Assembly (NCBI GenBank): GCA_025935755.1
Contig: JAICUQ010000016.1
Coordinates: 1 to 35,570, forward strand
Direction: 5' to 3'
Length of the DNA stretch: 35,570 nt
Source of the DNA: Chthoniobacterales bacterium
Lineage (GTDB): Bacteria > Verrucomicrobiota > Verrucomicrobiia > Chthoniobacterales > UBA10450
Positions 1 to 35,570 of this stretch are shown piece by piece. The notes under the pieces are model-generated. The model worked only from the letters and a program-made list of their open reading frames with translations. It had not been told where the DNA came from and did not search any database. Position 1 is the first letter of the stretch. Every line of letters begins with the position of its first letter. The translations under genes and the position numbers were made by a program.

Positions 1-127
1 CGACCAGGGAGATGATCACAACCAGAATTGCGCCGGCGGACGCAAAAAGAATTTTGCGTCGCCGTCCCTGCCGGCGCTTCTTCGCAGCCTCACGGACAAG
101 TGGCGGGTTGGTTAAGGCTTGGTGCAT
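1..127 (-). CDS. N-terminus of an unknown membrane-anchored protein (partial)
   Basis: An open frame reads leftwards from an ATG at 127 and leaves the window after 42 codons. An upstream in-frame stop (within 150-160) makes 127 the first usable ATG. About 24 N-terminal residues are rich in Arg and Lys (RRQGRRRK), followed by a hydrophobic stretch (ILFASAGAILVVIISLV). This fits a short cytoplasmic tail and one inner-membrane anchor with the rest outside. It lies about 100 bp after queG on the same strand and could be the third gene of an aroK-queG operon. The visible part is too short to assign a family. The base composition matches its neighbours. Confidence 0.55.
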   Translation of the reverse strand, partial: MHQALTNPPLVREAAKKRRQGRRRKILFASAGAILVVIISLV

Positions 128-231
128 GGAATGGTCGCTTACGCGGCTGAAGCTATCCCTCTTTAGACCTTCGCCAATAGCGCACGTTCATGGCCCTCAA
201 TCAGTGAGATGCGTCCGCGGTGGGTTTGGAT

Positions 232-1338
232 TCAAACAATTTGCGGATGCGTGTGTCTGTGCCGGTCGCGAATTCGCTGAATTGCCCATGCAGCGTGCTC
301 CGCGATCAGCGGCTCTGCGTCGACTGCCGCGCGTTCGAGTGCTGGAAGATCGGATGGATCCCCGATATTCCCGAGCGCGACACACACGTTGCGCAGAAAT
401 CCTCGGCGCTTGATTCGTTTTATAGGCGAGTTCCTGAAGAGCGTTCGAAACTCCGTATCGGTTAGCTCCAGGTATTCGCGAAGCGACATGCCCGTCGTAG
501 ATTGGCGGGCCGAGAACGCGCTCTCCTGAGAGGCTTGGGCGAACCGGTTCCAGGGACAGGCCTCCAGACAATCATCACATCCGAAGATGCGATCTCCCAG
601 AAGCGGGCGAAACTCTACGGGAATGGCGGTCTTCAGTTCGATTGTCAGGTACGAAATGCAGCGGCGCGCATCCAATCGATGCGGAGCGGTGATCGCGCCT
701 GTTGGACAAGCAGTAATGCAGCGGTCGCATGTTCCACAGCGATCACGGGCTGGTTCATCCGTCGGCAATGCAAGCGTGGTCAAAACTTCCGCAAGGAAAA
801 ACCAGGTCCCGAGCCGCTCATGGATCAACATGGTGCTTTTACCCTGCCACCCAATTCCCCCTTCCGCGGCATGATCTCGCTCCAGTACCGGGCCGGTATC
901 AGTATAACATTTCTGCTGTCCGCCAAATGTGCGAAGGAACTCGTCGATCTTGTCCAGCTTTGCCGCGATCAGATCGTGGTAATCTTCGCCCCATGCATAG
1001 CGCGCAATCTTTCCTTTAGCGGCGCTCGTGGGATCGGCATCCTGCCCATCGCCCATTGGCTGGAAGCCGATGCCATTTTCAATTCCCTGGAAATAATTCA
1101 GCGCCAAGACAACAATCGACTGCGCCCCCGGTAAGATCTTCTCCGGATCACAACGTTTTTCTTCGCCTCGCTGCATGTAATTCATTTCGCCGTGCGCGCT
1201 GTCGCGCAACCATTCACGAAACGCGTTTGCATGCCTGGGCGAGTTGCAACGAGCTACGCGGCAGGAATCGAACCCGGTCTCTCTCGCATAAGAAACGAGC
1301 TGCGCCTTCAGCTCTATCGCCGAAATCCGGGCGATCAT
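232..1338 (-). CDS. queG: Epoxyqueuosine reductase QueG, with a repeat-derived insertion
   Basis: QueG reduces epoxyqueuosine to queuosine at the wobble position of GUN-anticodon tRNAs, using cobalamin and two 4Fe-4S clusters. The 368-residue protein shows the cobalamin-binding N-terminal half with the catalytic Asp in DTGP (about residue 147). One cluster motif is CGTCDRCITACP (201-212) and the second is CDDCLEACP (254-262). A HEAT-like C-terminus (LPALERAAVDAEPLIAEHAAWAIQ region) follows. The start codon overlaps the aroK stop by 4 bp (ATGA), so the genes are probably translationally coupled. Unusual: residues about 86-108, between ALNYFQG and GKIARYAWG, are longer than I expect for the family and are encoded by a degenerate copy of the repeat found in sua5 (peptide GIGFQPMGDGQDADPT). 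All cluster cysteines are present, so the enzyme should be active. Confidence 0.95.
   Translation of the reverse strand: MIARISAIELKAQLVSYARETGFDSCRVARCNSPRHANAFREWLRDSAHGEMNYMQRGEEKRCDPEKILPGAQSIVVLALNYFQGIENGIGFQPMGDGQDADPTSAAKGKIARYAWGEDYHDLIAAKLDKIDEFLRTFGGQQKCYTDTGPVLERDHAAEGGIGWQGKSTMLIHERLGTWFFLAEVLTTLALPTDEPARDRCGTCDRCITACPTGAITAPHRLDARRCISYLTIELKTAIPVEFRPLLGDRIFGCDDCLEACPWNRFAQASQESAFSARQSTTGMSLREYLELTDTEFRTLFRNSPIKRIKRRGFLRNVCVALGNIGDPSDLPALERAAVDAEPLIAEHAAWAIQRIRDRHRHTHPQIV
1028..1075 (-). repeat. Degenerate REP-pair element inside queG
   Basis: About 48 bp beginning on the plus strand with GTGG (1028-1031) and containing ATCGGCATCC and GGCTGGAAGCCGATGCC. It aligns, with several changes and a few deleted bases, to the reverse complement of the 52-bp repeats at 3355 and 4042. 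Relative to the sense strand of queG it has the same orientation as those copies have in sua5, and it is read in the same frame (GFQP...DAD.T). The divergence suggests it is older than the sua5 pair. Confidence 0.75.
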
Positions 1339-1907
1339 TTTTTCTTTCGGCGAGGTGATTTCAGTTTCGGATCCGTTCTTTTAAGTTTCGCCAGAATCGC
1401 CACGGCGACTTCTTCTGCAGTGAGTGCCGAGGTGTCGACCCGGATGTCTGCGAGCTCCGCGTAAAGGGGCCTCCGCGCAGCAAGGATTTGCGAGAAAGTT
1501 TTTCTGGGATTCTTCGTCTGCAGCAATGGTCTGTTCTGTTTTCCAGAGGCACGCGCAAAGAGCGTTTCTTCATCTCCGTCAAGCCACACGGTTACAGCGT
1601 GGTTTCGTAAGATCGTGATGTTTTCTTTGCGTAAAACGATGCCGCCGCCTGTAATGATTATCAGCTCTTTTTCAGTTCGTACGCGGCGAAGTGCTTCTGT
1701 TTCGGCATCTCGGAATTTCTGTTCACCATGTTCGGCGAAGATTTCCGGGATCGACATTTCAAAAGTCCCGGCGACAATCTCGTCAGTATCGCGGACAGCC
1801 AAACCGGTTCTACGATGTAGACCATGCCCGACGGACGATTTTCCTGAGCCCATCATCCCAACAAGGGCAATCGATTGATCCCGACGATTCACGGTCCAAT
1901 ATCTCAT
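1335..1907 (-). CDS. aroK: Shikimate kinase
   Basis: AroK phosphorylates shikimate to shikimate 3-phosphate in the chorismate pathway, in the cytoplasm. The Walker A loop is GMMGSGKSS near the N-terminus. An acidic DTDE motif follows, then the substrate-binding ITGGGIVL and the lid region with RPLL. The frame is open up to 2048, but the ATG at 1907 ([17 protein letters not shown]) gives about 190 residues, the usual family length. The upstream extension would overlap the purE promoter region. An alternative ATG exists at 1943. No clear Shine-Dalgarno sequence is visible at either. The C-terminus is basic ([10 protein letters not shown]). It is divergent from purE and coupled to queG by a 4-bp overlap. 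Confidence 0.93.
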
Positions 1908-2026
1908 TGATCGCTGGGTTCGGCCAGCTTTGGTTCCCTTCATTGGGGAGGGCGCTGCAACTAATGCGAGGCGTAGGTCAGGCTTCCATAGGTGTTGGAA
2001 GGCCGGTTCCGGAGTGATCGAACCTG

Positions 2027-2053
2027 AGATTTTCGATTCCGCTCGCAATGACA
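2027..2053. repeat. Possible half copy of the GTCATTC-type repeat
   Basis: The reverse complement reads GTCATTGCGAGCGGAATCGA, resembling one end of the three longer repeats at 2592, 6983 and 13582. No matching second end is seen. It sits 41 bp upstream of purE in the aroK-purE divergent gap. I see nothing else recognisable in that 187-bp gap. Confidence 0.4.
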
Positions 2054-2094
2054 GGATCAGTTGGCGTTTGGCGGAAACTCCCTACACTGTGCCC

Positions 2095-2586
2095 ATGCCT
2101 GAATCGACACCTTTGGTTGCAATCATTATGGGAAGTAAATCGGACTGGGACACAATGCGGAAAGCTGTGGAAACACTGGATGAACTCGGTGTGCCGAATG
2201 AAGCGCGCGTGCTGTCCGCGCATCGCACGCCCGACGCAACCACTGAATTTGCGCGAGGCGCGGTGGATCGAGGCCTGCGAGTGATCATCGCCGGAGCCGG
2301 CGGTGCGGCACATTTGGCTGGAGTCATTGCAGCCCACACATGGTTGCCGGTTCTTGGTGTGCCAATTCAATCGAAACTCCATGGACTTGATTCGCTGTTG
2401 TCAACGGCGCAAATGCCTGGCGGGATTCCCGTCGGAACGCTGGCCATAGGAGAAGCGGGCGCAAAAAACGCCGCGCTCCTGGCAGCTGCGATTCTCGCGA
2501 CGTCTGATGATACGCTTCGGCAAAAGCTGGAAGCATTTCGCAGGAAACAGTCGGAAGCGGTTCTTGCCGCAAAATTGCCAACCTGA
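2095..2586 (+). CDS. purE: N5-carboxyaminoimidazole ribonucleotide mutase
   Basis: PurE converts N5-CAIR to CAIR in de novo purine synthesis. The 163-residue product carries the class I PurE signatures: GSKSDWDTM near the N-terminus, the SAHRTPD active-site segment with its catalytic His, [23 protein letters not shown], and [10 protein letters not shown]. The frame is open from 1930, but the ATG at 2095 ([18 protein letters not shown]) matches family starts and the upstream part overlaps aroK. No purK is next to it in the window; the next gene is sua5 after a 140-bp gap filled by a repeat. There is no sign of disruption. Confidence 0.96.
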
Positions 2587-2591
2587 ACGCG

Positions 2592-2715
2592 GTCATCCTG
2601 AGCGGAGTCGAAGGATCCTTTAGTGGCACCATTCGCTTCGCCACGGGATGGAAAGCCTGGCCGCGTCCCGAAACTTTCGGGACTGCGTTGCAGCCTCGAT
2701 CTTGCTCGGAATGAC
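2592..2715. repeat. Dispersed inverted-end repeat, copy A (GTCATYC...GAATGAC)
   Basis: The ends are inverted: GTCATCCTGAGCGG at the left and GCTCGGAATGAC at the right. Inside is a nearly perfect hairpin, GTCCCGAAA (2665-2673) against TTTCGGGAC (2675-2683). The element fills most of the purE-sua5 gap and ends 11 bp before the sua5 start. It could act as a purE terminator hairpin, but no T-run follows. Related copies lie at 6983 and 13582. Confidence 0.75.
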
Positions 2716-2726
2716 GTCCCGGCGAA

Positions 2727-4430
2727 ATGCAAACTGATCTCCTCACAACGTCCACAACTACACAGCACGCGAAGGCTGTTGCGCGTGCGGTTGAACTGCT
2801 CAGGAAAGGCGAGGTCGTCGCACTGCCCACCGAAACTGTTTACGGACTCGCTGCATGTGCGCCCAATCCAATTGCAGTTGCAAAAATCTTTGAAGCGAAG
2901 AACCGACCGCGGTTCGATCCGCTGATTGTGCATCTGCCGAATCGCGGGTGGCTGGAGAGAATTGCGGAGGCGCCAGCAAGCGAACGGCAACTGATCGGCA
3001 AGTTGATCGATACGTTTTGGCCAGGGCCGCTCACATTGGTTCTTTTAAAGCGCGAGATTGTTCCCGACTTGGTGACAGCAGGATTAGATACTGTAGCGGT
3101 GCGATTCAGTGCCCATCCTGTATTCGCGGAAGTGCTAAGCGAATTGGATCAACCGATCGCCGCGCCGAGCGCCAACCGATTTGGACGCGTCAGTCCGACA
3201 ACCGCGCAGCACGTGTTGGATGAACTTGATGGGCGGATTCCATTGATCATCGATGCCGGGCCGACAGAACATGGTATCGAATCGACCATCGTCGCAGTTC
3301 GGCACGGCGGGATTGAGATCTTACGACGCGGTCCGATCACCGAAGACCAACTGCGTGGCCTCGGCTTTCAGCCGAGTGAGGTGATCGGCAGGGATGCCGA
3401 TGCCACAAGAGGAGCACGTGAAGTTGGCTTCCAACCAATGGATCCAAACACAGAGGTTCAGATTCGTCGCGGCACATCCCTGCCGCATTGGACGCAAAAA
3501 GATGCAACCTACGCGGTAACTTTTCGACTCGCCGATGCCTTGCCTGCGAAAGTGAGCGCCGATTGGCAGTTCGAGCGACGGGATACCGCTGAGCGAGCGC
3601 GTCGACAAAACCGCGAATTAACCGGTGCCGAACAGCGGCGCCTGGCAGAGCTTTTTTCTGAAAGAGTTGAAAGTTATCTCGATGCCGGCCACGGCAAATC
3701 CTGGCTGCGCGACGAAAGAATCGCGAAAGTCGTTGCCGACGCTCTCTTGCATTTCCATGGTGAACGTTACGAGCTGTCTGCCTGGTGTGTGATGCCGAAT
3801 CATGTGCACGTTGTTGTCCGGCCGATGCACGGACACATGCTTTCCGATATTTTGCACACTTGGAAATCGTTTACGGCGCAGCAGGCCAACCGATTGTTAC
3901 ATCGGAAGGGAGAGTTCTGGCAGCCCGAATCGTACGACCATTTGATTCGAGACCAACACGATTTTCGGAACCAAATTCGGTACGTAATTTCAAATCCCGC
4001 GAAGGGAGGTCTTCACGCTTGGCCATGGGTGGGAGTCACTCGTGGCCTCGGCTTCCAGCCGAGTGAGGTGATCGGCAGGGATGCCGATGCCACGATAATA
4101 CGCGCGCCGGGACAGTTGCCATCGCATTATGCACCGGCAACTCCGCTGCGTTTGATTGATAGCGCCGAAAATTTTGTTCCGCAGAAGGATCAGCGTGTTG
4201 GATTACTCGCCTGGAAATCAAGCGGGAACTCGCCAATCACCGGGGAGCGATTCGCGGCTGTTCGTAATCTGAGCAAACATGCAGACCTGCGCGAAGCCGC
4301 GGCCAACCTCTTTCGTTACCTGCGCGAACTCGACGCACTTGGCCTCGATCTGATCGTTGCGGAACGCGTCCCTACTCAAGGACTCGGTGCGGCGATCATG
4401 GACCGGCTTGAACGGGCGTCCCATGGCTGA
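2727..4430 (+). CDS. tsaC: Sua5/TsaC threonylcarbamoyl-AMP synthase interrupted in frame by a RAYT
   Basis: Sua5/TsaC makes threonylcarbamoyl-AMP from Thr, bicarbonate and ATP for the t6A37 modification of ANN-decoding tRNAs. Residues about 10-208 are a complete YrdC domain: LPTETVYGLA, the K/R motif in AKNRPRFDPL, APSANRFGRVSPT, HGIESTIV. Residues about 460-567 are the Sua5 domain, starting with the linker motif APGQLPSHYAP and ending with a TQGLGAAIMDRL-type tail. Between them sit about 246 extra residues: a translated repeat (GLGFQPSEVIGRDADAT, from 211), a RAYT transposase (from Met238) and the same repeat peptide again (from 440). The whole 567-codon frame is open. Removing one 687-bp unit gives 338 residues, normal for the Sua5 type. 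Whether the product is a stable fusion, is processed, or is made active only after excision cannot be told from sequence. The ATG at 2727 precedes the conserved N-terminus and lacks a strong Shine-Dalgarno sequence. Confidence 0.9.
   Translation: MQTDLLTTSTTTQHAKAVARAVELLRKGEVVALPTETVYGLAACAPNPIAVAKIFEAKNRPRFDPLIVHLPNRGWLERIAEAPASERQLIGKLIDTFWPGPLTLVLLKREIVPDLVTAGLDTVAVRFSAHPVFAEVLSELDQPIAAPSANRFGRVSPTTAQHVLDELDGRIPLIIDAGPTEHGIESTIVAVRHGGIEILRRGPITEDQLRGLGFQPSEVIGRDADATRGAREVGFQPMDPNTEVQIRRGTSLPHWTQKDATYAVTFRLADALPAKVSADWQFERRDTAERARRQNRELTGAEQRRLAELFSERVESYLDAGHGKSWLRDERIAKVVADALLHFHGERYELSAWCVMPNHVHVVVRPMHGHMLSDILHTWKSFTAQQANRLLHRKGEFWQPESYDHLIRDQHDFRNQIRYVISNPAKGGLHAWPWVGVTRGLGFQPSEVIGRDADATIIRAPGQLPSHYAPATPLRLIDSAENFVPQKDQRVGLLAWKSSGNSPITGERFAAVRNLSKHADLREAAANLFRYLRELDALGLDLIVAERVPTQGLGAAIMDRLERASHG
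3355..3406 (+). repeat. REP pair (BIME-like), left copy in sua5
   Basis: 52 bp. An outer stem GTGGC (3355-3359) pairs with GCCAC (3402-3406). Inside are two perfect hairpins: CTCGGCT, loop TTC, AGCCGAG (3360-3376), and ATCGGCA, loop GGGA, TGCCGAT (3384-3401). Both strands therefore begin with GTGG before a hairpin. This matches the GTRG tetranucleotide that RAYT proteins recognise at the foot of REP hairpins, arranged as an inverted pair. In the sua5 frame it encodes GLGFQPSEVIGRDADAT. Only one of the three forward frames is free of stops, and that is the one used. Confidence 0.9.
4042..4093 (+). repeat. REP pair (BIME-like), right copy in sua5
   Basis: Identical to the copy at 3355-3406 except for one base in the first hairpin loop (TCC instead of TTC). 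The preceding C is also shared, and identity stops sharply after the final CAC. The start-to-start distance is 687 bp, a multiple of three. The Sua5 linker motif APGQLPSHYAP begins a few codons downstream. Confidence 0.9.
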
Positions 4431-4433
4431 AAA

Positions 4434-4451
4434 GCGGCGCAGCAGCGCCGC
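4434..4451. terminator. GC-rich palindrome between convergent sua5 and pyrG
   Basis: GCGGCGC, loop AGCA, GCGCCGC lies 3 bp after the sua5 stop in the 131-bp convergent gap. It is flanked by short A runs (AAAA before, CTCCAAAAC after), so it could stop transcription from pyrG (reading leftwards into TTTT) and, less well, from sua5. It also looks like a dispersed palindrome family (compare 28889-28903), so a terminator role is inference. Confidence 0.45.
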
Positions 4452-4561
4452 ACTCCAAAACATGCCGGGAATCACAACGGGTGAAGACGATTTGTGTTTT
4501 GTAGTCCCGCAGTGTTTCGCCATCTTCGCTTATCTCGGCGAAACAAATCCCGTGTTGTGCG

Positions 4562-6978
<2,417 letters not shown>

Positions 6979-6982
6979 CGCT

Positions 6983-7083
6983 GTCATTCTGAGCGAACCC
7001 CACAGATGCGGGAGGAGTCGAAGGATCCCGCGAATTTGATGTGCTGCACCGCCCCCGCCTTACTCGACTTTGGTCGGAATGAC
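6983..7083. repeat. Dispersed inverted-end repeat, copy B
   Basis: It starts GTCATTCTGAGCG and ends GGTCGGAATGAC, with inner AGTCGAAGGATCCCGCGAA and CTCGACTTTGG segments typical of the same family as copies A and C. It fills almost the entire 111-bp gap between gmhB and kdsB. The left end lies 4 bp upstream of the kdsB start and supplies an in-frame alternative ATG at 6987. Confidence 0.75.
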
Positions 7084-7089
7084 ACGGGA

Positions 7090-7626
7090 TCATTGCTTTG
7101 CGTTCGAGATGATCCGGACCGCTGCGGGCATATCATCGGCCACCCAATCTGCGCTCGTTCCTGTCATGTCGCGTTGATCCCCGGTGCGCACACGGATCGC
7201 ACGCAGACCGGCGTTGTGCGCGCATTCGACATCGATCTCCTTGTCACCAATCAGAAAAGAACGGGAAAGATCAATCGGATGATCTCGCGCGGCTTGCACG
7301 ATCATTCCCGGGGCGGGCTTCCGGCAGTTTGAAGGCTGTCCCGGCGCATCTGGACAATGGTAAGTCGCATCAATCAGCCCGTCACCGAGCTGCCTTAGCA
7401 CCTCCGCCTCAACTGCGCGGTATTGATCGAGCGTGAACACTCCTCGTCCGATCCCGCTTTGATTCGTGACGATGATTACCTTGAACCCTCGCGATTTTAA
7501 TTGCCGCAGTGCCTCAAGCACACCTGGAAAAATCCGCACGTCCCCCGGATCTGAACAATAATCGGTATCTTCCATGATTGTGCCGTCGCGATCTATAAAG
7601 AGGGCCGGCGAGAGCGCGTTACTCAT
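7090..7626 (-). CDS. gmhB: D-glycero-beta-D-manno-heptose-1,7-bisphosphate 7-phosphatase
   Basis: GmhB removes the 7-phosphate in ADP-heptose synthesis. The 178-residue HAD hydrolase shows motif I FIDRDGTI, motif II IVTNQSGIGRG, the zinc-loop region (CPDAPGQPSNCRKPAPGM, with fewer Cys/His than the classic loop) and the DKEID acidic motif III. The frame is open from 7662, but the ATG at 7626 (MSNALSPALFIDRDGT) overlaps the hldE stop by 8 bp (ATGAGTAA) and is the natural start. The neighbouring heptose kinase and KDO genes support GmhB over histidinol-phosphatase, which belongs to the same HAD subgroup. Confidence 0.9.
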   Translation of the reverse strand: MSNALSPALFIDRDGTIMEDTDYCSDPGDVRIFPGVLEALRQLKSRGFKVIIVTNQSGIGRGVFTLDQYRAVEAEVLRQLGDGLIDATYHCPDAPGQPSNCRKPAPGMIVQAARDHPIDLSRSFLIGDKEIDVECAHNAGLRAIRVRTGDQRDMTGTSADWVADDMPAAVRIISNAKQ

Positions 7627-8632
7627 TTCCGATGTCCGCTCGAAAACTGGCGATAAGTTCATCTCGCTTCACAGTCGCCGTTCCGAGTTTGCTCACGACA
7701 ACAGCGCTGGCGTGGTTCGCAATTTCTGCCGCTTCAATGGGCGTCGCGCCACACACGAGTCCGAGCGTGAAGAGCGCAATGGCAGTGTCGCCCGCGCCGG
7801 ACACATCGAAAACCTGACGAGCTTTAGTGCGTATATAATGGGGCGCATCTTTCTTTTGAAACAGCATCATGCCGTGTTCGCCAAGAGTGATCAGCACATA
7901 TTGCGTTTCCCATTTCTTTAGAAGCACTTCACCGACCTGTTGAAGATCGGTGTCTTTTTCCGGATCTCCCTCGGTATCGCGCCAGGGGATCCCCGCTGCA
8001 AGAAACGCTTCAGCGCGGTTCGGTTTTATGATGGTAACGCCACGCCAGTCGACGGGGTGTCGCGGATTGGGATCGGCCGCTACTATTTTGCCGGCGTTGA
8101 CTGCTTCGCGGGCAATTTGAGTCACCAGTTCGCTTGTCACGAACCCCTTGCCGTAGTCTTCGAAAATGATCGCATCGACTTCTTTGATGCTGTCCCGGAC
8201 CGCTGCGACTGCCTTTGCTACCTGAGCTTTCGATGGGACGGCGATTTTTTCACGATCGACACGGACCACCTGCTGATGCAGTGCGATGATACGGGTTTTA
8301 ACGATCGTGCAAAAGCTGTCGTCCTCGATTGCGCTGGAGGTGTCGATCTTTTGCTCCGACAACAGGTTCCGGAGTTGCCGCCCACTGCGGTCAGTCCCAA
8401 GCATGCCGACTACACCCACCTGATCGACAAATTCGCGCAGGTTTCGGGCGACATTGGCCGCACCCCCGGGATAGAACGATTCTCCGGTGACTTCTACGAC
8501 CGGGACCGGCGCCTCGGGTGAAATGCGGCCTACTTTTCCCCAGACAAATTCATCAAGCATCAGATCGCCGATAACTGTGATTTTTCTCGAAGCCGCGCGT
8601 TCGAGGATGTGTTTGAGGCGGTCCAGGTTCAT
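7619..8632 (-). CDS. hldE: D-glycero-beta-D-manno-heptose-7-phosphate kinase (HldE kinase domain / RfaE1)
   Basis: A PfkB-family sugar kinase that makes heptose 1,7-bisphosphate for the LPS core. From the ATG at 8632 (MNLDRLKHILERAASRKITVIGD) it has 337 residues. Visible are IGDLMLDEFVWGKVGRISPE, YPGGAANVARNL, ADPNPRHPVDW, KPNRAEA and the PfkB signature with catalytic Asp, FDVSGAGDTAIA. The C-terminal nucleotidyltransferase domain of full HldE is absent, so this is the kinase-only type (RfaE1/HldA). The adenylyltransferase must lie elsewhere. The frame extends upstream to 8686, but those residues are not family-like. Confidence 0.9.
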   Translation of the reverse strand: MNLDRLKHILERAASRKITVIGDLMLDEFVWGKVGRISPEAPVPVVEVTGESFYPGGAANVARNLREFVDQVGVVGMLGTDRSGRQLRNLLSEQKIDTSSAIEDDSFCTIVKTRIIALHQQVVRVDREKIAVPSKAQVAKAVAAVRDSIKEVDAIIFEDYGKGFVTSELVTQIAREAVNAGKIVAADPNPRHPVDWRGVTIIKPNRAEAFLAAGIPWRDTEGDPEKDTDLQQVGEVLLKKWETQYVLITLGEHGMMLFQKKDAPHYIRTKARQVFDVSGAGDTAIALFTLGLVCGATPIEAAEIANHASAVVVSKLGTATVKRDELIASFRADIGNE

Positions 8633-8799
8633 GGCGATTCGAAACCTGGATGGTGGCAGCCGAAATGGCGTTTGGATTTGCGACACGCGGGGGCGAATGA
8701 GATCGGTGTTGGCATTAGTTGTGTACCGTGAAAGTTCCGGTTAAGATTCGCTCCAATAAATCCTGAATACGAACCCGAAATCAACAGTCGAAAGTGCTA

Positions 8800-9597
8800 A
8801 TGATGTCGTTTATAAGATATTTTAAGATCGTTGGTCTGCTGTGCAGTTTTGCCCTCTGTGCGAATGCGGCTCAAGCGCCCCAGCAAATCAACATAAGCCA
8901 ACTCTCCACAAAAGTGGAAGACGTTGTGGTGCCTCTGCCTAACGAGATTTTCGGTGCGCTGAACAAGCTCGGCACGGTGAACTGGAGGGCACATGTACGC
9001 AGCGACAAAGGACCGAACTTCACGGAACGCCCACGTATTGCCCTTCTGCTGGGAACGGTCATTGCCGATGGTTTTATCGCCGTCCAGGCAGAAGATGCAG
9101 AGACCGTAAAGGATATTGGACAGCGTGTTTTGACGCTGTCGAAAGGTATCGGGGTTGGAACTTCTATCACTCCGCATGCCAAGGCGATCATTGAGGCCGC
9201 AGACAAGCGGAATTGGAGCAATGTGCGCAAAGAGCTGGATCGCACCCAGAACAGCGTGCAACAAGCGATGAACGAGGTACACGATGAGAAATTGTCACAG
9301 CTCGTTAGCCTCGGCGGCTGGCTGCGGGGGACGGAAGTATTAACATCGGTAGTCAACGAACATTTCTCCTCCGACGGCGCAGAGCTGCTGCACCAGCCCG
9401 ATCTGCTCACCTATTTTCAGAAAAGATTGCAAGGAATGCCTGAGTTTGATCTTCCAATTATCCATCAAATTCAGGATGCTCTGGTCGAGGTGAAACCCTT
9501 GATCGATGTCGGTGATCGCCAGATTCCACCTGAGACGGTGAAGAAGGTGAATGAGATCACTACGCGAATCGGCCAGGGGATCGTCACCAAGCAATAA
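8800..9597 (+). CDS. Exported protein of unknown function
   Basis: About 265 residues. It begins with a typical Sec signal peptide (FIRYFKIVGLLCSFALCANAAQA, probable cleavage after ANA or AQA). The mature part is mostly helical-looking and polar, with no cysteine cluster, lipobox or catalytic motif that I recognise. A GTG at 8794 and ATGs at 8800 and 8803 are all possible; I chose 8800, without a strong Shine-Dalgarno sequence. It is divergent from hldE (167-bp gap) and 7 bp upstream of another exported protein on the same strand, so the two are probably cotranscribed and may work together in the periplasm. I assign no function. Confidence 0.75.
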   Translation: MMSFIRYFKIVGLLCSFALCANAAQAPQQINISQLSTKVEDVVVPLPNEIFGALNKLGTVNWRAHVRSDKGPNFTERPRIALLLGTVIADGFIAVQAEDAETVKDIGQRVLTLSKGIGVGTSITPHAKAIIEAADKRNWSNVRKELDRTQNSVQQAMNEVHDEKLSQLVSLGGWLRGTEVLTSVVNEHFSSDGAELLHQPDLLTYFQKRLQGMPEFDLPIIHQIQDALVEVKPLIDVGDRQIPPETVKKVNEITTRIGQGIVTKQ

Positions 9598-9604
9598 ACC
9601 TCCA

Positions 9605-10054
9605 ATGAACCGCTTCGTGAAAATTTTCGTCCGGGCAAGCGCTCTGCTGCTGATCCTTAAGGCATTGCAGCCTGCAATTTTTGCTTCGGTAGATGACGCG
9701 CAATCGTTTGCGCTGCAAGCTGCCGAACCGTACGTCAAACAAGGTTTCCAGGTGCGCGAGGATTATTGGGGAGGGGACCTTGGTTCTGGAGAGAAGAAAG
9801 CGGTGCGCCAGCAGTTGTTTAAAGGAAACGAATACTGGTTTTGGCTGGGAACCGAAGTCGACAAGGCCAAGGTCTCCGTTCACGTGTACGATTCTGACGG
9901 CAAGCTCGCGGAACAACCCGATAGTTGGGAGAAGGGTCATTTCGCAGCGGCACACGTGATCCCAAAAGCGACTGGCAGTTATTTTATCATTGTAAGCGTG
10001 GAACAATCGCCAGACGAGCGGACGCACTGGGCGCTGGTGTATGGTTTCCGCTAG
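9605..10054 (+). CDS. Small exported protein of unknown function
   Basis: 149 residues starting at the ATG at 9605 (MNRFVKIFVRASALLLILKA...AIFA), a signal peptide of about 27 residues. The mature part contains YVKQGFQVREDYWGGDLG, GNEYWFWLGTE and a C-terminal beta-rich segment (VSVHVYDSDGK, GSYFIIVSVEQS, THWALVYGFR). It could be a small beta-sandwich domain, though I do not recognise the family. It lies between the exported protein at 8800 and the PhoH gene, with gaps of 7 and 33 bp, so all may share a transcript. Confidence 0.75.
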   Translation: MNRFVKIFVRASALLLILKALQPAIFASVDDAQSFALQAAEPYVKQGFQVREDYWGGDLGSGEKKAVRQQLFKGNEYWFWLGTEVDKAKVSVHVYDSDGKLAEQPDSWEKGHFAAAHVIPKATGSYFIIVSVEQSPDERTHWALVYGFR

Positions 10055-10087
10055 TTATAGAATTCGTGGCAACAGCATGCCACGATT

Positions 10088-11062
10088 ATGACTGAATCGC
10101 GGACTTTGCAGTTCGAGAGCCCACGCGCTTTGCAGTCGCTCTATGCGAATGACATCAAGTTGTTAAAGAACCTCGAAGACTCGTTAGGCGTCAAAGTGAC
10201 GACTCGCGAAGGCTGGGTGAAACTGGAAGGCGAGCCGGGTCGGGTAGACAAAGCTCAGCAGGTGTTTCAACAGCTGGAGCAAGCCCGAAAGCAAGGCGTC
10301 GATATTCAGAAACACGAGTTCAATTACACACTCAAAGCCGTGTCCGAAGAACGCGAAGAGAGCCTTGGCGACATTGTTTCGACCAAAATCGTAACCTCTT
10401 CCCGTAAACCTCCTGTCGTACCGAGGAGCGCCACCCAGCGAGCGTACGTAGAGGCGATCCAGAAACATGATGTCGTTTTCGGGATTGGACCGGCGGGCAC
10501 CGGAAAAACTTACCTTGCTGTCGCGATGGCTGTGGCAGCGTTGAAGAAGGAACAAGTGGCTCGTATCATCCTTACACGGCCTGCGGTCGAAGCGGGGGAA
10601 GCACTCGGTTTTCTGCCGGGTGACCTGGAACAAAAGATCCTTCCGTACCTCCGGCCACTGTACGATGCATTACGCGAGATGCTTGAGCCCGAAGAGGTGG
10701 AGCGGGCTGTCGCGCGGCAGACCATTGAGGTGGCGCCGCTCGCCTACATGCGCGGACGTACTTTGAGTAACGCTTTCGTGATTCTTGATGAGGCTCAAAA
10801 CACAACCACTGAGCAAATGTTCATGTTGCTGACACGCATCGGTTTGAATTCAAAATGCGTTGTGACCGGCGACGTCACGCAAATTGATTTGCCGCCTAAC
10901 AAGCGCTCAGGAATGCTTGAGGCCCTCCAGGCCTTGAAGAACGTGCCCGGCATTTCCATGATATACTTCACGGAGCGCGACGTTGTGCGACATGAACTGG
11001 TGCGCGCCATCATCGGCGCGTATCAGACGCATCGCGGGCCCGCCTCAGAATCTCACAACTAA
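10088..11062 (+). CDS. PhoH-family ATPase (YbeZ-like)
   Basis: A cytoplasmic P-loop ATPase linked to RNA and ribosome metabolism in many bacteria. The first 90 or so residues form a KH-like segment (LQSLYANDIKLLKNLEDSLGVKV). The PhoH domain follows, with Walker A GPAGTGKTYLA, ILTRPAVEAGEALGFLPGD, Walker B FVILDEAQN and the arginine-containing LPPNKRSGM. At 324 residues it is the usual size. It ends 4 bp before the HD phosphodiesterase gene. In many genomes phoH, pgpH and ybeY follow one another; no ybeY is seen here. Confidence 0.93.
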   Translation: MTESRTLQFESPRALQSLYANDIKLLKNLEDSLGVKVTTREGWVKLEGEPGRVDKAQQVFQQLEQARKQGVDIQKHEFNYTLKAVSEEREESLGDIVSTKIVTSSRKPPVVPRSATQRAYVEAIQKHDVVFGIGPAGTGKTYLAVAMAVAALKKEQVARIILTRPAVEAGEALGFLPGDLEQKILPYLRPLYDALREMLEPEEVERAVARQTIEVAPLAYMRGRTLSNAFVILDEAQNTTTEQMFMLLTRIGLNSKCVVTGDVTQIDLPPNKRSGMLEALQALKNVPGISMIYFTERDVVRHELVRAIIGAYQTHRGPASESHN

Positions 11063-11066
11063 AAGT

Positions 11067-12710
11067 ATGATGTTCGACTTCTTTAAACGCGGTCGTCTCG
11101 TGAAACGCGGACTCGCTTCGCGAAAGCGGCGGCGTCGCCGCTCACGAAGTGAACTGACGCGGAACCTGGAGTGCTCCCCTCACGTGAAGATATTTATTTT
11201 TGCTCTCTTCGCTGGAGGCCTGGCGTTCCTTGTCTTTAGCGGCAAGCAAGCCGAGCCGACGAAAAATTACGTGATCGCCCTTTTGGTTTTGGCTACTGCG
11301 ATCACACAGCTCTGGATTAACCAGCCAAGAAGCTTCGAGCAAAACTCGCGAATATTCCTCGTCTTCAGCGTTATTTTTGTGCAACTGGCGGTTACAAAAT
11401 TGCTGTTGGTTCTGTGCAACAGCGGGAACTACGGGTTTCTGCGACCAGAGACGGCCGGCTTGATCATGCCGTATGCTTTTGCGCCCTTGGTGCTGAGCGT
11501 CTTGCTTAACCGGCAGCATGGGCTGTACGCCGCATTTTTCGTGAGTCTGTGGAGCAGCATGTTGTTCGGTCCGATCGATGCGCCTCTTTTGATCACCAGC
11601 TTGATCAGCGGATTTACGGCCGTCTCTCTCACGCTCCAAGTGCGGCGGCGCAGTCGATTGATCCGCGCCGGTTTCTTTGTCGGGGTCGCCATCTGGTTCT
11701 TGTCCCTGACGTTCGGTTTGATCGGACCAATCAACTGGTTTTATCCGACCGCTAACGATTGGGGGATGGTTGGAGTGCAAAGCGCTCTTGCCGTTGGAAA
11801 CGGTATTGTGACCGCGATGATCGTGGGCGGCGCGTTGCCGATGCTCGAAAATCTGTTTGGAATCACGACCGATATTTCCTGGCTGGAAGCATCAGATCTC
11901 AATCACCCGTTGTTGCGACGCATGACAATCGAAGCACCGGGCACATATCACCATAGCCTTGTAGTAGCGAACCTCTCCGAAGCCGCGGCGGAAGCCATCG
12001 GAGCGAACGCGACCCTGTGCCGCGTCTGCGCTTATTTTCATGATATCGGCAAACTGGTGAAACCGGAGTACTTCACGGAGAATATGAGCTTCGAGCGAAA
12101 TCCGCACGACGATCTCGCGCCGACGATGAGTGCATTAATCATCATCGCCCACGTCAAAGAGGGTGTGGACCTCGCGCTCAAGCACCGGCTGAATCAACGC
12201 ATTATCGACATCATCCAGGAGCATCATGGCACCTCATTGGTTCGATATTTTTATCAACGCGCACTTCAGCAGCATGAAGACGCACTGGCGGGCGGTAAGA
12301 TAATGAGACTGCGAGAAGACGACGTTCCTGAGGTGCACGAAGAAAGTTTTCGTTACAGCGGACCGAAACCGCAGACGAAGGAAAGCGCGATCGTCAGTCT
12401 TGCCGATGCAATCGAAAGCGCTTCGCGCAGTATAGAGAAACCTACGCCGCAAAAAATCGAGACGCTGGTTACCGAGATCATCGAGGAACGCATCACCGAC
12501 CGGCAATTGGACGAATGCGATCTTACCCTTGGCGAGCTGAAAACGATCGCCGACCGATTCCGGTTCACGCTCATATCGATGTTACACAGCCGCATCGCGT
12601 ATCCGAAGTCGGGACAGAAACATGCAACGTCTCGCGATGAAAGTTTGCGTCCGGACGTAATGGTCGCCACACGAAAGCCGGAAACAGCTCCGCCAGTCTC
12701 GGCGGCATAA
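11067..12710 (+). CDS. PgpH-like membrane HD-domain phosphodiesterase, without the extracellular domain
   Basis: About 547 residues. The N-terminal 30 residues are unusually basic (KRGLASRKRRRRRSRS). Seven or so hydrophobic segments follow (for example IFIFALFAGGLAFLVFSG, YVIALLVLATAITQLWI, LIMPYAFAPLVLSVLL, FFVGVAIWFLSLTFGLIG, GNGIVTAMIVGGALPMLENLF). The cytoplasmic HD domain has HHSLVVANLSEAAAEAIG, the metal-binding HDIGK, and IIQEHHG. This is the 7TMR-HD/PgpH family, whose studied members hydrolyse c-di-AMP. Full-length relatives carry a large extracellular domain near the N-terminus, which is missing here. The frame opens upstream at 10983 inside phoH; ATGs at 11067 and 11070 sit just after the phoH stop. 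Substrate is inference. Confidence 0.88.
   Translation: MMFDFFKRGRLVKRGLASRKRRRRRSRSELTRNLECSPHVKIFIFALFAGGLAFLVFSGKQAEPTKNYVIALLVLATAITQLWINQPRSFEQNSRIFLVFSVIFVQLAVTKLLLVLCNSGNYGFLRPETAGLIMPYAFAPLVLSVLLNRQHGLYAAFFVSLWSSMLFGPIDAPLLITSLISGFTAVSLTLQVRRRSRLIRAGFFVGVAIWFLSLTFGLIGPINWFYPTANDWGMVGVQSALAVGNGIVTAMIVGGALPMLENLFGITTDISWLEASDLNHPLLRRMTIEAPGTYHHSLVVANLSEAAAEAIGANATLCRVCAYFHDIGKLVKPEYFTENMSFERNPHDDLAPTMSALIIIAHVKEGVDLALKHRLNQRIIDIIQEHHGTSLVRYFYQRALQQHEDALAGGKIMRLREDDVPEVHEESFRYSGPKPQTKESAIVSLADAIESASRSIEKPTPQKIETLVTEIIEERITDRQLDECDLTLGELKTIADRFRFTLISMLHSRIAYPKSGQKHATSRDESLRPDVMVATRKPETAPPVSAA
11117..11148. repeat. Palindrome inside the 5' end of the PgpH-like gene
   Basis: AGCGGCG, loop GCGT, CGCCGCT (11125-11142), enclosed by TTCG and CGAA. 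It encodes much of the Arg-rich tail RKRRRRRSRS. It resembles the GC-rich palindromes at 4434 and 28889, which suggests the tail derives from an inserted repeat, but chance in a GC-rich Arg run cannot be excluded. Confidence 0.45.
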
Positions 12711-12719
12711 GCCATAGCA

Positions 12720-12951
12720 GAAAGCTCCCGAGCACGGGCGGGCCTAACGACAAAGAACCGGTTCCACCGCTGCCGACAGCCAGCGTGGCGAACTTTCAAA
12801 TATGGGTCAGCGCCGCCGGCAGACGTTGGCTCGGGCGCATACTGTTTTACGGCCTAACGGCACAAGGTGAGCTGCTGCCACCGAGAGCGTCGGTCGGGGG
12901 CAGGTGAGAGCGTGAGCTCGATCACATGGTTAGGGCTTGCGCGCGACCGAC
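12720..12951. other. Non-coding convergent gap with several stable inverted repeats
   Basis: The 279 bp between the PgpH-like gene and nuoC hold no convincing gene. Inverted repeats include CCACCGCTG with CAGCGTGG (about 12770-12795), GCGCC with GGCGC around 12812-12840, and a perfect GTCGGTCG (12889-12896) with CGACCGAC (12944-12951) enclosing GAGC GTGA GCTC (12908-12919). It could be a bidirectional terminator region or a structured RNA. I found no signature of RNase P RNA, SRP RNA, tmRNA or tRNA. Two copies of GCCTAACG lie here (12742, 12852). Confidence 0.35.
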
Positions 12952-12989
12952 AGGGATGCGTGTCTTACAAGGCGGAAACCTCTTGATAA

Positions 12990-13565
12990 TTACAGTTCCT
13001 TCGGGTGCGCGCGAGGTTCGCGATCTTTTGAACCTGCGGTACTTGGAACGGTGACGAAGGGGCCGCCTTCGAGCGGGGTGACCTTGGTGAACGCGACGTC
13101 GGGCAGATCACTTGGCAATCCTGCGAGCGGAAAATCTTTTCGCAACGGGAAGAAAGGGTAGCCGTCCCACATCAAAATGCGACGGAGATCCGGGTGCCCG
13201 TTGAACTTGATGCCCATCATGTCGTAAATCTCGCGCTCATGCCAGTCAGCTGTCGGCCAGATGTCTGAAACGGTATCGGCTGCGCCGACATCTTCCGAGA
13301 GTTTCAACTTCAATCGGAGGTGGAGAGCATGCGGCATCGAGTAAAAGTGGTACACGATTTCAAATCGCGGCTCTTCACCGAAATTGTCGATACTGGTGAT
13401 ATCCAGCAGGTAGTCGAACGAAAGATCGTTCCGGCAGAATCTTGCGATGTCGCGGAGATCTGATGCCTGAACCGCGTAAGTTATCTCGCCGCGAAACTCC
13501 GCCTTATGTTGGAGTTTATCGCCTAACGAGCTCTCGAGTTTATTAAAAACGTTCTGCTCGGTCAT
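12990..13565 (-). CDS. nuoC: NADH-quinone oxidoreductase subunit C
   Basis: NuoC is a peripheral-arm subunit of complex I that links the iron-sulfur subunits near the quinone site. The 191-residue protein contains the 30-kDa-subunit signature (WHEREIYDMMGIKFNGHPDLRRIL) and DGYPFFPLRKDFPL. The start at 13565 (MTEQNVFNKLESSLGDK) is preferred, because the in-frame ATG at 13586 lies within the end of a dispersed repeat. It follows nuoB on the same strand after 120 bp. No nuoD follows; the next gene is convergent. It is not fused to NuoD. Confidence 0.95.
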   Translation of the reverse strand: MTEQNVFNKLESSLGDKLQHKAEFRGEITYAVQASDLRDIARFCRNDLSFDYLLDITSIDNFGEEPRFEIVYHFYSMPHALHLRLKLKLSEDVGAADTVSDIWPTADWHEREIYDMMGIKFNGHPDLRRILMWDGYPFFPLRKDFPLAGLPSDLPDVAFTKVTPLEGGPFVTVPSTAGSKDREPRAHPKEL

Positions 13566-13581
13566 AGAACACGAATGTGCA

Positions 13582-13673
13582 GTCATTCTGAGCGGAGCGG
13601 AGCGAAGTCGAAGAATCGCGGAATGAAAACGAAGGGTTACGCACCGGGACCCCTCGACTTCGCCCGGGATGAC
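13582..13673. repeat. Dispersed inverted-end repeat, copy C
   Basis: It starts GTCATTCTGAGCGG and ends CGCCCGGGATGAC, with inner AAGTCGAAGAATCGCGGAA and CCTCGACTTCG segments matching copies A and B. It fills most of the nuoB-nuoC gap. Its left end is 16 bp upstream of the nuoC start and supplies an in-frame upstream ATG at 13586. Confidence 0.75.
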
Positions 13674-13685
13674 GTGCTGGTATCT

Positions 13686-14222
13686 TCATGCCATGGCTTC
13701 TTCCAATTTTTCAGCCAGGCGTGGCTGTTGATCCCTGAACGCGGGTTGGCCTGAAATTTTTTCCTGCAATTTCATCAAGCCGGCAAGCAACGCTTCCGGG
13801 CGGGGCGGACAGCCAGAGATGTAAACGTCGACAGGCAACAGCTGATCAATCCCCTGGAGCACGGCGTACGAGCGGTACATTCCGCCGGTCGACGCGCACG
13901 CGCCCATGGCGATTACCCATTTTGGTTCGGGCATTTGCTCATAGATCCGTTTTACGGCAAGCGCCATTTTGTACGTGACGGTTCCTGCGACGATCATCAC
14001 GTCACATTGACGGGGCGAGAAGCGCATGACTTCCGCGCCGAAGCGGGAAATATCAAATCGCGAAGCAGCAGTGGCCATCAACTCAATGGCGCAACAGGCC
14101 AAACCCATCGGCATCGGCCAAAGCGAATTCTTCCGCACCCAGTTGAGAGCGGCATCGAACCGTGTGAAAATGACGTTGCCTTCGATCTTCGAATCGTAGG
14201 CCGTTGCGCGCGTTTCCGGCAT
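13686..14222 (-). CDS. nuoB: NADH-quinone oxidoreductase subunit B
   Basis: NuoB carries the N2 iron-sulfur cluster of complex I. The 178-residue protein shows [11 protein letters not shown] with the tandem Cys pair, [27 protein letters not shown] and [11 protein letters not shown], giving the full set of N2 cysteines. The start at 14222 is followed by a segment of normal length ([22 protein letters not shown]). No nuoA lies upstream: the 186-bp region to the divergent sat-cysC gene holds no subunit A. The pair nuoB-nuoC therefore stands apart from the rest of the complex I genes. Confidence 0.97.
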
Positions 14223-14298
14223 AGTCGAACACTAAGGTTCCGTCCGGGAGGCGCAACCGGAAACCCTGCCTGCAGATTGATTGACATGGATGAAACAC

Positions 14299-14343
14299 AG
14301 ATTACGGAAAAGAAGGAACCACCGCGCTGAATCTCCGTAATTC
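14299..14343. repeat. Imperfect palindrome between nuoB and sat-cysC
   Basis: AGATTACGGA (14299-14308) faces TCCGTAATTC (14334-14343) across 25 bp. It resembles the dispersed AGATTACG/CGTAATCT repeats I remember from related genomes, an impression I could not check. It lies in the divergent promoter region of nuoB and sat-cysC. I saw no riboswitch that I could name in the surrounding 186 bp. Confidence 0.4.
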
Positions 14344-14408
14344 TCTTAATAGGCGCGCACGGTAAACCACACGACAGATGGTATTCAGATGCGCGCATCT
14401 TTCGCTTT

Positions 14409-16181
14409 ATGAACATAAATAGCCCAAAATCTCACGGCCACCTGATCGCGCCCCATGGCGGCGAACTGGTAGACCTCAAGCTCGCTGCGGAAAATGCCGC
14501 CGAACTCAAGGCACGCTCCAAAGACTTCCCCTCCTGGGACCTGACCAGCCGTCAGATTCGCGATCTCGAGCTCCTGCTGAGCGGCGGTTTCTCGCCGCTG
14601 CGAGGTTTCATGAAGCGCGACGAGTATGAGCGCGTCTGCCACGAGATGAGACTGAGCAGCGGTTTGGTTTGGCCGATTCCGATTACGCTCGATGTACCGG
14701 AGGCATTTGCGAAATCACTAAAACCCGGGAGCAGCAAGATTGCGCTGCGTGACTCCGAAGGTGTGATGCTAGCGGTGTTGTATGTGGATGATGTGTGGCA
14801 GCCGGACCGCAAAGCCGAAGCGGAAGCCGTATTCGGGACGACCAGTAAAGTACATCCCGGTGTCGATTATCTTCTGAACAAGGCGCATGGCTGGTATGTG
14901 GGCGGACGCGTGGAAGGTTTGCAGCTACCGACCCATTACGATTTCCGCACACTCCGGCTCACACCGGCGGATTTGCGTGCGGAATTCATCCGGCTCGGAT
15001 GGCGCCGGATCGTCGGGTTCCAGACGCGCAACCCGATGCATCGCGCGCATGTCGAATTGACGTTTCGTGCGGCAAGCCAGGCCGAAGCCAGCCTTCTGAT
15101 TCATCCGTCCGTTGGAATGACGCGGCCCGGTGATGTGGACTATTTCACGCGCGTTCGCTGTTATCAGTTGCTTGTATCCAAATATCCGCGAGGCACCGCC
15201 AAGCTCGCTCTGTTGCCGTTAGCGATGCGAATGGGCGGACCGCGGGAAGCGGTGTGGCACGCGTTGATCCGAAAAAATCATGGCTGCTCGCACTTCATTG
15301 TCGGCCGCGATCATGCCGGCCCGGGCAAGGACGCCGACGGCAAATCATTTTACGGACCGTACGAAGCGCAGGATCTCTTCCGCAAATACCAAGCAGAGAT
15401 CGGCGTCGAGATGGTGCCGTTTCAGATGATGGTCTATGTGGAAGATAGAGATAAATATTTCCCCGAAAACGAAGTGCCCCCCGGCTCGCGCGTGCTCAAT
15501 CTCTCGGGCACAGAATTGCGCCGACGCTTAACAGACGGTCGCGAAATCCCTGCCTGGTTCACTTTCCCTGAAATATCCCGCGAGCTGCGGCGTACCTTTG
15601 CACCTCGGCACAAACAGGGATTGACGGTGTTTTTCACCGGACTTTCCGGCGCAGGCAAATCGACGATTGCGAATGTGCTCCTGATTAAATTCCTCGAAAT
15701 GGGTGGCAGGCCGGTGACATTGCTCGACGGGGATTTGGTGCGAAAACATCTCTCTTCAGAGCTCGGTTTTTCCAAGGAACACCGCGACATCAACATCCGC
15801 CGGATTGGTTATGTCGCGTCCGAGATTACCAAAAATGGCGGCATCGCGATCTGCGCGCCGATCGCCCCCTACGATTCGACTCGCAAAGACGTGCGGGCGA
15901 TGATTGAGCCATTCGGTGGCTTTATCCTGGTGCACCTTTCCACGCCAGTGGAAGTGTGTGAGCAGCGCGACCGGAAAGGTCTGTACGCCAAAGCGCGCGC
16001 GGGCATCTTGAAGGAATTCACGGGAATTTCCGATCCCTACGAAGAGCCGCCGGACGCCGAAGTTAAAATAGACACTGGGGAGTTGTCTCCGGAGGAGGCT
16101 GCTCAAGAAATTATTTTGCATTTGGAACGCGAGGGCTTTGTCGGAATCAACGGCGGCGCGCCAGAGTCCACTTCCACCTAA
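14409..16181 (+). CDS. Bifunctional sulfate adenylyltransferase / adenylylsulfate kinase
   Basis: It activates sulfate to APS and then PAPS for assimilation or sulfonation. Residues about 1-395 are the ATP sulfurylase: FSPLRGFM, the active-site QTRNPMHRAH, GRDHAGPG and LNLSGTELRRRL. Residues about 405-590 are the APS kinase: P-loop FFTGLSGAGKST, LLDGDLVRKHL, RRIGYVASEI, CAPIAPYDSTR and GISDPYEEP. Both active sites look intact, unlike the regulatory C-terminal domain of fungal enzymes. The order Sat-CysC in one chain replaces the cysDNC arrangement. The ATG at 14409 starts MNINSPKSHGHLIAPHGG, matching family N-termini. No other sulfate genes are adjacent. Confidence 0.95.
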   Translation: MNINSPKSHGHLIAPHGGELVDLKLAAENAAELKARSKDFPSWDLTSRQIRDLELLLSGGFSPLRGFMKRDEYERVCHEMRLSSGLVWPIPITLDVPEAFAKSLKPGSSKIALRDSEGVMLAVLYVDDVWQPDRKAEAEAVFGTTSKVHPGVDYLLNKAHGWYVGGRVEGLQLPTHYDFRTLRLTPADLRAEFIRLGWRRIVGFQTRNPMHRAHVELTFRAASQAEASLLIHPSVGMTRPGDVDYFTRVRCYQLLVSKYPRGTAKLALLPLAMRMGGPREAVWHALIRKNHGCSHFIVGRDHAGPGKDADGKSFYGPYEAQDLFRKYQAEIGVEMVPFQMMVYVEDRDKYFPENEVPPGSRVLNLSGTELRRRLTDGREIPAWFTFPEISRELRRTFAPRHKQGLTVFFTGLSGAGKSTIANVLLIKFLEMGGRPVTLLDGDLVRKHLSSELGFSKEHRDINIRRIGYVASEITKNGGIAICAPIAPYDSTRKDVRAMIEPFGGFILVHLSTPVEVCEQRDRKGLYAKARAGILKEFTGISDPYEEPPDAEVKIDTGELSPEEAAQEIILHLEREGFVGINGGAPESTST

Positions 16182-16191
16182 GTAGCGCGCG

Positions 16192-16262
16192 GCACTGCGC
16201 CCCGCCTGCAACGCTGTAGCACTGCGGGCCGTGTAGGTCGACGTGCCCCGACGTCGCGGGAC
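16192..16262. repeat. GC-rich repeat-like spacer
   Basis: The 124-bp gap between sat-cysC and the GNAT gene contains GTAGGTCGACGT with a hairpin CGACGT, loop GCCCCG, ACGTCG (about 16239-16256), and upstream GCACTGCGCCCCGCC. It looks like part of a dispersed palindromic repeat. No gene is seen in it. Confidence 0.35.
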
Positions 16263-16305
16263 TCGCCCTGCCAGGCCATTCAAGACGTGCTATGTCTGTG
16301 CGGCG

Positions 16306-16746
16306 ATGGGTACCACGATTCGCAACGCGAAATTAACCGATGCGGCACCGCTTGCCCGGCTGATGTGCGAGCTGGGCTATGAAACAACAAAATCGGAGAT
16401 GGAGATGCGCCTGGGACGCATTGCGGCCGATGACCGGTATAGGACATTTGTAGCGATGCAAGATGGCGAAGTCTGCGGAATGATCGGGACACTTACGACG
16501 CCGAGCTATGAGCATAACGATTACGGCGGCCGAATTCTTGCCGTTGTCACATCGAAGAGAAAACGCCGTCACGGAATTGGCCGCGCCCTGATTTTAGCGG
16601 CCGAGAAAGATTTTACCAAAAGAGGAGTCAAGCGTGTCGCTTTGAACGCGCGGCTAACACGCGACGATGCGCATAGGTTTTACGAATCACTTGGTTACGA
16701 GCGAAATGGCTGGCGATTCGTGAAGCAACTTCCGGCGGGGGATTGA
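16306..16746 (+). CDS. GNAT-family N-acetyltransferase
   Basis: 146 residues with the acetyl-CoA fold: an N-terminal IRNAKLTDAAPLARLMCELGY strand-helix unit, the central strand GGRILAVVTSKRKRRHGIGRAL with the R/Q-x-x-G-x-G/A type pyrophosphate loop (RRHGIG), and ALNARLTRDDAHRFYESLGYERNG, the usual C-terminal signature. The frame is open from 16243, but the upstream residues come from repeat-like sequence, so the ATG at 16306 (MGTTIRNAKLTDA) is chosen. The stop lies 11 bp before the TonB-dependent receptor start, so the genes may be cotranscribed. The substrate is unknown. Confidence 0.9.
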   Translation: MGTTIRNAKLTDAAPLARLMCELGYETTKSEMEMRLGRIAADDRYRTFVAMQDGEVCGMIGTLTTPSYEHNDYGGRILAVVTSKRKRRHGIGRALILAAEKDFTKRGVKRVALNARLTRDDAHRFYESLGYERNGWRFVKQLPAGD

Positions 16747-16757
16747 TCGGGCTCGAC

Positions 16758-18887
16758 ATGGTCAGGTTACGCGTTCTTGCGATTGCGGCAGTTATAATCG
16801 TTACCGTTCCACCTGCGCAGGCAGTCGATACTTCGGCTAACGCCGTGGAAACGGAGCCAGTCACTGTTACAGGCGAATCGACGGACTCGCTTATTTCAGT
16901 ACCGCCGGAGCAATCAGCGAAGCAGAAGACGCAAATTCCGGGAGCCTTCACAATCAGGACGAATGACGACATGGATCTCGGTCGCGCGTCAAACTTTCAG
17001 GATTTATTACAACGAGTTCCAGGCGTTTTTCTTCAATCGGAAAATGGCATGGAGGTTTCAAAGGTATCGATTCGAGGATCCGGGATCACATCTGAAGACG
17101 AGCCGCTCGGTGTGATGTTTTTGATGGACGGCCTCAACTTCAACCAGGCGGATGGTGAGACCGTTCTCGAGGACATCGATATTGCCGCAATTAATTATGC
17201 GGAAGTTTTTCGCGGCGCCGATGCGTTCAGATATGGTGCGCTTACCCTTGGCGGGGCGATCAATCTCGTCCCGTTCACGGGCTACAACGTGGCGCCATTC
17301 CAGGTTCGTCTTGAAGGAGGAAGTTACGGCTTCTTTCGCGGTGATATGAGCGGTGGCGCAGTTCAAGGGCGATTTGATGAATACGGCGCAATTAGTTTTC
17401 GGGAGCGCGAGGGCTTTCGTGACCATAGCAGGGAGACCACCGAAATCTTTTTTGGAGATCTCGGCTACAAGTTCAACGACGAGGTTGAGAATCGTTTTTA
17501 TCTGACCCTCGACCGGTTCGATCGGAATTTGCCTGGCGGTCTAACCAAGTCACAAATGGAAGACGATCCGATGCAGGCTAATCCGCTCGCAGTCATTCAG
17601 GATTGGAACAAGTCTTTGTCCAACGTTCGCATGGCAGACAAGCTATCCATTCAGACTGATCAGATTCAGTTTAGTGCCGGTGCATTCTGGTATCATCACG
17701 ACGTCGAGAACCGCGGGTTTTTCTCAGCGGATTTCCGGGAAGGCATCGAGCAGTTTTATTCGGACAATGTTGGCGCCAACCTGCATCTGGTAAGCCGTCA
17801 CCAACTCTTCGGCCTTCGAAACATCCTTACAATTGGTGTGAGCCCGCAGTACGAAAAAGAGCCAAGTGAAAACTACGAAAATATTTTCGGACACACAGGC
17901 GCAACTACCGCGCGAGGCACAGGCATTTCGGTAAATCTTCCAAGCTATTTCGATGATCAGTTGTATCTGACACAGCGGTTCTCGATCCTGGCCGGAGCGC
18001 AGGCCATCTTCGCGGAGCGTCATTTCATTGATGAGTTCGTGACCGACACCGAAGGAAATCAATCGCATCGGCAAAATTTTTGGGGATTCACTCCAAAGCT
18101 CGGCGCGATGTACGAAATCAATCCGAAAACACAGGCCTTTATTAATTTCAGTCGGACTTGGCAGCCGCCTTCTTTCGACAATATGGTCGAATTTACCGAA
18201 GACCCGAATTCCAGCGTTGTTTATACTCCGTTGCAGCCGCAGCACGCTTGGACCATCGAGATCGGAACTCGCGGAGAATATTCGCGGTTCCAGTGGGAGC
18301 TGTCGCTTTATCGCTCGTGGGTTCGCGATGAACTCCTCGAGATTAATGACGTTTTCGGAAATGATCTTGGGGCCAGAAACGTCCCACACACAATTCATCA
18401 GGGAATCGAGGCAGGCTTGGAAGTAGAACTATTTCGAGACATTTTGGTGCCGAAGCAGTCGAATCGCGCAGGCGATCGTGTGTCACTCGAACAGAGCTAC
18501 ACGCTGAACGATTTCCACATGGATGGGAACGCCATCTATGGTGACAATCGACTTCCGTCAATTCCGGTTCACGTTTATGAAGCGCAATTACTTTATCAAG
18601 CGCCGTCCGGTTGGTATGCGGGGCCAAATCTGCAATGCAACTTCTCACGCTACCCCGTTGATGAAGCGAACACGCTGTTTGCTGACAGTTATGTTTTGCT
18701 CGGTTTCCGCGCGGGATTTCGGCGCGCCAGCGGGTTCTCAGTTTTTGTCGATTGCAGGAACTTGACCAATCAAACCTATGCGGCTGCTGTCGATGTAATC
18801 GCGGACGCGCGCACGGAAGAGGATCCAGAAATTTTTCATCCGGGCGATGGCCGCTCTTTCTATGGCGGTGTTTCCTGGAGTTGGTGA
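16758..18887 (+). CDS. TonB-dependent outer-membrane receptor
   Basis: An outer-membrane beta-barrel that imports a scarce ligand (often an iron chelate or cobalamin) with TonB energy. The 709-residue protein has a signal peptide (MVRLRVLAIAAVIIVTVPPAQA) and a TonB-box-like ETEPVTVTGES. The plug domain has ASNFQDLLQRVPGVFLQSENG, VSIRGSG, LMDGLNF and EVFRGADAFRYGALTLGGAINLV. A long aromatic-rich barrel ends with aromatic residues at FYGGVSWSW, as barrel proteins do. The ATG at 16758 follows the GNAT stop. No siderophore or transporter genes are adjacent to suggest the ligand, and the next gene is convergent. Confidence 0.93.
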   Translation: MVRLRVLAIAAVIIVTVPPAQAVDTSANAVETEPVTVTGESTDSLISVPPEQSAKQKTQIPGAFTIRTNDDMDLGRASNFQDLLQRVPGVFLQSENGMEVSKVSIRGSGITSEDEPLGVMFLMDGLNFNQADGETVLEDIDIAAINYAEVFRGADAFRYGALTLGGAINLVPFTGYNVAPFQVRLEGGSYGFFRGDMSGGAVQGRFDEYGAISFREREGFRDHSRETTEIFFGDLGYKFNDEVENRFYLTLDRFDRNLPGGLTKSQMEDDPMQANPLAVIQDWNKSLSNVRMADKLSIQTDQIQFSAGAFWYHHDVENRGFFSADFREGIEQFYSDNVGANLHLVSRHQLFGLRNILTIGVSPQYEKEPSENYENIFGHTGATTARGTGISVNLPSYFDDQLYLTQRFSILAGAQAIFAERHFIDEFVTDTEGNQSHRQNFWGFTPKLGAMYEINPKTQAFINFSRTWQPPSFDNMVEFTEDPNSSVVYTPLQPQHAWTIEIGTRGEYSRFQWELSLYRSWVRDELLEINDVFGNDLGARNVPHTIHQGIEAGLEVELFRDILVPKQSNRAGDRVSLEQSYTLNDFHMDGNAIYGDNRLPSIPVHVYEAQLLYQAPSGWYAGPNLQCNFSRYPVDEANTLFADSYVLLGFRAGFRRASGFSVFVDCRNLTNQTYAAAVDVIADARTEEDPEIFHPGDGRSFYGGVSWSW

Positions 18888-18905
18888 TCCGTCTCGTGCC
18901 GTTTC

Positions 18906-20285
18906 TCAGGAAATCCAGATCGTTTTCGTGTTCGTAAATTCACGGATGCCTGCGGCTCCTAATTCCCGGCCAAAACCTGAGCGTTTCACACCGCCGAATG
19001 GCAAACGCGGATCGGAGGCGACCATAGCGTTGATGAAAACCATTCCGGCGTCCAACGCCGATGCGAAGAGTTTTTGTTCCTCCCGATCTTGCGTCCACGC
19101 GCTCGAACCGAGGCCAAAAGTGGTATCGTTCGCGAGCTCGACAGCTGCATGGGCATCGCCCACGCGGAAAACAGCCGCAACCGGTCCAAAAACTTCCTCG
19201 CGATACGCAGGCGAATCTTTCGGCACATCAACAAGAACCGTGGGCTCATAGAAAAACCCTGGACTCTGAATTCGATTGCCACCGGTTAATAATTTTGCAC
19301 CGGCAGCAATTGTTTTTTGCACCTGATTGTGAACGCCTTGCAGGATGTGTTCCGTCGCAAGCGGACCGAGCTCAGTGTCCGGATCCATCGGATCGCCGAT
19401 CTTGAGCGTGCGCATCCGATCAACGAATTGCTGGAGGAATTGTTCGTAAATTTTATCGGCGATGATGAACCGCTTCGCTGCGATGCAGGACTGACCGGTG
19501 TTGATCGTGCGTGCCTTGACCGCGGTGTTCAACGCTAATTCGAAGTCTGCGCTCGGCATGAGGATAAATGCATCGCTACCGCCCAGCTCGAGCACGCTTT
19601 TCTTGATTTCTCGCGCCGCCGCGCTCGCAACGGCCGCTCCAGCTTTTTCGCTGCCTGTTACGGTCACGGCTTTGACGCGCGGATCTGTGATCAATTTTTC
19701 TACCGGGTCGGGCTCGATAAGCAGCGTTTGGAAAACGCCCTCTTTGAATCCGGCGCGGCAAAAAATGTCTTCGATAGCCAGCGCGCACTGCGGCACATTC
19801 GAGGCGTGCTTGAGCAAAGCGACATTGCCGGCAATCAAAGCAGGCGCTGCAAATCGAAACACCTGCCAGAAAGGAAAATTCCACGGCATGACTGCGAGCA
19901 CGGGTCCGAGCGGTTGATATTCGACGTAACTTTCAGCCGCATCGGTCTGAGCCGGTTCTGCCTCGAGAAATCGCGCACCGTTCTCGGCATAATATCGACA
20001 ACCACGCGCGCATTTTTCGATCTCCGCAAGGGAGTCGCGGAACAATTTGCCCATCTCAAGCGTGATGATCTCCGCGAACTTTTGCTTTTCCTGAAACAGC
20101 AACTCCGAAGCGGCCTCCAAGAGTTCTGCGCGCTCACTTAAACTGGTATGGCGATATTCCTTGAAGGCTGCATCGGCACGGGCCAGTCGCTTCTCAATTT
20201 CCGCATCATCTAACGGAGAGAATTCCTTCAGTCTTTCACCGGTCGCGGGATTGATTGATAAAATAGCCACGCCAGTATCATACAT
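18906..20285 (-). CDS. NAD(P)-dependent aldehyde dehydrogenase, succinate-semialdehyde type
   Basis: 459 residues of the ALDH superfamily, oxidising an aldehyde to the acid. Visible are PWNFPFWQVFR, the nucleotide-binding TVTGSEKAG, the general-base Glu in LELGGSDAF, the catalytic Cys in NTGQSCIAAKRF, EEVFGPVAAVFRV and LPFGGVKRSGFGREL. The length and sequence style resemble the short succinate-semialdehyde dehydrogenases (Sad/GabD group). It is the last gene of the minus-strand run that includes the ABC transporter (76-bp gap), so oxidation of an aldehyde derived from an imported betaine-type compound is possible but unproven. Confidence 0.88.
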   Translation of the reverse strand: MYDTGVAILSINPATGERLKEFSPLDDAEIEKRLARADAAFKEYRHTSLSERAELLEAASELLFQEKQKFAEIITLEMGKLFRDSLAEIEKCARGCRYYAENGARFLEAEPAQTDAAESYVEYQPLGPVLAVMPWNFPFWQVFRFAAPALIAGNVALLKHASNVPQCALAIEDIFCRAGFKEGVFQTLLIEPDPVEKLITDPRVKAVTVTGSEKAGAAVASAAAREIKKSVLELGGSDAFILMPSADFELALNTAVKARTINTGQSCIAAKRFIIADKIYEQFLQQFVDRMRTLKIGDPMDPDTELGPLATEHILQGVHNQVQKTIAAGAKLLTGGNRIQSPGFFYEPTVLVDVPKDSPAYREEVFGPVAAVFRVGDAHAAVELANDTTFGLGSSAWTQDREEQKLFASALDAGMVFINAMVASDPRLPFGGVKRSGFGRELGAAGIREFTNTKTIWIS

Positions 20286-20292
20286 CCTGTTA

Positions 20293-20334
20293 ATGGAGGG
20301 GCGAACTCCCGTGAGGGCAGCAGAGCTTCGCCTC
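20293..20334. repeat. Inverted repeat between ALDH and ABC permease genes
   Basis: GGAGGGGCGAACTC pairs imperfectly with GAGCTTCGCCTCC across 14 bp. A similar sequence occurs at 27721-27770, so this is probably a dispersed family. It sits in the 76-bp gap and might weaken readthrough into the ALDH gene. Confidence 0.5.
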
Positions 20335-20361
20335 CCATGCAGCCAGGACGCTCGCGCTGCT

Positions 20362-21861
20362 CTAAATTCGCAATCCTTTCGGAATCAGAACGCGATCGAG
20401 CAAATCAAAACACCATTGCACGAGCAGCGCGAGTACCGCAGCGGGAACTGCGCCCTCCAGAATGGTGACGTGATCGTTCAGGTTAAGGCCGCTGATGATC
20501 GGTTCGCCGAGTCCGCCGGCACCGATCAATGCCGCGAGCGTAGCGGTTCCGATATTAATCACAGCGCTGGTTTTGATTCCGGATAGAATCGAGCGCGACG
20601 CCATTGGCAGGTAAATCTTCCAGAGCCGGGCAGTGGAGCTCAGTCCCAAGGCAACCGCAGACTCGCGCAATGCTCGGGGGATGTCCTGCAAACCGGTCGC
20701 GGTGCTGCGCACGATCGGCAGCAAACCGTACAGAAACAGCGCAGCGATCGCAGTACGAATGCTAATGCCGAAGAACGGCAGGGGAACGAGTAACGCCAGC
20801 AACGCTAGCGACGGGATGGTTTGCACAACGCCGACGAAACCAAGAATAACATGCCCAACCGCACCGCCTCGACTCGCGAGAATGCCCAGCGGTATTCCCA
20901 CAAGGATTGAAAGCAACAACGAGAATCCAGCCAGTTGCAGATGGCGAAGTGTCCAGCGCGCCAGCTTGCGCGGGAAAGACTCGCCAAACTCGGAATGCCC
21001 GGAGCGCCCGGAAACTCGCGGCACTGAGGTCGCTCCCACGTTGAAGTACAAATCTGCCGCTCTTGCGTAATCCTTTGTGCGCTCAGCTTCCGCGTTGAGC
21101 CGAATCATTCGCGTCTCGTCCAGTGTGTTTTCCAAACGCCGCAGCGCAGCGATTGCATCCTTACGTGTGGAGGATCGAAACAAGAAAACCGCCTCATATT
21201 TCGGAAAGAAGTGGAGATCGTCCTCCAGAACGACCAGATCATTCTGTTCTATTTTCGCATCTGTTGAGTAGGCGTCTTTGACGTCGATAGATCCGTTTGT
21301 GAGCGCGCTGTAACCGAGGGAATGATCGATGCCGATGATGTTCTCGTGTGGTAAGCCATAGCGCTGGCGCAATGGCCGCCAGCCATCCTGCCTTTCAAGA
21401 AACTCATGTGTGAGCCCGAATTTGAGATCAGGAAATTTTTGGAGATCGCTGATTGTGCGGATCCCAAGTCTTTGCGCTTCGCTGCGTCTCATGACCAGCG
21501 CGTAGGTATTGTTGAATCCCAGCGGAGCCGTCATACCGACGCCAAGGTTTGCAAGAGATTCCCGAATTTCATCGATCGACACGTTTGAATCGCTCTTCAG
21601 AATTTCGGTTGCGATGGTTCCGGTATACTCGGGATAAACGTCGATCTGTCCTCCTCGAAGCGCTTCCCAGAGTATGATTGTGCCACCCATTCCCTGGCGA
21701 TGTTCGGCGGGAATCCCCGCGTCGGTCAGGGTCCGCTTGGCAATTTCGCCGAGCACATAAGATTCGGTAAATTTTTTCGAACCGATCGCGACCGGTGTGG
21801 CAGCGGCAGATGCCATGCTGGCAAGCGAAAATATAGCCATCAAAAAGAAGCACGGGAACAT
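20362..21861 (-). CDS. Osmoprotectant-type ABC transporter, substrate-binding domain fused to permease
   Basis: A quaternary-amine-type importer component of 499 residues. After a signal peptide (MFPCFFLMAIFSLASMASAAA) comes an OpuC/OsmX-type binding domain with IGSKKFTESYVLGEI, VYPEYTGT, GFNNTYAL and YSTDAKI, to about residue 285. The permease domain (about 300-499) has the membrane stretches FSLLLSILVGIPLGIL and VQTIPSLALLALLVPL, and the EAA-like loop ALRESAVALGLSSTARLWKIYLP. The frame opens 168 bp upstream, but that part is repeat-derived; the ATG at 21861 gives a clean signal peptide. The ATPase gene precedes it. The setting after egtB-egtD suggests ergothioneine or hercynine as ligand. 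EgtU, the known ergothioneine transporter, is also a permease/binding fusion but in the opposite domain order. Glycine betaine or choline remain possible. Confidence 0.9.
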   Translation of the reverse strand: MFPCFFLMAIFSLASMASAAATPVAIGSKKFTESYVLGEIAKRTLTDAGIPAEHRQGMGGTIILWEALRGGQIDVYPEYTGTIATEILKSDSNVSIDEIRESLANLGVGMTAPLGFNNTYALVMRRSEAQRLGIRTISDLQKFPDLKFGLTHEFLERQDGWRPLRQRYGLPHENIIGIDHSLGYSALTNGSIDVKDAYSTDAKIEQNDLVVLEDDLHFFPKYEAVFLFRSSTRKDAIAALRRLENTLDETRMIRLNAEAERTKDYARAADLYFNVGATSVPRVSGRSGHSEFGESFPRKLARWTLRHLQLAGFSLLLSILVGIPLGILASRGGAVGHVILGFVGVVQTIPSLALLALLVPLPFFGISIRTAIAALFLYGLLPIVRSTATGLQDIPRALRESAVALGLSSTARLWKIYLPMASRSILSGIKTSAVINIGTATLAALIGAGGLGEPIISGLNLNDHVTILEGAVPAAVLALLVQWCFDLLDRVLIPKGLRI

Positions 21862-21894
21862 TGGATCCGCGGAGCGCACGCGCCTGGCGGGCTG

Positions 21895-21916
21895 TTTTCG
21901 GCGCCCTCGCCGAAAA
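21895..21916. terminator. Strong hairpin between ABC ATPase and permease genes
   Basis: TTTTCGGCG, loop CCCT, CGCCGAAAA is a perfect 9-bp stem with A/T ends on both strands, 34 bp before the permease start. On the minus strand it could act as an attenuator after the ATPase gene, or be another palindromic repeat. The rest of this 164-bp gap is GC-rich repeat-like sequence with no gene. Confidence 0.5.
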
Positions 21917-22025
21917 CCTTCTGGAAAATCCTGGCGTACGCTTGGAGTGCTCTTGAGGAGGGCGCCGAGCGCTGCACGCGAGTGCGCGTGCGCTGCCCAA
22001 ATTGGCCGGCATGTGGTTGTGCAGT

Positions 22026-22760
22026 TCACAAAAATCGCTGCGCGTTGATGAACTCGGACACGAACGGATCGGCAGGTCTTTCGCGCAGGTCGGCTATCGT
22101 GCCTCGTTGTACGATGCGGCCTTCGTTCATGAGCACGATCTCGTCAGCGAAGTAAATTGCCTCCGACAAGTCGTGAGTCACGAAGACCACTGTTTGACGA
22201 AGCCGTGTGAAGATTTCCCGAAGATCTTTTTGCAACGAGGCGCGCACCAACGGGTCGAGTGCACCGAGCGGCTCATCGAGCAATAACAACTCTGGCGAAA
22301 GCATCAACGCGCGCATTAAACTTACACGCTGACGTTGGCCACCCGAGAGTTCCACCGGATAGCGGGAGAGCAGGTTTGGTGAAAATCTTGTCAGCTCGGA
22401 TAATTCCGTGAGCCGGTCGTGCGTTTGTTTTTCGGGTTTTCCAATGTGACGCGCCATCAAAAGAACATTGGCCCGAGCGGTTAGATGAGGGAAAAGACCG
22501 CCTTCCTGAATCACGTAACCGATACGGCGCCGCAAAGCATCGATGTTATCGCGAGTAACCGGTTCGCCATCTAACTCGATCGAACCCGAATCCGGTTCGA
22601 TTAGACCAATGATCAGTCGCAGCAAGGTTGACTTTCCACAGCCACTTGGTCCGATAAGCACTGTGGTTTTGCCGCGGTCCAAAGAAAGACTCGTTAGGTG
22701 CAGCGCAACGTCCTCACCGTAGCGTTTACTGACTTCGATAAGTTGAACCAGCGCGCTCAT
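22026..22760 (-). CDS. ABC transporter ATP-binding protein, osmoprotectant/quaternary-amine type
   Basis: 244 residues. Walker A is GPSGCGKST, the Q-loop is IGYVIQEGGLFPHLTARAN, the signature is LSGGQRQRVSL and Walker B is LLLLDEPLGALDP, with the switch His in VFVTHD. RRRIGYVIQEGGLFPHLT and the DLSEAIYFADEIVLMNEGRIVQ style fit the ProV/OpuCA branch. The C-terminal CBS pair found in OpuCA/ProV is absent, so the osmotic-sensing module is lacking. It powers the binding/permease fusion encoded immediately downstream. Confidence 0.92.
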   Translation of the reverse strand: MSALVQLIEVSKRYGEDVALHLTSLSLDRGKTTVLIGPSGCGKSTLLRLIIGLIEPDSGSIELDGEPVTRDNIDALRRRIGYVIQEGGLFPHLTARANVLLMARHIGKPEKQTHDRLTELSELTRFSPNLLSRYPVELSGGQRQRVSLMRALMLSPELLLLDEPLGALDPLVRASLQKDLREIFTRLRQTVVFVTHDLSEAIYFADEIVLMNEGRIVQRGTIADLRERPADPFVSEFINAQRFL

Positions 22761-22766
22761 AAAGTA

Positions 22767-22862
22767 GCGCGAGCCTCCCGGCTTGCGCCCTCAGTTTCGT
22801 CGCGAAGGGGACGCATGCACTAGCTTGTCAGGACGCAAGCGAGGACGCATGCGCTAACTTGT
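22767..22862. repeat. Hairpin and imperfect direct repeats at the egtD 3' end
   Basis: GCGCGAGCC, loop TCCC, GGCTTGCGC (22767-22788, one G-T pair) is followed by two copies of GGACGCATGC-RCTARCTTGT (22809-22828 and 22843-22862, two differences). The second copy overlaps the egtD stop codon. The region forms the 93-bp gap between egtD and the ABC ATPase gene; the hairpin may act as a partial terminator. Confidence 0.5.
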
Positions 22863-23822
22863 GAAATAGAACACACCAAATAAAGCGGCCGCGTCGGTCC
22901 ACATGCGCACAAAGTGGAACCCGGCTTTGGCAGCCAACCGCGCAAACTCGTCTGGCGCGTATTTATAAGAAAATTCCGTGATGATTTTCTCTTCGCGACT
23001 GAAATGGAATTTGTGTTGATTGAGATGGACAAACTGATCCGTCTCACTGACGAGATGCATTTCAATCCTGCCGGCATCTGAATTGTAGATTGCCCGGTGG
23101 CTCCAGCGATCCAGATCGAAGTCTGCGCCTAATTCGCGATTGATACGTCGCAGCAAATTCAGGTTAAATTGCGCAGTGACGCCTGCGCGGTCGTTATATG
23201 CCGCTTCCAGCACCCGGCGATCTTTCTTCAAATCGACGCCGATAAGCAGTCCGCCGCCTCCGCGGCAGACATTCGCGACGCGTCGCAAAAACTCCGCAGC
23301 TTCATCGGGCTCGAAGTTCCCGATCGTCGATCCCGGAAAATAGACAATGTTTCGCGCAGGCTTGCGACTGGGGCGGGGCAACACCACAGGTTGCAAGTAG
23401 TCCGCACAGACCGGCAGGATTTCCAGATTGGGAAAAATTTTGCGGAATAGAGCAGTCGACTCGCGCAGTTGTTGCTCCGAGATGTCGACGGGGACATAAA
23501 CGGCAGGATTGTCGAGCGCTTCGATCAGAATCCGCGTTTTTGTGCCGGCGCCGGTGCCAAGTCCGATTAATTGAACGTCCGGCCCGAGTTCAGACGCGAT
23601 GTCGGTGCGATTTCGATCGAGGATGTCGATCTCAGTCCGGGTAACGTAATATTCAGGCAGCTCGCAGATCTTTTGAAAGAGCACCGCACCCTCCGCATCA
23701 TAGAAATATTTGCAAGGGATCGTGCGCGGATTGGATGACAGACCGGCAATAACATCTGCCTGAAACTCCGCCGCTTCTGGTGCGGAAACATGGGGCAAGG
23801 TCGTAATTGAATCTGCGGTCAT
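22854..23822 (-). CDS. egtD: L-histidine N-alpha-methyltransferase EgtD
   Basis: EgtD trimethylates histidine to hercynine with three SAM, the first step of ergothioneine synthesis. The 322-residue protein has the family N-terminus (VIAGLSSNPRTIPCKYFYDAEGAVLFQKICELPEYYVTRTE), the SAM-binding GLGTGAGTKTRILIEAL, VPVDISEQQL, YFPGSTIGNFEP, and GVDLKKDRRVLEAAYND, ending with FHFVRMWTDAAALFGVFYF. It starts 45 bp after the egtB stop on the same strand. The order egtB-egtD as a pair is common. A repeat overlaps the stop codon. Confidence 0.96.
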   Translation of the reverse strand: MTADSITTLPHVSAPEAAEFQADVIAGLSSNPRTIPCKYFYDAEGAVLFQKICELPEYYVTRTEIDILDRNRTDIASELGPDVQLIGLGTGAGTKTRILIEALDNPAVYVPVDISEQQLRESTALFRKIFPNLEILPVCADYLQPVVLPRPSRKPARNIVYFPGSTIGNFEPDEAAEFLRRVANVCRGGGGLLIGVDLKKDRRVLEAAYNDRAGVTAQFNLNLLRRINRELGADFDLDRWSHRAIYNSDAGRIEMHLVSETDQFVHLNQHKFHFSREEKIITEFSYKYAPDEFARLAAKAGFHFVRMWTDAAALFGVFYFTS

Positions 23823-23867
23823 TGTGGAAATTCAAAGCGGCGCGGCCCGCGGTCGCGCTCTGCCAGT

Positions 23868-25238
23868 TCATTCCGGGTCGCGTGCGAGTCTGATCCCTGT
23901 AAACTGCCAGCGTTTTTCCGGTTGAAAGAAATTGCGATATGTGCGCCGGATATGAGTACGCGAGGTGGCACAGGAACCACCGCGAAGTACGTATTGGTTG
24001 CACATGAATTTGCCGTTGTATTCGCCCAGCGCTCCGGGAACAGCGCGATAGCCGGGGTAAGGCGAGTAGGCGCTGCGTGTCCATTCCCAAACGTCGCCGA
24101 ACATTTGTTGAAGGAATCTGTCGCGGTGATCCGTTGAGACATCCGTTTTCGCCTCGGATACGGCGGCCGGGTGAAACAATTCGGTCTCTACGAAATTGCC
24201 TTCAATTGGACAATCCAACGCTGCGCGCTCCCACTCGAACTCTGTCGGGAGGCGAGCGCCAGCCCAGTTGGCATACGCATCGGCCTCGAAATAGCTCAGG
24301 TGCGTACCCGGCTCGGATTGATCGATGGGCCGCAGACCGGAGAGTGTGAAATTCCACCAGGCGCCATCGCGTTTTGTCCAGTAGAGCGGCGCATTCCAGC
24401 GTTGTTCATTCACTGTGATCCAGCCTAACGATAACCAGAATTCCGCTCGCTGATATCCATTGTCCTCGATGAAGGCGATGTATTCGCCATTTGTGACCGG
24501 TCGCGAGGCGAGGGAGAACGCAGGAACCAGGGCTCGATGGCGTGGACCTTCGTTATCGTACGCGAAGCCGCGGCCGTCGTGGCCAATGGCGACGACAGCT
24601 TCATCAAAATCGATGAACTGGAGGGAAGAACTCTGTGAGCTCAGCGTCCCAGAGCTCAGCCCTCTATTTTTCGCCGCTCGAAACACAGGATGGAGCGGAT
24701 TTTGCGCGAACACGTGCTTGATGTCGGTGATGAGCAACTCCTGATGTTGCTGCTCATGATGAATACCGAGAATAAGAATCGGCTCGATTTCATTGAGCAA
24801 ATCTTCATCGGCATTTGAGAGCAGATCGTCGACGTGTGAATCGATCGAGGCGCGGTAACGCTTTGCTTCGCTCACCGTGGGACGCGAGATCAATCCGCGC
24901 AGGTCGCGCCGATGCATATCGCCCGCAGCGTTGTAGTAGGAATTGAACAGGTACGCGTACTCTGGAATTTCTGCGCGATATCGAGGGAGGAATTTTTTCA
25001 AAACGAATGTTTCGAAAAACCACGTGGTATGCGCGAGATGCCATTTTGTCGGACTGACGTCCGGCATGGATTGCACGACGCAATCTTCGGGTTCGAGATT
25101 GATACACAACGCGTCGGTAAAATTTCTGATTTGATGAAACCGATCGCGCAAATCCTCGACATGCGGTTGCTTCGCCGGGAAGAGAGATCGTTGTTCCGCC
25201 GCGGTCGTGGAGGAGGTCTCAATGGAGGTCGCGTTCAA
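23868..25238 (-). CDS. egtB: Ergothioneine biosynthesis sulfoxide synthase EgtB
   Basis: EgtB is a non-heme iron oxygenase joining hercynine to a thiol donor by C-S bond formation. The 456-residue protein has the DinB-like domain with the iron-binding HxxxHxE in HHEQQHQE (about residue 157), MPDVSPTKWHLAHTTWFFE near the N-terminus, and the C-terminal formylglycine-generating-enzyme-like domain (RPVTNGEYIAFIEDNGY, RLPTEFEWERAA, GDVWEWTRSAYSPYPGY, LRGGSCATSRTHIRRTYRNFF). No egtA or egtC is in the window, so this EgtB may use cysteine directly, as known for some bacterial homologues; that is inference. Its start overlaps the upstream small gene by 4 bp. Confidence 0.95.
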   Translation of the reverse strand: MNATSIETSSTTAAEQRSLFPAKQPHVEDLRDRFHQIRNFTDALCINLEPEDCVVQSMPDVSPTKWHLAHTTWFFETFVLKKFLPRYRAEIPEYAYLFNSYYNAAGDMHRRDLRGLISRPTVSEAKRYRASIDSHVDDLLSNADEDLLNEIEPILILGIHHEQQHQELLITDIKHVFAQNPLHPVFRAAKNRGLSSGTLSSQSSSLQFIDFDEAVVAIGHDGRGFAYDNEGPRHRALVPAFSLASRPVTNGEYIAFIEDNGYQRAEFWLSLGWITVNEQRWNAPLYWTKRDGAWWNFTLSGLRPIDQSEPGTHLSYFEADAYANWAGARLPTEFEWERAALDCPIEGNFVETELFHPAAVSEAKTDVSTDHRDRFLQQMFGDVWEWTRSAYSPYPGYRAVPGALGEYNGKFMCNQYVLRGGSCATSRTHIRRTYRNFFQPEKRWQFTGIRLARDPE

Positions 25239-25636
25239 GGATTTTCTCCCTCTTGCTCCAGTTCTTCGCGCCGCGCTTCGAGCATCTGGTCGTGAGTGGC
25301 TTCCTCAATGCCTTCGATCACGAGATGCTCACCGACAGTCTCCTCTTCCTCAGTACCGGGACGCGGTATGCGGTGGCCTTTGGAACTGGCGATAACACTC
25401 CATTCTTCAGTCATCTCGGCGTTATCCGGAGTTTCTTCGGGAGGCACATTATTCTCCTCGCCCATCAGCTCGTGCCGCGCCTGTGCCCAATCAGCTTGGG
25501 TGAACTCATCAGGATTGCGTTCGTCGATCATCGCGATTTCCCGGGCGCGCCGTTCGACTTCCTGAGGTGACGGTGCGCCGATTCCATTGCCGTGCTCGGA
25601 GATTTTTCCTGGAGGTTGTGGCGAGTAATCGTTCAT
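25235..25636 (-). CDS. Small acidic DUF2934-like protein
   Basis: 133 residues, strongly acidic and Pro/Glu rich. The segment SPQEVERRAREIAMIDERNP with following DWAQARHELMG resembles the short DUF2934 motif (a helix pair with a conserved Trp) found in many soil bacteria. No signal peptide or membrane segment is seen. It starts at 25636 with the divergent hydrolase gene 97 bp away, and overlaps egtB by 4 bp (ATGA), so it is likely the first gene of the ergothioneine operon. Its function is unknown. Confidence 0.75.
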   Translation of the reverse strand: MNDYSPQPPGKISEHGNGIGAPSPQEVERRAREIAMIDERNPDEFTQADWAQARHELMGEENNVPPEETPDNAEMTEEWSVIASSKGHRIPRPGTEEEETVGEHLVIEGIEEATHDQMLEARREELEQEGENP

Positions 25637-25733
25637 AACGAGGCTCCGAAAAGCGCAGTGGTATTTTCGCTGTACACTTTGGACTACAGATTGAGGCCTT
25701 GCAATACAACTACGGAAAACAGCCTGCCGATAG

Positions 25734-26612
25734 ATGCATAGGAAAGATATCGTTCAGCTATCTGATGGTGGCGTTCTTGCGTTTCAAGAATACGGCGAAG
25801 TAACCGGCACGCCGGTGTTATTCTGCCACGGGTGGCCGAGTTCGCGCACGATGGCGCAACTGGCAGACCAACCAGCGCGCGCTCTGGGTATTCGCATTGT
25901 TTCACCTGATCGGCCGGGCATCAGCACCTCGAGCCTCCATCTCGATCGAAAGTTGAGCGACTGGCCGCTCGTTGTCGAACAACTCGTTAACGACCTTGGG
26001 ATTGACGAATTCCGAATCCTCGCGATTTCTGGTGGAGCGCCCTACGCCTATGCAGCCGCGGTCGCGATGCCCGAGCGGGTGCGCGCAATCGCGATCGTCG
26101 GCGGAGTGATTCCGTTTGCTGAGTTGAACGATTTTAAGGGTTTACTGCCGCTTTATCGTTGGATGCTCGCCTTTTATCGAAATCGGCCGCGAGTGTTGCG
26201 GCGATTGTTTCGCCTCGCGCAACCGTTCCTGGCGGTTCGCGCGCCGATCCGCCTTCGTCCGCTGCTTTTGAAGATGCTGTTGTTGCGGCCGTGCGATGCC
26301 GCGAGCTTGCGCGACGATGCAGCTTTCGAAGCGATTTTTGAGAGCCAACGGCGCGCCTGGCGCGGATCGGCAGAAGGAGTAATGATCGACGCGCAAATTT
26401 ATGCGCAACCATGGGGATTCGCGGTTGAAGATGTGCAGGTGCCCGTTCGACTTTGGCATGGCGTGGAAGATCGCGCTTTCGCCGTTGTGCTGGCGCAGGA
26501 AATTGCCAGCCGCTTTCCAGATTGCAAAGCCCGATTCGTGCCTAACGAAGGACATTACTCTCTGCCAATTCGCCATATGCACGACATTCTTGAGGATTTA
26601 ATTTCCGTTTAA
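25734..26612 (+). CDS. Alpha/beta hydrolase
   Basis: 292 residues of the alpha/beta-hydrolase fold. The oxyanion segment is LFCHGWPSSRT, the PDRPGIS loop follows, and the nucleophile elbow is ILAISGGAPYAYA, where Ser takes the place in an A-I-S-G-G form of GxSxG. The later acid is probably in WHGVEDRAF and the base His in VPNEGHYSLPIRH. No signal peptide is seen, so it acts in the cytoplasm. The substrate is unknown. It is 16 bp upstream of the LOG-family gene on the same strand and divergent from the ergothioneine operon. Confidence 0.88.
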   Translation: MHRKDIVQLSDGGVLAFQEYGEVTGTPVLFCHGWPSSRTMAQLADQPARALGIRIVSPDRPGISTSSLHLDRKLSDWPLVVEQLVNDLGIDEFRILAISGGAPYAYAAAVAMPERVRAIAIVGGVIPFAELNDFKGLLPLYRWMLAFYRNRPRVLRRLFRLAQPFLAVRAPIRLRPLLLKMLLLRPCDAASLRDDAAFEAIFESQRRAWRGSAEGVMIDAQIYAQPWGFAVEDVQVPVRLWHGVEDRAFAVVLAQEIASRFPDCKARFVPNEGHYSLPIRHMHDILEDLISV

Positions 26613-26628
26613 CCGAAATTCTAATCAC

Positions 26629-27720
26629 GTGAAATCATCTTCAGGGCGAGCACCCGATCCGACGCAGACAACGGGACCCATAACAAATCGAAGCCTCGGT
26701 CCCACATTTGATAGGCGAGTGAAAAAGTTAGTTCGCGATTGGGGGGCACAAAAATCTGCGCCGCTCATCGAGGAAATAATTACCACGGCGCTGGAGATTG
26801 CTCGCGACGAAATGACTGCATCGGAGCTCAAACTGATCAACCGTTCTGCTAAAGAGATCCGCTCGGCAGCGAGGATTTTCGCGCCGTTCAAGCATTTGCG
26901 AAAAGTGGTCGTCTTCGGGTCGGCCCGTAGTGAGGCTGATTCACCCGATTACAAGATGGCTACAGATTTCGCCTGCGAAATGGTCAAACAAGGCTTCATG
27001 CTGATCGCAGGCGGCAACGAAGGAATCATGGGAGCTGTGCAGAAGGGGGCTGGGCGCGCACATAGCTTTGCGCTTGGCGTTCGACTGCGCTCGGAGCAGC
27101 GAGTAGGCGAACCTGTCGAGAGCGATCCCAAGCTGGTGACACTGAATTACTTCTTCACTCGCAAGTTGAGTTTCGTGAAGGAGGCGCACGCGTTCGCGCT
27201 GCTCCCGGGCGGTTTTGGCACGATGGATGAAGCCTTCGAGGTGCTCACGCTGATGCAAACCGGCAAGGCACGCATTGCCCCGATTGTGCTGTTAAACCGG
27301 CCACGCGGAAAATATTGGGAAGCATGGACGCAATTTCTTTCGGAGCGCCTGCGCAAAAGCGGATTCATTTCAAAAGAAGACTTCGCGTTTTTCAAAATCA
27401 AACATAGCGCGCAGGAGGCCGCAGAGGAGATCACGCAGTTCTACAAGGTCTTCCATTCCGCGCGCTGGGTAGAGGATTCCTACGTCATCCGTCTGAATCG
27501 TCCGTTATCGGACAAGGCGATTGCGGACCTGAATAAGCAATTCAAAGATACCGTGCGCTCGGGCCAAATTGTCCAGCATCTTGCGCCAGGAGACGGGGAG
27601 GATGAGCTGGAGTATCCCGGCCTGCCCCGGCTGATGTTTACTCCGGTTCGGAGCAGATTTGGCCGATTCCGTCAGCTGATTGACGCGATCAATTGTTCGA
27701 GGCTAGTTGAGCCTTCCTGA
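26629..27720 (+). CDS. LOG-family (lysine-decarboxylase-like) protein
   Basis: 363 residues. The Rossmann-like core begins at VVVFGSARS and contains GGNEGIMGAVQKGA and the nucleotide-binding PGGFGTMDEAFEVLTLMQTGK motif (PGGxGTxxE). Family members characterised as LOG release cytokinin bases from their riboside monophosphates; bacterial homologues are often nucleotide 5'-monophosphate nucleosidases. This one has about 95 extra N-terminal residues and a C-terminal tail of some 80 residues, so it is the longer type. The 3' end overlaps the convergent glycosyltransferase gene by 18 bp. Confidence 0.85.
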   Translation: MKSSSGRAPDPTQTTGPITNRSLGPTFDRRVKKLVRDWGAQKSAPLIEEIITTALEIARDEMTASELKLINRSAKEIRSAARIFAPFKHLRKVVVFGSARSEADSPDYKMATDFACEMVKQGFMLIAGGNEGIMGAVQKGAGRAHSFALGVRLRSEQRVGEPVESDPKLVTLNYFFTRKLSFVKEAHAFALLPGGFGTMDEAFEVLTLMQTGKARIAPIVLLNRPRGKYWEAWTQFLSERLRKSGFISKEDFAFFKIKHSAQEAAEEITQFYKVFHSARWVEDSYVIRLNRPLSDKAIADLNKQFKDTVRSGQIVQHLAPGDGEDELEYPGLPRLMFTPVRSRFGRFRQLIDAINCSRLVEPS

Positions 27721-28878
27721 TGGAGGGCGGGGCTCCTGCGACGCCGGGCTCGGAGGAGTTCGCCCCTTCATTGGGCGCTTATGGCGAACGATCTTGAAAT
27801 CGGCGCGTAGCTTTGCGTCCATCATCTTGTCGAATGAAAAGTTTTCGGTCGCGTAGCGGAGACCGTTCGCTGCGCAACGCGCCGCGAGTTCCGGATCAGA
27901 AATGAATTCCAGAATCGCAGAGGCCAATGCCTGAGGGTTTCCCGGTTCGATGAGAAGACCATTCTCGCGATCGCGAACAATCTCTGGAATATCTCCCACT
28001 TTTGTCGCGATCACAGGCCGTCCGCTGGCGAACGCCTCACGCAAAACAATGGGGGACGCCTCGGTACGCAGCGACACGATCACAATCATGTCGCACGCTG
28101 CGAAAACCTCCGGCGTATCCCAGCGATAACCAGCCATGATTATCTTGTCCGCGAGTCCTGCGCGATCGATTGCATTTCTCACATTGATGCCGCGCTTCAA
28201 AATACCGGTGCCCTGGCCGACCACGACGAAGCGCGCATCGGGACGTTTCTGCAACACCAACGGCACCGCCTTGACCAACTCAAGTTGACCTTTGTCCGGG
28301 CGAATCATCCCGATGTTTCCGATCAACGGGATCTCGTCAGCGATGCCGAGTTCGCGGCGAAATTTTACACCGTCGCGAGGAGGCTTGAATTTTTGCAAAT
28401 CGACGGCTGAACCGATGACTTCAATATTTGCCGCATCAATCCCGTGTTCTTCGACCAACTGCCGTTTGATCACCGAAGCGTCGGCAACAATCTGTGAACA
28501 GCCGTGCTTGAAAACAAATGCGCGACTTCGGTTCCCGATTGGATCGGTGATGCAGCGCGCCCGGCTCAATGGGATTCCGCAAAGGAAAAGCGGCAGGCAG
28601 ATCCAGTGGTCCTTTGAACTGTATGTCTTGAGCAGATCGATTTTGTTTTTGCGGCAAAATTTCCAGAGTCGCAACGAGCAGATCGGGTCAAACCGGTTAA
28701 CGAGTGGCATTGTGACCATCCGGGTGCCGAGCTCCAATGCCTTCGAGTGCACCTGACTGTCTGGATTGCAGATTAACCATGCTTCATGCCCGTGTGCATT
28801 GAGCCAATTGATTTCGAGACAGGTGCGATATTCCTGTCCACCCCAGCTGCGGCTGCTCTCTACGTAGAGAATATTCAC
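27703..28878 (-). CDS. GT4-family glycosyltransferase with a repeat-encoded tail
   Basis: 391 residues with the GT-B fold. The N-terminal domain starts MNILYVESSRSWGGQEYRT (Gly-rich acceptor loop). The donor domain has GNIGMIRPDKGQLELVKA, the sugar-nucleotide site VVSLRTEASPIVLREAFASGRPVIAT with the E-x7-E pair, and GDIPEIV. It probably adds a sugar to a lipid or surface polysaccharide. It follows the acyl carrier protein gene by 32 bp. The last 20 or so residues (GRTPPSPASQEPRPPSGRLN) are encoded by a palindromic repeat and overlap the convergent LOG gene, so the functional end may be earlier. Confidence 0.9.
   Translation of the reverse strand: MNILYVESSRSWGGQEYRTCLEINWLNAHGHEAWLICNPDSQVHSKALELGTRMVTMPLVNRFDPICSLRLWKFCRKNKIDLLKTYSSKDHWICLPLFLCGIPLSRARCITDPIGNRSRAFVFKHGCSQIVADASVIKRQLVEEHGIDAANIEVIGSAVDLQKFKPPRDGVKFRRELGIADEIPLIGNIGMIRPDKGQLELVKAVPLVLQKRPDARFVVVGQGTGILKRGINVRNAIDRAGLADKIIMAGYRWDTPEVFAACDMIVIVSLRTEASPIVLREAFASGRPVIATKVGDIPEIVRDRENGLLIEPGNPQALASAILEFISDPELAARCAANGLRYATENFSFDKMMDAKLRADFKIVRHKRPMKGRTPPSPASQEPRPPSGRLN
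27721..27770. repeat. Inverted repeat forming the glycosyltransferase C-terminus
   Basis: TGGAGGGCGGGGCTCC faces GGAGGAGTTCGCCCCTTCA, an imperfect hairpin like that at 20293-20334. It lies right after the LOG-gene stop and is still inside the convergent glycosyltransferase frame. It could end transcription from either side. Confidence 0.5.
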
Positions 28879-28888
28879 GTCGAACCTC

Positions 28889-28903
28889 GCGGCGCTGCGC
28901 CGC
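28889..28903. repeat. GC palindrome between acp-like and glycosyltransferase genes
   Basis: GCGGCGC T GCGCCGC, a near-perfect palindrome filling part of the 32-bp gap. It is similar in sequence to the palindrome at 4434-4451. Confidence 0.45.
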
Positions 28904-28910
28904 TGGACAT

Positions 28911-29180
28911 CTACGCAGCCGCGGCCCGTTTTTCGAGAATGTAATCGTGAATCGTGTTGACAGTCCGAAGTGCTTTTCCGGCTACATCGGAATTCGGGAC
29001 GCCGACGCCAAAGGTTTTTTCCATACTCACGACGAGCTCTAAGGCGTCAATGGAATCAAGGCCAAGACCATCCGGGCCAAAGAGCGGCAGCTCATCACCG
29101 ATCTGTTCGGGCGTAACTTGTAGCATCAAATTTTTGACCAGCATCTCCTTGATTTGGGCCCGCAAATCCGGCTCAGACAT
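28911..29180 (-). CDS. Acyl carrier protein (specialised, stand-alone)
   Basis: 89 residues with the carrier-protein four-helix pattern and the phosphopantetheine attachment Ser in GLDSIDALELV. The sequence (KEMLVKNLMLQVTPEQIGDELPLFGPDGLGLDS) is the type found with special lipid or aryl-polyene-like pathways rather than the housekeeping AcpP, whose motif is DSLDTVELVM. It precedes a GT4 glycosyltransferase, suggesting a glycolipid or lipid-modification role. No ketosynthase or acyltransferase is adjacent. Confidence 0.88.
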   Translation of the reverse strand: MSEPDLRAQIKEMLVKNLMLQVTPEQIGDELPLFGPDGLGLDSIDALELVVSMEKTFGVGVPNSDVAGKALRTVNTIHDYILEKRAAAA

Positions 29181-29325
29181 AAACGAGCGGGGATTTTGCC
29201 GTAAATTGCGTGTTCGGTCAAACGTGCAGAACGTTTAAAGAAATTTCGCCAAAGCGATGCGAACACGCGTGGCGATCCTGGAGCTTGCGCAAAACAAGTA
29301 GCGCTAAGACCGTTTGGCACGAAAT

Positions 29326-29346
29326 GCGATGCGTTCCCCGCATCGC
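29326..29346 (-). terminator. Probable terminator hairpin downstream of tatA
   Basis: GCGATGCG, loop TTCCC, CGCATCGC is a perfect 8-bp stem 8 bp beyond the tatA stop. On the minus strand it is followed by ATTTCGT, a weak T-tract, so intrinsic termination is likely but not certain. The remaining gap to the acyl carrier gene (173 bp in all) shows nothing else. Confidence 0.55.
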
Positions 29347-29353
29347 TTCAGAC

Positions 29354-29677
29354 CTAGACCTGATCGGCTTTGTCACCTGGGGTGACCGCTGCACTCGGCT
29401 GTGGCGCACTCACGTTAGCAGCGCTCTGACTATTACCTCGCGCGACGGTCGACTCGGCCGGTTTCAATTCAGGCTTTGCGATTTGCGTATCAGACTTTCC
29501 AGCCTTGTGCAGTTCGTCGTTGAACTCATCCTTCGCTTTTTGGAATTCTTTCACAGCCTGACCCATTCCGCGGGCTAGTTCGGGTAATTTTTTTGCTCCG
29601 AATAGCACCAGGATGATCAAGAGGATGACGATCAAATCCGGGCCGGCCAAGTTCATGAAGCTGGCGAGGAAGCTCAT
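29354..29677 (-). CDS. tatA: Twin-arginine translocase subunit TatA/TatE
   Basis: TatA forms the pore-forming part of the Tat system that exports folded proteins. The 107-residue protein has a short periplasmic start, one membrane helix (DLIVILLIILVLFG), then the hinge FGAKKLPELARGMGQAVKEFQKAKDEF, the amphipathic helix of the family. The tail is long, Ala/Pro rich and polar. The ATG at 29677 is preferred over 29692 because a clear GGGAG sequence lies about 7 bp upstream. tatB and tatC are not in the window. Confidence 0.93.
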   Translation of the reverse strand: MSFLASFMNLAGPDLIVILLIILVLFGAKKLPELARGMGQAVKEFQKAKDEFNDELHKAGKSDTQIAKPELKPAESTVARGNSQSAANVSAPQPSAAVTPGDKADQV

Positions 29678-29798
29678 TTCAACTCCCAACATCAGACCGT
29701 TTCTCCGACTTGCAAGGGCTTTCGCGAGGTGGACAGGTTTTTGCCCGCGGACTGTCTAAGGTTGACAGGCGGAGCGCCATGGGAAAGCATTCCCCCGT

Positions 29799-30662
29799 AT
29801 GCGCCCTATCTGGAAAGGCAGCATCAGTTTCGGGTTGGTCTATATTCCGGTTGCGGTTTATCCCGCCACCAGGGAGGAGAAGCTCAGTTTCCGGCAGCTT
29901 CGTTCCAGCGACCTCAGTCCGATCAAATACAAAAAGGTTGCGGAAGCGGATTCGAAAGAAGTTCCAGCCGACCAGATCGTAAAAGGCTTCGAATACGAGC
30001 GCGGTCGATATGTAGTAATGAAGGATGAGGATTTCGAAAAGGTGCGCATCGAGTCCACACATTCGATCGACATCACTGATTTCGTCGATTTGGATCAGGT
30101 CGATCCCAAGTTCTTCTACAAGCCGTATTTTCTTGAGCCGCAAAAGGGCGGCGAAAAAGCGTACGCAGTTTTACACAAGGCGCTCAGCGGCACCGGCAAA
30201 ATTGGTATTGCCAAAGTGGTAATCAGCAATCGCGAGCACCTGGCTGCTGTGAAACCCGACGGGTTGTTCCTGGTTTTGGAGCTGATGCATTTTGCCAGCG
30301 AAATTTTGAGCGCGGATGTGCTGCAAAACGGTTCGAAGGCTGCAGTGACTGACAAAGAGCTGAAAATGGCGCAAGCCCTGATCGAAAGCATGAGCGAAGT
30401 CTGGGAACCGGAGAAATACCGGGACGAATACCGTACGGCGTTGATGGAAATCATCGAGCAAAAGGCACAGCACAAGGAAGTTGCGGCAAAGGCGCCGGCT
30501 GCTCCTGCGCCGACCAACGTTGTTGATCTGGTAAAGGTGTTACAAGACAGCCTGAACCGGTCACAATCGGTGAAACAGAAGCGCCCATCTGCTCGAGACG
30601 GAGCGCGCCGGTCCACGAATACTCTCGTCAAACAGCGCCGACGTGCAGGAGCACTCGGCTAG
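29799..30662 (+). CDS. ku: Non-homologous end-joining protein Ku
   Basis: Bacterial Ku forms a homodimeric ring on DNA ends and recruits LigD. The 287-residue protein has the complete core: MRPIWKGSISFGLVYIPVAVY, the KYKKVAEAD region, VKGFEYERGRYVVMKDEDFE, IDITDFVDLDQVDP, KPYFLEPQKGGEKAYAVLHKAL and KVVISNREHLAAV. A Lys/Arg-rich C-terminal tail follows (KQKRPSARDGARRS), often DNA-binding. The start at 29799 matches family N-termini exactly. No ligD is nearby. It is divergent from tatA, with 121 bp between. Confidence 0.95.
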   Translation: MRPIWKGSISFGLVYIPVAVYPATREEKLSFRQLRSSDLSPIKYKKVAEADSKEVPADQIVKGFEYERGRYVVMKDEDFEKVRIESTHSIDITDFVDLDQVDPKFFYKPYFLEPQKGGEKAYAVLHKALSGTGKIGIAKVVISNREHLAAVKPDGLFLVLELMHFASEILSADVLQNGSKAAVTDKELKMAQALIESMSEVWEPEKYRDEYRTALMEIIEQKAQHKEVAAKAPAAPAPTNVVDLVKVLQDSLNRSQSVKQKRPSARDGARRSTNTLVKQRRRAGALG

Positions 30663-30702
30663 CTTTTCAACGAGCGAGGGCTGGCCAGCCATCGCACGAC
30701 AT

Positions 30703-30723
30703 CGACGGCTGCCCAAGCCGTCG
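30703..30723. terminator. Hairpin downstream of ku
   Basis: CGACGGCT, loop GCCCA, AGCCGTCG is a perfect 8-bp stem 40 bp after the ku stop. A second palindrome, GGCTGGCCAGCC, lies at 30679-30690. No T-run follows, so terminator activity is a guess; it may be another dispersed palindrome. Confidence 0.45.
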
Positions 30724-30775
30724 CTCTTGATCGAGGTTGCAAATCCAACAACTGCGATTACATTCAGCGCTCTTT

Positions 30776-31045
30776 ATGGCTAAGACAGCCTGGATTAACC
30801 GCAACGACCGCAAACGCGCAACAGCGAAAAAGTACGCTGCATTGCGCGCCGAGCTGAAGGCGAAAAAAGACTACGCTGGCCTGGCGCAATTGCCGCGTGA
30901 CGCGAGTCCAACCCGTATAGTGAACCGTTGCCTGGTCAGCGGTCGCCGGCGCGCTTTCATTCGTCGGTTTAAGATGTCGCGTCTGGCTTTTCGCGAGCTG
31001 GCTTCGCAAGGTCTGATTCCTGGTGTAACCAAGTCTAGCTGGTAG
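30776..31045 (+). CDS. rpsN: 30S ribosomal protein S14
   Basis: S14 of 89 residues, the longer zinc-free type: [21 protein letters not shown] at the start, [43 protein letters not shown] at the end. The four zinc-ligand cysteines of the short form are absent. The frame opens at 30737, but the ATG at 30776 is the conserved start. It lies alone, outside a ribosomal protein cluster, so it is possibly a second, zinc-independent copy expressed under zinc limitation, as known in other bacteria; whether another S14 exists cannot be seen here. Confidence 0.95.
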
Positions 31046-31099
31046 ACTTAGCCGCACCGCTTTGCCACGCGTTAGCCGGACGCGTCCGAGCTGCGACAG

Positions 31100-32506
31100 A
31101 TGAATTTTGTAATGCCTCCCCTGGTTCTCACCTCAGTTGCTGAAATCGTACCGCAGCACTGGGAGCCACCGATGGTGTTGTTCGGCAAACTACTGGCCAT
31201 CGCGGTGCTTGTACTGCTCAACAGCTTTTTCGTCGCCGCCGAGTTCGCGCTCGTTAAAGTTCGTACCAGCCATCTGAAAACCATGGCTGCCAGCGGCAGC
31301 AAGCGGGCAGGTGTGCTACGCGCGATTAAAGACAATCTGAACGCCTATCTTTCCGCCTGTCAGGTCGGAATAACCATGGCAAGCCTTGGTCTCGGCTGGC
31401 TTGGAGAACCTTTCCTGGCGCGAATGCTTCAGCCATTTTTCGCATTAGCGGGAATCGAATCCGCCGGCGTGATCAAATCGGTTTCGTTTATCATGGCGTT
31501 TTCGGCGATCACCTTTTTGCACATTGTGCTAGGCGAGCAAGCGCCGAAAATTCTGGCGATCCGCAAAGCGATGCCTTCTGCGCTGTTCGTCAGCGCGCCG
31601 CTCCGATTGTTCTATGTAATCTTCAAACCGGCGATCGGACTCCTGAACGCTGCGAGCAACTGGGTGCTCCGGCGGATTCTTCGCGTCGAACCGATTGCCG
31701 AAGGAGAACTGGCACACAGCGAAGAAGAACTGCGCTTGATTGTACGGGAAAGTGAAAAGTCAGCGGAGGTAACGCCGCTTGGCCGTGAACTCGTGTTTAA
31801 CGTTCTCGATCTGCGCGATCGCGTCGTGCGCGATATCATGACGCCGCGCGGCGACATCGTTTACCTGGACGTGGAAGACGATTTCGAAACGAACATGAAA
31901 AAGGCAATCGAATCGCAGCACACGCGGTTCCCATTATGCCGCGAAAATCTGGATAATACGATTGGCCTCCTTCATATCAAGGAGCTGCTTCCCATGATGC
32001 GCGATCCGCATCCCGATTTGATGAAGATCAAACGCGAGTTGCATCCCGTCCCGGAGATGATGCCGTTAGAAAATCTGCTCAGGCTGTTTTTGGGCAAACA
32101 TGCTCATCTCGCGATCGTGGTGGATGAATTTGGAGGAACCGTTGGGCTCGTGACGTTGGAAGATGTCATGGAGGAACTTGTCGGTGATATTCAGGACGAG
32201 TTCGATTTCGAAAAGGAAGAGTTTCGCAAAATCAACGCTAACGAATTCAGCGTAGACGGAGCGCTTGGCCTGTACGAGCTCAACGATTTGGCGAAGCTTG
32301 ACCTGGAAAGCCCCGACGTAAGCACCATCGGCGGGTACGTGACACATCTGCTGGGACATCTGCCGAAGACCGGCGAGCAGGTTAAAATCGAGAATTACCT
32401 TGTTACGGTTTCCGAAGCCGACAATCGTAGGGTAAAACAGCTACATTTCAAAAAATCGAGCGATGCTGCTTCCGCCGCTCCCGTGACAAGCTCCCGGAAT
32501 TCTTAG
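31100..32506 (+). CDS. CNNM/CorC-type membrane protein with CBS pair (HlyC/CorC family)
   Basis: 468 residues. An N-terminal DUF21/CNNM domain (about 25-210) has four membrane segments, including [25 protein letters not shown] and [23 protein letters not shown]. It carries the conserved acidic and Pro residues of this cation-efflux family. A CBS pair follows ([64 protein letters not shown]). The C-terminal CorC_HlyC transporter-associated domain ends the protein. Relatives export Mg2+ or other divalent cations. The nearby mntH/mntR gives a metal-related context but is not in the same operon. Confidence 0.92.
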
Positions 32507-32522
32507 CGGAACTTTACCGCTG

Positions 32523-32954
32523 CTAAGCGGTTTGCAATTGGGCTCGCAAAGCGGGTCTGCGCCGCAACTGCTTTGTGAGCGCCGCAATCGCGCGCTGCGT
32601 GGAGGGGCTGATATGGTGCTCCATACCCTCCACATCCTGATCAATTACCCGGTCCTCAACACCAAGCAGTCTGAGAAACTCAGTCAGCAACTTGTGCCGT
32701 TCGGCGATCCGGCTGGCCAGTTTCTTACCGGCAGCCGTTAAGATAAGGCCACGGTATTTTTCGTATTTGAGGAGCCCCTCGGCATCGAGCCGTTGAACCA
32801 TGTTCGTGACGCTAGCCTGTGAAATCCTCAAGGCAGCCGCGATATCGATGACTCTGGCGTATCCCTTCGAATTGATGAGTTCAAGAATCCGCTCGAGGTA
32901 ATCCTCAACAGCAGTGGAAGTGCCGGAGGTTTGGAACGCCTTCTTGTTTCGCAT
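32523..32954 (-). CDS. mntR: MntR/DtxR-family metal-dependent repressor
   Basis: A manganese-responsive repressor. From the ATG at 32954 (MRNKKAFQTSGTSTAVEDYLERILELI) it has 143 residues. The winged helix-turn-helix is VIDIAAALRISQASVTNMVQRLDAEGLLKYEKYRGLILT. The dimerisation and metal-binding domain has RHKLLTEFLRLLGV and a C-terminal EGMEHHISPSTQRAI (conserved E..EH). The C-terminal SH3-like domain of DtxR/IdeR is absent, so this is the short MntR type. The frame is open to 33020, with ATGs at 32966 and 33020. These lie in promoter-like sequence (TTGACG, TTATAT on the minus strand), so a start at 32954 is favoured. It is divergent from mntH, its probable target. Confidence 0.92.
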   Translation of the reverse strand: MRNKKAFQTSGTSTAVEDYLERILELINSKGYARVIDIAAALRISQASVTNMVQRLDAEGLLKYEKYRGLILTAAGKKLASRIAERHKLLTEFLRLLGVEDRVIDQDVEGMEHHISPSTQRAIAALTKQLRRRPALRAQLQTA

Positions 32955-33003
32955 GGCGCGCAACATATAAGACGTCGTGATTAACGTCAACAAATAAACA
33001 TTG

Positions 33004-33035
33004 TGTATTGACAGAATCACAATACATAATAACTA
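33004..33035 (+). promoter_or_regulatory. Probable mntH promoter with an inverted repeat
   Basis: TTGACA (33008-33013) followed after 16 bp by TAACTA (33030-33035) fits a sigma-70-like promoter. A perfect inverted repeat, TGTATTG (33004-33010) with CAATACA (33020-33026), overlaps the -35 and spacer and may be a second binding site. Confidence 0.5.
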
Positions 33036-33053
33036 AATTAGGCTAACCTAATT
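33033..33053. promoter_or_regulatory. DtxR/IdeR-like operator in the mntR-mntH gap
   Basis: CTAAATTAGGCTAACCTAA (33033-33051) matches the DtxR/IdeR consensus TTAGGTTAGGCTAACCTAA at 16 of 19 positions, the last 14 exactly. AATTAGG and CCTAATT form the two arms of a palindrome (33036-33053). It overlaps the proposed -10 of mntH, so binding of MntR with metal should repress mntH. The consensus is from established work on DtxR-family boxes; the regulator here is inferred from position. Confidence 0.72.
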
Positions 33054-33070
33054 CTCTGTTACCAATATTC

Positions 33071-34474
33071 ATGGCGCATCCCGAAATCGTGACGACGGCA
33101 AAAGGTCGCGCGGCCTGGCGACGGAGCGGGGGGCAGGCTTCTCTGCCCGAAGTACATCGGACTATCGTCGTGCCACGGACTGCCTCTTTTTGGCGAAAGC
33201 TCATGGCGTTTTCCGGGCCGGGATTTCTTGTTGCAGTCGGATACATGGATCCGGGTAATTGGGCGACCGATCTGGCAGGCGGCGCACGGTTTGGCTACTC
33301 GCTTCTGTCCGTCATTATGATTTCGAATCTGATGGCGATATTGCTGCAGCACTTATGCATCAAACTCGGCGTCGCCACGGGCCGCGATCTCGCCCAGGCG
33401 TGCCGGGATCATTATCCACTTCCGGTAGTTTGGTTTCTGTGGGTTCTGTGTGAGATTGCGATCGCGGCGTGCGACCTGGCTGAAGTAGTCGGCTCGGCCA
33501 TTGCCCTGCAACTACTGTTCGGGATCCCGCTCGTATGGGGATGCCTCATCACCGCACTCGATGTGCTGGCTGTGCTGTATCTCCAAAACAAAGGCTTTCG
33601 TTATGTCGAAGCGCTTGTGATCACGCTCATCGCCACCATCGGAGCTTGTTTCGCGCTGGAGCTATTTTTTTCCCAGCCGAGCCTCGCGGGAGTTGCGCTC
33701 GGTTTTATCCCCGGGCCGCACATCGCCACAAACCAGCAAATGCTTTACGTCAGCATCGGCATCCTCGGAGCCACGGTTATGCCGCACAATTTGTATTTGC
33801 ATTCCTCCATTGTGCAGACACGTAAATTCGAGCAAACGCCGGAGGGCAGACGGGAAGCTATCAAGTTTGCAACGATCGATTCGAGTGCCGCACTGATGTT
33901 CGCATTGTTCATCAATGCTGCGATCCTGATCCTTTCCGCGTCAGCTTTCCACTGGTCCGGCCATCAGGATGTAGCCGAAATCCAGGACGCGTACAAACTT
34001 CTCAGCCCGTTGCTGGGGGTAGGCTTGGCAAGTGTCCTGTTTGCGGTCGCGTTGCTCGCGTCCGGACAAAATTCAACTCTGACAGGGACGCTTGCTGGTC
34101 AGATCGTGATGGAAGGTTTCCTCAACTTCAGAATCACGCCCTGGCTGCGCCGGCTGATCACGCGCCTCATAGCGATTGTCCCCGCAATCGTGGTGATCGG
34201 TTTTTTCGGTGAAAGCAAAACGACCGAATTGCTGATTGCCAGCCAGGTTTGCTTAAGCATGCAACTCGGGTTCGCGGTATGGCCGCTCATGCGGTTTACC
34301 GATGAGAAGGGGAAGATGGGTGAATTCGTGAACCCCGTGTGGATAAAAATTCTGGGCTGGGCGACTGCCGGTATTATTATCGTGCTGAACATGAAGCTGC
34401 TCCTGGACACGTTTTTGCCGCAGTCGCTTCTCAAGGTGTTTTATGGTTCTCTCGGGCTCCCGGTTCCTGAGTAA
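33071..34474 (+). CDS. mntH: Nramp-family Mn2+/Fe2+ transporter MntH
   Basis: A proton-coupled divalent metal importer of the inner membrane. The 467-residue protein has a 40-residue basic N-terminal tail, then about 11 membrane segments. Metal-site motifs are DPGNWAT in TM1 and [11 protein letters not shown] in TM6, as in known Nramp proteins. The TM1 Asp and Asn and the TM6 Met that bind metal are all present. The start at 33071 is 18 bp beyond the DtxR-like operator, and no Shine-Dalgarno sequence is obvious. It is regulated, by position, by the divergent mntR. Confidence 0.95.
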
Positions 34475-34538
34475 CGAATCCGGAAACGGAATTAGCATCG
34501 TGGTTTTGACGACTTATCTGCCGAACCATTCGGATTCG
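34475..34538. repeat. Inverted repeat bracketing the mntH-usp gap
   Basis: CGAATCCG (34475-34482) and CGGATTCG (34531-34538), a perfect 8-bp pair across 48 bp, starting right after the mntH stop. It could fold into a long stem in the transcript. Its role is unknown. Confidence 0.35.
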
Positions 34539-34545
34539 TAGTGCC

Positions 34546-34968
34546 ATGTACAGTCATATTCTGATTCCACTTGAGAACAGTCCCGCCGACGCGACGATCC
34601 TGACGCACATCAAGCCATTGGCACGCATGACCGGCGCAAAGTTGCTGCTTGTGCACGTGGCTGACGGGTGGGTGGCACGCAATTTCAATCAACTTCAACT
34701 GGCCGAAAGCCAGGAAATGAAAGAAGACCGCGCATACCTGGAGAAGCGGAAACTTGAACTAACCAGCGAAGGCTTTTCATGCACCGCGGTGCTGGCATTG
34801 GGCGAACCATCCGATGAAATCATCAAGCTCGCGCGCGAGAAAGATGTCGACCTGATCGCCATGACCACACACGGACACCGTTTCATCAGCGATGTTCTGT
34901 ACGGGGCGACTGCCGACAAAGTGCGTCATGCGGTCGACATCCCTGTTCTGTTAGTGCGAGCGAAATAA
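34546..34968 (+). CDS. Universal stress protein, UspA family
   Basis: 140 residues of the single-domain Usp fold: MYSHILIPLENSPADATILTHI at the start, LLLVHVADGW, and the C-terminal DLIAMTTHGHRFISDVLYGATADKVRHAVDIPVLLVRAK. The ATP-binding pattern G-x2-G-x9-G-S/T is only partly kept (THGHRFISDVLYGATADKV), so nucleotide binding is uncertain. It follows mntH by 71 bp on the same strand and may be cotranscribed. Its exact role is not known. Confidence 0.93.
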   Translation: MYSHILIPLENSPADATILTHIKPLARMTGAKLLLVHVADGWVARNFNQLQLAESQEMKEDRAYLEKRKLELTSEGFSCTAVLALGEPSDEIIKLAREKDVDLIAMTTHGHRFISDVLYGATADKVRHAVDIPVLLVRAK

Positions 34969-35047
34969 GTGCCCGGCATTTGTGGCAAACGCTTGTTCGG
35001 CCGATTCCGCGCTTGACACAACTGCCGCTGTAACGACGTAAACACGC

Positions 35048-35570
35048 ATGAAGGTCCTGTTCCTGACTAACGAGTACCCGCCAAACATTTATGGCGGTGC
35101 AGGCGTTCATGTTGGCTATTTGTCACAGGAGTTGGCGAAAACGATGCCGGTCGAAGTGCGATGCTTTGGCGATCAGCACCTGGAGCAAGGCAATCTCAAG
35201 GTCATTGGCTTCCAACTCGACGCGAGTAGTTTCACCTGCCCAAAGCCGTTGCGTTCCGCATTCGGCGCAGTGCGACGTTGCACAGACTTCAACACGATGA
35301 ACATCGACTCCGACCTCGTGCATTGTCACACGTGGTACACCCACTTCGGCGGAATCCTGGCGAAAAAAAATTACGCGCTACCTCTCGTGATCACTGTTCA
35401 CTCGCTCGAGCCGCTGCGACCATGGAAACGCGAGCAGCTCGCCGGCGGATACGACTTCTCACTTTGGGTCGAAAAGACAGCGTTGGAAATGGCAGACGCG
35501 ATCATTGCAGTTTCCCGTGCGACCAAAGAGGACATCGAACGTCTTTTCAATGTCGATCCTGCTCGCGTAC
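35048..35570 (+). CDS. Glycogen synthase-like GT4 glycosyltransferase (partial, runs off the window)
   Basis: An open frame of 174 codons from the ATG at 35048 without a stop. It begins MKVLFLTNEYPPNIYGGAGV, followed by HVGYLSQELA, the acceptor-domain signature of the actinobacterial-type GlgA/GlgM group. Later segments are VHCHTWYTHFGGILAK, LVITVHSLEPLRPWK and ADAIIAVSRATKEDI. Such enzymes transfer glucose from ADP-glucose (or UDP-glucose) to glycogen or to maltose 1-phosphate. The donor-binding C-terminal domain lies outside the window, so the exact activity cannot be fixed. Confidence 0.88.
   Translation, partial: MKVLFLTNEYPPNIYGGAGVHVGYLSQELAKTMPVEVRCFGDQHLEQGNLKVIGFQLDASSFTCPKPLRSAFGAVRRCTDFNTMNIDSDLVHCHTWYTHFGGILAKKNYALPLVITVHSLEPLRPWKREQLAGGYDFSLWVEKTALEMADAIIAVSRATKEDIERLFNVDPARV

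Follow-up and report, generated by a model that had tools for sequence, protein, structure and literature searches.

Inteins interrupt conserved housekeeping genes in frame, are site specific, and are patchily distributed among relatives. The WHO elements of yeast home into a fixed housekeeping gene, FBA1, as set out in passages of Coughlan et al. (2020; PMC7282813). For REP-associated tyrosine transposases (RAYTs) of subclass 2.4, the corresponding passages of Quentin et al. (2018; PMC6006769) give NH[IFV]H, WQ, and YIxNNP-type motifs together with double-foot REPs; they also record REPs in frame within the transposase gene itself and the setting aside of long proteins as fusions or annotation errors. 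In-frame intragenic REPs, many of them in repair genes, are the subject of Di Nocera et al. (2013; PMC3733652), passages of which discuss linkers as tolerant sites and name the verrucomicrobium O. terrae as the richest GTAG case. Passages of three other papers (PMC8266576, PMC2817692, and PMC8049555) hold nothing on embedded RAYTs, and no description of whole embedded RAYTs was found in the open-access literature searched. In-frame REPs are already known; whole RAYTs embedded in host proteins would be new.

The window analyzed here (the whole stretch of 35,570 nucleotides, which is also an entire contig, C18, of a Chthoniobacterales assembly with 270 contigs and a total of 3.67 Mb, at 90.4% completeness and 2.2% contamination) contains a forward-strand frame at positions 2727 to 4430 that is open for 567 codons. 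It encodes, in order, the Sua5 YrdC domain, a REP, a RAYT, a second REP, and the Sua5 C-terminal domain. The N-terminal part (2727 to 3353; TIGR00057) matched Pfam Sua5_yciO_yrdC (PF01300) at residues 23 to 202 with an E value of 1.8e-52, and the C-terminal part with the stop codon (4101 to 4430), the start of which agrees with the linker ends of relatives, matched Sua5_C (PF03481) at residues 454 to 565 (3.5e-25). The NCBIfam model for L-threonylcarbamoyladenylate synthase was also matched. The insert at the junction of the two domains is 747 nt long and in frame, compared to about 48 nt at this place in most of the relatives examined. In solved Sua5 structures the site lies between both domains, and structures 6f87 and 2eqa matched the fused protein in two stretches that break off and restart around the insert. 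The preliminary description, which had placed an in-frame RAYT with REPs and without its own stop codon in the YrdC/Sua5 linker, is thus borne out by the 567-codon frame and the Pfam domains.

The RAYT is bounded by two direct repeats of 53 nt (98% identity) at 3354 to 3406 and 4041 to 4093 on the forward strand, spaced 687 nt apart (3 × 229). Both are translated through in the host frame. The left REP, identified also with the help of REPs of relatives, is a "double foot" (GTGGC ... GCCAC) of two hairpins read in frame as RGLGFQPSEVIGRDADAT; as single strands, the left and right REPs folded much more stably than their own shuffles, with z scores of −4.8 and −5.7. A REP-like half (GTTGGCTTCCAACC; about 3418 to 3445, forward strand, with a pattern match at 3426 to 3436) lies between the left REP and the RAYT. 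Two REP pairs had originally been described around the RAYT; the RAYT and its REPs stand, but the REPs are two double feet plus this half.

The RAYT domain itself (3465 to 4034, forward strand) has neither a stop codon of its own nor a start codon that could be marked, and it is read only within the 567-codon frame, whereas a typical RAYT is an independent gene with start and stop codons. It matched Y1_Tnp at residues 346 to 404 (1.7e-5; 25.4 against a cutoff of 23) and the NCBIfam REP-associated tyrosine transposase model NF047646 at 2.6e-20, with 72.8 bits, below that model's cutoff of 80. The best structure match of the middle of the fused protein, by sequence as well as by predicted fold, was Escherichia coli TnpAREP (4er8). 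The RAYT carries the motifs NHVH, FWQ, and YVISNP, and its REPs have the form GTGG...CCAC. Its HUH motif (H359 and H361; 3801 to 3809) and its catalytic-type tyrosine (Y419; 3981 to 3983) were invariant in alignment A3. Y419 aligns with TnpAREP Y115 and would be its counterpart, in keeping with a literature passage on Y115F. In the predicted model, pLDDT over residues 251 to 440 was 71 to 98 and mostly above 84. RAYTs were confidently modeled, and the Sua5 and FabZ halves were poor because few alignment rows were supplied for them, so that the models do not test host tolerance.

A search of the source genome for a second sua5/tsaC gene found none: PF01300 matched once in the 90.4%-complete assembly, and an intact copy beside a decaying one, which had been named as the observation that would speak against the fusion, was not seen. 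A second YrdC gene in this genome is unlikely. Two further RAYTs are embedded in frames of 895 and 1178 codons, one in RecG and the other in AlaRS, and in both fusions the host profile matched in two stretches, one on each side of the RAYT. Y1_Tnp (E ≤ 0.1) matched nine places in the genome; three are the embedded copies, and the other six lie in frames of 145 to 337 codons. At L014 (contig C104), a Y1 transposase of 142 codons with a weak match stands alone next to a murC-like gene. REPs of the kind that flank the window RAYT recur elsewhere in the genome, which has 5 Sua5-type sites, 3 of them in the window, and 44 RecG-type sites (0 in a backward control). A solo double-foot REP, recognized by its pattern, its sequence, and the frame that covers it, lies in frame at 1028 to 1076 (reverse strand) in the neighboring queG gene for epoxyqueuosine reductase (232 to 1338, reverse strand). 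RecG-type REPs also lie in frame in two genes of the source genome that resemble folC and mfd, as judged by eye only (L323 on contig C59 and L324 on contig C66).

Of the 73 family genomes that matched at E ≤ 1e-60, 4 carried Sua5-RAYT fusions (G000, G176, G060, and G067), so the insertion is not unique. Four other genomes (G001, G007, G164, and G167) have a single in-frame REP at the Sua5 site. In most other relatives compared, the linker is native and about 48 nt long. The forms with a RAYT and those with a REP have identical end points, and the native linker is absent from both; the insert had been thought to add to the linker, and it replaces it instead. In the host tree of Sua5 (in which the empty gene L205 carried the label REP and L022 was left out as odd, with RAYT labels unaffected), the four RAYT holders were scattered, with 4 changes forced by well-supported branches, and their RAYTs formed one clade. 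G176 is a near-sister of G016, which has a native-looking linker.

RecG was matched in 77 of 83 family genomes. The RecG comparison and tree included the 30 best-scoring fused genes and 20 hand-picked unfused genes, a nonrandom sample in which the G007 and G023 rows are nearly identical. The reading frame was kept in 50/50 of these genes. In all 30 inserts the host frame was open and the other five frames were not, and none of the 30 had a stand-alone start and stop. Two RAYT lineages, A (18 genes) and B (12 genes), occupy the same place in RecG, and these RecG-type RAYTs differ from the Sua5 type in having DHVH and WE motifs and GTAG feet. When the states A, B, and none were mapped onto the host tree of the selected genes, there were 22 changes, compared to a shuffled mean of 23.3 (as low in 71/200 shuffles), and thus RecG occupancy follows no clade. 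Even close relatives present a mixture of sites that are occupied, swapped, or empty: RecG of G169 (lineage B) and G010 (none) are about 0.03 changes per site apart, and those of the sister species G149 (A) and G147 (B) are 0.057 apart. In-frame remnants of the right REP were detected in RecG of G008 and G138. The linkers of the 20 unfused genes were native looking in ten cases and altered in the other ten. Fused and unfused RecG genes were present on separate contigs of both G022 and G023, and the fused copy of G023 is almost identical to that of G007; these are probably mixed assemblies.

Sequence divergence beside the insert was raised in 3 of 11 pairs that differ in status. Over the 36 nt on each side, G169 and G010 differed at 10/72 sites versus 35/1974 in the rest (P = 1.8e-6), G176 and G016 at 11/72 versus 46/822 in Sua5 (P = 0.004), and G149 and G147 at 11/72 versus 110/1758 (P = 0.006), a value that fails correction for 11 tests. 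The eight other pairs, which are more diverged, showed no raised flank divergence, nor did 11 control pairs (P ≥ 0.15). The pattern is consistent with the replacement of a short tract along with the insert, as in homing, and relaxed constraint near the linker could contribute to it. Recombination between the direct REPs 687 nt apart would, in the manner of a solo LTR, leave one in-frame REP, and this agrees with the spacing and with the solo REPs of G001, G007, G164, and G167. The native linker is replaced in all solo-REP genes, so that insertion of the REP first fits equally.

The insert is probably a REPtron, a RAYT between two REP hairpins, that would live inside a host protein as one of its domains, be shielded by the host frame, and spread like a homing element without splicing. 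The fusion would be translated as one chain, and the transposase would be made only within the host enzyme, so that its expression comes for free. Nonsense and frameshift mutations in the RAYT would be purged, since any of them would also disrupt the host enzyme ("frame locking"). The element may pass between species as an allele; either the RAYT would nick the empty site, or a transferred segment would be repaired by homologous recombination in short tracts, with homing-like reentry at the identical site. Loss could proceed through in-frame deletion that can leave a solo REP or a fragment. With the insert placed in a linker or surface loop, no splicing would be required.

An alternative is that each gene was entered once in an ancestor, with vertical inheritance and repeated in-frame deletion thereafter and no homing. 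Relics and solo REPs show that losses occur, and 10 of the 20 empty RecG genes have altered linkers (SGPLPLF...) like those of occupied genes, as if they had been emptied. The distances between RAYTs and those between their hosts were weakly correlated (Spearman 0.31, 68/2000 permutations, and 0.25, 146/2000), and thus part of the history is vertical. However, this correlation is far below that expected under strict codescent, with hosts 9% apart carrying RAYTs 30% apart. The RecG site is used by two RAYT lineages that are unrelated to each other, even in the sister species G149 and G147, and the linker of G016 looks native even though its near-sister G176 holds a RAYT in Sua5. Thus, it seems unlikely, while deserving real weight, that vertical descent with loss explains the distribution by itself.

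The phylogeny of the RAYTs bears on the homing-like reading as well. In a quick FastTree of 147 rows, with host labels assigned by eye and from profile scans, host site required 36 label changes, compared to a shuffled mean of 87.7 (as low in 0/200 shuffles); some of this clustering may stem from taxa sampled at one site only. Within the family, RAYTs at different sites of one genome belong to different clades. In the RecG comparison and the RAYT tree, the elements accordingly show the homing-element pattern of one site, one gene, and a site-bound lineage. One CarB linker (L069, G004 contig C99) holds a RecG-type RAYT, whereas other CarB linkers (L044 to L052) hold Sua5-type RAYTs. A RAYT of the RecG A lineage lies outside any long gene, and its 228-codon frame also reads through both REPs (L059, G023 contig C141).

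Embedded RAYTs are not confined to these genes. In 39 relatives, many RAYTs among the matches listed were within frames 500 to 1619 codons long, and the 40 stretches that were read had RAYTs in RecG, CarB, MetH (at two sites), AlaRS, ValRS, ClpB, a RarA-like ATPase, and a restriction enzyme. Profile A2 was built from 21 RAYTs, 20 of them embedded, which biases the embedded shares in the following counts upward: in the order, 44 of 117 genomes matched at E ≤ 1e-20, and 67 of 94 RAYT matches were inside frames of at least 500 codons (two frames had two matches each); in the phylum, 81 of 288 genomes matched at E ≤ 1e-30, with 50 of the 140 matches in frames of that length. As a control, IS200 TnpA (NF033573; E ≤ 1e-10) in the same 117 genomes was in a long frame, of 503 codons, in 1 of 77 cases. 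Among named GTDB contigs, the best 80 of 455 confirmed loci included 30 in frames of at least 500 codons and 3 more in frames of 400 to 499; the loci came from Verrucomicrobiota, Planctomycetota, Kiritimatiellota, Acidobacteriota, Bacteroidota, Chloroflexota, Pseudomonadota, and others. Cultured relatives with candidate frames include Pontiellaceae B12227, Flavobacterium branchiophilum NBRC 15030, and Chloroflexales ZM16-3. The RAYT of one genome of the same order (G033) was identical to one in a record filed as Chthoniobacter flavus, which makes Chthoniobacterales the probable order. A single MetH gene (L057, G007 contig C150) contains two RAYTs at different sites, and a 717-codon frame of G086 (contig C330) has two equal-scoring RAYT matches, at 22158 to 22700 and 23010 to 23552, that are 852 nt apart and are perhaps an in-frame tandem duplication.

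NCBIfam scans of 32 fused proteins detected the REP-associated transposase model in 32/32 and a host model in two or more stretches in 22/32. About 20 host genes were hit in several phyla: the synthetases AlaRS, ThrRS, ValRS, and LeuRS; the DNA enzymes RecG, PriA, XseA, a RarA-like AAA protein, and a YoaA/DinG-like protein; CarB, MetH, ClpB, FabZ, IspG, adenosine deaminase, and a radical SAM protein; and HsdR, PglX-like methyltransferases, and DUF1156 proteins. In the uracil-DNA glycosylase L150, the RAYT precedes the domain rather than lying within it. The insertion was first described in an essential tRNA-modification gene; it is not peculiar to that gene, as about 20 further hosts contain in-frame RAYTs. 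Several hosts, namely, RecG, MetH, and restriction enzymes, are not essential in model bacteria.

It is possible in principle that the RAYT has been domesticated as a useful host domain, for example, one that aids DNA binding or the self-regulation of RecG or AlaRS. In RecG fusions, the pN/pS of the RAYT domain was 0.20 (lineage A, 152 pairs) and 0.25 (lineage B, 66 pairs), that of the host parts was 0.21 to 0.30, and that of REPs and spacers was 0.80 to 0.82, figures that are rough because pS is close to saturation (0.66 to 0.77). Unsaturated pairs gave RAYT dN/dS values of 0.11 (2 pairs) and 0.06 (1 pair). Judging from these ratios, the RAYT domain is under purifying selection at about the level of the RecG host, as a useful domain would be and as the REPtron reading also holds, and several of the hosts act in DNA repair or replication (RecG, PriA, XseA, and the RarA-like and YoaA/DinG-like proteins). 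However, occupancy is patchy even in close relatives with apparently normal genes, hosts without a plain link to DNA are found too (FabZ, IspG, CarB, MetH, and ThrRS), and the RAYT partner at one site changes. Domestication is therefore improbable.

The catalytic residues H, H, and Y are intact in 91 of the 95 distinct embedded copies and in 51 of 52 free copies (one of which, L124, lies in a 365-codon frame as a fusion with FabZ), so that catalytic conservation alone is not special to embedding. In the other four embedded copies, one of them the AlaRS copy of the source genome, a catalytic residue has been lost. The lack of stop codons in embedded copies was considered as evidence for frame locking and set aside as unusable, because embedding is itself called from an open frame.

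Removal of the insert before the enzyme works, either from the RNA as in introns or from the protein as in inteins, would equally suit a patchy and site-specific distribution, which inteins and group I introns share. However, an Rfam search of 2400 to 4800 at E ≤ 1 found no match, including to group I and group II introns, and no intein domain was listed for the fused protein by Pfam or NCBIfam. A spliced RNA need not stay open in the host frame, yet 30/30 RecG inserts do. Removal thus seems very improbable. Assembly error or a pseudogene, for which one could cite that the window makes up an entire contig in an assembly of 270 contigs and that REPs are repeats, was rejected as hardly credible, because Sua5-RAYT fusions occur in three other species and fusions recur in other assemblies, such as G060 (about 30 contigs), embedded frames are present in records without a MAG label (L138, L144, and L169, each with a host-model match on just one side), frames are intact, host domains are conserved, and no second copy was seen.

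More tentatively, and at a confidence somewhat short of evenly balanced, RAYTs may be non-splicing homing elements in Verrucomicrobiota, Planctomycetota, and further phyla, where they would fill the niche of inteins as protein-internal domains, using REPs and HUH chemistry to reenter at one fixed codon position and the host frame as a shield against decay. If this is true, a transposase persists as part of proteins that the host needs, at fixed sites and without splicing, and mobile DNA would have a new way of surviving. The long maintenance of RAYTs would become directly testable, as the host reading frame would protect them. The fusions would also be a natural catalogue of loops that accept a domain of 150 to 200 residues (in AlaRS, RecG, CarB, MetH, FabZ, and others), of use in protein engineering. 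There are two warnings as well: length filters in surveys throw such fusions out, and housekeeping names conceal transposases in the annotation of these bacteria.

With regard to known systems, the window RAYT resembles subclass 2.4 (Bertels group 4), as characterized in passages of Quentin et al. (2018; PMC6006769), in its HUH/Y1 type, NHVH motif, tyrosine before NP, and double-foot GTGG...CCAC REPs, a likeness of motifs rather than a placement in a tree with the sequences of that study. The RAYTs described in those passages are genes of their own, with median lengths of 148 to 325 amino acids by subclass, whereas the window RAYT is without a stop codon and inside a host protein. Like in-frame REPs and Rickettsia palindromic elements, its palindromes are read in frame inside genes, but the inserts reported in passages of Di Nocera et al. 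(PMC3733652) are REPs alone, mostly of 20 to 30 codons and at most 82, and the window has a complete transposase of a kind whose lineages keep to one site. WHO elements, which according to passages of Coughlan et al. (PMC7282813) "resemble inteins" and need no protein splicing, swap the 3′ end of FBA1; RAYTs sit within the host protein, with both halves in one chain. RAYT fusions share with inteins and other homing elements that they are in frame, site bound, patchy, and in housekeeping hosts, and the early comparison with inteins gains support from this site-specific, patchy occupancy. They differ from inteins in that the scans listed no splicing domain; the nuclease belongs to the HUH tyrosine transposases and not to the homing endonucleases, and the insert, as far as sequence can tell, stays in the protein. 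The element in the window would thus be a variant of the REPtron that departs from the usual form in lacking an independent gene and whose behavior is that of a homing element that does not splice.
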